Source of the DNA: Zingiber officinale
Lineage: Eukaryota > Streptophyta > Magnoliopsida > Zingiberales > Zingiberaceae
DNA: 64,000 nt
NCBI RefSeq assembly: GCF_018446385.1
Contig: NC_055994.1
Coordinates: 31,270,368 to 31,334,367 of the forward strand
Direction: 5' to 3'
Under the pieces are notes generated by a model. The model was not told the DNA's origin. It saw only the letters and a program-made list of their open reading frames with translations, and did no database searches. This document shows positions 1-64,000 of the stretch, one piece after another. Within the stretch, counting starts at the first letter, position 1. Each line of letters begins with the position of its first letter. The translations under genes were made by a program, and so were the position numbers.

Positions 1-500
1 GAAGTCTGGATTTGAGAATCTAGTTCACTATAGAAATTCTACCCTTCTAGAAACATGCATATATTTCTGTCTTTGGAAAACACTCAAATACTTCCTTTGT
101 TGCAACCTAATTGTTCCTACCATAGTTGGACATTAATCTATGAAGTTAATTCACAACAAAGGCAGCATTAGGTCTTTTGCGAAGTTAAGCATACCGCATA
201 CTAGTAACAAGACTAGAATAAGGGATGCCCTTCATGATAATCCTCTGAATATCATTCTTTATCAGTTCGCCATTCAAAAAAAGTTTTGACAGCTATCTGA
301 TGAAGTTCCAAATCAAATAGTTTAACTAAAGGTCATATGATCCTGAACAAGTCCTTGGACATTACTAGTGAGAAGCCAATTCCTTCCTTAATCTCTTTGT
401 CTTGGAACATTCAATATTATCCTTGGCATCCTTCTTGGCCAAGCAACCAATTTGCAACCATTTGATTTACAACCAGGGAGCTCTACAAGATCCCATACAA

Positions 501-537
<37 letters not shown>

Positions 538-953
538 CAATTCAGGAGTAATTTTGGGAGAAAAAGACATGACATTTCAATTAGGATTTTTCATTAACGA
601 GGGTTTCAACAGGGCAAAAAAGTAGGGGCCTCTGTGTGACATTTGCTCAGGTTTCTTACAAAATTTATAGTCTAATTAAATCTTTAATAATGTGGGCAAT
701 TTCAATAAAATTATAACATCGTTTGGACTCTGGATACTAGTAAATCAACATTATCTGGCGACAATATTTATTTGTGCTAGCTCACTATTAGAGAAATGTC
801 CAACAAAGCCTCGAAAATGGAACATAACAAAAAAAAAAACCTTTGCAGGCGAACCACCTTCAATTTAATTCACACGCATCGACGGTACAAAATCTATGTT
901 GCAGTAGAAAACGAAAATACCAGAGGGAGACATCAGTTCAGAAGAGCACTCAC
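1..953. other. No gene resolved; probable intron/downstream part of the minus-strand gene starting at 1244
   Basis: No open frame here convinces me. Because the exon at 954-1244 ends at a good donor (GTGAGT), this stretch is probably its first intron and possibly later exons that I cannot delimit. It holds a (CA)n microsatellite near 497-533. Minus-strand frames around 400-480 are short and interrupted by the repeat. Confidence 0.4.
497..533. repeat. (CA)n / (GT)n dinucleotide microsatellite
   Basis: An uninterrupted run of alternating A and C, about 18 units. It is translated as Cys-Val repeats in one minus-strand frame, which is a coding artefact. It is likely length-polymorphic. Confidence 0.9.
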
Positions 954-1244
954 ATCATTATAAAACTCATCTGGGAGGGCATCGAGGTTGCTATCCGCCG
1001 CACCAAACCCTTCCTCCGCGCTCTTTTGGGAAACTTCAGGGTTCAGAAACCACGAAAATAAGTGCGGATTGCGGTAAGTGAAAAGGCATACATAGGGCTG
1101 AGGATTGTAGGAACCTGCGCGAGGCGGCAAAACGTGCTTAACAGCTGGTCGACACGAGCGCGGACGGATTGGCCTGCGGGACGGAGATGGCAGCGGATGG
1201 CGCGTGTGAAAGGAGAAACGCAGTGTCGAAACAATGGCTTCCAT
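954..1244 (-). CDS. First coding exon of an unidentified, probably plastid-targeted protein (partial)
   Basis: On the minus strand an ATG at 1244-1242 opens 97 codons that end exactly at a consensus donor GTGAGT (953-948), phase 0. The N-terminus (MEAIVSTLRFSFHTRHPLP) is rich in Ser, Arg and Pro and poor in acidic residues, like a chloroplast transit peptide. The tail is more structured (NPEVSQKSAEEGFGAADSNL, then LDALPDEFYND). The exon is GC-rich against an AT-rich surround, as is usual for first exons in monocots. The frame stays open upstream to 1346, but that part is AT-rich and looks like 5' leader. I do not recognise the family. Later exons would lie to the left, some beyond the window. 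It is the next gene downstream of clpD, in the same orientation. Confidence 0.5.
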
Positions 1245-1279
1245 TTCGGGGAGGTCACGAGACGGGGTTGAGTCGAGTC

Positions 1280-1737
1280 CAAGTTTATTAAATAATTGCG
1301 GATTCAAGTAAAGTGAGTAAAAATTCAATAAATTCGAATTAACCAAATGATTCTGTTAATTCGATTTTTTTAAATTCAATTTGATTTTAATTTTAAAATT
1401 TATAATTCGATTATATCCCGTAAACTGAATTAGAAGAAAAATATATTAATTTGATTATTTTTTATTTAAAAATATAATTAATTAAAATTAATTTGATTTT
1501 AAAATTTTAATTAATTCGGTCAAAAATTAAATTAACTAATATTTAATCTTTTCAATTTATTCATTTTTTTTAAAAAATCCTATTGGTTCAGTTAGTTAAA
1601 AAAAATTTTGATTGATTCAATTTTCAATTTATTCGATTCAATTTTAATTAAATGATTTAGGTCTAATAATTAAGGATAAAATTTAAAAATATATATATTT
1701 TTGGAATCACATAGCACCCCACTTTACTAATCCCTTA
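1280..1737. other. AT-rich intergenic spacer
   Basis: Strongly AT-rich sequence made of ATTAATTTGA-like words. It lies between the 5' end of the partial gene and a MITE. No gene is visible. Confidence 0.6.
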
Positions 1738-2000
1738 GAGCATCCGCACCCGCTTATTTAAAATACATAATTTAGGGTAAAAAAGTTACTTTATTAAATT
1801 TGGATATTTACTTTTCAATACACCATATATTAGCTTTCCTATTTTTTCTCTCTCTTCTATAATGTTTAGGGAATGGAATTCATTTCCTAAATTTAGAGAA
1901 GTACTATTCATAAATGTATAATTTAGAAAATGATAGGATAGCTAATGCAAAAAAATTTTAGCTATCTTATCCAAAATTTAGGATAAGGTATCTGGTGCTC
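1738..2000. mobile_element. Tourist-like MITE (PIF/Harbinger type), 263 bp, TSD TTA
   Basis: Starts GAGCATCCGCACCC and ends GGTATCTGGTGCTC, which form imperfect terminal inverted repeats. It is flanked on both sides by TTA (1735-1737 and 2001-2003), the target duplication typical of PIF/Harbinger elements. The interior is AT-rich and non-coding. GAGCATCC-type termini are common for this MITE class in plants. Confidence 0.7.
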
Positions 2001-2039
2001 TTATAAAATGATATAGTTCTCGTATATGTATTAATCCTA

Positions 2040-2300
2040 AACTGATTGATCAATTGTATGAACAAGATAGATTTATATTATAGTAATTATGAAATCATAT
2101 TTGTTATAAATATTATAGTAGCTACGATTTCGTAATTGCTATGATAATTATAATAGTTACAGTTTCATAGTTACTACAGCATGAATATTGTTAAATAAGA
2201 CAAGTTCATATTGTAGCAACTATGAAACAAACCATAGTTGCTATAATACGAATATTAGGTGAACAAGTTAAATCCGTATTGTAACGAATTATGTTTCGTA
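2040..2300. repeat. Cluster of short inverted GTAGCAACTATGA-like repeats
   Basis: The motif TAGCAACTATGAAA and its complement (CATAGTTGCTATAAT) alternate several times, forming imperfect hairpins. A related motif recurs inside the duplication at 20337-21200. It is probably part of a small decayed transposon; no boundaries were found. Confidence 0.45.
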
Positions 2301-2613
2301 AACTTAAAAGTGACATATCTTAGAAAAACAAAACCAACCCAAATCTGTATATGAGGAAATGATCTAATAGGATAGAGTCCTTTTCATGAAAAAAAAACAC
2401 TTAATAATTTTGCCCAATAATTATTCTAATATTTAGTTGCAAAATGAATCTAAAACATCTAATTCCATCGTAACATCCTTCTCCCAATTCCATTTAGTCT
2501 CAAATTTAGGAATATATATTCTATCGTGTAGAAATTGAAACTTCATGAACTATTCCAGGAAAAAAAACACATATACTTTATTTTTACTCAATATATTTCC
2601 AAAGAATAACTGT

Positions 2614-2619
2614 TTTATT
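2614..2619 (-). promoter_or_regulatory. Candidate polyadenylation signal AATAAA for clpD
   Basis: AATAAA on the minus strand about 156 nt past the clpD stop codon, in AT-rich sequence. Spacing and sequence suit a plant near-upstream element, but alternatives exist nearby. Confidence 0.4.
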
Positions 2620-2774
2620 CATCCTCTTCTGTTCCATAAATCAAACGGATCATCAAAGTGCATTCCCCACTTTTCCATTAACCCATGAGTTTACTACAAA
2701 TGATAGAATTCACACAGACAAAAAGAATTACTAATGGTGCAACGAAAGGATAATTTTACTCCATTTACAAATAG

Positions 2775-5700
2775 CTATAGGGGTGATGACTTGTTGTCTA
2801 AGAAGTGGATGGTTTGATCAGGTTGCCGAGTCACAAAGGGGTTCCCTGTAGCATCGACGTCGATAACAAGAGTGTCACCATGCTGGTAATTTCTAGCAAG
2901 GATTGTCTCGCTGAGGACATCCTCTATGAGATGAGTGACTGCTCTTCTCAAAGGCCTCGCACCATAGATTCTATCGAATCCTTCCTGGCAGATCACGTCC
3001 TTCATGGCATCAGTTACCTCCAGGCTAAGTCTGAGGGATGCAAGTCTCTTCTTCACTTGTTCCAGCATTATATTCAGGATCTCCCGCATCTGAAAATGAA
3101 TATATATGACATCTAGTTTGAGGGTAATATGGTGTTCAAAGTAGGAATTGAAGAGCAGACCTGAGGTTTCTGGAGGGAGCGGAAGAAAACCACCTCATCA
3201 ATTCTGTTAAGTAGCTCAGGGAGGAAATATGCCTTCAACTCTTGTGTCACTACTGCTTTCATTGCAGCATAGGAGTTGGACTGTCTGTCTTCTGCAGTGA
3301 AGAAACCTACGCGTCGTTTCCCTTTGGAAATGGCTTCAGACCCAATATTAGATGTCATCACAATCAATGTGTTCTTGAACGAAACCTTTCGCCCCTATTT
3401 ATCGCGAAGAAAAAAAGTTAGTATAGAGAAAATATCTTGCTTAACTAGTTCTTGCATAATATCTTCTTCATCGACCAACCTGAGAATCAGTGAGCTGGCC
3501 ATCTTCAAATACTTGGAGAAGAATATTAAATATATCTGAATGCGCTTTCTCTATTTCATCAAGCAATATCAAAGTAAAAGGGTTGCTCCTGACTGCATCA
3601 GTTAGTGTACCACCCTCGCCATAGCCAAGGTACCCAGGTGGAGATCCTATTAGCTTGCTCACAGTATGCCGCTCCATGTACTCGCTCATATCCAATCGTA
3701 GCATTGATTCCTCCTTTTTAAACGAAAAAAAAAAAAGACACAAAAAAGCATTCAGTTAGGACATCAGCTAACCGAGAAAAGAAAAGTGATGAAAGGTATG
3801 TGCTTGTGCAGCCACTGGGGCACTGAATTATCATATCATCATGCTTTTGTGGATAGCAAGATCAAATGTTCCTAAGAAATTCATACTGGAATAACTGCTA
3901 AAGTTTGTCCAGTTATACAAACAAAAATCAAAGAGTTGTTTCAACAGTATGTTAGATTTTTTTTTTGGATTAAACAACGGCATTTTAGATGTGGTTGCAT
4001 GTATGAAGCATTCATTCACTGGGCACATAAGTTCCAATTTTAATGATTAACAAGCTTCTGCCTTTCATGTAATGGATATATATGGAAGTGAGACCAGAAG
4101 GAGTAGGATATACCGATCCAAAATAGCATGCTGTCAAAGCTTTAGCCAGCTCACTTTTGCCAACTCCGGTTGGGCCACAGAAAAGCATTACAGATATAGG
4201 TCTGTGAGGATCATTTAGGCCGACTCGTGATCGCTTCACAGCTTGAGAAATGGCAGTAACAGCCTCATCCTGACCAATCACTCGTTTTTTGAGTTCCTCT
4301 TCCAAGCCAACTAGAAGCTTTCTGTCATCTTCGTTGAGCTTCTGAACTGGGATTCCTGACCAGAGAGAAGCTACTTTGGCTATTTCCTCAGCTCCAACAA
4401 TCACTTGTCTGTATCATAAAATGGACCAGGGAAATAGTTTTGTTCTTTTATTAGAATCATGATAGCCATGTTGATAAGGGGGAAAAAAATTAAACATAAA
4501 ATTGATGGATCTTACTCATAGTTCATTGAGAATGCAGTAGATGACACCTTTTCATCATTGACGATTTTGAAATTGTCTGAAATTCTATCATCTGATGAAT
4601 ATTTCATCTTATTTTTTGATTCCTGAACAGGAAAGAGATGTCATAGTTTACTTTAAACAGAAAAAGAGTCTTTCAATAGGGGTATTTTACATTTCATGGA
4701 AGTGGAAAAATACGTGAAAAGCAGACAAACAGAAACTCAATTCAAGGTTGACCTAAGTGAATAAGCCAAGTAAAGATATGTTCCAGATATAAAACACCAA
4801 TCTATAACCTGATAGATTGGCTGTAGAAATAAACATGCTCATTTTGGACAAAGAACCAAAACAAAGATTAATGACATATAAATTGTATTTTTTAACAAAC
4901 TTTTTCATTTTGAAAGGGTGTTTGCTTGGTGGGTTTGAGAATGAGGGAATGGAATGATAGTAAAAGATAGTGTTTGGATTGTTGGTTTGGGAATGACAAT
5001 TTGAAAATGATTTCCAAATTTATGGGAATCAGCCAAACTCATATAGCTAGGTGGGTTTCATTTCTATTCCATCTTACTATCAAACTCATACCCATAGTCA
5101 TTCCAGTCATTTAACCAAACGCTTCCACGTTTTTAATGACCTTTCCTTGTTCCTCAATGTCTTTCTCCCTATCCTTTTCATCCTATCCATCCACCCCAAG
5201 TAAACAAACACAAATCCAAAGACAGAAAAAGGCCAATGAGTCATTGAAATCATACCACTTCATGCTTCACATGGACAGCTCTAATATCTTGCCAATATTC
5301 TTCCGGTGACTTATAGAGCACAGAAATCTGTTGTTCCTTTCTCCTTTTGAATGCATCCATACGAGCTCTACTACCAGCTTCATCTATTAGATCAATTGCT
5401 TTATCAGGAAGATGTCTGTCTGGGATATATCTAGCTGAGAGTTTTACTGCAGCATTTATTGCTTCTAGGGTGAATCTACACTTGTGAAACATTTCATATT
5501 TCTCCCGTAGCCCCAGCAAGATCCTCACAGTATCCTCCTACATTAAGTTAAGACCACTTAAAACTGATCGTGTTAGATAGGTGCCAACTAGCAAGATTAG
5601 AGAGGAATTCCTCTTCTTTATGGATAAAAGCTGGTGGATTTGATCCTCCAGATTCTCCCATCCGAAAAAGATAAAGAGGAAGTCCAAAGTACCTGGCTAG

Positions 5701-7923
5701 GTTCAGCTATAAACACTGGTTGAAATCTGCGAGCAAAAGCTTTATCCTTCTCAAAATGTATCTTGTGTTCTTCCAAGGTTGTTGATGCAATGCACTGTTG
5801 AAAACAACTGCATTGTTAATGACAACAAAGCAAATGTGCATGAACTAAAACAACAGGTTGACCCTGTAGTTAAAAGATTGTAAAGTGCCTACTTCTAGCC
5901 TTTTGAAGGGGAAAGACTGGCAGATTTTTTAATATTTAAGCAAAATAATGCAAATCATAAAAATGAATCAAACAAAGAGATAACCTTTGGATACAAAGCC
6001 GTCAAAAGTGAAGTAGCTTATACATTGTTTTTCTAAGTCCAAATTAATGGAAATAGAAGGTAACATCAACATGTAGAAAGTATTTACAGTTGAAGATTAA
6101 CCTGTAATGCACCTCTACTAAGGGAAGGCTTTAGTAAATTAGCAATGTCTAGACCAGAAGATTTGTTTCCTCTCCCAGCAATACCAGAGCCAATTAATGT
6201 ATGAACCTCATCAATGAAGAGTATGATATCTCCTGCACTGATCCAATCATCTATCATGGCCACAAAACAATGTATTTACAAACAAAAAACCACACCATGC
6301 TATTTCAGCTGACCTGATTTCCGCACTTCATGAATCAAACCAGTAACTCGAGCCTCCAACTCTCCCCTCTCTTTGGTACCTGCAATCAATAAGCCTACAT
6401 CCAGTGACAATATGCGTTTGGCCTGCATTAAGTGAACCTAAAACAGTTAGCCCTTGTAAGTAAAATCTAAACTAGAATCATCAAACAGTATGAGTAGCCC
6501 ACCGCAAGGAACGAGGGAACCTCCCCACTTGCAATGAGAAGAGCCAATCCTTCAGCAATTGCAGTTTTACCAACACCAGCATCACCCAAAAGAATTGGGT
6601 TGTTCTTTGTTCTTCGGCATATGATCTGAATAATTCTTTGAATTTCCCTATCTCGGCCAATTACAGGATCAATAAGCCCTTCCTTAGCCCGAGAAGTCAG
6701 ATCCACACAAAATTGAGTTATCATACTTTTATCTGGGAGACAAGAATAACTGTACATAAATCCGTATATCATAAAGAACAATTTATGTCTAACAAATTTA
6801 GGGTTGAGTTTTCCCAACTTTTCCCTTAAAAAAAGGAATTTGAATGTTGCAACAAACATAAAAGACAATCATGATGAATTATCATATATCTGTAGAACTT
6901 GGAGAATGGCAGAAACCTTTTGTCTTCTCGAGAGACCTTGCAAGTTTTCCAGCAGGAGGTTTCTGCTCTATCTTGTATGATGCTGTTGATGATTGCATAT
7001 TTTCACTTTTAAGCTTTGCTTGGAGCCTTGAAAATGCCACCATTATTAATTGATTGAGATCAGCTCCCAAACTAAAATGATAAACCAGTTACTTGATTAC
7101 CATTCGAAGTTTGGAAAACTGGAGCATGATTTTATTTGTTAGAACCTAGTTCAGAACGACTAAGATGTTTCTTTTACGAAGCAATTTTCCGTTTTAGAGA
7201 TTGTAGCTATCAAGATAGTATTTGTTTGCCTTCGTATTTTATGATCGACTGGCGTCTTCTGAGCTTTAAGAAAGCTGACGGATAAAGAAAAGGAAATGCT
7301 AGATACCTTTTGAGCACCTTCGCAGCGCCGCCATCATCGACCTTGAACAAGCTGATGGCAATCAGCTCGGGGCCGATAGATTTGCATCCGATGCTGCTGC
7401 AGTACTCAGCAGCCGTCTGAAGCACGCGCTTCGTGCCGGCCGAAAAGGGCACGTCGGCCGCCGCCGACGGGGGAGCCGGCTTGGAGGTGCTAGACTCGGT
7501 CCACCACGCGAGGACGGCGTCTCTGGCGCGGTCAATGGTGACGCCGGAATCGAGGAATCCATCAGCGGAGGCGTCCTCGGCGATGAGACCAAGGAGGAGG
7601 TGCGGGTTGTGGACCACCGCGCTTCCCAAAGCCCGCGCCTCGCGCTGGGAGAAAACGACGACCGCAACGGCCCGCTCGTTGAACCGCTCGAGCAAGGCCG
7701 AAACGGGCTTCCGCGGCTGCCGGCGCCGGTGGGAGGGCAAGAAGAGAGGGGCGAAGCGGCGGTGGAGATCCAGATCCAAATTAATCATCAGGGAGGAGGA
7801 GGTAGTCAGTCGGGAGGAGGGAGGGGGACCTGCGGCGAAGAGGCGGCGGTGGGAGGCGGAGGAGCGGAAGCTGCGGGGGAGGGCGAGGGAAGAGATAGGA
7901 GAGGAGGAGCACGTGGCTTCCAT
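2775..7923 (-). CDS. CLPD: ClpD/ERD1: chloroplast Hsp100 (Clp/AAA+) ATPase, 12 exons, 936 aa
   Basis: Stromal AAA+ unfoldase of the ClpC/ClpD class that feeds proteins to the ClpPR protease; ERD1 in Arabidopsis is induced by dehydration and senescence. Exons (minus): 7923-7307, 7071-6917, 6732-6503, 6422-6314, 6232-6102, 5794-5693, 5537-5256, 4622-4516, 4408-4114, 3713-3480, 3394-3161, 3089-2775. All introns are GT-AG, phases join, and the total is 2811 nt. Residues 1 to about 73 form a Ser/Arg-rich transit peptide, followed by the Clp_N repeat domain from 75. Walker A1 GDAGVGKT is at 307-314, Walker B1 ILFIDE near 374-379, Walker A2 GPTGVGKS at 656-663, pore loop GYLG at 703-706 and Walker B2 LILLDE near 724-729. 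A VGF tripeptide at 783-785 sits where ClpP-binding loops occur. Residues near 540-577 diverge and no UVR motif is seen, as in ClpD rather than ClpC. I chose ATG 7923; an in-frame ATG at 8046 exists. Nothing looks broken. Confidence 0.95.
4915..5135. mobile_element. Probable MITE-like insertion in clpD intron 7
   Basis: Within the longest intron, the stretch begins near GGTGTTTGCTTGG and ends near CCAAACGCTTCCACG, an imperfect inverted pair. Between them is GGGAATGGAATGA-type sequence and, in inverse sense, CATTCC-type sequence, as in widespread plant hAT-like MITEs. No clean target duplication was found, so the boundaries are approximate. Confidence 0.45.
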
Positions 7924-8882
7924 TTCTTCCTCTTCCTTCTGCTCCTCTCTGCAAGGCGTTGCCGTTTGTTTCCTTGCGTCGTCCTCTTCATGCGTGAATG
8001 CGTGAGAGGTGAATTCTTCGGCGGATTCCTGACTTGCTCCGAGCAAATTGAGATAACAACAAGAGTGCTATTGCTCTCGAGGAGAGAGGGAAAGGAATGG
8101 ACGGAAGGGCAGTCGCCTCCAAGGAAAGGAAGGAATTGCAGGGGAAGGAAGGAAGGAAGGAAGAAAGGAGGGAGGAATGGAATTTGAAAACAACATCCAT
8201 TGTTTTATTTTATTTTTTAAAATAAAATCTATGTTTTTTTAGGCAGTTTTACTCTTTTATTTTTTTGTCCTCCAAATCACCGTTTTGGAAAGGTCCAAAT
8301 CGCGTAGTTTATTCTTCCGAAGTAAAAAAAAGAGCATTCCGAACCACAAAAGTCCTTTCTTAGAAAAAGCGACCTATGTCCGACGCCTTTGAAAAAGTGA
8401 CCTAGGTCCGAAGCAAATGCGATCGGTGGTAGACACTACAGATAAATTTTTAGTGAACGGTGTATGTAATTTTTCCAAGAACGGTTAACCTACGCTGTGC
8501 AAAAAAGTCGAATGAGGATGAGATGACAAACGTCGGGTCGGTAGAGAATGTGTAGGTTCTTGTCATAGAAAATGTGGAATGTAAAATAGGTAAGAATGGT
8601 CACTCCAATTTAGTATCCTATAACTTTATGGGAACTTTATAAGTTATTGTACATGGAAAAGAAAAGTTGATAGGAGAAAACCTAACAAATGTAGCTCCGG
8701 TACATGTTCTTCTCTAGCAAACAATGCAGTGTATAGCTCTGACGGTCTTCATGAGGTAGTTGCTCCTGACCACACGGTTCCCTCATAATCTTGAAGTTGA
8801 AAGCAACGAAACCTGGCTCCAGGTAATGGCTTTGCTAGTTGTCTGTTATTAGCTTGGATAACCGTTGAAGGGAAGTATAAGT
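7924..8882. promoter_or_regulatory. clpD 5' leader and upstream region
   Basis: This is everything between the chosen clpD start and the left LTR of Element 1, about 960 bp. The proximal part (7924-8190) is purine-rich on the plus strand and includes a GGAA/AAGG microsatellite at about 8140-8170, probably 5' UTR. An in-frame ATG at 8046 could extend ClpD by 41 residues. I see no convincing TATA box. The distal part has no recognisable gene. The retroelement lies just beyond and points away from clpD. Confidence 0.5.
8140..8172. repeat. (GGAA)n microsatellite in the clpD leader/promoter
   Basis: Tandem GGAA/GAAG units with few interruptions. On the clpD-sense strand it reads as a CT-rich tract (TTCC), a common feature of plant 5' UTRs. 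Confidence 0.7.
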
Positions 8883-8985
8883 TGTTGGTGCAGTTAGCAC
8901 TAACGATTTAACCCAGGTTTTGATGAATGACAAATAGGTTAAGTTAGTTTTGTTGTTGTCTGACACTTTGATCGAGTGTGCAGGA

Positions 8986-9188
8986 GAAGTCCAGACAGGT
9001 CGACGGGCTGACCGGATGTCTGGCACGAAGTCCAAGCGGGTCGACGGGCTGACCGGACGCTTGGCGAGAAGTCCAGCTAGGTCGACGGGCTGACCGGATA
9101 GTTGGCGAGAAGTCCAAGCGGGTCGACGGGCTGACCGGACGCTTGGCGAGAAGTCCAGACGGGTCGACGGGCTGACCGGACGTCTGGC
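8986..9188 (+). repeat. Tandem array of five 41-bp hairpin units with covarying arms
   Basis: Each unit is GAAGTCC, a variable 5' arm, a near-constant centre GGTCGACGGGCTGACCGGA, and a 3' arm complementary to the first. Arm pairs seen: CCAGACA/TGTCTGG, CCAAGCG/CGCTTGG (twice), CCAGCTA/TAGTTGG (TAGCTGG in Element 2, a perfect pair), CCAGACG/CGTCTGG. The centre also holds GGTC...GACC, so each unit can fold as one long hairpin in either DNA strand or in RNA. Confidence 0.9.
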
Positions 9189-9465
9189 AGGTAAGTGAGG
9201 TAAGTCACTGGAGGGGAGTGACTGCGAGGACGCGTTCCCGAAAAGGAGACATTAGGCGTCGATCCGGCTTAGATCCATTTCGGATGTCTAAGTCGAGATC
9301 GTGACTAGATTCCGGTCTCGGAAAGACGGAATCTAAGTCATACTCTTTTTATCCATCTGTTGAACTTTAACTGTGCTAACAATCTGTTTTACAGGATACA
9401 TATTTGCCTCGGACTAACTTTGTTTTGCAGGAAAAGGGAGTTTTCTGAAACAAGGTGGTCCGGGC

Positions 9466-9590
9466 GCCCGGAGGGGATCCGGGCGCCCGGAAGGCGAATT
9501 CTATCCAGCCGAGTCGTCGCCACGTGGAGCATCATGGTTTGTGCAGCTATGTCACATTCCAGGCGCTCGGAAGGGATCCAGGCGCCTGGA
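9466..9590 (+). promoter_or_regulatory. GGCGCC palindrome array upstream of the LTR TATA box
   Basis: Copies of CCGGGCGCCCGG and its variants (CAGGCGCTCGG, CAGGCGCCTGG), separated by GGATCC-containing spacers. They end about 6 bp before the TATA box at 9597. The arrangement looks like a promoter-proximal protein-binding array. Confidence 0.6.
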
Positions 9591-9596
9591 ACAGCA

Positions 9597-9604
9597 TATA
9601 AAAG
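9597..9604 (+). promoter_or_regulatory. LTR TATA box TATAAAAG
   Basis: A consensus plant TATA box placed two-thirds into the LTR, as expected for the U3/R junction. It is conserved in the right LTR (near 17687) and both Element 2 LTRs. Confidence 0.75.
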
Positions 9605-9978
9605 AAGCCCCAGACAGGAGCTTCAGATGAAATTCAATTTAAGCTGAGAACTCTTCTACTGCTGGTCTTGCTGCTCGACGTTCAGTGCGATGCCAACAAA
9701 GTTCCGACAAAGTGCTACTTCGGTTTTTATTTAATTACCTTGTCGGTATTGCTTTATTTTCACTTGCATTTCCTGTACTCATTCTGTAATCATATTTCGA
9801 CTTGTTAGTGATTGCCCAACGAAAGTGGTCAAGGACCACGGGCCTTCGAGTAGGAGTCGTCACAGGCTCCGAACGAAGTAAAAACATCTGTGTCTATTTT
9901 ATTTTTCCGCTGCGTTTATACTCGTCTTTTTCGAATCGATATTCACCCCCCCTCTATCGACTCTGACGGTCCTACAAG

Positions 9979-9990
9979 TGGTATCAGAGC
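9979..9990 (+). promoter_or_regulatory. Primer binding site (initiator tRNA-Met)
   Basis: TGGTATCAGAGC starts two bases after the LTR end. It is the classic complement of the 3' end of initiator tRNA-Met used by plant Copia elements. Confidence 0.9.
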
Positions 9991-10213
9991 GGGTACCGCT
10001 CTGATTTGGTGCAACCACCAATCAGACAGGGGGTGAATTTTCTTTTATTTTTTTTTAATTAATTTTAAAACTGGTGTTTCATTAACTTAATATTTTTCTA
10101 ATCAATTTAAATTAGTGCAACACGAATCTAGTTTTTTTTTTTCTCTCTCTTCCCGCACTACTAATCCAAGACCAAGTCTTGGGATATTTTTTGGTTATTT
10201 ACCTGTGCACAGA

Positions 10214-11692
10214 ATGTCCCAACAAGAAGGATTCAGCACAGTGCGACCTCCACTCTTCAACGGGGACGACTTCCCTTACTGGAAGAAGCGCATGGAGGTC
10301 TACCTCAAAACTGACTTTGACCAGTGGATGAGCATTACGAGACCTTACAAAATTCCGACAGACACCTCCGGGAATATACTGGATCCTGAAGAATGGACAG
10401 CTGACTTGAAGAAGAAGGCGTCAACAGAAAACAAAGCGATCAACACTCTACAGTGCGGACTAACAAGAGAAGAGCTAAACAGAGTCGGTCCACACAAAAA
10501 CGCTAAAGAACTGTGGGACAAACTGATCGAGCTGCACGAAGGAACAAGCGACGCTAAGGTAACAAAACGAGACCTGCTTTTAAATAAAATTTTTAATATA
10601 AAAATGCAGGAAGGAGAAACAGCGAATCAACTCCACGCGAGGATCAAGGACATCCTCAACGGGCTCCATGCGATAGGCCACCAGATGGAGAACAGACACT
10701 TGATAAGATACGCATTAAACGCCTTTCCACGTAATAGTTTGTGGGCATCAATAGTGGATGCCTACAAAATTTCTAAGAATCTTTCTAAATTAAAATTGGA
10801 TGAGCTTTTCTGTGAATTAGAATTACACGAACAAACTAATGCTGGAGCCGAGAAAGGTGTAGCTTTATTTGCAGGTTCCTCCAAGAAAAGCAAGCCTGAA
10901 TTTGAAGAAGACGCCGACCAAGACTCCGAAGATGAAGAACACCTGGTGAACTTGGTAAGAAAAATGTTCACCAGGAGAAAGAGGAGCTTCAGCAAAAAGG
11001 ACCTTCAAAAGATCAGCTCTCCCTCAGAACAAAAGAACGTCACTTGCTACGGCTGCAATAAAAAGGGACACTACAAGAACGAATGCCCAACACTGAAGTT
11101 CGACAAATCAAAGCCAACCAAAAAGAAGGCACTCAAAGCAACGTGGGACGACTCCTCGGACGAATCGGAGGAAGAAGAGCAGAAACATCAGAGCCACCTC
11201 GCACTGATGGCCCACGAAGCTGAAACAGAAAACGAATCGGAAGATGAAGACGTGTCTGAACCCGAAACAAGCCACGAGTCCGTACTCGTTTCCGAAGGCC
11301 CGAATGAGGTATACTTTAATTTAAACAAAAAATTTTTTAGAATCATTTCCTGCTTAAATAGTAAATTAACTAAATTAGAAAATGAAAACAAATCACTTCT
11401 TGAGGAAAATCAAAACCTCAAGGAACAAATCATAAATTCAAATCTAACTCAAGATCTAACACTTGAGGAAGAAAATTTATTACTAAAAAATGAGATTAAC
11501 AATTTAAAAGAAATGTTAGAAAAATTCACAACAAGATCAAAAAATCTAGATTTAATCCTAAATAATCAAAAAGCATGTTATAATAAAGCCGGACTAGGAT
11601 ATAAGTCGAATTCAAATAAAACCTTCAAATCATTAATAACCCAATATAAATCAACCAATCTAGCTTGGGTTCCAAAAGTACCACGCAAGTAG
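10214..11692 (+). CDS. gag: Element 1 Gag (Copia capsid/nucleocapsid), 492 aa
   Basis: Structural protein that would form the virus-like particle and package element RNA. The chosen start MSQQEGFSTVRPPLFNGDDF matches the usual start of plant Copia Gag (PPLFNG-D-Y/F-W). The frame extends upstream to 10115 only through non-ATG codons. The N-terminal half holds the UBN2/retrotrans_gag-like helices (FPYWKKRMEVYL, LWDKLIELHEG, ARIKDILNGLHAIG). A CCHC zinc knuckle CYGCNKKGHYKNEC sits at about residues 278-291, followed by an acidic Ser/Glu stretch and a long coiled coil (about 380-450). The frame is open throughout, so this copy is young or preserved. It ends TAG with no pol behind it; in a complete relative, protease would follow the knuckle region. 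Confidence 0.9.
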   Translation: MSQQEGFSTVRPPLFNGDDFPYWKKRMEVYLKTDFDQWMSITRPYKIPTDTSGNILDPEEWTADLKKKASTENKAINTLQCGLTREELNRVGPHKNAKELWDKLIELHEGTSDAKVTKRDLLLNKIFNIKMQEGETANQLHARIKDILNGLHAIGHQMENRHLIRYALNAFPRNSLWASIVDAYKISKNLSKLKLDELFCELELHEQTNAGAEKGVALFAGSSKKSKPEFEEDADQDSEDEEHLVNLVRKMFTRRKRSFSKKDLQKISSPSEQKNVTCYGCNKKGHYKNECPTLKFDKSKPTKKKALKATWDDSSDESEEEEQKHQSHLALMAHEAETENESEDEDVSEPETSHESVLVSEGPNEVYFNLNKKFFRIISCLNSKLTKLENENKSLLEENQNLKEQIINSNLTQDLTLEEENLLLKNEINNLKEMLEKFTTRSKNLDLILNNQKACYNKAGLGYKSNSNKTFKSLITQYKSTNLAWVPKVPRK

Positions 11693-12394
11693 GACTTAAT
11701 CAATATTATATACCTAAAGAAAAATACATTATATAAAATCGAATAAACCAAACCAAAATCCAAAATACAAACCTAAATCAAATTCAAAATCTAAACATTT
11801 TAAAATCAATAAAATTATCACCAAGTTAACCATAACTATAAAAGAATCGACACAAACCTAAAACCAAAATCTAAATTAATGGCCAATAATTGGAGGCTCT
11901 AGAATAGTTGGCACCTCCAAAACTAACCTACACGACAGGGTAACCCAAAACAAACTATCCCGAGGTAATTAGGATTAGTTAAAAGAGACCAAGTTTAACT
12001 TGACTCATGGTCGGTGAAGTTTTGGATGATAGTACGTTAGGGAAGCTTGGGCATCGCATGTCTAGAAAGATATGGTTTCGATCTGGTGCATTTGGCCAAG
12101 TGGAACTGACCGAAGCTACCCTTAAACGAATCCTAACCAGTTAGACCAAGATTTAGTACTAAGTTCCGTGGATAAGACTATTCGGAAAACCTCGAAAGGT
12201 TGGTTACTTCTAATGATGTCCATGTGACTCACCAAGCTTAGAAGTTTATCCGAAGAATGTCTATTTGTGGAAACCAAAGCTAAGTCTGAATCTAACACAA
12301 GTTAAACCAAAACTCGATAATCAAACCAATTTCATCTCACAAAATCATAGGATTCCCTGATTGATAATATAGATCGGGTGAGATGAATAAGGCT
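11693..12394 (+). other. Non-coding block conserved between Element 1 and Element 2
   Basis: No open frame. The part at about 11880-12360 is clearly similar to the complement of 42890-43400 in Element 2, including words such as GGGAAGCTTGGGCATCGCATG (split by small changes) and GAAAACCTCGAAAGGTTGG. Since both elements lack pol, this is either a pol remnant beyond recognition or a cis-acting RNA region. Confidence 0.7.
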
Positions 12395-14330
12395 TAAATT
12401 TTAAAGTTAAAATTTTTAATTTTCACTTAAAAATTAATTTCAAAATTTTAATTTTAAACTTAAAAAATTAATTTCAAAATTTTAATTTTAACTTAAAAAA
12501 TTAATTTCAAATTTTAAATTTTAACTTAAAAATTAATTTCAAAATTTTAATTTTAAACTTAAAAAATTAATTTCAAAATTTTAATTTTAACTTAAAAATT
12601 AATTTCAAAATTTTAATTTTAAACTTAAAAATTAATTTCGAAATTTTAATTTTAACTTAAAAATTAATTTCAAAATTTTAAATTTTAAACTTAAAAATTA
12701 ATTTCAAAATTTTAATTTTAACTTAAAAAAATTAATTTCAAAATTTTAATTTTAACTTAAAAATTAATTTCAAAATTTTAAACTTAAAAAATTAATTTCA
12801 AAATTTTAATTTTAACTTAAAAATTAATTTCAAAATTTTAATTTTAAACTTAAAAATTAATTTCAAAATTTTAATTTTAAACTTAAAAAATTAATTTCAA
12901 AATTTTAATTTTAAACTTAAAAAATTAATTTCAAAATTTTAATTTTAACTTAAAAATTAATTTCAAAATTTTAATTTTAAACTTAAAAATTAATTTCAAA
13001 ATTTTAATTTTAACTTAAAAATTAATTTCAAAATTTTAATTTTAAACTTAAAAATTAATTTCAAAATTTTAATTTTAACTTAAAAATTAATTTCAAAATT
13101 TTAATTTTAAACTTAAAAATTAATTTCAAAATTTTAATTTTAACTTAAAAATTAATTTCAAAATTTTAATTTTAAACTTAAAAATTAATTTCAAAATTTT
13201 AATTTTAAACTTAAAAATTAATTTCAAAATTTTAATTTTAAACTTAAAAATTAATTTCAAAACAAAATTTTAATTTTAAACTTAAAAATTAATTTCAAAA
13301 TTTTATTTTAAACTTAAAAATTAATTTCAAAATTTTAATTTTAACTTAAAAATTAATTTCAAAATTATAATTTTAAACTTAAAAATTAATTTCAAAATTT
13401 TAATTTTAAACTTAAAAATTAATTTCAAAATTTTAATTTTAACTTAAAAATTAATTTCAAAATTTTAATTTTAACTTAAAAATTAATTTCAAAATTTTAA
13501 TTTTAACTTAAAAATTAATTTCAAAATTTTAATTTTAAACTTAAAAATTAATTTCAAAATTTTAATTTTAAACTTAAAAATTAATTTCAAAATTTTAATT
13601 TTAAACTTAAAAATTAATTTCAAAATTTTAATTTTAACTTAAAAATTAATTTCAAAATTTTAATTTTAAACTTAAAAATTAATTTCAAAATTTTAATTTT
13701 AACTTAAAAATTAATTTCAAAATTTTAATTTTAACTTTAAAAATTAATTTCAAAATTTTTTTTAACTTAAAAAATTAATTTCAAAATTTTAACTTAAAAA
13801 TTAATTTCAAAATTTTAATTTTAACTTAAAAAATTAATTTCAAAATTTTAATTTTAACTTAAAAATTAATTTCAAATTTTTAATTTTAACTTTAAAAATT
13901 AATTTCAAAATTTTTAATTTTAAACTTAAAAATTAATTTCAAAATTTTAATTTTAAACTTAAAAATTAATTTCAAAATTTTAATTTTAACTTAAAAATTA
14001 ATTTCAAAATTTTAATTTTAAACTTAAAATTAATTTCAAAATTTTAAACTTAAAAATTAATTTCAAAATTTTAATTTTAACTTAAAAAATTAATTTCAAA
14101 ATTTTAACTTAAAAAATTAATTTCAAAATTTTAATTTTAACTTAAAAATTAATTTCAAAATTTTAATTTTAAACTTAAAAATTAATTTCAAAATTTTAAC
14201 TTAAAAAAATTAATTTCAAAATTTTAATTTAAAACTTAAAAATTAATTTCAAAATTTTAATCTTAAACTTAAATTAATTTCAAAATTTTAACTTTAATTT
14301 CAAAATTTTAATTTTAATTTCAATTTTTTT
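12395..14330 (+). repeat. AT-only minisatellite, about 60 copies of a 31-33 bp unit
   Basis: The unit alternates AAAATTAATTTCAAAA with TTTTAATTTTAAACTT. Almost no G occurs for 1.9 kb; C appears only in TTTCAAAA and AAACTT. The unit alternates between versions with TTTTAACTT and TTTTAAACTT. It lies between gag and ORF2, where a normal Copia element has pol. Confidence 0.95.
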
Positions 14331-14435
14331 AAATTCAGTTTCAAAATATTTAATTCAAAATTTTAAAACTTAACTCCAAAACCTAAAACTCTAACACAAA
14401 AAAAAAAAAAAAAAAAAATAATGCAGTCAAAAACC

Positions 14436-14554
14436 AGGTGCGGGCGCCCCTGGTATTCCCCTCCGGGGCGCCCGGATGGGGATCCGGGCGCCCCGCCCTA
14501 AATCAACCCCGGGTGCCCGGAAGGGATCCGGGCGCCCGGAGTCCCCTATAAATA
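14436..14554 (+). promoter_or_regulatory. Internal promoter of ORF2: GGCGCC palindromes plus TATAAATA
   Basis: Four to five GGGCGCCC-type palindromes (GCGGGCGCCCC, GGGGCGCCCGG, CCGGGCGCCCCG, CCGGGCGCCCGG) precede TATAAATA at 14547-14554. The motif and the spacer GGAAGGGATCC match the LTR promoter block at 9466-9604. Start codon ATG 14709 follows about 155 bp later. Confidence 0.65.
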
Positions 14555-14708
14555 AGGGGCAGCAGGCGCCCCCAATCTTTGCACCACTCACTCTCACTTT
14601 TGCCAAGGTTCACTTCGAACCTCAGCGCGAAAGTACTTTTAACTAAAATTTTCTTACGGTGAAGACGCTGTCGCGATTCAACCGAGGTCGTCAGATCTAT
14701 ATTTATCG

Positions 14709-15965
14709 ATGGCTCCTCGGTAAAACTTCTTCCCCTATCTGAAATTTTATTTGAAATTATCTTTGCAAACTTTCTTAGAATATTTTTTTTTTAACAGTAA
14801 GAAACGAACAAATACTGGTGCTGGACCCTCCAATGCTAGTACAGACCCTAGGTTTCCTACAGACGAACTTAGGATTAAGTTTGAGTCTACTATTTATAAG
14901 GCCATTATGACTACCTGCATAGATAGATCGTTCTTTCTAAGGTCATGTCCCTCCGCTTTAGAGGTTATAGGCCACTATAACTTAAGGAACCTTGTCGAAT
15001 GTACTAGTCCAATAAACATAAGTCTGTGTGCCGAATTTTTCAATAACCTAGTGAGAGTGGACGATCTCACATATACCACTAGGGCAGCAGGCATTGATAT
15101 CACATTTTCCCCTACGACCATCCGAGAGTTCTTAGAGTTGCGTCCATCTACCTGTTCCTTTTTGTGCTATCCTCCGAGGGATCTACCATTCGGAGATCCC
15201 TACTCACATATTACTCTCGATACGATTTACTCGTATTTTTTTGGGGGAGAGAGATATCTCACTATGACACAGTTTAGGTCAGTAGAACTTCGGGTCCAGG
15301 ACTACGCTCTTTATAGGGTTGTAGTCCTTTGCATTTTACCACTGACTACTCGGGACATCGCTGTGATGTGCCCATTCCATTCATTCTTACTTTATGCCCT
15401 GATTCATAGGTTAGATATTGACATCAGCCTACACATTTTCTCCACCATTATCTACTCAGCTGGATTCGTGACTGATAGACGAGTCCACATACCATTCGGT
15501 CACATTCTGACATCCTATATGTCCTCGTTGCGTATTGATATCACTAGAGGAGACATTGCCCATATGACCGAGTTCGATGTTATAGCAGCACGGAACTTCT
15601 CCCTAGCCGGTATCCAGATAGATAGAGATGACGGGACTATGTCTTGGCGGAGGGGGGCACAGCACCAGCCCGATCCAGACGCACAGGTGGACGAGTTCAT
15701 GCTCGCACTATTTCCGGAGGAAGCCGCACCGGCTCCACCACCTCCCCCAGCTCGAGCACCACGTCACGCTCCCCGCTCTCTATCCGACCGTATGACCGGA
15801 CTAGAGAGAGCTATGGCGAGTCTCCAGCAGGAGAACTCTGATTTTCATCGAGACATTCGACGAGAGGTAGCCGAGTTACGAGCTGCCGGGGATACCCGAC
15901 ACACTGAGCTGATGACGCTTCTCCGATCCTTGGGATCAGGACCACCCCCTTCATCATCTCAGTAG
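14709..15965 (+). CDS. Element 1 ORF2: putative plant transposon protein, spliced, 392 aa
   Basis: Exon 1 is 14709-14719 (MAP plus two bases) and exon 2 is 14798-15965. The 78-nt intron has GTAAAA at its donor and a T-tract plus AACAG at its acceptor. Splicing gives MAPRKKRTNTGAGPSNAS, a basic start; 393 codons including stop, frame intact. The body (about 30-270: LRIKFESTIYKAIM, IREFLEL, IHRLDIDISLHIFSTI, ARNFSLAGIQIDRDDGTMSW) resembles the putative plant transposon protein domain found as an extra ORF in plant retroelements; its biochemical role is unknown. Then comes a Pro/Ala-rich linker (APAPPPPPARAP) and a C-terminal coiled coil (MTGLERAMASLQQEN). It has a dedicated promoter just upstream. 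It occupies the place of env-like ORFs in SIRE elements, but I see no signal peptide or membrane span. Confidence 0.75.
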
Positions 15966-17005
15966 ATCTAGTTATGACTCACTTCTGTATCTACACTACT
16001 TGTAAAATACTTTGGATCTATCTAGTGATAGTTCAGACTCACATTGGTTATGTTCCAACTTGATAGACTAGGATTTTTCAAAAAAAAAAAAAAACTTTCA
16101 AAAATGGTTTTGTCAAAGTATAAGTCAAATTTATTTGTTTTCAAAACTTGCCATTTTTAGATTTTCAAAAACAGTTTTGGCCTTAGACTAGTTTTGAATC
16201 CTTAGAAAGCATGTACCCATAGGACTAGTTTTTGAGCATCTCACCAACACCTTAGGCTTACCTTGCTTGTGTTTGACAAACATAGAAAGGGGTGAGATGC
16301 ATAGGCCAACTGTCTGGACTTAAGATGCTTATTTCAGTGCATCAGCATAAGTCTGGACGTTAAATACAAATCAGACAGTAATCAGATTAAAGATAATCAG
16401 TCAAGTCATACACTGACCTTAATCTGACTAACCAAGTGAAAGCTACTATCTTCTGATAGTTAGTTAGTACCTAATTGGTTAGACAGCTGTTTAATTTTAA
16501 GATATCAAGTTCAGGGGGAGAAATTAATAGCAAAACTTGAAAGTTTAAATCCCATTTAATTTTTTTAAACCTGTGTTTAAAAGTTGAATATAGCATATTT
16601 AAACTTATTCAGTTCTTGTAAAATATGCTTGGAAATCTTTACACACTTGAAAAGTGAAACTTGATTAACTTTAAATTTATACTTTTCAAAATTCAACTTG
16701 TCTCCCCTAAGTCAACTTGATCTTTTTTTTCCTTGGATTTAAAAATTGTACTTGAATTTTGAACCAAACTCAGATATTCTTTTCAAGATTAACTGTGATT
16801 ATTTTTTACAGTAACTCTACACTATGATTGTTTACCCTTGCTTATTTTTTTTGATGAATGCCAAATGGGGAGGGTTAGGTGGTTAAGTTAGCTAAACCAA
16901 TTTGAAAATACAAACTAACTTTAAAAACCACATAAATGCATGTTGTTTCTTGCATATGTTAACACTAACTTAACCAGGTTGTCATTCCATCAAAAAGGGG
17001 GAGAT
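15966..17005 (+). other. Element 1 3' non-coding region with polypurine tract
   Basis: No gene. AT-rich and similar (inverted) to 40146-41160 of Element 2. It ends with the purine tract AAAAAGGGGGAGA immediately before the right LTR at 17006, the plus-strand priming site. A second purine-rich stretch (AAATGGGGAGGG) lies near 16861. Confidence 0.7.
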
Positions 17006-18057
17006 TGTTGGTGCAGTTAGCACTAACGATTTAACCCAGGTTTTGATGAATGACAAATAGGTTAAGTTAGTTTTGTTGTTGTCTGACACTTTGATCGAGT
17101 GTGCAGGAGAAGTCCAGACAGGTCGACGGGCTGACCGGATGTCTGGCACGAAGTCCAAGCGGGTCGACGGGCTGACCGGACGCTTGGCGAGAAGTCCAGC
17201 TAGGTCGATGGGCTGACCGGATAGTTGGCGAAAAGTCCAAGCGGGTCGACGGGCTGACCGGACGCTTGGCGAGAAGTCCAGACGGGTCGACGGGCTGGCC
17301 GGACGTCTGGCAGGTAAGTGAGGTAAGTCACTGGAGGGGAGTGACTGTGAGGACGCGTTCCCGGAAAGGGGACATTAGGCGTCGATCCGGCTTAGATCCA
17401 TTTCGGATGTCTAAGTCGAGATCGTGACTAGATTCCGGTCTCGGAAAGACGGAATCTAAGTCATACTCTTTTTATCCATCTGTTGAACTTTAACTGTGCT
17501 AACAGTTTTACAGATACATATTTGCCTCGGACTAACTTTGTTTTGCGGGAAAAGGGAGTTTTCTAAACAAGGTGGTCCGGCGAGGGATCCAGCGCGGAAG
17601 GATCCGGCATCCAGTCGTTGCCATGTGGAGCATCATGGTTTGTAACGTTACATTCCGTGCGCGGAAGGGATCCAGCACTGAACAAGATATAAAAGAAGCC
17701 CCGATAGGAGCTTCGATGAAATTCAATTTAGTGAGAACTCTTCTCGGTCTTCTTTCGACGTTCAGTGCGACGCCAACAAAGTTCCGACAAAGTGCTACTT
17801 CGGTTTTTATTTAATTACCTTGTCGGTATTGCTTTATTTTCACTTGCATTTCCTGTACTCATTCTGTAATCATATTTCGACTTGTTAGTGATTGCCCAAC
17901 GAAAGTGGTCAAGGACCACGGGCCTTCGAGTAGGAGTCGTCACAGGCTCCGAACAAAGTAAAAACATCTGTGTCTATTTTATTTTTCCGCTGCGTTTATA
18001 CTCGTCTTTTTCGAATCGATATTCACCCCCCCCTCTATCGACTCTAACGGTCCTACA
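17006..18057 (+). repeat. Element 1 right (3') LTR, 1052 bp
   Basis: It matches the left LTR with scattered substitutions, including all five hairpin units (17109-17311). In about 17560-17770 it has lost many short pieces, mostly at the GGCGCC palindromes. It ends CCTACA before TAAGC. Confidence 0.9.
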
Positions 18058-18159
18058 TAAGCACGTGTAATGCAAGGTTTAAAAAATTCAAGTAGTTGTA
18101 AAATATGTAAGTGTTATTATACTAATGTATAAATCAATTAATATGATGTGTAGATTTGC
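18058..18159. other. Short unassigned spacer
   Basis: AT-rich; it begins with the target duplication of Element 1. Nothing else is seen. Confidence 0.4.
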
Positions 18160-19160
18160 ATTATATGGTAGCATAAGGTGGAATCTGCCACCCCAGCGGC
18201 TCCACACGATCGACCCCACGACTATGAGGAGGTAAATCAGGAAGATATAGTTGGTCAGTGCAAGGGTGGGTTTTTTTTTTCAGCTTTGTCGAGATTCGAA
18301 CTCTTACCCTATAGTAGCAACTTTACCCCGTAATAACCAACTCAACCCTGCCATGGGGGTATAGATTTGCATTATATGTGGCAAAGGTGATTTGTTCATC
18401 CCCAACGCCCCCGCCAACCCGTCTCTGAGCCAACATAGAGGAGATAAATTATGAGTGACTACTAGTCATTGATGCAGTGGCCAAGGCATCGGGGCAGACA
18501 TTCTCAAATGCTCTGAGTTTCGACCACATGACCTAATGTGACAACACCTCATGTCTTAACCATCGCACTAACTAACTCAACCCTGTCTCGAGGGCATAAA
18601 TTTGCATTATATGTGGTAAAAGGCGTTTCGCTCGCCCCAACGCCCTCGCCAATCCGTTCCTAGGTCAGCACAAGGAGATAAATCACGGATGACTACTAAA
18701 AAAAAATATGGAACCGCCACATTAGCGGCCCCCCTAGAGCCGGTCCCACGGATATGGAGGGAGGTAAATGCAAGTACACAGGTGGAAAGTGCATGACGGA
18801 GACGTTAACCCCAAGCAGTGTAGCTATTAGTGTAGGTGGCCAAGGTATAGGGGAAAACATGCTTAGACGGGCCGAGTTTCGACCCTATGACCTCATGTGC
18901 CAACACCCCATGCCTCAACCATCGCACCGCCCCGAGGGGACATAAATTTGCATTATATGGTGGCAAAAGGTGAATACGCTCGCCCCTAGCGCCCCCACCA
19001 ACCCGTCCCAGGGCCAACACGGAGGAGGTAAATCACGGACGGCTACTAGCCTTTGGAATAATGACTAGCACATAAAGAAGGCATTTACCTCGGCTTTGCC
19101 AAAATTTGAACCCCAAACCTCATGGTGGCAACACCTCATGTACTAGCAACTGGACCCATG
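18160..19160 (-). mobile_element. Run of four diverged tRNA-derived SINE-like units
   Basis: Units begin (plus sense) near 18160, 18365, 18600 and 18948, each at TTTGCATTATATG-GGCAAAAGG. They share GCCAACCCGTCCCAGG-type and GGAGATAAATCACGGA-type words. On the minus strand they read GGTTGAGTTGGTTATT-like, resembling a pol III A box, then GAGTTCGAATCTC or GGTCGAAACTC, resembling a B box, about 40-50 nt apart. This is the layout of plant tRNA-derived SINEs. Unit 3 is longer, with an inserted second fragment. Confidence 0.5.
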
Positions 19161-19640
19161 ATTATCTTGTGATCTTAATGTTATGCATTTAGACTTTAAT
19201 GTCTTCCCTTATACTCTTAAGAGTTTAATTCAGAATATCCTAAATCAATACATAAAAAAAATGTGATTATGAGATTAAAGTTACTTATATATAAAATTTT
19301 AAATTGGTAACTAGAAAATTAGGAACATATAATGATCTATTGTCTTTCTTCACTTGGCTAGTATGTTATAAAAATATTCACATATTTAATAGAAATAATT
19401 GTTATTTACGGTTGCATCATACATTTTTTGATAAAGTTGTGCCACATAAGATGAAATCAATTGATTCAAAAAATAAACACGGACTTTGTGATGATACACC
19501 AAATATAAATACCAGAGGTAGTAAGATAACATCTTCCACTAGCTCCTGTGAGTGTTGTGGTGAGTACTAGAGAGAGTATGAATTGTATATATAATTTGAG
19601 AGAAGTTGTTAGTATTGACGATGTCGTAGGCCAAAGTTTT
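19161..19640. other. Unassigned AT-rich sequence
   Basis: A plus frame at 19304-19570 (88 codons, ending SSCECCGEY) has no family that I recognise. It may belong to the 5' part of the MULE that follows. Confidence 0.3.
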
Positions 19641-20039
19641 TTGGAAAAATTATTTGAAGATACATGGACTCAACAAGAAAAATACAACATTAAATGGTAA
19701 CAAAATTTGAAAGAGATGTCTACAGGGTTGAATTTATAGGGAACGATATGGACTATTGAATAGATCCAACAATCATAATGATTTAGTATAGTGACCTTGA
19801 AGATGCATTTCCATTAGCTGAAGATGGATATGTAATGAACTAAAAAAATGACCGAGTTACAAATGCAAGAACCAAATAGGAGAGATGATTTTTATGATGG
19901 TAAGTTAATGTAAGTTTTGGTAATTTACCAAACAACTTAGGTGAATATGTATTTTCCCTGATCAAGTATATAGTTTTGGAAATGTCCAAACAACATAATC
20001 ATTATCTTTGTTTATACATATCTCACTTTCTCTTTGCTG

Positions 20040-20336
20040 TTCATTTGAAAAAAATGTTGAACCACATTTTTTTTTTACTATGTTGCTGATTTGAAATTAG
20101 CAACAAAATGTTATTGCTTCCGAAATCAGCAACACAATGTTGTTGTTAATTTTTGTTGCTAATTTTCGATAAATCAACAGCATTGTATTACTTATTTCCA
20201 AAATCAACAATATGATGTTGCTGATTTCCAAAATTAACAACACATTGTTGTTGATTTTCAGAAATCATCAACTCAATATTGATGATTTTTGAAAGTGTTG
20301 TTGTTTTTTGGGAATCAGTAATAACTTTGTTGCTGA
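20040..20336. repeat. Imperfect array of CAACA...TGTTG palindromes
   Basis: Words such as AATCAGCAACACAATGTTG, AATCAACAATATGATGTTG and AATTAACAACACATTGTTG follow at about 30-45 bp, each self-complementary at its core (CAACA-N-TGTTG). They lie inside the MULE interruption. Confidence 0.6.
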
Positions 20337-21200
20337 CTTTAACTTTCATATTACTCACTACACTCAATGGGAGTATTAGTAACTAAAAAAAATTTGATTC
20401 TTGTGTGGATATTCCCAACCCAAAAATAATTTAAAGATGCACTTGCCGAGTAAGATTAACTATGGGACGTATAATATATCAAATTAAAAATCTTTGAATG
20501 AGCTTCAATTTGATATATTATGCTTCCTGTGTTTCAAATTGAATCAAAAGCTATGGCCCCTCAATATGTTATAACTTATAGTTATAGCAGCTATGAAATC
20601 GTAGTTGTTACAATGTATTGCTTATCTTCATATTTAATATGTAATAAGTAACTTATTATTTAAATTTCAAATACTAGTGTAGATATATTTTTTTGGCCTT
20701 TCATAATATAATGGACACTCATTCGAATTAGATGTATTATTCTTTAACTTTCATATTCCTCACAACACTCAACATCAGTATTAGTAATTAAAAACACTTT
20801 GTATTCTTGTGTAAATATTCCTAAGCCAAAAATAATTTAAGATGCACTTGATGAGTAAAATTTAACTATGGGATGCAAAATACATCAAATCGAAGATCTT
20901 TGAATAAGCTTCGATTTGATATATTATGCTTCTTATACTTCAAACTGAATCAAAAGTTATGATCTCTTAACACGTTATAACTTATAGTTGTAGCAGCTAT
21001 GATTTTGTAGTTGCTACAATGTGTTGCTGATCTTCAAAAGACCAACAACACATTGTAGTAGCTAACAAATCATGGCTACTATAACGTATTGCTAATCTTC
21101 AAATTTAATATATAATAAGTAAGTTATTATTTAAATTTCAAACACTAGTGTAGATATATTTTTTGACCCTTCATGATATAATGGACACTCATTCGAATTA
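20337..21200. repeat. Direct tandem duplication, period about 405 bp
   Basis: The copy starting CTTTAACTTTCATATTACTC at 20337 is repeated from 20742 (CTTTAACTTTCATATTCCTC). Both contain the same landmarks in order: TTCTTGTGT, AAATAATTTAA, GATATATTATGCTTC, GTAGTTG-TACAATGT, CATTCGAATTA. Divergence is roughly 10 percent by eye, with short indels. Confidence 0.75.
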
Positions 21201-22936
21201 AACCTGAAAATAATTTAAAGATGCACTTGCTTAATATGCTCTAAAAGAAGCAGTTTATTTACAAAATAAAGGACTTCAGGAGAATAGGAGTTAAAGCAAT
21301 ATATGTTGAAGTAAATTACATATGCGCAATAATTACAAGGGGAGAATAGAGTTGACTGTTATAAAATATTTAGAAGAAAACTAGTGCGATCTTTTCTTAG
21401 AAAATGTTGATCATCCTACATGCACAACTTCTTTATTGCTTGTAAGATTGAAAGTCAATTTATGTCTACATATTTGTATACACCCAAAAATATTCAACGA
21501 GATATGAGAGGATGATTTATAGTAGATATATCATATCGGAAGGTATACAATGCACATTAAAAAGCTCTAACAAAGGTGATAGGTGATTTCAAAAAGGATT
21601 ATGGTGACTTCCCTAGGTTTTTATAGGAGCTAAAATATAGAGACCCAGAAACATATCTTGCATTAAAAACAAGCGTCAAAAAAATTGGAACATTGTTTTT
21701 GGGCCTTTGGTGCATGTGAGAGAGTTTTTCAAACATACTTTCGTTAAGTTATTGGAATTGATGCAACACACTTGAGTGGTAAATACCTAGGTGTTTTATT
21801 GATGGCTATAGTAGTAGATGGTAATAGAAACCTTATGTCACTTGGCTTTGCAATTGTAGAGGTTGAGTGTGGGTCATCTTGGGAGTGGTCTCTAAATCAC
21901 ATAAAGGCATTTCTTGTAGTTGATCCATCAACAATGACAATAATATTCGATAGACATCGTGGAATATTATCTATAATGAGTAAAGTTTATCCTATTGCTC
22001 ATCATTGATTATGTTGTTATTACTTGTCTTCTAATATGGTAACAAAGACTAGGGATAAACCTGCATTAGGATTGTTTTGGGTTGTACCTAGAGTAGATAC
22101 AATTTTTGAGTATGATCAAATCATGTAGAGGATGCTAGAGAAACATGGGGACACTTATAAATGCTTGTAAAATTTTGAACCTACAAAATGGGAAAATGCA
22201 CATTTTTCTAGAAGAAGGTATTTAATGCTCACCATGAATATTTCAGAAAGTATGAATGCATTATTCAAAAACACTTAAGACACTTGAGAACTCCCAATAA
22301 CAGGAATGATAAACAACACACAATGGAAAAATTACACAATGATTTTATAATTATACGGAGGAAGTGTCTAAGTATGTAGGTCTTTTGACACTAGCTGCTA
22401 TGAAGGAGATTAAAAATAGGAGACAAAGAATTGGGTACTATGCAATACATCCACATAGCATAATAGAAATAGAGTAGTGATTTCAAGGTCCTCCTATATA
22501 ATTAAATTGGAGAGTCGTAAATGTAATTACAATGAGTTCTAGATATTATGGTTATCTTGTTCACACACTATCGCAGTGTGTGAGTATAAAAAATGGTCTC
22601 GTATCCGTATTGTGAACAATATTTTTTATTTGAAATATGAAAAAGTACTTATGCATAACATATATATCCATGTAGAAGCAAAGAATTTTGGCCAGTAGGT
22701 TCAGAAGAATGCACCATTTTACCACCCTATAGTGTTGCGCAACCTGGCAGGAAGAAGAAAGCGATGATTGAGTTGAAGCATAGTTGTAAGGTTAAAAAAA
22801 TGTACAACAGGTGTAAAGAAATAGATTATAACAAAAGGTCATGTAAAAACCCTCCCGTGAAACAATCTGGTGAGAAGAGGAACAGGAAAAAAGTAAAGGA
22901 GGTTGGGGGGGGGGGGGGAGATATGTGAAAAATATT

Positions 22937-23293
22937 TGTGCAGGGAGCACCAAATGATCAAATCTAAGTTTTGTTAATGACAAAGGGTTCTAAGTTAAGT
23001 ATTATTTTTGTTCTGATAGGGTTGACTAAGTGTGCAGGAAAGTTCTAATTGAGACTAGGCAAACAAGTTCTAGTAGACACTAGACAGGTGGAAAATTCTA
23101 GCTGTAGTTAGACAAGAAAGTCTTGGTCCTAGAGACTGGGTAAAGTCTTGGCAAGTCGAGGATGTCGGGCAAAATCCTAAGGTCGCAGGTGGAAGTCCTA
23201 GGGTCACGGCACCAGGTGGAAGACTGGACGGATCGGGGTTTGGACGTCAGTAGAAAGTCCTGAGGTCTTGGATGCTGAGCAAAAGTTTAGACA
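22937..23293 (+). repeat. LTR 5' fragment (Copia-type), decayed
   Basis: It reads like the first third of the Copia LTRs here: a TTTTGTTAATGACAAAGGGT stretch, then AGTGTGCAGGAAAGTTCTA and a series of AAGTTCTAG/AAAGTCTTGG units with inverted arms (CTAGTAGACACTAG, CTAGCTGTAGTTAG). It stops abruptly near 23293. Confidence 0.5.
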
Positions 23294-23299
23294 CTATAT

Positions 23300-23580
23300 G
23301 CTCCTTGCCTTTCGTATCAATGCTCCATCATCCTTTGATTTTTCCATCACATTGGGTGTCATTTGACCCCTTCTACTTCATCAAATTGGGACACTTGCTC
23401 TTATAGTGTCCCTTCTCCATACACATAAAGTACAATATATAATCTTTATTTTTAACAATTAAAATTGTTATGCCTTCATGATTTATGCTCTCTTGACTTG
23501 TCTCCTTGTCTTCATTGGCTTTGAAAGTTAAGACTTCTTCTCATTCTAGTGTCAATGAGTTTCCCCTCATCACTTAAGGT
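23300..23580 (-). pseudogene. Copia gag fragment with zinc knuckle
   Basis: On the minus strand a frame reads ...YFMCMEKGHYKSKCPNLMK, matching the Gag knuckle of Element 1 (CYGCNKKGHYKNEC) with the first Cys lost. Around it is Lys/Glu-rich sequence with stops. It points opposite to the LTR fragments on both sides, so this is rearranged debris. Confidence 0.55.
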
Positions 23581-23597
23581 GCATGTTGTTAGGAGAT

Positions 23598-24133
23598 TGT
23601 TGGTGTAATCATTCTCGGTTCAAAGTTGACCAGGTTGACTAAGCTCAAGTGGATTCGAGTTTGAGTTTGGATGTTTAGACAATATGTGAGAAGAGGTCAA
23701 GTAGGTCAAGGTTGACTGGATACTTGATAAAATATGAGAGAGAAGTCAAATAGGTCATGGAGGACCAGATACTTAACTGAGAAAGTCCTAACTAGAGGTT
23801 AGGTAAAGGTAAAATCCTAGTTGGAGGGATGAAGTCCTAACTCGAGGGTTAGGTAAGAGAAAGTCCTGACTATGGTTAAGTAAAGGAAAGTCCAAACTAT
23901 AGTTAGGCAAAGAAAAGTCTAAGTGGGTCAAGGAGGATCACACATTAGCAAAGGAAAGTCCTTACTGCAGTTAGGCAAATAAAAGTCTATGTGGGTCAAG
24001 TAAGACTGCACATTGGCAAAAAAAAAAGTCCTAACTATGGTTAGGCAAAGGAAAGTCTAAGTAGGTCAATGAGGACCACATGTTGATAAAGGTAAAGTCC
24101 TAACTGTAGTTAGGTAAAGGAAAGTTTAAATGG
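23598..24133 (+). repeat. Another Copia LTR 5' fragment with AAGTCC-hairpin units
   Basis: It begins TGTTGGTGTAATCATTCTCG. After a TTTGAGTTTGGATGTTTAGA stretch come at least ten AAGTCC-led units. Many have complementary arms: CCTAACTGTAGTTAGG, CCTAACTAGAGGTTAGG, CCTTACTGCAGTTAGG. It is cut at 24133 by the LTR of the next element. A related LTR lies inverted at 56660-58150. Confidence 0.6.
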
Positions 24134-25975
24134 TGTTAGATTTTAAGAGTTGTTGTAAGGCAATCGCCTTATGATTTTACTATTTATGTGATAAATATAA
24201 ATTCACTATTTGAGTACATATTATATGTTTGAATAGTCTTAAAGTCATTTACTAAATATCCGCAATATAATTCATAGCATGAGAGAATTTGTAATTGGAT
24301 CGTGTAACTTGTGATTATCTTTATATGTTCAATTATGAACGTATTGAAATTTCCTTAGTCGTCGAATTTGTGCATTCAGACACAAATTCTGTAAGACTAG
24401 CATGAGTTATATTTCTTGGTTCGTCCAAGTAGCTATTTCTCACTAGCTAGAGACATTGGGATATCGAGAGTTAAATATAGATGCTAGTTATGGTAACTAA
24501 GTCATTAGAGTGACTTACTGTAAGACTTCATATGATTCTCTACATATATGGATATGTCTGTGAAGTTCTTACTGCAGCTCGAGTGCAAGTTTCTTTCTAC
24601 TTGAGGTATACAAGTCATCTTGGTGATGCAGATGTATACTTTAATATTTTAAGCAAACATCTCTTAGAGGTGCGAACCCAAAATGATTGGATATAAGTCG
24701 AAGTGCCCGAAGGTGTTTAGATAGCTCACAGAAGATTCACCGCTCCTTGCGAGGAGACATATACCCTATGACCACTCGTTAGGATTATTACTCAGAGTTT
24801 TTAGCCAAATCATCATATGTTAAGAATATGTGACTCTTGTACACATGTATGAGTAATTTGAATCCGTAGAACGAGAAAATATTACTTGGGCTAAGTGTGA
24901 TGTAGTCAGCCTAATGGGGGTAGACACATAGACCATGTTCTAAACCAAGTAAGTATAAGATGAGTGAAAGAAACGAGACATGACTCACTATAACTGCTAA
25001 AGGATTCAAAATTAGTTCTGAGATCAATTGTGATTTTTTGATTAATTGGGGATCATGATGTATTACTAGATGCCACTCATGATTGTTCCATAATCAAGTA
25101 GTTAATTATGGACGATCAAGATAAACTGAGAGCCTATTGGGTCACACACACTACAAGTCTCTAAAAGATGTAAAACAAATTTGAGAATAGGATTCTCATA
25201 TCAAGAGATAAATGTTTAGTTGGACAAACATAAGACAAATATGGAAATATTTGTCAGAACAGAAGTACGGATCAGCTACATCTCTTATGAAAGAGTTGAA
25301 CCCTATTTGATTTAGTCATGAACTAATTTAGTTTAGTCATGAACCAACTTGATTTAGTTGTGAACTAAACCAAGGGATTAATGGACTAATTTTTTATTAA
25401 GGCATAATGGGTTAGATTTGGATTTTCTAATCTAACTCATTAAAGAGGGCTATATATTGATATGATTAAGAGAGAATTAATACATAATTCATTATTGGCT
25501 TGATTGGATTTTGAAAATCTAAACCGAATACCTCTCTCCCCCTCTCCCTCTCTCTTGCCGCCGACCACAATAAGAGGATCTCCTCTTGTTATCGTGAGCC
25601 AAATAAAGAAGATTTTCCTTTTGCTTCTTCTTCCTCTTCTTGATCCTTTTGCTTTGCTCATGGTTAGTACCTTTCGAAGGAGAATCTTGTTCTCTTGGAG
25701 TTGCCTTGAAGAGCTCAGCGTGGATACGAATAGAGGTAAGGTTTGATAATGTCGCAAAAGGTTGATGTCATTCTCGTTATAGGTCATCCGTAAGGTATAC
25801 TTAGAATAATTGTTATTCGATTTTATTTTGTTTTATGATCTTGTCTGCGTAATTGTATCTTACATGTGTGTGGTGTGTGTGATGTATTAAATTAGTTTAT
25901 TTATTGTTAAGTCATCTGCTGTACATGTTTGTGAAATATATTTTTAGTACACAACGCATCGGGTATATCCCATCA
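24134..25975 (+). repeat. LTR of the outer Copia element, 1842 bp
   Basis: TGTTAGATTTTAAGAG...TATATCCCATCA, followed by a decayed tRNA-Met primer site (GTAGTATTAGAGTTT versus GTGGTATCAGAGC). A TATATATT near 25449 could be its TATA box, with CT-rich leader after it. It is homologous to the inverted solo LTR at 59444-61527. This LTR belongs to the element whose gag appears at 53260-55283. Confidence 0.75.
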
Positions 25976-26372
25976 GTAGTATTAGAGTTTGATCATGCAT
26001 TAATATGATTGAAAAATTATTTTAAGGTCCATAATTAGTATTGTAATTAATTTTTAGGATTTTTTTTCTAGAATTATTAAGAATTTTCTAATTTTGGAAG
26101 TTTCCTAAATTGTTAGGAAATTCCACTATTGGAAAGTTTTTGAAATAATTTTTAAAAAAATTAAATTTATAAATATTCTGTTAATTTAGAAATTATCATT
26201 TTTAGAATTTTTTAAAATTTTAAGAAATATTCTATTTTTGAAAATTTTCCTAATTTGTTAGGTAATGCAAAATTTGGAAAGATTCCTAATTTTTTTAAAA
26301 ATATAGATTTGAGATTTTCTAAATTAAATTATAGAAATTACTTTTTTTTGGAATTTTTATATTTATTAAAAT
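25976..26372 (+). other. Leader of the outer Copia element
   Basis: AT-rich non-coding sequence with TTTCCTAAATTGTTAGGAAA-type words. The same style of sequence resumes at 52220 right after the gypsy element, which confirms that the gypsy element interrupted this leader. The target duplication ATTTT is at 26373-26377. Confidence 0.7.
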
Positions 26373-26377
26373 ATTTT

Positions 26378-28259
26378 TGATATGGGTTAGGTTTCGTGGG
26401 TCCCCGATAAGGAAAGGAAAGGAAGTAATAAACCTAAGGAGATAGAAAAATATCGGCCGGGATATACCTCCAAGGGAGGTGAGTTTGTATCGATCGAAAT
26501 ATGCTTCCCAGGAGGAAGATCTGTATACCTCAAAGGAGGTAGGCTAATATCGGCCGGGATATACCTCCAAGGGAGGTAAGTTTGTATCGATCGAAATATG
26601 CTTCCCAAGAGGAAGATCTATATATCTCAAAGGAAGTAGGCTAATATCGGTCGGGATATACCTCCAAGGGAGGTAAGTTTGTATTGATCAAAATATGCTT
26701 CCCAGGAGGAAGATCTGTATACCTCAAAGGAGGTAGGCTAATATCGGCCGGGATATATCTCCAAGGGAGGTAAATTTGTATCGATCGAAATATGCTTCCC
26801 AAGAGGAAGATCTATATTCCTCAAAGGAGGTAGGCTAATATCGGCCGGGATATGCCTTCAAGGGGGAAAGATCTATATACCTCAAAGGAGGTAGGCTAAT
26901 ATCGGCCGGGATATGCCTTCAAGGGGGAAAGATCCATATCACTTGGCGTATACATCAAAGGAAGTAGGCTAATATCGGTCGGGATATACCTCCAAGGGAG
27001 GTAAGTTTGTATCGATCGAAATATGCTTCCTAGGAGGAAGATCTATATACCTCAAAGGAGGTAGGCTAATATCGACCGGGATATACCTCCAAGGGAGGTA
27101 AGTTTGTATCGATCGAAATATGCTTCCCAGGAGGAAGATCTGTATACCTCAAAGGACGTAGGCTAATATCGGTCGGGATATACCTCCAAGGGAGGTAAGT
27201 TTGTATCGATCGAAATATGCTTCCCAGGAGAAAGATCTATATACCTCAAAGGAGGTAGGCTAATATCAGCCGGGATATGCCTTCAAGGGGGAAAGATCTA
27301 TATACCTCAAAGGAGGTAGGTTAATATCGGCCGGGATATGCCTTCAAGGGGGAAAGATCCATATCACTTGGCGTATACCTCAAAGGAAGTAGGCTAATAT
27401 CGGCCGGGAGATACTTCTGAAGCATGTAGAATAGTATCAATCGAGACATGCCCTGAAGAAGGAATGTTAATATCAGCCAGGTCGACCAACACCTTGGAAA
27501 AATACTTGATAAGATATGACCTATTGCTAGTTAGGATAATTAACATAGAAGGGCGCGAACAGAAGCCTCATGAGGAAGGATAAAGATAAATATTTCAAAT
27601 AAGATAATTAATGAGGATATCTGTAATATGTAATCACATGACAGATGTTATATATTTCGGCGAGAAATGTGCTTTTAGATTATTTTGCAGGTGCTAAACG
27701 ACAAAGGAGGTACATCTGGGGTACAAGAAAGATTACTTAAAAGTCATTTATCACAAGTACGCAACTTACGTCATCTCATAACAAACTCTAGCAAACCGGG
27801 ATCCACTTCATGACTACGGAGGGTATATGAAGTGGTTTAAAAAGGGGAATCCTCTCCGTTGGCAAGGTAAGTTCAGATCATCGTGCACATTCATAACCCT
27901 AATTTTTCAACTACTATTCATCTTCTTCCTCTTTCTTCCACACCGAGAGAGATTACTGACTTGAGCGTCGGAGGGCCTAGCCAGGGATTCCCACCCCGGT
28001 CTTAGGTCACTGACGGTAGTATTGGTTGGTCTCTTGTGCTCAGGAAGTCTTGGAAGCTTCGGATCTGGGTTTTTTCTCTTCAGATTTGGATTTCCTCTTC
28101 GTCATCGAGTCTTCATGGAGGAGGACCTTCGGTGACTCTATTTTTTCCCGATCCTCTTTGAGTTTCTCGGATCGGCGTTCTACAAGTATTATTCTTCATC
28201 AGCATAGTGGGTTTCCTTATTCCAGATCTCTGCCTTGTTCAGTTTCTCAGACATGATCA
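26378..28259 (+). repeat. Gypsy left LTR, 1882 bp
   Basis: TGAT...ATCA termini. It contains the 97-bp tandem array (26430-27420). A TATA-like TTTAAAAAGG near 27837 is followed by CTTCTTCCTCTTTCTTCC. It is longer than the right LTR (1523 bp) because it holds more array copies. Confidence 0.9.
26430..27420 (+). repeat. 97-bp tandem repeats rich in short palindromes (left LTR)
   Basis: Full units start at about 26542, 26639, 26736 and later; 62-bp short units are interspersed. Each full unit strings together ATATCGGCCGGGATAT, ACCTCCAAGGGAGGT, ATCGATCGA, CTTCCCAGGAGGAAG and ACCTCAAAGGAGGT, all self-complementary. Confidence 0.9.
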
Positions 28260-28305
28260 AATTTGGCACCGTCTGTGGGACTTCACCTGAATCTGAGACT
28301 ACAGG

Positions 28306-29595
28306 ATGGAAGAAGCCGGAAAATCAAACCTACTCACTATCAGTCGTGAGGATTTGGATTTCCTCATCAACTCTCACGTTCAGAAAGCCTTACAACAGCA
28401 GCAACAACAACTTCAAGCCCACACCGGAGCTACTCTACCAACAACTCATAATCTAGCAATATCAACTACCGAGCATCGGAAAGGAAAGGAACTGGAAGAA
28501 GAAGAACATGCGTATTTTCCTCCAGCTATTGTTTCTCCGATAAGACGTCTACGAGCCTTTCTTCACACTCCCATGGATCAAGGGGGCAGGAGGCCCGTGT
28601 TCCAAGAGTCCTCTCGAGAAGCACCAGATAGAGAAAAGCATAAAATCAAAATGATAACTAGTGATAGCTCACTAGAGAAAGTCATCTCCCCATTCTCTCA
28701 AAGTGTAATAGATGATCCGCTTCCTAAGCGATATTAAAATCTTCAGATCGGAGAATACACTGGAACAACAGATCCAGAAGATCATCTGTTGAAATTTGAA
28801 AACGTAGCATTATTACAACAATTCTTTGACGGGGTGAAGTGTCGGATGTTTCTCACTACCCTCGGAGGAGCTGCACAGCGCTGGTTCAAGAGATTGCCAG
28901 AGAAGTCTATTCGGAAATTTAAGGATTTCAAGAAAGTCTTTCTACACCATTTCTCCAGCAACAAAAGGTATCATAAGACTCCTTGGAGCTTCTTTTCAAT
29001 TAAGCAAGCATCTAAGGAGTCCATCTGAGCATACATCAAAAGATTCAATCAGGTAGCTATTGATGTAACTAATGCTACTACCACTAAAATATTAGTTAGC
29101 GCTTTCTCTCAAGGTTTAAATGATAATGATTTCTTTAAAGATTTAGTAAGGAATCCTCCTGTTAATTTTGATTCCTTGATTGAGTGTGCCACCGAGTTCA
29201 TTAATGTGGAAGAAGCTCAAGCTGCTCGTAGAAAGGAGGGTGTTACCTCTTCTCCTACCCAGGTTAAGGAGAAAGCTCCGGCCCCTGTGCCTCCACCAAG
29301 AGGTCCTAGAATAACTGATCCACCCCATCGATAACCAGAGTATCGTCCACAAGCTGTACAACATGTAGAGATACAGCCAGAGGCACCAAGGAGATGATGC
29401 ACTTATCATAAAACTAGCAGTCATCATACTGAAGACTGTTTTGTTTTAAGAAATAAATGAGCTAATAGAGAGCGTTATCAAAGGCAGAACTATTATCGAC
29501 AGCAGTACCCCAGGCAGCAAAGTCCACTCAAACTGGAATATCGCCCAGTCGAGCCTCGGCAGGAGGCAATACCAGTCCCGACCGGTACCAGCCAA
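28306..29595 (+). pseudogene. gag: Gypsy gag with five internal stops
   Basis: The frame starts MEEAGKSNLLTISREDLDFL 47 nt after the LTR. It stays in one phase to the protease but is broken by TAA 28735, TGA 29026, TAA 29332, TGA 29395 and TGA 29458. The capsid domain is clear: QIGEYTGTTDPEDHL, then AAQRWFKRLPEKSI, then VSAFSQGLNDNDFF, the retrotrans_gag signature of Tat elements. A knuckle-like CTYHKTSSHHTEDC follows near 29398. Two of the TGA stops sit where Arg codons (CGA) fit the context and one TAA where CAA fits, which suggests C-to-T decay. Confidence 0.85.
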
Positions 29596-30219
29596 GTGTC
29601 AGAGAAAGCACCCTCTGAAGCTGTGATGACTCGGCAGGAAGAAAACAGGAGCAATGCTGTTCGGAGCAATATCAATATGATTACGGGCGGACCCACTGAT
29701 GGGGATTCTAATAGGGCCAGAAAAGCACATGCCCGAAGACTGGAAATTCATGCCGTGGGATGTAGCATGGAACGAGCGGCCGATCCCGAAATAAGTTTTG
29801 GGCCCAGAGATCTCGAGGGGATAGAAATACCCCATGATGATGCCCTGATCATCAAAGCTGTGATAGCCAACTACGCCATCACTCGTACCTTCATAGACAC
29901 GGGCAGTTCTGTCAATATTATATTCAAGAAGGCCTTTGATCAACTGCAAATCGATCCGAGTGAGCTTCAACAGATCGTTACTCCTCTATATGGATTCACA
30001 GGCAACGAAGTACAACCGTTGGGCCAAATAAAGTTGGTCATATCTCTGGGAGAAGAGCCTCTGATGAGAACAAGAAGATCTTATTTCATGGTAGTAGATG
30101 CTCCATCCTCTTATAACGTGATACTGGGTCGACCCGCCTTAAACGAGTTTATGGCGGTCGTTTCTACTTTTTGTCAGAAGATTAAATTTCTTGTGGATGA
30201 CCAAGTCGGGGAGGTGTGA
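29596..30219 (+). pseudogene. Gypsy aspartic protease region
   Basis: It continues in the gag frame. The retropepsin active site is FIDTGSSVNIIF, followed by a flap-like YGFTGNEVQPLG and the C-terminal NVILGRPALNEF. This is the protease that would cut Gag-Pol. The segment itself is open for 207 codons but ends in TGA (30217), upstream of RT in the same frame, so a joined polyprotein is not possible here. Confidence 0.85.
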
Positions 30220-30297
30220 GGTGATCAGAAGACAGCCCGAAAATGTTATATAGAAATAATTCGAACTGAAGCTAACACCGCCCGAAAGATTCAGAGA

Positions 30298-31409
30298 ATG
30301 GATGTTAATGCCATTCAGGAGAAGCAGCCCGTCCTGGTTTATGAAGAGAAGGAAGAAGTTCAGATCCAGGCCGATCGACCTGAAGCTACTACATATATTG
30401 CGGCTGATCTTGATCTTGCTCTGAAAGCCGAATTGGTGCAATGTCTGAAGAAGAATAATGATGTATTTGCCTGGACACCCAAAGAAGTTTCAGGCGTTTC
30501 TCCTACAGTCATGGAGCATTCCTTGCATGTCTTCCCAGATGCCCGCCCGGTCATGCAAAGAAAAAGGAGTTTTAGTGCGGAACAAAATCAAATCATCAAA
30601 GAAGAAATAACTAAACTTATGGAAGCAGGTTACATCAGGGAAGTACAATTTCCAAGCTGGCTAGCTAATGTGGTGTTAGTCTCTAAGCCTGGAAACAAAT
30701 GGCGAGTATGCATTGATTTCCGGGATCTCAATAGAGCTTGCCCAAAAGACTATTATCCATTACCCAGGATCGATCAATTGGTAGACTCCACTGTGGGATG
30801 CGAATACATCTCTATGCTAGATGCTTATTAGGGCTCATCAGGTTCCCTTAGCTAAAGAAGATCAAGAAAATGTCAGTTTTATAACATTTGAAGGTACTTA
30901 TTGTTATAATGTTATGCCTTTTGGACTAAAAAATGCAGGAGCAACCTATCAAAGGCTTATGAATAAGGTCTTCCAGAAGCAGATTGGTAGAAATATGGAA
31001 GTATATGTTGATGACATCTTAATTAAGTCTTCAAGCTGCTGATCTATGCAGGGACGTAGAAGAGACCTGCAAGACATTGAGGCAATATGGGCTCAAATTA
31101 AATCCGAGCAAATGTTTATTCGGTGTGAAAGGGGGGAAGTTCCTAGGATATATGGTGTCCGAACGAGGGATAGAGGCCAACCCGAGCAAGGTCAAGGCGC
31201 TGCAGAACATGGAGCCACCACGCAACATGAGAGAAGCTCAAAGATTGACCGGTCGGATTACAGCCTTGTCTAGGTTTATTTCTAGGTCGGCCGATCACAG
31301 TTTTCATTTCTTTAAAATACTTAGAAAAGCCAATAAATTTCAGTGGAATGAGGAATGTGATAAGGCTTTCCAAGAATTGAAAGATTATTTGTCTACTCTA
31401 CTGTATTAG
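30298..31409 (+). pseudogene. Gypsy reverse transcriptase, frameshifted
   Basis: RT motifs in order: WLANVVLVSKPGNKWRVCID, RACPKDYYPLPRIDQLVD, FEGTYCYNVMPFGLKNAG, catalytic YVDD (in MEVYVDDILIKS), then LNPSKCLFGVKGGKFLGYMV. Breaks: TAG at 30829 with a 2-base loss just after it, a 1-base gain near 31028, and a 1-base loss near 31392. The pieces lie in three frames but align in order without gaps, so decay is recent relative to domain recognition. Confidence 0.9.
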
Positions 31410-32199
31410 CTAAGCCTATAGTAGGAGAGACTCTGTGGGTATATTTGTCGGCTAATGAAAATGTTGTATGCTCTGTATTAGTCAGATAAGAAGGAAAAGA
31501 GCAACAACCTGTATATTTTTCTAACCATTTATTAAAAGGAGCTGAGTGTAGATATACTACACTAGAAAAGTTGGCTTATGCACTAGTCTTGACCGCTCGG
31601 AGGTTGCGCCCATATTTCTTATCACATGAAATTATTGTATTAACCAACAGTACTCTTGGACGGGTGTTACTCAATCCAGAGGCATCAGGTCGGTTGATCA
31701 AATGGACAACGGAACTTGGAGAATATGACATCCAGTATCAACCTCGATCAGCCATCAAAGCACAAGCTCTGGCAGACTTCATTATAGAAGTTCAAGGCCC
31801 TGAGGAAGAAAACATTTGGAAAGTTTATGTAGATGGCTCCTCAACTAGACAAGGCAGTGGAATTGGCCGTGTTCTTCTTATATCTCCAAGGGAAGACAGA
31901 CTTCAACTCTCCATCAGATTGAATTACAGAGCTACCAACAATGAAGCAGCATATGAAGCCTTGATAGCAGGATTGCAGGCCGCTCAACATATAGGGGCGG
32001 TTCGAGTCCTTATCTATTCTGATTCTCAGTTAGCAGCTCAACAACTATCAGGTAATTTTGAAATTAATAATGACAGACTCCGGTTATATGCTGAAGCGTT
32101 CGATAAGTTGAAATCTCAGTTTCAAGAATTAAATATACAAAAGGTTCTTCGATATGAAAATCAGGTAGCAGATGAATTGTCTAAGTTGGCTTTACTATA
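31410..32199 (+). pseudogene. Gypsy RNase H region
   Basis: The frame opens before 31571 but has a stop near 31486. RT connection (TLEKLAYALVLTARRLRPYF) is followed by RNase H: VYVDGSSTRQGSGIG (first Asp), NNEAAYEALIAGL (Glu), IYSDSQL (Asp), and the tail ENQVADELSKLA. A TAG at 32198 and a frame change separate it from integrase. Confidence 0.85.
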
Positions 32200-33510
32200 G
32201 TGCCATGGAGTCTAGATCGGCCCGTAGAACAAACTCTGTTAATATCTTGTATTGAAAGACAGACTGAAGCAGAAATTCAAGGTGATTGGAGGGCTCAAAT
32301 CATATTGTATTTACAGCAAGGTATTCTTCCCAGTAATGCAGAACAGGCAAGGGTATTTAAGAAGAGAGCTGCTCAATACACTATGGTAGGAGAACAGTTA
32401 TATAAAAGAGCTTTTTCTAGACCTTTACTCAAATGTATTGGTACAGAAGACATACAGTTTATCCTACAGGAAGTCCATCAAGGTTCATGTGGTAGTCATA
32501 TAGGGGGAAGATCGTTAGCCCGAAAAATCTTATTAGCAGGATATTTTTGGCTTACTCTACACGCAGACGCCAACAAAGTGGTAAGAACTTGTATTTCTTG
32601 TCAAAAACATCAAAATATCTTACATCATCCCACACAGTTATTGAGAACTTCTATAATTTCATGTCCCTTTGATCAATGGGGCATGGACATAGTGGGTCCA
32701 TTTCCTATGACAGCTGCACAAAGAAGGTTCTTATTGGTAGCGGTGGATTATTTTTCTAAATGGGTGGAGGCAGAACCACTTACTCAAATTACTGAAGATG
32801 CAGTTATTAAATTTTTATGGAAAAATATAATTTGCAGATTTGGCATTCCTCATAAATTAGTCTCCGATAATGGAAGGCAATTCCAAGGGGATAGGATCTT
32901 AGACTGGTGCAACAGTTACGGCATTACTCAGGCCTTCACTTCTGTAGCTTATCCGCAAAGTAATGGTCAAGCAGAAGTAACCAATAGGGAAATCATAAGA
33001 GGTTTAAAGACCAAACTGGATCATGTCGGAGGTAGCTGGGTAGATGAATTACCTAGCGTTCTTTGGGCATATCGTACTACGCCTCGAGAAGCTACAGGAA
33101 TCACTCCCTTTCAATTAGTTTACGGAGGAGAAGCAATAATTCCCATTGAGGTGGGAGTAGAATCTGAAAGAAGACAATTATATGATGGGGATAATGAAGG
33201 TCGACGACTCATGGAGCTAGACTTGATAGAGGAGATTAGAGATAAAGCCGTTACTCGCTTGGTATCATATCGACAACGGATGAGACAAAACTATAACAAA
33301 AGAGTTCTCCCCAGATTTTTCCAAGTAGGAGACTTGGTATGGAAGCGAATTAAACCTGTCGGAGATGTCAGTAAGTTGGCACCACAATGGGAAGGACCTT
33401 ACAAAGTGGTAGAAAAACTCACATCAGGTTCATATTATCTCCAAGATACTAAAGGGAGAATTCTAGAGCGTCCCTGGAGTGCAAATCACTTACAATCTTA
33501 TCAAACCTAA
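32200..33510 (+). CDS. Gypsy integrase, open for 436 codons
   Basis: DNA strand-transfer domain of the polyprotein. The H2C2 zinc-binding domain reads HQGSCGSHIGGRSLARK...CISCQKH. The rve core has WGMDIVGPFP (D), VSDNGRQF (D) and NGQAEVTNREI (E). The C-terminus has FQVGDLVWKRI and APQWEGPYKVVEKL, with no chromodomain, as in Tat/Athila rather than chromoviruses. It is the best preserved part of pol. The ATG at 32200 is simply the first in frame; in an intact element this would be internal to the polyprotein. Confidence 0.9.
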   Translation: MPWSLDRPVEQTLLISCIERQTEAEIQGDWRAQIILYLQQGILPSNAEQARVFKKRAAQYTMVGEQLYKRAFSRPLLKCIGTEDIQFILQEVHQGSCGSHIGGRSLARKILLAGYFWLTLHADANKVVRTCISCQKHQNILHHPTQLLRTSIISCPFDQWGMDIVGPFPMTAAQRRFLLVAVDYFSKWVEAEPLTQITEDAVIKFLWKNIICRFGIPHKLVSDNGRQFQGDRILDWCNSYGITQAFTSVAYPQSNGQAEVTNREIIRGLKTKLDHVGGSWVDELPSVLWAYRTTPREATGITPFQLVYGGEAIIPIEVGVESERRQLYDGDNEGRRLMELDLIEEIRDKAVTRLVSYRQRMRQNYNKRVLPRFFQVGDLVWKRIKPVGDVSKLAPQWEGPYKVVEKLTSGSYYLQDTKGRILERPWSANHLQSYQT

Positions 33511-33799
33511 CTACATCATACTACTCAAGAATGTGTCTGGAGAAACAAATTACAATTATTTGAAGTCCTCGGTGACTGAGGACAAGTATACCCACAGTTC
33601 ATGTACTTTACTTCTTTTAATAAAAACCAAGCAAGACAAATACCGCCACGGAAATAAGCATGGTTCATACAGATTGATAAATATCGAGAGGACTTTCATT
33701 ATCTATTTCAAGCAATTTACAGGGGAGGAACCCTAAAGGCCTATTCAGCTCCCCTCAAGAACCCAGAAACTTTAAAAACTGCCATAAGGTTAGTACAAA
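33511..33799 (+). other. Spacer after gypsy pol
   Basis: AT-rich; a short open frame overlaps the integrase end by chance. It includes GTACTTTACTTCTTTTAATAAAA, which contains an AATAAA-like signal. Confidence 0.4.
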
Positions 33800-34725
33800 C
33801 ATCATATTCTCACATAGAATGTAGTCGATCAGGAAATCTCATGAAGTAACTCGGGCAGGTCTTCATGGGAGGAACCGGAGACTTTAAACTATCACAGAAC
33901 ATAGTCGATCAGGAAATCTCGTGAAGTAACTCGGACGGGTCTTCATGGGAGGAACCGGAGACTTTAAACCATCACAGAGCATAGTTGATCGGGAAATCTC
34001 ATGAAGTAACTCGGACGGGTCTTCATGGGAGGAACTGGAGACTTTAAACCATCACAGAGCATAGTCGATCGGGAAATCTCATGAAGTAACTCGGACGGGT
34101 CTTCATGGGAGGAACCGGAGACTTTAAACTATCACAGAACATAGTCGATCGGGAAATCTCATGAAGTAACTCGGACGGGTCTTCATGGGAGGAACCAGAG
34201 ACTTTAAACCATCACAGAGCATAGTCGATCGGGAAATCTCATGAAGAAACTCAGACGGGTCTTCATGGGAGGAATCGGAGACTTTAAACCATCACAGAGC
34301 ATAGTCGATCGGGAAATCTCATGAAGTAACTCGGACGGGTCTTCATGGGAGGAACTGGAGACTTTAAACCATCACAGAACATAGTCGATCGGGAAATCTC
34401 ATGAAGTAACTCGGACGGGTCTTCATGGGAGGAACCGGAGACTTTAAACTATCACAGAACATAGTCGATCGGGAAATCTCATGAAGTAACTCGGACGGGT
34501 CTTCATGGGAGGAACCGGAGACTTTAAACTATCACAGAACATAGTCGATCGAGAAATCTCATGAAGTAACTCGGACGGGTCTTCATGGGAGGAACCGGAG
34601 ACTTTAAACCATCACAGAACATAGTCGATCGGGAAATCTCATGAAGTAACTCGGACGGGTCTTCATGGGAGGAACCGGAGACTTTAAACCATCACGAAAC
34701 ATAAGTCGATCAAGAAATCTCATGA
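33800..34725 (+). repeat. 80-bp tandem repeat, about 11-12 copies, in the gypsy 3' region
   Basis: ATAGTCGATCGGGAAATCTC recurs at 33901, 33981, 34061, 34141, 34221, 34301, 34381, 34461, 34541 and 34621. The period is exactly 80 bp, with only a few substitutions per copy. Each unit carries CATGAAG and CTTCATG 14 nt apart, an inverted pair. Confidence 0.95.
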
Positions 34726-35219
34726 TTTCAAAGCCTAATCGTCTGCGGGTATACAGACATGAAGCCAGGATTCAAAAGGGGATTCTAGGCATATGATGCA
34801 TTATTCATCTGGAAGCCCATCTATATGAAAGTCTTTACTTAAAAATTGTCTGGGATATTATACTCAGCTCGAAGCTCAAGAGTTTTATACAATTCTTTAT
34901 CCGATATCAGCCGGGATTATTCATTCTTTTGGAAATATAGAGCACACTGGATGTTATCTGCGGAAAGATTCATCAAGACAATTATTAACTTCAAAAGATG
35001 AGCAAGGAATTCTAGAATAAAGCTTATATTTAATGTTCAGAGGCATTCTCAAATCAGCACAATAGAAAAACAGGTAAGTATTAAAAATTTCCTATACAAC
35101 ACGGTCATTTAATTGCCAGACTTTGGTTATACTTCTTTTTATTGCTAGTTATGCACTTACAAGCCTTTTATGAATAGTTTCTTTAAACATCTAGAAAAGG
35201 ACCTTTCAGATCTATGGGT
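34726..35219. other. Spacer between satellite and antisense gene A
   Basis: No gene seen; AT-rich, with ATATCAGCCGGGATTATTC near 34903 recalling the LTR repeat motif. Confidence 0.4.
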
Positions 35220-37644
35220 AGTTTTTCGTTAAGCCTGCGATGATTTATGAAAGAAAGGGGGGGTTCCTTGGGTAAATAGTCATCCTCTCGTAACTGTTGA
35301 AGAACTCCCGATACAGAATGATTTAAAGCACCTACTATCCTACGAACGAATTCTTGAGCAAACGATGGAGATTTTAAATAAGCCAGTCACCACTCCTCCC
35401 ATCGACTCTTCTCTTGCTCCTTATAGCTTTGGAAATCAGCCTGCAGTTTTGTGTTTTGATCTTTCAGAGCATCCTTTTCTGATTTAAGCTGTTCCAATTC
35501 CTTCTGGAGCAGTGACAATTCAACATCTTGAACTTTCCTTTGCTCTTGTTCCTGTAGGATAGTGAAATCGTGAGAGGCTAGGTCTTGAGCTTAGTCATAA
35601 AGACAGACATTATGAAGCTTCTCTACTTTCTCTAAAATAAGACTTTTATGAGAAGCATCTGAGAGAGCTTTCTCTTTTAAAGCAATCTCTAGTCGGAGAC
35701 CAGAATGTAATCGATCCACCTGTAATTCCAAAGTTCTTCTTGCAAGCTCTTTATCTTTCAATAATTGCTGGCACTCCTCCAATTCTTGTTTCAAGGTCCC
35801 CAATTGTCGATCTTGTAGGGCCACTTTCTTTTGCAGCTGAGCCAAGTCACTATTAGAAGAAGGAGAAGTAGCCCTCAATGTGTCCAGTTGAGTTTTTAAT
35901 TTTTGATTCTCCTGATCCTTAGCCGTAAGTAGCTGGTCGATATGTAGACTTGAGGCAAGGAACTAAGCAAAAGGATAATATAGTTAGAAATGAGGATACG
36001 AAGTTGACAACATATAACTAGAAATACTTACAGCTACTGCCTGACGACTGTGTCGATCAGCTCGATGTGGAAGACTAAGGCCTCTTAGTTGTTCTTGACC
36101 TTGTAGCCAAGATTCGGCTCATAGGCCTTGTAGTTGCAACGAGCCATAGCTAGATGGGTCAGAGGATCGTCCCAATTGAGAGGGTAGACCCACAGCCTGT
36201 TTAAATGAAGGTCGGGGAATGGAGGAAATAGGAGGTAGAGAAGAAGAACAAGACGCAACGGGAGGAAAAGAAATAGTAGAAACAAAAGGAGCAGAAGAAG
36301 AAGTAGATGGAATAGGTGGCAGTACAGGGGAAGTTGATTCAGTCATAGGAACACTAATGGTTGAAAGAATAGCACTTGGAGAAGATCTCCTGCAAGGTAT
36401 TCATTTTGCTCGACGCCCAGAAGCCAAGGGAGGCAGGGCTAATGTAAGAGGTGCAGAAGGCATAGAAGGGATAACGACCACCTCAGAAGCAGAAGCAGAA
36501 GGAGCTGAAATAATAGAAGAAGAGGGGATGAGTAGACCGGGTCTCATCATCCTAAGAAAAGGATTAGAGATAATGTGGGTGGGAGTTATCGGTGCCTTAC
36601 CTCTCTCGAGAGAAATGGGCGCCGGGACAAGAGGAGCTTGCACAAAAGTGCCAAAGAAATCACTAAAGGGAGAAGCCTCAGTAAGATTTGGCATTTTAAC
36701 TAAGGTAACAAAAGACTCTTCTTCTTCCTCTTCCATGACTGCGACAGCCTCTGCCCGTCGTTCTTCTTCAGATAGTAAACCCAAGGTGGAAAAATTAGGA
36801 TTCGATCGGCGGTCACGCAACCATTCTTCCCCAAGATTATTGACAAAGGACTTAGTCATAGCAGGATTCTTGTACATAAAGGCTGGAAGAAGAGCATCAG
36901 CTGAAATACAGGAAATAAACACCATTATAAAAGAGACATACTAATCAGTAAATGAGAAGTGAAATGGTCATACGTACCAAAAGAACTATCCAAAGGAGTG
37001 TCAATGTTGCCTATCCTAAAGGGAAACATCAAACCCTCCACAATCAGATGCGGCAAGCTGAATTTTGCTCCCCTTAGTTTAGATAAGGCAAGAGCAACAG
37101 AAGGATCGTTAAAAAGATTCTGAGTGCTAGGAAGTGGAGGCAGATCATATATCCACTGAATAAGAAACGGAGGAGGAGAAGGGAGACGCATATAGAAAAA
37201 CTTGTGATACCATTCCCCCTGAGGAGGAATTCGGTTGAACAAAATGGCCTTGGGATGAGTTTGGAATTTGAAAACACCAACATCTACCCGATGAGGGGCA
37301 AAAAAGTGATGAAAAAGACGGGGAGACAAGGGAAAATCCAATAGTTTGGATACCCCGATAAAGCCCATGAGGATAGAAAAGGATTGAGGGACGAACTGAT
37401 TTAGTGGAATATTAAAATAGATACTAACATCACAGAAGAAAGAGTGAAAATGAAATTGAAAACCTTGTAGAACTTGGTCTCGGAAGATAGATATACACCC
37501 TAAAGGAGGAAGATCCGGACCCTCATGGGGAGCGGGACGGATTATATAAGAAGGAAAACTATAGGTCGCCTGTAAGTCCACTTCTTCTGTATCTATAAGG
37601 TTGGAAACACACGAGAGAAACCATGCAGGAGGAGAAGCTGCCAT
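35220..37644 (-). pseudogene. Antisense gene A of the gypsy element: putative gypsy-type transposon protein, spliced
   Basis: Exon 1 (37644-36976, MAASPPAWFLSCVSNL...) holds a domain like PF04195: IIRPAPHEGPDLPPLGCIS, FNIPLNQFVPQSF, and GEWYHKFFYMRLP. It ends at donor GTACGT; exon 2 begins after TTTCAG at 36902, and the joined codon keeps the frame (SSF-ADALLPAFMYKNP). A Ser/Pro-rich stretch follows, then a long coiled coil (LAQLQKKVALQDRQL to about 35450) and a conserved tail (SPSFAQEFVRRIVGALNHSV, DDYLPKEPP, NHRRL). The frame is lost near 36400, and a TGA falls in the coiled coil near 35395. The function of such ORFs is unknown. It is transcribed, if at all, opposite to pol. Confidence 0.7.
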
Positions 37645-38519
37645 AGAGAGACGATAAAAGAAAGAGGAATCAAGGAAGAGGAAAAGAGATGGAGGAAAAC
37701 GGAAGAAAACTTCGTAAACCCTTGTTTTTCCTTTGACCCTGCGCTAAAACCCTCAAATAGAAACAACAGGAGAAAAGAAGAAAAGAAAAGATATTTAGAA
37801 ATTCCAACCGTCATAAATGAGTGATAAAATCAAAAGAAAGAGGTAAGGTTAAGTAATCTTCCTCGAAAAATATGTAAAGTTTCCCTAGAAACAATTCTTG
37901 AGAAAGCTTGGAGGATATAAAGAAAAATTAATCCAGTAATTATAGGGTCAGGTTATAGGTGTAATAAAATAAGGAGAAGTTAAGCGCGAGGCAGCAGACA
38001 GGACTTAGTTAGAGATTACTGGATACGGTCTGTAAATACGAAGCGGGCGGTTCTGATGGATCGATCGAGACAAAGAGCACGCTAGTATGTCGACCAAAAG
38101 CTTATCATAATGAGTCAAATAATATACACTATGATAAAACCATCTGAGACTCGATTAATATGTGAAAAGGACATATGAATACATAGGGGTAAACTGATCA
38201 AGTAAAATAAATCGACCAATATTAGGGACATCATGATAGAACTGTGTCAAATCAGGCGAGACATAGCTACGCTATGAAATATCGGGCGATATTTATCAAT
38301 CTTGATATATACCGTCCGGTCATGAGGAAACGATCTAAGACGTGACAATCTGTTGGGAAAGATTGTAGGGTGACAAACTAAACAACATTGGACACATTTA
38401 TATAAAACAGATAACTATCATGAGAAAGAGTAAAATTAACAACAAAAAGGGAATAATCAGCGTTACGTGAGATCGTCATTACAGAGTTTCTACCCTCCTC
38501 TTTACAAGAATTTGAATTC
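37645..38519. other. Spacer between antisense genes A and B
   Basis: The first 150 bp would be the leader of gene A. The rest has no ORF; motifs such as ATATCGGGCGATATT (near 38280) again resemble the LTR palindromes. Confidence 0.4.
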
Positions 38520-39063
38520 AAGTCAAAGTCAGCTTAGGGTACAGATCAGGGGTTTGTTCTCAATAAGTCTGCGACGGTTTAGGAAATTAGGAGGAGGGAC
38601 ACGAGCTAAGTAGCTCTCCTCTTGTAACTAGTGAACCGCCTCTTTCGCTCCCGCAGTAAAGGCTGACAAGATGGACTTCACGATCGGCCTGTTGAATTCG
38701 GGAGATTCAATCATGGCAGTAGTCCGCTCCCTGTAACGAGTATCTTCGTTATCCTTGTATACCACCAAAGCCATTTGGGAAGTCTTCAATTCAGCTTCTT
38801 TGGCAGAAACCTCGGTCTTAACTGAGTTAAGGGAGGTGTTCAAGGAAGTTATTTAATCTTCCTTCAGCTGCAAGGCTTTGAGTTTTTCAGTAAATTCTAC
38901 CTCATAATTATCCTTTAGTTCGCCAAGTTTGGAAGTCAATTCCTGGTTAAGGTCCGTAACCGATTTAAATTGTGCTTGAAGATTTTCAATTTGCGCTTCG
39001 AGTTGTTTCTTGGCAGCAGCAGAAAACGCAGCAGAAGATAACTCAGCAACCTCTTGTCTTAGC

Positions 39064-40145
39064 TGTTGGACCGTTAGATTCGATAGAGGGGGGGTGAATA
39101 TCGATTCGAAAAACAAGAGTATAAGCGCAGCGGAAAAGTAAAATAGACACAGTTGTTTTACTTCGTTCGGAGCCTGTGATGACTCCTACTCGAAGGCCCG
39201 TGGTCCTTGACCACTTTCGTTGGGCAATCACTAGCAATTCGAAATAATGATTACAAAAGAACCGTACAGTGAATGCTAATGAAAACTAAAAACAAAATAC
39301 CGACAAGAAGGGAAAAGAATGGAGCGTAGTGTCGGAGCTTTGTCGCCGAACGTTGAGCAAGATCGCAGAGAAGAATTCTCACAATTGATTCATTCGAAGC
39401 TCCAGGGCTTCTTTTATATCGTCAGCTGGATCCCTTCCGGCACGAATGTGATGTAACCGCACAAACCATGATGCTCCACGTGGTGACGACTCGTGGATAG
39501 AATTCGCCTTCGCTCGGATCCTTAAGGCCGGGACCTCAGCGCCGGACCACCTTGTTCCAGAAAACTCCTTTTTCCGCAAAACAAAGTTAGTCCGAGGCAA
39601 ATGTATATCCTGTAAAACAGATTGTCAGCACAGTTAAAGTTCAACAGATAAATAAAAAGAGTATGACTTAGATTCCGTCTTTCCGAGACCGGAATCTAGT
39701 CACGATCTCGACTTAGACATCCGAAATGGATCTAAGCCGGATCGACGCCTAATGTCCCCTTCCCGGGAACGCGTCCTCACAATCACTCCCCTCCAGTGAC
39801 TTACCTCACGTCCGGCCCCGTCGACCGTCTGGACTTCTCGCCAAGCGTCCGGTCAGCCCGTCGACCCGCTTGGACTTCTCGCCAGCTATCCGGTCAGCCC
39901 GTCGACCTAGCTGGACTTCTCGCCAAGCGTCCGGTCAGCCCGTCGACCCGCTTGGACTTCTCGCCAGCTATCCGGTCAGCCCGTCGACCTAGCTGGACTT
40001 CGTGCCAGACATCCGGTCAGCCCGTCGACCTGTCTGGGCTTCTCCTGCACACTTGATCAAAGTGTCAGACAATAACAAACTAACTTAACCTGATTTGTCA
40101 TTCATCAAAACCTGGGTTAAATCGTTAGTGCTAACCGCACCAACA
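39064..40145 (-). repeat. Element 2 LTR (3' in its orientation)
   Basis: TGTTGGACCG...CACCAACA in plus sense. It contains the hairpin array (about 39807-40048, complement) with arms CCAGCTA/TAGCTGG perfectly paired, and TATA near 39413-39420. The GGCGCC palindromes are mostly eroded. Confidence 0.9.
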
Positions 40146-42049
40146 ATCTCCCCCTTTTTGATGGAATGACAACCTGGTTAAGTTAGTGAAAACATATGCA
40201 AGTAACAACATGCATTTATGTGATTTTTAAGTTAGTTAGTATTTTCAAATTGGTTTAGCTAACTTAACCACCTAACCCTCCTCCCCCTTTGACATTCATC
40301 AAAAAAAATGAACAAAGGTAAATAATCATAGTGAAGAGTTACTGTAACAGGTAATCAAATTTTGAAAGATATCTAAGTTTGGTTCAAAATTTGAACGATA
40401 AAAGTGCAATTTTTAACACCAAGTAAAAAAAATAGTCAAGTTGACTTGGGGGATTTTAAAGTTTTGAAAACTTGTTTAAAGCATTAGCTTTTAGCTTTTA
40501 GAAAAATTGCTAAGTTTAGATAGTCTAATTTTCAAACATATGTGTATAAGGTCTAAATTTCAAGATCAAGTTTAAATTTTCAAAACAAGTTTCAACTTTG
40601 AAACGCTTTTCAAACATAAGTTTTCAAAACCAAAATTCCAAAACTAAGTTTGAAAAATTTATTTTTCAAACTGATTGAAAAATACTAGAAAAAAATCAGT
40701 TTTCTAGAATACTAGAAAAGTACTAGTTTCAAAACCATGGTTTAAAATACTAGAAAAGTTCAGTTTTTAAGTACTAAGTAAAAAGGATAAAAAGTTTGTG
40801 ATTTAAAACAAACAATTTTGAGTTGATTTAAAAAAATTTTCACAATTTTAAGCAAGTTGATTTTGAAAATTGATTTTTAAACTTTGATTTTCAAAATTAA
40901 GGAAAATGATTTTGAGAAGCTTAGTTTGTAAACTTAAGTTTTGAAAAATCTAATTTCCATAATTTTCAAAACTAAGTTAAATCTAATTTTCAAAATTAAT
41001 TTTCAATAAAAAGTAAAACTCAATTCTTAAAAACAACTTAGTTTTATAAGAGTTAGTTTTCAAAAGTAGGTTTAAGAAATTTTTAAGAAAATATTTTTCA
41101 AACAAAATTTAAAATATTTTATATAAAGGAAAATTTTTAATTAATTCCTCCCCCTGAACCTGACATAAAATTTGAAAATATTTGCTAAAAATATTCAAAG
41201 TAGATATATATTTATTTTTTAAATTGAGGTAGAATTTTCTAGAGAGATTTTAAAGAGAAGATTAAAAAAATAACACTTCAGGAGATAATTAAACAATAAA
41301 CCTCCCCCTTAATTTGATACTCCTTTAATTTATTAATCCTCCTTATTTATTACTTTCCCTTAATATAAAATTTTACAACCGTAACATATTTTTGTACCTA
41401 AGTGTTTTAGACGATTGTATAATTATCTTTATAAAATTGTTCATTTAAATTTGACTAACCGTAATTAATGTTAGATTAAGTTGAAATAAATTAACCTTTA
41501 GTGTAATGTTAAGTAAGATAAGTTGTTATTAATTCAATAATTGATCAATATTAATAATTTATTGATTAAATTTTGCTATAATCTAAATTTTGTATTAATT
41601 GATGAAGGTGTTAGTTATAATTTAACTTTTCATTTACTTCCTTTTAAGTTGGATTGACTTAGTTTAAAGTTAAACTCGTTATTAAACAAAGTTAAGTAAG
41701 GTTCAATTTAAGTCAAACTTTAATTATGTTTTAATAAAAATAATTAATATTTTAAAGGTTGATTAAGAAAAATGACTTAGAGTAATTTTAATATTTTTAC
41801 TAAGGTTAAACCTAGGTTCTGATCAAATCAAGCTTAGTTCTCAAATAAAGTTAAACTTAAATAGTTAAGTTCTACTTATTAATTACATAATTAAGTTTTA
41901 ATGAGTTTTAATTTAAGATCTAATTTTTAGTTAAGTTAAATTAAAAAATAATTTTAAGATTAAAATGATGTTTAAGATTAAAAATGAGTTTAAAGTCAAA
42001 ATAATAATTTTTAAAGTGAAAATAGTCTATAGAAACTATTTTTTTTTAA
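40146..42049 (-). other. Element 2 3' non-coding region
   Basis: No gene. Very AT-rich, low-complexity sequence (TTTTCAAAA, AAGTTAAA words). The part next to the LTR is homologous to 15966-17005 of Element 1. Confidence 0.65.
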
Positions 42050-42870
42050 GTTAAAAGAATTTTATTATAGTGAAAAAATAATAAGAATTTTTCAAAATGA
42101 TACATAATTTTTAAAATAGTTTTTAAATGATTTTTAAAAGTTTTTAAAATAATTTTTGAAATAATTTTTAAGTTAAAATGATTTAAAAATATAATTTTTA
42201 TATTAAAATAATTTTAAGTTAAAATAGTTTTTAAGTTAAAATAATTTTTAAGTTAAAATAATTTTTAAGTTAAAATAATTTTTATGTTAAAATAATTTTT
42301 AAAATAACAATAATTTTAAAAGGTTTTAAAAGAATTTTTAAAGTTTATGAAAATGATTTTTAAAAGAGTTTTTTTTTTAAATAATTTTTAAAATGTTTTA
42401 AAAGAATTTTTAAAAGAATTTTTAAAAGAATTTTTTAAAGTTTTTAAAATGATTTTTAAAATAGTTTTTTAAAATAATTTTAAAGTTTTTTAAAATGATT
42501 TTTAAAAGAGTTTTTTAAAATAATTTTTAAAAGAATTTTTTAAAGTTAATTTAATATTTTTTTTAAAATTAATTTAGTTTTAATTCGAAATTTAATTTTT
42601 TAATTAATTCAAAATTTAATTTTAATTTGAAATTCAAATTTTAATTTTAATTAATTTTAATTTAATTTTAATTTAATTTGAAATTTAAAATTTGAAATTT
42701 AATTTTAATTTGAAATTCAATTTGAAATTTGAAATTTGAAATTTTAATTTTAATTTGAAATTCAATTTGAAATTTTAATTTTAATTTGAAATTCAATTTG
42801 AAATTTTAATTTTAATTTGAAATTCAATTTGAAATTTAATTTTAATTAATTTTAATTTAATTTGAAAATT
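42050..42870 (-). repeat. Element 2 AT-rich short tandem repeats
   Basis: In plus sense: runs of AATTTTTAAGTTAAAAT (about 16-17 bp), then AATTTGAAATTCAATTTG (about 42640-42850). They stand at the place of the 1.9-kb AT minisatellite of Element 1, on the same side of the shared non-coding block, but the unit sequence is different. Confidence 0.8.
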
Positions 42871-42889
42871 AATTTGATCCTTATTCATC

Positions 42890-43400
42890 TCACCCGATCT
42901 AGATTATGAATCAGGGAATCCTATAATTTTGTGAGATGAATTAGATTTAATTACAGAGTTTGTTTTAACTTTTGTTAGATTCAGGTTTAGCTTTGATCTC
43001 AACAAATAGGCATTCTTCGGATAAACTTCTAAGCTTGGTGAGTCACTTGGACGTCATTAGAAGTAGCCAACCTTTCGAGGTTTTCCGAATAGTCCTATCA
43101 ACGGAGCTTAGTATTAAACCTTGGTCTAACTAGTTAGGATCCATTTAAGGGTAGCTTCGGTCAGTTTCACTTGGCCAAATGCACCAGATCGAAGCCATAT
43201 CTTTCTAGACATGCGATGCCCAAGCTTCCCTAACGTACTATCATCCAAAAACTTCACCAGTACCATGATTCAAGTTAAACTTGGTCTCTTTTTAACTAAT
43301 CCTAATTACCCTGTCGGGTTAGTTTGTTTGGGTTACCCTGTCGGGTAAGTTAGTTTTGGAGGTACCAGCTATTCTGGAGCCTCCCCCTGAATTATTGGCC
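42890..43400 (-). other. Non-coding block shared with Element 1
   Basis: The complement of this stretch matches about 11880-12360, with many substitutions and small indels but continuous alignment. It has no open frame in either element. Confidence 0.75.
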
Positions 43401-43644
43401 ATTAATTTAAGATTTTTGTATAATTAGAGTTGGTTTTAGTTAAGTTTTAATGTTTAGTTTGTAATTTAAATTTAAGTTTTTAATTTTGAATTAATTAAAT
43501 TGGTCAAATTATCTTTCTTTAAGAGAGTGTATTTAATATTTGAATTTTCTTTCAATTTTAATTTTATTGAGTTAATTAAATTATCTTTCTTTAATAGCTT
43601 ATTTTTAAAGTTTAAGTTTTTATTTATTTTTAAATTTGAATTAA

Positions 43645-44664
43645 CTAAACTGAATTATATTTTCTTAACGGTTTATCTTTTAGCTTTTTATTAATTGTTA
43701 ATTTTGAAATTTCTAGATTATTTTTGTTTAATTTGTTATCTTTAACATTTAATTTTAAGTTTGTTAAATTCCGTTTTGATTTTATCAAAGTGTTTGATTT
43801 TATCCTTATATTTTCTTTGCCTTTTAAATTGATATGGTTAATTGAATTAGTTAGATTAGTTTTATCTTTAAAGTTTAAATTTTTATTAATTAAATTATCT
43901 TGGTTTTGGATAGCATTTTCTAGACTGATTTTATCTTGATTATTAAATATTTTATTAGGGTATTTATTGATTTTATCCATTTTCTCATTTTTAGCATTTA
44001 AATTCAAGTTTATTTTAATGTTTGACTTATTTATGTCTAAATGCTCACCTAATTTTAAATTTTCTGAATTAATTAAATTATTTGAATTGATTTGGTCATT
44101 GTTCTGTTTGACCAAGTCAAGGTTGATGCCAAATTGATCAGAGTCTTGATTGACTTGATCAGAGTCTAGATTATTCTGTGATTTTGAATTTAAATGATTT
44201 AAATCTAGATTATCATGCATCATACTTGGACTAATTTCATACTTATCATCATGCTGATTATTTAAGCTACTATTAGCAGGGGTATTTTGATAAATATTAC
44301 TAACCTTGAGCGCAACCCCTAATTCAGTAGGCTTCTCCGTTGGATTTGACTCGAGTCCATATTTGACTTTAACTTGATTTTCTAGCTCCATCGGCGTCTC
44401 GTGAAGCTTGATCAACTGGGTCCACAGCTCATATGCATTCTTGTACTTTTCTAATCTGCATAAAATATTGTTAGGTAAAACATTACAAATAATGTTACTT
44501 ACCTTTTTGTTCAATTCCAAGTTTTGAGAAGGTTTCCTCAAAATTAGCATATAATCGATGTCTACGCTTCCTAAGAAGCATTCCATTAATCGCTTCCAGT
44601 AGTTGAAGTCTTCATGATCGTATGGTGGTGGTTCGCAGGGGTTCCGTCCTTCTTGAAGAGTCAT
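43645..44664 (-). CDS. gag: Element 2 degenerate Gag, 339 aa, Asn/Lys-rich
   Basis: The N-terminal 100 residues are a recognisable but shortened Copia Gag: MTLQEGRNPCEPPPYDHEDF, YWKRLMECFLGSVDIDYML, then KNAYELWTQLIKLHETP. After that the protein turns into repetitive Asn/Asp/Lys/Leu-rich sequence (NLDSDQVNQDSDQFGINLDL, ISLENAIQNQDNLINKNLNF) with no zinc knuckle, and ends RKYNSV. The frame remains open for 340 codons although the sequence is AT-rich, where stop codons should be frequent. It probably cannot package RNA by itself. The upstream extension to 44751 has no ATG. Confidence 0.65.
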   Translation of the reverse strand: MTLQEGRNPCEPPPYDHEDFNYWKRLMECFLGSVDIDYMLILRKPSQNLELNKKVSNIICNVLPNNILCRLEKYKNAYELWTQLIKLHETPMELENQVKVKYGLESNPTEKPTELGVALKVSNIYQNTPANSSLNNQHDDKYEISPSMMHDNLDLNHLNSKSQNNLDSDQVNQDSDQFGINLDLVKQNNDQINSNNLINSENLKLGEHLDINKSNIKINLNLNAKNEKMDKINKYPNKIFNNQDKISLENAIQNQDNLINKNLNFKDKTNLTNSINHINLKGKENIRIKSNTLIKSKRNLTNLKLNVKDNKLNKNNLEISKLTINKKLKDKPLRKYNSV

Positions 44665-45016
44665 TATTCTTGCACATAGAGAAACAGACAAAAAAAATCC
44701 CAAGACTTGGTCTTGGATTAGCAGTGCTGGAGAAAGAATATAATATTGCACTAATTTTGAAAAATAATAAAATATTAATAAAATATTAATTAAAAAAATA
44801 TTATTCCAAAATTTTGAAAATGTAATATTTTATCAATACTAAGCAACGGTGAAAAGATGATGATGTGTTTTTCAAAAATGATTTTGGAGGGAAAAAACGA
44901 AAGGCGTAAGGTTTTATTTTAAAGACAAACGATATCTAATTTTTCTTTCAAAAAGTCCCCCCTTTGCCTGATTGGTGGTTGCACCAAATCAGAGCGGTAC
45001 CTGCTCTGATACCACT

Positions 45017-46046
45017 TGTTAGACCGTTAGATTCGATAGAGGGGGGGTGAATATCGATTCGATAAGCGCAGCGGAAAAGTAAAATAGACACAGTTGTTTT
45101 ACTTCGTTCGGAGCCTGTGACGACTCCTACTCGAAGGCCCGTGGTCCTTGACCACTTTCGTTGGGCAATCACTAGCAATTCGAAATAATGATTACAAAAG
45201 AACCGTACAGTGAATGCTAATGAAAACTAAAAACAAAATACCGACAAGAAGGGAAAAAATGGGCGAGTGTCGGAGCTTTGTCAAGGCCGCACCAACGCTG
45301 AGCGCAAGATCGCAGAGAAGAATTCTCAAATTGATTCATTCAAGCTCCCGGGCTTCTTTTATATCACGGATCCTCCGGCGCCGAATGTGACGAATCGCAC
45401 AAACCATGATGCTCCACGTGGTGACGACTTGGCTGGATAGAATTTGCCTTCCGGGCGCCCGGACGGACCACCTTGTTCGAAAACTCCCTTTTCCCGCAAA
45501 ACAAAGTTAGTCCGAGGCAAATGTATATCCTGTAACACAGATTGTAGTTAAAGTTCAACAGATAAATAAAAGAGTATGACTTAGATTCCGCCTTTCGAGA
45601 CCGGAATCTAGTCACGATCTCGACTTAGACATCCGAAATGGATCTAAGCCGGATCGACGCCTAATGTCCCCTTCCCGGGAACGCGTCCTCACAATCACTC
45701 CCCTCCAGTGACTTACCTGCCAGACGTCCGGTCAGCCCGTCGACCCGTCTGGACTTCTCGCCAAGCGTCCGGTCAGCCCGTCGACACCTGCCAGACAGCC
45801 CGTCGACCCGTCTGGACTTCTCGCCAAGCGTCCGGTCAGCCCGTCGACCCGCTTGGACTTCTCGCCAGCTATCCGGTCAGCCCGTCGACCTAGCTGGACT
45901 TCGTGCCAGACATCCGGTCAGCCCGTCGACCTGTCTGGGCTTCTCCTGCACACTTGATCAAAGTGTCAGACAATAACAAACTAACTTAACCTGATTTGTC
46001 ATTCATCAAAACCTGGGTTAAATCGTTAGTGCTAACCGCACCAACA
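45017..46046 (-). repeat. Element 2 LTR (5' in its orientation)
   Basis: It starts TGTTAGACCG in plus sense and ends CACCAACA. It has the hairpin array at about 45717-45949 (one unit disrupted) and one intact CCGGGCGCCCGG palindrome near 45450. TATA lies near 45357-45363. Confidence 0.9.
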
Positions 46047-47446
46047 TTAGCTTGTCATTTTCAGACTTCAACCTCTTGTTCTCAGTATATAAGTTATGCA
46101 TCAGTTGAGAAAAACCCATATTTTCTATCCATCGCTGGAAGTATAATAAAAAGCCATAAGATAATAGTTGAGAAATATAAAGCAGGCGTTAGTAAGCACA
46201 CCTGATTCTCCTTATGAGAGAAGCGATCAACTGTCTCAGGAATAGAGAGCTCCTCAAAAAGGGGACGAACTTCATCCCAATCGCTAGCAAAAGAGCCCCC
46301 TAGTAATATGGGAAGAACGGGAATGGTGGAAGGACCAGCAGAGAAGGAGGAAGTAGGAATGGATGGGGGGGCAAAGACTAAATAAGAAGAAAGTGAGGAA
46401 GGTAAAGACCCAGAAGTCGGAATAGACAAGGGAAAAGTGAAACATACATCACCAGAAGCACTGACATTAGAGAAGGGTGAGGCAGGAAAACTAAGGGAAG
46501 GATAGAGTTCCGCCAACGTCGGTTCATCAGAAGGAAGGTCAGCCGAAGCAAAACCCTCTGAAACTAGCTCGTCAGTAGGGAGGATGAGCCTCCTTTTTGA
46601 TGGAGGAGCTCTGGTAAGTTTGCACCTTGGGCGTTTACCCTTAGAAAGTTCAGTTATCGATTTACCAGAGCTGCTAGGAGACGTAAGCTCAATGAGGGGA
46701 AGAGGGGCAGATGAGGAGACAGCAGCAGCTGCTGGTGAAGTAACAGCGGGTAAAGAACTGGCAAGGATCTCTGCAGAAGGACCTTCAGGAGCTTCAAAAG
46801 CTTCAAGAACGCCCAAAGAACTGGGTACTTCAGCTAAAGGGGCTGGTTCTTCTATTGGAGGGAGAAGAACAATGGCAGCCAGAAGTTCGGCTTCATTGGC
46901 GCGAATGACATCCTCTTCCAGACGTAATTCTTCATTAATCAGAGCATCATAAAAGCTTTCCACTGCATAGAAAAGATAATAGTTTAGTTAGTTAAAAGCA
47001 AGAAGAAAGAAACAAGGTGTTACCTAAAGAACTCGAGTATCGGGTTTGATGGGGCTTAAGCCAAACAGGTATAGGAGATCAACCCGTAGCCACTTAAAAA
47101 TAGAAAATCGATGATTTAACAATTTCTCACAATAGATAGGGAAAGAAGGATGAAGATGAAACTCCTTGACGTCGGGCAAGGGGGGCAAGAAAGATTTCCA
47201 AGCATGAGACCAAGGAATGGGTCCTGGAAACTTTAAGAAGAAAAAAAGAGATTTCCAAGCTTTGAGGGACGAGGGCATATCCCCAAAAAGAACCATTTTA
47301 GTCCGCGAATGAAACAGGAAGACACCAGGTTCCGAACATTTGGGATAAGAGAACATGAAAAAATTTTGAGGAGTAGAAGGAATGTCCCGCAAGCGAAACA
47401 GCATGTAAGTACCACACAGATAACGGAATGCGTTGGGGGCAAATTG

Positions 47447-48777
47447 TGTTGGATCGAGACCACGCTAGAGGGGGGTGGGGTTAATAGCGCTCGTGGCTAA
47501 ATTTTACGTTTATCGGAATCGTGAAAATATCGGAGTTAAAACACACAGCGGAAAGTAAACAAACACACAAAGAGATAAGCTTTTTACTTCGTTCGGAGCC
47601 TAAGGCGACTCCTACTCGAAGGCCCGCGATCCTTGATCACTTCCGGTGGACAACAACTATAATCACGATAGAAATTACAAATTACACTGAAAGTATTGAA
47701 ATAAACTTGTACCGACAACTTAAGAAAGAAGAAGATTGAAGCTCCGGGTTGTCGGAATGTCGCAGCAGCACTTCGGAATGACTTTGTTAGCAGCACGTTG
47801 AAGAGGGAAAGCTCAGAACTTGATCGATTGAAGTGCTGGTCGAAACCCCCTTATAAAGGGTGTTCAAGGCGCCTTGAAGGTTGTTCAAGGCACTTCCATG
47901 CCGCCGAGTCTTCCGCGTGGATCAAATCTGATCTGGTCGAACTTCATCCCTTTAAGGCACCTTATCCCTTGCTCAAGGCGCCTTCCAAGGCACCTTATAC
48001 CCTCATGAAGGCGCCTCCATTGAAGCTTCGCAGCCAGGTCAGATTTTGCACCCGAGGCGCCTCCAAGCTCCATGGAGGCGCCTCGGACACTGTTCATCCG
48101 AGGGAAAACTTCCTTATTTTGTACCTGCAAGACTTGTTAGTCCCAAACAATATCCTGCAACACAAAATTAACACAAAATAACAGTATGAATAGTAAACGA
48201 ATGTTTGTGACAGTCTCCGGACTGTCCGGGTCTGACTTCGGATTTCCAACCGGAAACCCTAGGTCGACCCGACGCCTACTGTTCCCTCTACGGGGAACGC
48301 GCCCTCACCTACTCCACTCAGGAGATTTACCTGATGCCAGTCCGGTCCTTCAGACCGACTGAGCTTTCTGCCTAGGGTTACCACCCCCTAGGACCTAGGG
48401 TTATCGCCCCCTAGGGTTTTTCTCCACCTAGGGTTACCACCCCCTAGGACCTAAGGTTGCCGCCCCTTAGGGTTTTCCTCCACCTAGGGTTACCGCCCCC
48501 TAGGACCTAAGGTTGCCGCCCCTTAGGGTTTTCCTCCACCTAGGGTTACCGCCCCCTAGGACCTAAGGTTACCCCCCCTTAGGATTTTCCTTCACCTAGG
48601 GTTACCACCCCCTAGGACCTAAGGTTACCCCCCCTTAGGATTTTCCCCTGCCTAACCGCAGTTAAGACTTTCCTTAAACACTCATTCAACATGTTAGATA
48701 ACAGAGAATCTTAACTTTGAATCCCTTTGCCATTATCAAAACTTAGGTTCGATCGTCGGATGCTTCCTGCACCAACA
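47447..48777 (-). repeat. Solo LTR, 1331 bp, TSD AATTG
   Basis: TGTTGGATCG...CACCAACA in plus sense, with perfect duplication AATTG (47442-47446, 48778-48782). There is no internal region, so it is a recombination product. In its own sense (minus): hairpin array at 48650-48340 with arms CCTAGGG/CCCTAGG and CCTAAGG/CCTTAGG, then a GGCGCC array (48075-47865, core AAGGCGCCTT or GAGGCGCCTC), then TATA in CCCTTTATAAGG at about 47846-47857. It interrupts antisense gene B. Confidence 0.9.
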
Positions 48778-49001
48778 AATTGTTGTAAAGGAATATCAAA
48801 ATACTGGCTTATTTCAATCAAGAAAGGAGGGATAGGAAACCTTAAACCCCCTATCAACTGATCCTTGAAAAAGGTTACACAATCAGCAGGGGGACGATGA
48901 GGGCGATCATCCGGGTTTGGGATTATGATGCCATACTCTCGAGGAATCTCATACTGACGACGGATAGCCAGCCTAGCAATTTTATCAAAGGAAGAAGACA
49001 T

Positions 49002-50691
49002 ATGGACATACCACGGGGCAATCCATGGACAAAAGTATAGGCTAGTGAAACAATAGATTGCTTACTGAAGACAAGAAAGAAGATCGCCAAGAAATGATGA
49101 GCACGGGGTTTGGTTGAAGACTGCAACAAGAAAAGAACTCTAGAGAAGAGAAAAGAAGGGACAAAGTTTAAAAGGAGACGAAGGGTTTAGGGTTTGAAAA
49201 GCACACAACCATCGTCAGATCAAAACCTTTCTTATCTCAGCAGACGCTGAGAATCACAAGAGAAAGGCGAGAGACCCACGTGACGTGGCGGTCAGAAAAA
49301 GTATGTGTCATATCATCATAAAAAACATTTATATTGGATGTGACGGATTGGATCACGCTGGGGTTGGTAACGCCTCGGGGTACGCTTCTAACATTATCTC
49401 ACCCGAAGAAGAGCCAATCACCAGCTATGAAGCTTCGAAAGAAGACGTAATTAGATGAATATAATAAAGTAGAAAGGACTGATTTTCTTGACTAAGTCCA
49501 AGCTAAGGACAAAAACTTTTAAGGATGGAGATTTAGGTGAATAACAGATTTTGAATTAACGTCCTTATGAAATGCAAACTAATATTGATCAAAATAATTT
49601 TATATTAGTCGGTATAACTTTGGTTATGCTAGGTAAGTATAATATTGATTTCAATCAGCGAAATAATATTGACTGGCATAATATAGCTATAATATAGAAG
49701 TATTCCAACAGTTAAGATAGCCTCGGCCATGACAAACGACACATAAAACATAAGGAGAGGTAATAAGCACCACATCACATTTATTCTTATAAATCAAGAG
49801 GATTCAATAGAATCACTTAATTCAGTACAAGAGGTTGTTTTCGTACAATATTACATTTCCCTTCAAAACAGTAAGCCTCAGATAGATAACAAAAATTACA
49901 GACATAAGCTCTTGAGACATTTGGAATATCTCAGTCCCACTGGATTCAAACTTACCAGGGAGCAGAGATGGAAACATTGTACCTCGTCCAGGCTTGTCAA
50001 GGCACATAAGTGGCAATATTTTGCCCTGGATGAAGGAAACAATGAAGCAGAAAGACTCAAGGGCAAGGGGAAGGGGATGGGTCTATTCAGACCATGATGG
50101 AAAAGTAAATGTAAAAAACCACTTCCCCTCCCAAGCCCTAGAGCTCTGCAAGTGAAGCAACCAAGCATAGCCCAAGGGTAACATGTGATGTGCCCTTCAC
50201 ACAACATCCATGGGTTATTTAGTTGCCTCTTCATAAGTAGTGAGAATCCCTCTGAAGTCCCTCGAGCCTTCAGAAACTAGACACCTTTGGATGAAAATTC
50301 TGGACTGTGAAGCTTCATCTCTTAAGACAATCCCTTGAACCCTAGAGGTAGCCGGAGCAAAAATCCCAATAAACTCATATATAGATCTCACCTTGTCCGA
50401 CAAAAGTCGCCCCCAAAGAGGAGGATCCGAGACCATAACCTTAGCAGTGAAAGGTGGCAAGGAAGGAAAAGAACTGAGATGTGTGGTGGATGAAGAGAAA
50501 GTTGTAACCCTATTTAAAGGATCAAAAGGCTCACAGGATCACTATACTTGGTTTAATGAGACAGTTGTACACAAAATCTGTGAGGTCATTTCAATATCTA
50601 GAGCAGAATCACGGGTAGGAAAAGATAAAACCAGACTTCTGTCTAGTCAGTCGTCTACACCTCCTTCGACTAGACTTGAAGGGAAGGCTAG
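49002..50691. other. Gypsy right internal region up to polypurine tract
   Basis: The first about 150 bp upstream of 49001 would be the leader/promoter of antisense gene B. Frames at 49896-50460 (minus) are short and have no family that I recognise. The purine-rich GACTTGAAGGGAAGG stretch just before 50692 is the likely polypurine tract. Confidence 0.5.
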
Positions 50692-52214
50692 TGATATGGG
50701 TTAGGTTTCGTGGGTCCCCGATAAGGAAAGGAAAGGAAAGGAAGTAATAAACCCAAGGAGATAGAATAATATTGGTCGGGATATACCTCCAAGGGAGGTG
50801 AGTTTGTATCGATCGAAATATGCTTCCCAGGAGGAAGATCTGTATACCTCAAAGGAGGTAGGCTAATATCGGCCGGGATATACCTCCAAGGGAGGTAAGT
50901 TTGTATTGATCGAAATATGCTTCCCAGGAGGAAGATCTATATACCTCAAAGGAGGTAGGCTAATATCGGCCGGGATATACCTCCAAGGGAGGTAAGTTTG
51001 TATCGATCGAAATATGCTTCCCAGGAGGAAGATCTGTATACCTCAAAGGAGGTAGGCTAATATCGGCCGGGATATACCTCCAAGGGAGGTAAGTTTGTAT
51101 CGATCGAAATATGCTTCCCAGGAGGAAGATCTATATACCTCAAAGGAGGTAGGTTAATATCGGCCGGGATATGCCTTCAAGGGGGAAAGATCTATATACC
51201 TCAAAGGAGGTAGGCTAATATCGGCCGGGATATGCCTTCAAGGGGGAAAGATCTATATACCTCAAAGGAGGTAGGTTAATATCGGCCGGGATATGCCTTC
51301 AAGGGGGAAAGATCCATATCACTTGGCGTATACCTCAAAGGAAGTAGGCTAATATCGGCCGGGAGATACTTCTGAAGCATGTAGAATAGTATCGACCGAG
51401 ACATGCCCTGAAGAAGGAATGTTAATATCAGCCAGGTCGACCAACACCTTGGAAAAATACTTGATAAGATATGACCTATTGCTAGTTAGGATAATTAACA
51501 TAGAAGGGCGCGAACAGAAGCCTCATGAGGAAGGATAAAGATAAATATTTCAAATAAGATAATTAATGAGGATATCTGCAATATGTAATCACATGACAGA
51601 TGTTATATATTTTGGCGGGAAATGTGCTTTTAGATTATTTTGCAGGTGCTAAACGACAAAGGAGGTACAACTGGGGTACAAGAAAGATTCCTTAAAAGTT
51701 ATTTATCACAAGTACGCAACTTACGTCATCTCATAACAAACTCTAACAAACCGGGGTCCACTTCATGAATACGGAGGTTATATGAAGTGGTATAAAAAGG
51801 GGAATCCTCTCCGTTGGCAAGGTAAGTTCAAATAATCATGCACATTCATAACCCTAATTTTTCAACTATTATTCATCTTCTTCCTCTTTCTTCCACATCG
51901 AGAGAGATTACTGACTTGAGCATCGGAGGGCCTAGCCAGGGATTCCCACCCCGGTCTTAGGTCACTGACGGTAGTGTTGGTTGGTCTCTTGTGCGCAGGA
52001 AGTCTTGGAAGCTTCGGATCTGGGTTTTTTCTCTTCAGATTTGGATTTCCTCTTCATCATCGAGTCTTCGTGGAGGAGGACCTTCGGTGACTCTATGTTT
52101 TCCCGATCCGCTTTGGGTTTCTCGGATCAACATTCTACGAGTATTATTCTTCATCAGCGTAGTGGGTTTCCTTCTTCCGGATCTCCGCCTTGTTCAGCTT
52201 CTCAGACAGGATTA
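50692..52214 (+). repeat. Gypsy right LTR, 1523 bp
   Basis: It matches the left LTR closely but has fewer 97-bp units (array about 50760-51370). It ends CAGACAGGATTA before ATTTT. Confidence 0.9.
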
Positions 52215-52219
52215 ATTTT

Positions 52220-53324
52220 ATTTTTAGAAGTTTTTCTAAATTGTTAGGAAATACCAAATTTAAAAAGATTTAGAAAATCATAAAAAATCTATATTTGAAT
52301 TATTCTATAATAAATTAAAAAAATTAATTATTTGTTTCCTAAATTATTAGAAAATTAATTTATAAATTTATTTCTAAAATAATTAAAGATTCTTGATTAA
52401 TAGAAAGATTCTAGATGATATATGTTAATTAAATTTGAAAATTAGTTTCTTAATTTGATTAGATAAACTTGATTTATTAAAATTAGATTTATAACATATT
52501 TTTATTTCTAAAATAGAATTATAACATATTTAAATTTATGCTATGTTCATGTCATATTGTATGCCTTGTAGATGTATTAATTATAACATGATTAGATTTT
52601 ACCATGTGTGTGATTTGATTAGATCTTGCCGTATGTGCGATGTGTCATGTCATCATTTATGTCATACATATAATGCCATGTAGATAGAATATTTGTATGA
52701 TATAGATGAGACCAAATCTCTTACATAATATTAAAACCTACACCTTCCATTAATATGGTAAGAATCATAGTTTAAGTTCTAATTTGAGTTGTTGGCCAAA
52801 GTCAAGCTTAACTTGAAATTAAATATGTTCAAACTATGGAGATGTAATCTCATGATTAACGGGTTGGTTTTAAATTTGAAGCGTTGATTTGTTGTGCCAA
52901 AGCCATGACCAATGTGGATAGAGGTGAAGTTAGGTGATATGCATTTGATATATATTTGTTAATGTGTTAATAACCTGATGTTTATGTGAAAATTAATTAG
53001 TTGCTAGCATAATGTGATAGCTGTATACAAGCGATATGCAATCGGTAAACTTGTTACCTACTGCTATAGCTAAGAATGACTTATTGGCTAAAGTCAAGGT
53101 TGTTCTTATCTATGGTGGATATCAACCCACTTGGAGAAAACCTACCATCTCCCTAATTTAAAATAACGGTATTTAAATTTGATAAATAAGTGAGCTTTTA
53201 TTACTTATAAATTGTTTACATAAATAAAATCATATTTTTAATACATTCTCATTTTTATATTTTTAGGTTAATCATTTAATTATACTTATGTTAATCTGCA
53301 TTCAATTTTGGAATCGAACAAACT
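52220..53324 (+). other. Outer Copia leader, resumed, and start of its gag
   Basis: Leader sequence of the same style as 25976-26372 continues after the gypsy element. At the right end a frame reads NLHSILESNKLT, the conserved start of a Copia Gag, which joins across the solo LTR to VLNFLDWFRSL. Confidence 0.65.
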
Positions 53325-53329
53325 GACTG

Positions 53330-54436
53330 TGTTGGATCCCGTAGTAGTTTTGATGTAATCAACCAAGTTAGTTAGATCCTACGTTTTGTCTGAACCCTGT
53401 GTCTGAGTGTGCAGGAACTTAGGAGCGCAGGAAGTCGAGCGAAATACGCAGCTAGCGAGAATGACGGCACGGGAAGGGAGCCGACGGGCTCGGTGCGTCC
53501 GAAGGATGAGAGAGCTGCGGAAGAGTACTCCGGTGGAGCGAGAAGAACGTGCACGGCGTTCGAGGGATGAGAAGCCGGACGGAAGCCTGCTCGAGAAGGC
53601 CGGGAACTGGGTTCGGGTAAGCCCTATTCCGGATGGCCGCAATCACCCAAGGAGCCGAACCGGAGCAAGTCAACTAGAAGTTGACTTGTCAACGGTTCGG
53701 TCGACCGAACCTATTGATCGGTCGACCGAACCCTTCATTAACCGAAGTCAATCAGCAGCCAACCGCCAATACCACGTCAGAAGCTGACCGTTGGTAAAGC
53801 TGATCGGTCGACCGAACCTCCTGATCGGTCGACCGAACCTCCTGATCGGTCGATCGAACCAAAGTTAATCCACAGACTTAGTCGAGCAAACTGATCGGGC
53901 CAGCGCAGAGGAAGACCGTTGGCTGATTGGTCGACCGAACACAAGGATCGGTTGACCGAACCTGAGCTCGATCAACAGAGACTGCACCTGGACGGAAAGC
54001 CGAGCAGGTACAACAGGTTCGGTCAACTGAACCTGGGGATCAGTTGACCGATCCCTCTCGAGTCAAACCTGATCACGAAGGATCAGGTGATCTGATAAGC
54101 TCGAGAACCCCTATATAAAGAGGGTCTCGGGTAGCTTTAGAGAACAACGATTTCATACGAAAAACCAACTCTGTAATTCATCTTCTACAACTTCTATGCT
54201 TTCAAAGTGTAAAAGACTTTTCCGCCTTCAGAGAAGGAGTTTTCTTACTGAGCCTTTCATCGTCTTGGATTAACAACCCCCTTGGTTGTAACCAGGTTAA
54301 ATTTGTGTGTCTATTTCTCTGATTATTTTATTCTCAATATAGTTGCATTTATTTTAGAGTTGAAATTGCTTGAGGAGGGTATAGTTTGATTTGCAGGCAA
54401 TTCACCCCCCTCTTGCCGGTCCCCGCTGCACCTACA
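53330..54436 (+). repeat. Solo LTR, 1107 bp, TSD GACTG
   Basis: TGTTGGATCCC...CACCTACA with perfect duplication GACTG (53325-53329, 54437-54441). GTCGAC palindromes (GGTTCGGTCGACCGAACC type) recur about 53690-54060, and TATATAAA is at 54112-54119. The first third has units with short inverted arms (GAGCC/GGGCTC, GAACG/CGTTC). It splits the outer Copia gag. Confidence 0.9.
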
Positions 54437-55283
54437 GACTGTGCTAAACTTCTTGGATTGGTTTCGAAGTTTGAGAATTATTCTTAAAGCTGAGAAGCTA
54501 GCTTATGTCCTTGATGAGCCTCTTCTCACAAGTCTTGATGTCGATGTAACTGTGAACCAATTGTTGGCCCATCAGGAACATAAGGATGATTCTATACTTA
54601 TAAGTTGCATCATGCTAGCTGCTATGACTCCTAAACTACAGGAATAACATGATCATTTGGATGCTTATGATGTTATCTATCATCTTCGTGAGTTGTTTGA
54701 TAAGCAATCTAGATTTGAAAGGTTCAAGGTTTTCAAACTTCTCTTTTGCTCAAATATACAGGAGGGTTCATCTACAGTATAAACTGTACTAAAGATGAAC
54801 GACGACATAGAACATTTAGCATCACTCGATTTTGTGATGGATCATGAGTTAAGTATTGACTTAATTCTACATAGTTTGTCGAAAAGTCATTCACAATTTG
54901 TGATAAACTATCAGATGAACAATTTAGAATTGACCATCCCCGAGATGATTAATATGCTCAAGATTATGGAGCCTTCTATTAAAAGTGAATAGAAAACTAT
55001 GAAGTTAGTAGACTCCTCTAAGAAAGGTTCTAAGAGGAAGCCAAAATATTAGGCTAAGGGGAAGAGCAAAAAGGCCAAGACAGTAGAACTTGCAGAAAAA
55101 AGCCCATGCCATCATTGTGGCAAGATGGGATACTAGCAAAGAAGCTGTAAGATTTATCTAGAGTTTGTGAAGAAGAATAAGGCATTCCATGTCCCATCCT
55201 CTTCAGGTATTTTCGTTATTGATTGTCATGCTATTTTCTCAGACACATGGATATTAGATACTGGGCATGGCTCATATATATGT
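54437..55283 (+). pseudogene. gag: Outer Copia gag and start of protease, with stops
   Basis: Frame 3 reads LNFLDWFRSLRIILKAEKLA, then YHLRELFDKQSRFERFKVFK, DLILHSLSKSHSQFV, the knuckle CHHCGKMGYxQRSCK (x is a stop at 55133), and the protease active site WILDTGHGSYIC. This is Gag of the common plant Copia type (UBN2 family), with stops at 54645, near 54780, 54990 and 55050. It ends exactly where the CACTA element starts, at the protease. Confidence 0.85.
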
Positions 55284-56150
55284 CACTACTACAAATTGAG
55301 GCTAAGACATCGCCCCTAAAGTATTGTTTTTGGCCATATAAATGTTGCATTATACCTAAGGTAACGCTTTTCATTCTATCTTATCAGGTTCTGTCATATT
55401 AGATATAATGCAACACTTTTGTCATTTTATGCAACACTTTTTTGAATTATCGCGATATATAGCAAAGGCAACACTTTTCTATATGCGACACTTTTTTCTT
55501 CCAACAGCAACACTTATTCTTTTGTTACTCTTAAACAATTGCAACACTTTTGACTATTAATAACAACACTTTTTATAATTTTTTAACCCAATAATGCAAC
55601 ACTTTTTTCATTAAATGCAACACTTTTTATTAAAACTTTCACCTCTTAAACGCATCACTTATTGATTCATATGCAACACTTATATTTGTATTTTATTTTT
55701 TAAATGTAACATGTTTACCCATTAATAGTAACACTTATTTTTTCATCAATATATTATTAATAATGCAATTTTATTATCCAATCAAATAGATTTGTATAAA
55801 ATAGATTATTCAAAATATGATCATTGTATTGCAAAAATTGTACCACATTATATTCTGCTTAAGAATTTTACAAAAACCTAACAACTGACCTCTACAAATA
55901 TATAGCCAACTAAAGCACTATACAAAAGCCGCCAATTAATACCTTCATGAATCCCCCAAAAAAGGCAACTATACATTTACAAAAAGCCAACAATACAAAC
56001 TCTTTGCTTGCCTTAAAAAGAAATCACATAGGCATCCAAAATGTAACACTCATTCCCATTCCCAACTATAATGGCTACTTAGCTATCCAAAATGCTTGCC
56101 GCCTACAAGAAAAGCATCACAATGTGGACATTTAGAGCTTTACACATTTT
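55284..56150. mobile_element. End of a CACTA (En/Spm) transposon with subterminal repeats
   Basis: It starts CACTACTACAAATTGAGG, a typical CACTA terminal inverted repeat. It is followed from about 55395 to 55735 by about 12 copies of a GCAACACTTTT motif at irregular spacing, like the TNPA-binding subterminal repeats of this superfamily. TGT (55281-55283) could be the 3-bp duplication. I did not find the other terminus, so the right limit is arbitrary. No transposase is visible. Confidence 0.65.
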
Positions 56151-56659
56151 ACTGCTTACCAATTGATTAGGTAATCAATTATAGGGGTCAATCAATCAGG
56201 TAATCAATTGATTTACGAAGCATAGTACAGAAAGTGTCTTGATCGATTGTGTAATCAATCAAGATTTTCCCCAATCAATTGGGTAATCTATTGGGAGAGT
56301 TTAAGAGTGAACAGTGAGCTTCTGAATTGATTAGGTGATCGATTAAAGCTGCATAATCGAATGGGTAATTGATTGGGAGAGTTTGTGAGTGAATAGTGAG
56401 CTTCTGAATTGATCAGGTGATCGATTGGACTTGCATAATCTATTATATGGTATCAGATTGAGGTCATTCTTCATTTGACTAATTGCTAGAAGAAGCAAAG
56501 ATCTAGAGGAAGAAGAAGAAGTTGAAAGTTGAAGCCTTAAATTTCAACAAGTCAAAGACTCATCATCAAGGAGCTCAATTTCAAAATAGATTTCTGAGAT
56601 GGATTCGGATATGACATCAGAGCACCTCTACCATTTGTATTGAGAGGATTTGAAGAACA
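56151..56659 (+). repeat. LTR-like fragment with AATCGATT-type repeats
   Basis: Repeated GATTAGGTAATCAATT and AATCGATT-like words, then TGGTATCAGA near 56449 that looks like a tRNA-Met primer site, then AAGAAGAAG-rich sequence. It is possibly the 3' end of an LTR plus leader, but its usual TATA/R part is missing. Confidence 0.4.
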
Positions 56660-58150
56660 TGTAGAGAGCTAGAGGAGGTGAATAGCTTCGTTTGCTCCTT
56701 TAAAGATAATTTGTAGTGGAAAACTTGAGGCAATTCTAACCCTTCATTTTACTTGGTATCCATCTCCTTGAGAACTAATCCAAGAGTCTGGCTTTCACGA
56801 TCTCATCCACTATGAAATCTATCTGTCTTGGAAATTTTTTAGAGGTGGAGAAACCTCATACAATCTTGAACACAAGAAATACAATAAGAAATGAAAACAA
56901 ATATAATGAATACACAACTTTACATGAATCTTGCGTTGAGCACTTTCTTATTGTTTGGAATTGCCTCTTGTTTGGTTGGAAATGCAGTAGCACTTGTTCC
57001 TCAACTCCCAAGAACTGGCATGTGAAAATTTGCACGAACTCCCCTTTATATGAATTCTCCTCGAGCTGATTTCGATCTCCTAATCGATTAGCTTTTCTTC
57101 ATAATTGATTGTCACATCATAATTCAATAGTTCAACTTACAGAACGACTCTTTTTCAAATTCTTAATCAATTGGCGAGTTATACCAATTGATTATCTAGC
57201 CTTTAATTGATTTTCCAATTGATTTCATAACGTTCTGTGCTCTCGCGAACAAGGCCCCAATCGATGACCTTAGGGTAATCAAGTTATCAATTGATTCAAG
57301 CAATCAGCCTAATCGATTAGAATAGGTCAATCAATTAGCCTAATCTTTTAATACTACCTAATCAATTGAGCTAATCGACCAAGCAACTTTCTATGTTGTC
57401 GCAAAACATAGTCAATCGATTACCCAAATCGATTGGTGAAGCTTGAATCAATTGCCCCAATCAATTCTAAGCTTTTGCTCTCATGAAAACCTCTCTCAAT
57501 CATTACCCTAATCAATTGCCTTGGGCCAATTGATTACTCTAATCGATTACTTAACCCTAAATGTTGAACCCAAGTTTAGAGTTCCTTTTCCTAACCTAAA
57601 AGTCATTCGTGACTCATTGGGGCTTTCCGTTGCTTAGCATCTAATCACCTTTGACTTGTCAGGGCTTCTTTACCAAATATCCAGTCAATTTTTGGCCCAC
57701 TTGGACTTTTCATCTCATGCCAAGTGTCTGATCCTTCATGACTCACTTGGATTTATCGTTTCGTGCCAAATGTTTGGTCCTCCGTGACCCACTTGGATTT
57801 TTTTCTTACCAAGCCCTGCTAGGATTTTCAATTGTCTAATCTCTAATTAGGTCTTCTACTGCTTAGCCCCACTAGGACTTCCATTGCTAGTTCCCAACTA
57901 GGTCTTCTACTGCCTAGTTTCCAACTAGGTCTTTACTGCTTAATCTTGCTAGGACTTTTCATTGCCTAACCTCGAGTTAGGAATTCCCGTTGCCTAATCT
58001 TCAGTTAAAACTTTCTCAAACAACTATCTGATCCTCCCTTAACTTAGTTAACTTCTCTCACACATATTGTCAAACATCAAAACTCAAGCTTGAGTCAACT
58101 CAAGTTTAGTTAAACTAGTCAAACTTGACCTGAGGATGATTGTACCAATA
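56660..58150 (-). repeat. LTR (family with AATCGATT palindromes), minus orientation
   Basis: In plus sense TGTAGAGAGCTAGAGGAGG...TGTACCAATA. It is related to 58880-62705 (shared TTACTTGGTATCCATCTC and GAGGTGGAGAA-CCTC). An AATCGATT array lies about 57070-57560. AAGTCC-type hairpin units (in minus sense CCTAGTTGGAAACTAGG and similar) lie about 57650-58020. No matching target duplication was found. Confidence 0.6.
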
Positions 58151-58478
58151 ATATTATCTTGTAAAAGTGGTACCAATAGATAGCTTAGGTCAAGGGCTTT
58201 CCAAATATATGGTCAATTTCAGCTTTTTGATGATAAACGGTAATGAATCATTTGGTCAAAATGGCGGTGAGATATAATATTATTCGGACCCCCCTCCCCC
58301 CGGTACCCACTTGACTATGCCTTGAGTGGAGGGTTAAGAAGTGGTAGGAGGGAGTCAGTACTATTTCATGCACATTTTGGGCAAAAGAATATACTCAAAA
58401 GAAGGCTCATTAGCTAGTTTGAATGAAGAGCCAGTTGGAGAAAAGTATTTGTTGGATTGACTGGGCAAAGCTAACTTG
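58151..58478. other. Unassigned spacer
   Basis: No gene. It contains CCCCCCTCCCCCC near 58290. It follows the stop of the antisense-type fragment. Confidence 0.35.
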
Positions 58479-58879
58479 CTAGAACCCTCTCTTTTTCTTT
58501 GTGAAAGAAATTTTGCCAAGGTAGCTTGCATTATGTCTTCTGTAGAAAAGAAAAGTACTGTATGTTAGGAGCAAGAAAGTAATAAAAATGATAGTCAGTA
58601 AAGTAGGGTTATAGGTTGAAGAATTTAAAGGAGGAAATCTCAAAATGGGACAAAACTTGATCATCCAGGAAAGTAGAGATGTTATGTCTCTTGTCTTGAA
58701 GAGTTGTATGGTAGAGGTAAAAAAACATTGAGTTCGAGCATTCTTCGTGTTAGGAAGAAGGGGAAACTCTGTCACCCAATTGGAAGAAAAGGGAAGAGAT
58801 GTGTGCAGCCGGGTAAAGAAGAATTTTTTCCAGCCCTTATCAGATGAGGGCATGCCCATTATGAATTGACAGTTAGGAT

Positions 58880-61800
58880 TGTTAGGACTCGTGCAAGCTA
58901 GAGTGGATGAATAGCTCCAATCATTTTATCTTGATTATGGTTTCGTTGTTTGAATGCACAGTGGAATATTTAAATTAAACTTGACGCCACATGCACAACA
59001 CCTTATTTTTACTTGGTATCCATCTCTTAAGGTGACTAATCCAAGGCCTAGTCCTAGCGATCTACCTCTATTAAAGTTTCTCCTTCTTAGAAATCTTTCG
59101 GAGGTGGAGAAGCCTCTTACAATAGATTTCACAACAATATAAGATATAAAAGCAAATACTAGAATGTAAACAACTTTATAAGAATCTCGCTTTTGATCGT
59201 TGTTGATTTCTTGAGATCTCATATTGGTTTGGAAATGAAAAAAAAACACTTCATCCTCAAGCCTCCAAGAACTAACTATGAAAATATCCTTAAAATCCCT
59301 CTTTTAAAGTCTTTATCTCAGGGTTGATTTTCGTCTATCAACCGACTGATCTTACCCATTAGTCGATTAATATGGTCTCTACACTGTCCCTCCCTATAAA
59401 CGACTTTAAATCTTCTAAAATCTATCTGATTTTATGATTATTTTATTGGGGAATGTCCGATATGGTGTGTGCTAAAATAATTTTTATAAACATGCGTAGT
59501 GGAAATAAAAACATAATAATTCTTAATTATTACATCATACACACCACACACATGCAAGGATACAACACGGCTAGACATGATCACATAATTAAACTTTTAC
59601 GGAAAGTAAATTTATGCTAGGCGTACCTGACGATTCATGAACGAACCTTATAGATAGCATTTTCTAGCCTCATAAGGCAAGCCTCCTTCGGAATCAACGA
59701 GCAAGTGATTGATTGATGAGGAGTGGAATTGGAATCAACCAAGCGACACTCAAAAGCCTCACCTCTAGTCGTATCCACGTCGAGTTGTCGTTGAGAACGC
59801 TTCATGAAGTCACGAGTCATTCGTCTCCGATCAGTACTAGCCAAACGTGAAGACGAAGCAATCTAAGAGAACTCCCATGACATGATTTGGAGAGCGGCGC
59901 GATATCGAAATCATTGATGCTAAATTCGTCAACACCTAAATCGTCGGCATTGAATTTATTAGCACCGAATTAGTTGGCACTGAATTCAGTGGTTGGAGAT
60001 GGCCAACGGTAACTCTTGGGCAGCAAGATCTTGGGAGGCGACTAGAGAGAGGGAGAAATGGATGAGAAGAAGCCCTAATCAAATTAGAATTTTCTCTCAA
60101 AAATAAAATCTCTATCCTTTTTTCCTCATAAGGGTATTTATATACTTCTACATGACTTGGGGAGCAAGTCGTCTCCCAAATCCACTAAGCAAAGTCAACC
60201 TAATCAATTACTATTAAGATTAAGTTTGGTTCAAAACCAAACCACTTGGTTCATAATTAAACTAAACTCTTTTGATTTATTATTAAACCAAGTTGTTTCA
60301 TAACTAAACCAAATTCTTTTTGGTTTATTATCAAACCATAATGAATCTATATCTCTTACAATAGTCATGGCTTATCCACACTTCTTTTTTGACAAATATC
60401 TTTCCATATTTGTCTTTTCAATTTGGTCTAACCAAATTCTATCTCTCTCTTGATTTGAGAATCCAATTTTCAAAATCGTTTTAAGTTTCTAAGATAAACT
60501 CGTAGTGTGTGTGACCTTATAGGTTCCCAATTATGTTGACCCATAATTAACAATTAATTATGGAACAATCATGAGTGACACTTAGTGGCACATCATGATC
60601 CCCAATTGATAGGAAAATCACAGTTGATTCTAGAACCACTTCTGAACCCTTTAGCCGTTACAATGAGTCATGTCTCGTTCCTTTCTCTTGTTTTATACTC
60701 ACTTAGTTGAGAATATGGTCTATGTGTCAGTCCCCACTAGGTTAATTATGTCACACCTAGCCCAAGTAATACTTCCTTGTCCTACAGATTCAAATTACTC
60801 GTACATGTGTCTAAGAGTCTCGTACTCTTGACATCCGATGCTTTGGCCAAAGACTTTAAGTAATCATCTTGACAAGTGACCATAGGATATATATCTCATT
60901 TTACAAGGAGTGGTGAATCCTTTGTTAACTATTCAAATACCTTCGGGCACTTCGACTTACATCCAATCATCCCGGGTCTACACCTCCATGGAGATGTTTG
61001 CTCAAGATGTCAAAGTATAAGTTTCCATGATCAAGGTAACTTGAATATCTCATGTCAAAGGAAACTTACACTCAAGCTACAATGAGATCTTCATTGGCAT
61101 ATCTATATATGTAGAGAACCATATGAAGTCTTATAACATGTCACTCTAATGAACTAGTTATCATAACTAGCATCTATGTTTAACTCTAGGCATCTTGGTG
61201 TCTCCAGCCAGTGAGAAACAATTGCTTGGTTAGACCAAGGAGTATAACCCGTACTAATCTCACAGAATCAATGATGTCCAAACTCATAAATTCAACAACT
61301 AGGGATTATTTCAATATATTTATAATTACACATATAAAGATACTCACTAGTTGTAATCCAATAACAAATTCCCTCATATTATGAATCGTTTTACGGATAT
61401 TCAATAAATAAGTTTAAGATCTAATCATATACATATAAAATGTGCACTCAAATAGTAAATATTTATTTATCCAATAAATAGTACATACTATAAAGTGATT
61501 GTCTTAGGACACCTCTCAAACATAACATATTTAAGCATTAGTCGGCGGATTCATCCGATCAATTGACTAATAGCAATCAGCTGAATCTCGCAATCGAATC
61601 AACCTGCTTTTGTTCAACGCTTGATCGACATCAGTCAATTGATATCAACCATCAGTCGGTTGATATCAACCATTAGTCAATTGATGTTATTAGTCGAGTC
61701 GAACGGTCGAATTGACTTACTTTTGTTCTATTTTTAAAGTCATCAGTTGACTAATATTAACCATTAGTCGATTAATATCATCAATCGAGTCGAATAGTTG

Positions 61801-62705
61801 AATTCTAATGCTTTTGTTCTATTTTTTAATCGATCAATTAATTGATCGAACATATCAATCGACTATTACTATAGCAAAACACTATTTATAATTATTGTAG
61901 CAGTGCTTAGCAACATTGTAGTAGTACTATAGCAGTTGCATTTTTTATTTTTCAGGATTTTGCATCTAATTCCAATAATACTCCTGTTTCAGCCTTATTA
62001 AAGTTGAATTCTTATTTTGTCTAGTATCTAGTTAACCTCAACCTATCGGGACTTCCTTTACTCGACATCTAGTCAACTTTGACCTACTGAGACTTTTTTT
62101 TATCTAATATTTGATCAATCTTGACCTGTCGGGACTTCCTCGTTGCCTAACATCGGGTCAATCTTGACATGTCGGGACATGCTCATTGCCTAACATCCGG
62201 TCAACTTTGACCTGTCGAGACATCTTCATTATCTAGCATCCGGTTAACCTTGACCTGTCGGGACTTCCTTGTTGCCTAACGTCCGATCAATCTTGCTATA
62301 TTGGAATTTCCTTATTGTCTAACATTTGATCAACTTTGATCTGCCAGGACTTCACGCCTCACTCCAACTCCATGTTAGAGTTTCAACTACCAAATGTCTG
62401 GTTAACCGTGACTCATATGGACTTTCTTTTTATGTCAACTCTATGTTGAACTTTTGATCAATAAGTGTCTAGTCAATCGTGACCTAGTTAGACTTTCCAT
62501 TTTGTTAAGTATCCAATCAACTTTAACCTACTTGACTCTTCCTCAATAAATTAATATATTGATTGACTATTAAGTATTCAATCAATCTTGACCTATTTGA
62601 CGTCTCGACCAACTAACATATTAATCAAACATTGAAACTCGAACTCGTGTTAACTAGAGATTGGTAAACTTGGTCAACCTTGATTAGGAGTCAATTGCAC
62701 CAATA
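58880..62705 (-). repeat. Solo LTR split by a nested solo LTR
   Basis: In plus sense it starts TGTTAGGACTCG (58880) and ends GCACCAATA (62705). Flanks AGGAT and GGGAC differ by two transitions, consistent with an aged duplication. The outer pieces are 58880-59438 and 61533-62705. Palindromes of the GTCGATTAAT type are at 61540-61860, followed towards the end by AAGTCC-style units in minus sense. Confidence 0.65.
59444..61527 (-). repeat. Nested solo LTR, 2084 bp, TSD TATTT
   Basis: It is homologous, inverted, to the LTR at 24134-25975 (shared CTCACTAGCTAGAGAC-like, CACTTCGACTTA-like and AATCATCATATG-like words). Perfect duplication TATTT (59439-59443, 61528-61532). The terminal TG is mutated at its right-hand end in its own sense (TATTGGGG in plus). 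Confidence 0.85.
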
Positions 62706-62850
62706 GGGACGAGATATCAAATAAAAGACTCCCGACTCTACCATTTTTAGTTAGTAGATGCGGATGATAACGGGAGCCTAAGATATTTGAAAATAATGAA
62801 CTAACTAACGAAGAAGGTGACTGATATAGGTTATGATAGATAGGTCTGGC

Positions 62851-63131
62851 GAGTGAAGGAGGCGTCTAGGTTGAGAAAGATAGGAAAGGTATATAGCCGG
62901 TCGAATGCAGGCCGAGTGAGCGTCCACGTGCTCATATACGCTCGGTCGGGCAAAACCCGCCCGAGCATAAAGGTATTTAACCTTATATATGGTTCTCAAC
63001 ATATTACCGACCGATCGTAAGGCGAGCGAGTGCCCACGTGCTCATATATGCTCGACCGGGTAAAACCCGCCTGAGCATCACGGTATTTAGCCTTATATAT
63101 ATGTAACTCTCAGCATATTACTGGTCGACCG
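62851..63131. repeat. Two tandem copies of a unit of about 120 bp
   Basis: GTGCTCATATACGCTCG at 62928 and GTGCTCATATATGCTCG at 63038 lead matching sequence (GGGCAAAACCCGCC, then GAGCAT, then GGTATTTA-CCTTATATAT, then CAT ATTAC). The period is about 110-120 bp. Each copy has CGGTCGGG...CCCGCCCG style inverted parts. Confidence 0.75.
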
Positions 63132-64000
63132 TGTTGGAGGATCGGTGGCCGGCTTGAAGGGGGGTTGGATAGACGACACCCCCAAATCGTTAGCTTCCTA
63201 CACTATTGTTAGCTTGCGCAGCGGAAATACAAATACTAAAGCAATGAATACGAAAGCTAAAGAAAGAAAAGAACTAGCAAACCAATACACGTTCGTTTAA
63301 CGTGGTTCGGAGATGATGCTCCTACTCCACGGCTGTCCGTAAGGTGGACGATCCCGATCCTTCGGTGGATTAGCCCCCGGAAACTCCGGCTATCTCAAGT
63401 CGCTCCTTGTGGGTGGAGAAACCTCACCACAACACACCAAGACCTCTTGGATTCCACAAACACTTGAGCACTTGTAGACTACTAATTAGACCTTAACCAA
63501 GTCTAATTTCGTCGCCTTGGCCGGCCATCTCAAGTTCCTTCTTATAGAGCTTGGGGAAATCAGCCTTGCTGATTTGCCCGTTACCAGTCGACTGGTCCAT
63601 GCACCAGTCGACTGGTGCCAGCCCAACGGCTTATCAGTCGACTGGTCCCATGACCAGTCGACTGATCCCAGCCATTTCGGGCACAGAATGCTTCTGTGCT
63701 CACCACCAGTCGACTGATCCCAGTACCAGTCGACTGATCCCAGTACCAGTCGACTGGCATAACCCTAAACTTAGGGTTTCCCATCCCGAGTACATTTCAC
63801 TCGCACTCGGACCCTCACGACTCTCTTGACTCTTCTTTGCAGCCTTGACCTCTTGCCTTCAAGCCTACTTCCTTTGGCTCTCGTCCCTCGGATGCATCCA
63901 AGCCCGCGGCTTGTCTCCAATGCCATCCTTCGCGTATGCCTCAAAGTCGCTTCCCTCGGCCCTAGTCCTTGCTGCCTTGTCCACGATCCCTCAGATGTAT
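63132..64000 (-). repeat. Partial Copia-type LTR running off the right edge
   Basis: In plus sense TGTTGGAGGATCGGTGGCC, with the TTGAAGGGGGGTTGGATAG and GCGCAGCGGAAA words shared by the other LTRs. ACCAGTCGACTGGT palindromes recur at about 63580-63760. TTATAGAGC near 63542 is the likely TATA region. The hairpin array, if present, lies beyond 64000. Confidence 0.7.

Follow-up and report, generated by a model that had tools for sequence, protein, structure and literature searches.

What is being kept in a tandem array of hairpins whose arms change their letters while staying complementary to one another? The question is raised by five 41-bp units in a long terminal repeat (LTR) carried by a stretch of Zingiber officinale DNA of 64,000 nucleotides, which we call the window. 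A first-pass annotation had described the five units as sharing one constant centre and had read their arms as several different but matched pairs, and both descriptions hold: GGTCGACGGGCTGACCGGA occurs in five exact copies (starts 8998, 9039, 9080, 9121 and 9162; spacing 41 bp), and the arm pairs read identically (Table 1), including the imperfect CCAGCTA/TAGTTGG, whose counterpart in a second element, CCAGCTA/TAGCTGG, is a perfect match. Beyond being constant, the centre has a GGTC/GACC stem of its own, followed on the 3' side by three unpaired bases, GGA. At up to three mismatches, GGTCGACGGGCTGACCGGA has 21 matches in the window, against a shuffle average of 0.01, and because the arm types alternate along the array, a period of 82 bp fits it better than one of 41 bp (TRF scores of 354 and 280, respectively). 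Our preferred reading, to which we give a probability of roughly one half, is that the array consists of conserved bulged stem-loops kept in those copies that spread, perhaps at the 3' terminus of the genomic RNA, where they would serve as repeated recognition sites.

Two elements in the window carry such arrays, namely element 1, a Copia element of 9.2 kb, and element 2, which is 7.0 kb long and lies on the minus strand (39064-46046). Within the 5' LTR of element 1, stretches of 300 and 278 nt are repeated at 99% about 8.1 kb downstream; the LTR pair of this element shows 34 mismatches in 1,049 aligned columns, with 48 gap columns, and that of element 2 shows 45 differences in 1,006 aligned columns, gaps excluded. 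TAAGT/TAAGC and GCTAA/GCTAA are possible target-site duplications. The putative TATA box, TATAAAAG at 9597, lies about 410 bp beyond the end of the array and therefore places the array in U3. The gag ORF was counted as Copia-type with a zf-CCHC match of 17.9 bits, below the cut-off of 20.8. A search of elements 1 and 2 for an ORF of the size of pol found none in either, and both therefore look non-autonomous. The 404-aa ORF of element 1 occupies the place downstream of gag where pol is expected, and its weak match, PF20167, is a putative plant transposon protein; between it and gag, a 33-bp A+T-rich unit is repeated in tandem about 59 times (12410-14307), and A+T-rich tandem stretches are also seen in element 2 at 42159-42877.

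Table 1. Coordinates, in the window, of the hairpin arrays and of the elements that carry them.
Feature	Position	Strand	Basis or remark
Hairpin array, five 41-bp units	8984..9188	+	TRF, exact centre matches; U3 of 5' LTR, element 1
Hairpin 1, arm type a, CCAGACA/TGTCTGG	8991..9023	+	
Hairpin 2, arm type c, CCAAGCG/CGCTTGG	9032..9064	+	
Hairpin 3, arm type b, CCAGCTA/TAGTTGG	9073..9105	+	a single G.U in the sense strand, read as A.C in the opposite one
Hairpin 4, arm type c, CCAAGCG/CGCTTGG	9114..9146	+	
Hairpin 5, arm type d, CCAGACG/CGTCTGG	9155..9187	+	
Copy of the five-hairpin array in 3' LTR of element 1	17107..17311	+	
Array in 3' LTR of element 2, five units	39817-40044	-	
Array in 5' LTR of element 2, one unit damaged	about 45727-45945	-	
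5' LTR of element 1, TGTTGG...CCTACA, 1,094 bp	8883..9976	+	end motifs, PBS directly after
3' LTR of element 1	17006..18057	+	
3' LTR of element 2	39064..40145	-	
5' LTR of element 2	45017..46046	-	
Inverted repeat bracketing the PPT, right arm (Sirevirus-type)	8918..8947	+	read by eye
PPT inverted repeat, left arm, and PPT AGGGGGAG at 16996, then AT before 3' LTR	16965..17005	+	
Two CCGGGCGCCCGG palindromes, repeated motif of CGG-CCG type	9460..9490	+	upstream of TATA
CCAGGCGCTCGG and CCAGGCGCCTGG, further palindromes of CGG-CCG type	9559..9589	+	
TATAAAAG, putative TATA box	9597..9604	+	
Poly-C tract CCCCCCC, putative Sirevirus integrase signal	9946..9952	+	near LTR end
Primer binding site TGGTATCAGAGC (met tRNA)	9979..9990	+	
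gag ORF, Copia type	10115..11692	+	PF14223, E 1.4e-15
404-aa ORF	14751..15965	+	weak PF20167 match, 39.1 bits (cut-off 45)

The structural marks of the element agree with those given for Sireviruses in PMC2829016. There, the polypurine tract (PPT) is bracketed by an inverted repeat whose right arm lies some 28 bp into the LTR, several PPT copies stand in the linker, the junction of 5' LTR and primer binding site (PBS) reads CA/A(T or G)TGG TATCAGAGC, a poly-C integrase signal lies about 21 bp from the LTR end, and the TATA box is near mid-LTR. Here, the inverted repeat has a left arm of 31 nt (16965-16995) and a right arm that lies 35 bp inside the LTR, as read by eye; the PPT/attachment site is AAAAAGGGGGAGAT/TGTTGG in both elements, with the AT/TG of Sireviruses; the junction is CCTACA/AGTGGTATCAGAGC; and there is a poly-C tract near the LTR end together with a TATA box near mid-LTR, a likeness judged, for the 19-bp signal, on its C tract. 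The PPT octamer AGGGGGAG has two copies between the 5' and 3' LTRs of element 1 and five in element 2. Judging by these marks, the host of the array would be a Sirevirus-like Copia element without pol. Four 12-nt CGG-CCG boxes, one of them imperfect, stand at 9460-9589; these CG-rich palindromes by the TATA box also vary symmetrically (CCGGGCGCCCGG, CCAGGCGCCTGG), and in the fetched loci the mixed forms CCAGGCGCCCGG and CCGGGCGCCTGG outnumber CCAGGCGCCTGG.

The unit itself follows a plan of 33 nt: a 7-nt arm, GGTC, a loop, GACC, a 3-nt bulge, and the second 7-nt arm. In a survey anchored on GGTC(4-14 nt)GACC alone, which covered the fetched loci and the window on both strands and yielded 866 anchors, perfect 7-bp arms were found at offset 0/3 in 190 cases, at 0/0 in 17, which are other palindromes, at 0/2 in one, and elsewhere in at most 8, whereas chance would give about 0.05 per offset (offset 3/0 is the mirror of 0/3 and holds the same 190 anchors on the opposite strand). 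The 3' bulge is thus nearly always three bases long, and mostly GGA (172 of the 190, with AGA in 11, GAA in 5, and AAA and TGA in one each), and the loop is of 8 nt in 174, 6 nt in 11, 9 nt in 4 and 7 nt in one. The stem ends sharply, with only 0.01-0.07 Watson-Crick pairing at flank pairs past position 7 in 231 units with perfect arms. Among 82 distinct arm pairs, the inner stem is closed on the sense strand by G-U in 62, A-U in 15, G-C in 5 and A.C in none; A.C closing pairs occur in two units outside these 82 (loci L028 and L083). When four units of the window were folded singly as sense RNA, each adopted the structure described here; a unit comprises 12 pairs plus the bulge. A perfect palindrome lacking the bulge, for example ctgatcGGTC...GACCgatcag, was seen in loci L050, L085 and L102, its arms also varying symmetrically, and another, at window position 63643, has yet other arm letters.

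Genome-wide, the exact unit centre occurs 41,825 times in the 3.09-Gb genome, on 211 contigs, and the flank downstream of the array has 8,885 matches at up to three mismatches. Neighbouring LTR flanks on the same strand lie 5.9 to 13.6 kb apart (median 7.3 kb), as taken from 25 pairs within 4-15 kb among the first 100 places listed. In the family designated A, the array stands at a constant position, some 100 bp into the LTR and before the TATA box: the median depth of the first core in the LTR is 115 bp (75 array hits, overlapping loci kept), and the TATA box lies at 715 bp (58 hits). The same hairpin plan is followed by LTR families with other centres and other arm letters. A related form, GGTCAA...TTGACC, has 4,028 genome matches to a search pattern in which two outer letters of either arm were prescribed, and 30 fetched loci of this form (of which L098 and L099 overlap) contain more units on the same plan, mostly with other arm letters, such as AAGTA/TACTT, AAGTG/CACTT, AGATG/CATCT and CTAGCA/TGCTAG. 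Among 190 units of these other families, 77 pair at 7/7, 34 at 6/7 and 63 at 4 or fewer positions, in a looser, clustered extraction that may include chance matches. Genome-wide, the innermost arm pair of related families is often A.C (CCAAGTA with CACTTGG), which is a wobble on the antisense strand only. In the window, mostly decayed stretches with the same plan in other letters lie at 23720-24133 (+), 57696-57800 (-) and 62115-62295 (-), for example CCAAGTG-GGTCACGGAGGACC-AAA-CATTTGG, and are probably LTRs of related families.

The covariation of the arms was assessed on units extracted by their exact core only, with the arms ignored, which gave 324 units, with each LTR of an element contributing its own. 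Arms paired fully (7/7, G.T allowed) in 239 of these and at six of seven positions in a further 59, where shuffling of the right arms gives 57.5 and 82.7, respectively. When 153 column pairs were ranked by the G statistic over 166 unique units, the top four were L3-R3, L1-R1, L2-R2 and L4-R4, with L5-R5 seventh. In an ungapped set of 82 distinct arm pairs, drawn from 292 units with a loop of 8 nt, no shuffle reached the paired-cell count; cells changed on both sides numbered 142 against 53.6 ± 15.2 in shuffles (0/500), and the covariation score was 0.335 against 0.186 (0/500), with slid versions scoring at most 0.081. All seven outer pairs have two-sided change, a count not beyond the shuffles (57/500 reach 7), and RNAalifold, unprompted, returned the same structure minus the two outermost pairs. 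Against a tree-based null of independent columns (300 simulations), the share of Watson-Crick cells exceeded the simulated maximum in family A (0.832/0.803), in other families (0.696/0.483) and in all units together (0.765/0.526). Double changes on the same branch numbered seven in other families (null mean 1.8, max 5) and seven in the whole set (mean 2.2, max 6), and family A had one (mean 1.6), which is no excess. The tree-corrected test per pair, an R-scape-like script with 60 simulations and a tree built from the same short columns, is borderline: a stem pair heads each ranking, and E falls below 0.05 for L3-R3 and L1-R1 in one set and for L1-R1 in other families, and for no pair in the largest, full set. 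A first, loose extraction of 2,200 matches, in which stem pairs made up one of the top 25 column pairs, was discarded as mostly chance and replaced by the exact-core and clustered sets; an Rfam search of 8883-10100 gave two matches, both outside the array and far below their gathering scores (E 0.42 and 0.57).

The arms thus change in step above a shuffle null and, for the share of Watson-Crick cells, above a tree null, in families with other letters as well, and the stem is therefore what is shared, which supports the first-pass annotation in part; its argument from covariation to a kept stem does not hold as stated, because covariation alone is no proof of selection on a stem when template switching can give the same pattern, as is described in PMC8794818. 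We nevertheless regard it as probable that the structure is under constraint.

How the arms behave once a copy has been inserted was followed by genome-wide counting of one pair, namely pair 4 of type b, which is G-C in 12,220, G.T in 491, A.C in 311 and A-T in 18 cases. The 18 double changes compare with 12.8 expected (p 0.15), which is no significant excess, so that at this pair the arms of inserted copies decay separately, as is expected of dead copies, and the match between arms would have been set in lineages that still moved. The annotation had named independent change of the two sides as evidence against its reading, and among resident copies these counts do give independence. In a sample of 71 arrays chosen for having at least three units (3 to 8 each; 357 units), changes from the four main types were two-sided in 12 and one-sided in 144 cases, with about two two-sided changes expected on a rough estimate and several of the 12 belonging to older relatives. 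Both arms were of the same type in 286 of the 357 units and of different types in 11, three of these being d/a, which are one letter apart, while 60 were unclassified on at least one side. Mismatched chimeric units number 270 and 234 genome-wide, against the 12,220 matched units of type b. The commonest order of units, abcbd, was found in 8 of the 71 arrays. Avoidance of like neighbours was considered and is not claimed: of 199 classified neighbour pairs in family A, 14 have the same arm type in both units, against a shuffle average of 36.5, but much of this deficit is explained by the 82-bp dimer and by common descent, and cross-pairing in other families is more frequent between adjacent units (13/60) than between non-adjacent ones (8/62). 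Transmission, scored as a same-strand partner array 4-15 kb away, was 30/70 for intact type b and 8/97 and 4/98 for chimeras, in lists of the first 100 places each, the intact list being confined to the initial 29 Mb of contig 1; this comparison is silent on selection for pairing, as a loop-variant control (4/99, by eye) behaves like the chimeras (p 0.59).

As to the strand, mismatch counts lean to the sense strand, with the 491 G.T exceeding the 311 A.C at the mirror-equivalent site (binomial 2e-10, without correction for ancestry), a lean that one inherited sub-lineage could cause; partner arrays were found in 16/99 and 8/100 of the two classes (p 0.086), and the G.T/T.G and A.C/C.A cells of the covariation set are about equal (at least 49 and at least 59 among the rows listed, summed by eye). 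Modelled folding, on the other hand, leans to the antisense strand: the mean probability of pairing between a unit's own arms in whole-array ensembles (307 units) is 0.21 for sense and 0.39 for antisense RNA, and the predicted stability of sense arrays does not exceed that of shuffled sequences (z -0.89 and -0.75), in contrast to the antisense (z -2.64). Folding of the whole array as naked RNA prefers longer-range pairing. That the sense RNA is the molecule kept is put forward tentatively, at somewhat less than even odds.

The main and serious rival to selection on the fold is template switching, in which the polymerase, in replication or, more likely, in reverse transcription, copies one inverted arm from the other, so that a mutation bias keeps the arms paired with no function. 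The process creates and maintains RNA hairpins with compensatory changes of several bases, according to PMC8794818, and it would suit both the arm types, which differ by several letters at once, and the chimeric units, which exist in numbers and are possible raw material. What speaks against it is that the bulge is hardly ever lost (190 units with 3 nt stand beside a single one with 2 nt and 17 bulgeless cases that are other palindromes) and that pairing hardly ever extends past the seventh position. Moreover, there is no significant excess of matched doubles in resident copies at the pair counted, and template switching is therefore uncommon in chromosomal replication, although it could still act in reverse transcription; we consider it a possible but less likely explanation. 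A further alternative holds that a few matched types were made once, long ago, and that whole units were then copied and shuffled with no ongoing covariation. Family A gives this some colour, being dominated by four types with an inherited array order and showing no same-branch doubles above the null. Its perfect types, however, number 10 (278 units) against 12 in older or other families (190 units), with one shared, and the other families show the excess of same-branch doubles reported above; exchange between units also occurs, with breakpoints that can fall in the centre, and mismatched units should spread if they were unconstrained. We regard this explanation as improbable.

Rather than a folded single strand, the object kept might be double-stranded DNA, the palindromes being symmetric enhancer or silencer boxes for protein dimers and the arms their half-sites. 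High-copy boxes upstream of the TATA box, some with a CGGTC-GACCG core, are described for Sirevirus LTRs in PMC2829016, and the present array likewise ends upstream of a TATA box that CGG-CCG palindromes directly precede. In the same source, Sirevirus motifs of rice and grape have GGTC/GACC half-sites separated by 0-1 nt, where the inner stem seen here could not form, which counts against the RNA reading. A dimer, however, would need identical letters in its two half-sites, whereas the arm letters vary in matched pairs; the one-sided 3-nt bulge breaks the dyad; and the spacing of the half-sites ranges over 6-9 bp, although it is 8 in 174 of 190. These points make the DNA reading unlikely. Less likely still is that host small RNAs are made from the hairpins and that this is why the element keeps or tolerates them, as has been proposed for maize Sirevirus palindromes; this is the dsRNA/siRNA trigger that the first-pass annotation had listed among possible roles. 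Palindromes of maize Copia LTRs are linked to small RNAs and methylation in PMC10760457, but 12 pairs interrupted by a 3-nt bulge make each unit short for Dicer, silencing is a cost to the element, and the conservation of the bulge would be left unexplained; we hold this to be very improbable as the kept function.

We return, therefore, to the reading of conserved, bulged stem-loops in RNA. The U3 of a 3' LTR sits in ordinary genomic RNA, at its 3' end, and for this reason the 3' end of the genomic RNA would be the most likely molecule in which copies that continued to transpose have preserved a folded single strand; the array copy at 17107..17311 would be transcribed within sense genomic RNA, and the antisense or read-through RNA invoked earlier is not needed. 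Protein-binding RNA hairpins usually have arms whose letters vary while the match is kept, and a bulge and inner stem that are near-fixed. The bulge and upper stem, set on an interchangeable lower stem, could likewise form repeated protein-binding sites, for which Gag or a host factor is a candidate binder, acting in packaging, export or stability. Such a role would suit a pol-less element that needs the proteins of a relative, and a packaging or handling signal is attractive because an element without pol depends on the proteins of others; all the same, a protein-binding or packaging role is, in our estimate, possible but somewhat unlikely. A more specific form of the proposal, in which a shared protein-binding head (the bulge and GGTC/GACC) is combined with mutually non-complementary lower stems that prevent mispairing between neighbours, the whole serving packaging or export and parasitising the proteins of autonomous relatives, is speculative and appears to us improbable.

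Tandem, partly palindromic U3 repeats of a Copia LTR are also seen in the BI/BII boxes of Tnt1, which have been studied as promoter elements; to our knowledge matched arm variation is not reported for them, and it distinguishes the array described here. The palindrome region of maize Sireviruses is reportedly a small-RNA hotspot (Bousios et al. 2016), whose role is said to have been framed as silencing. The link of maize Sirevirus palindromic repeats to small RNAs has been published (PMC10760457; PMC5311732), and the region resembles ours in being a palindrome-rich, variable and hairpin-capable cis region of Copia LTRs, whereas the maize motif CACCGGACNNNGTCCGGTG in PMC10760457 has no bulge, unlike the present units. 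The closest likeness is to the published palindromic repeats upstream of the TATA box in Sirevirus LTRs, the RM boxes, which in PMC2829016 are high-copy U3 palindromes, several of them with a GGTC/GACC core; the 13 published there are palindromes of 10-20 nt with one consensus per element, whereas the units here measure 33-41 nt, have a long loop and a 3-nt bulge on one side only, and come in several different but matched arm types within a single array. The RM boxes are, in addition, defined by a CGG-CCG core, while the 41-bp units have GGTC/GACC(G) in a bulged form and are not plain palindromes. In the available portion of that source no covariation is described, and 'compensat' is absent from its main text. 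A literature search, incomplete in its coverage of journals, turned up among the titles and abstract openings listed no account of covarying arms or of a constant bulge between them in these LTRs, and as far as the searches show, the covariation, the fixed bulge and the several arm 'codes' per array are new.

Palindromes have been known in Sirevirus LTRs since 2010 (PMC2829016), and what keeps them could be DNA symmetry, an RNA fold or silencing; joint change in the two arms, with the bulge held constant, points to a folded single strand. With 41,825 exact centres in a single genome, selection and template switching can be tested against each other from sequence alone. If the RNA role is true, the array would be a repeated cis signal that may let an element without pol use the proteins of other elements.
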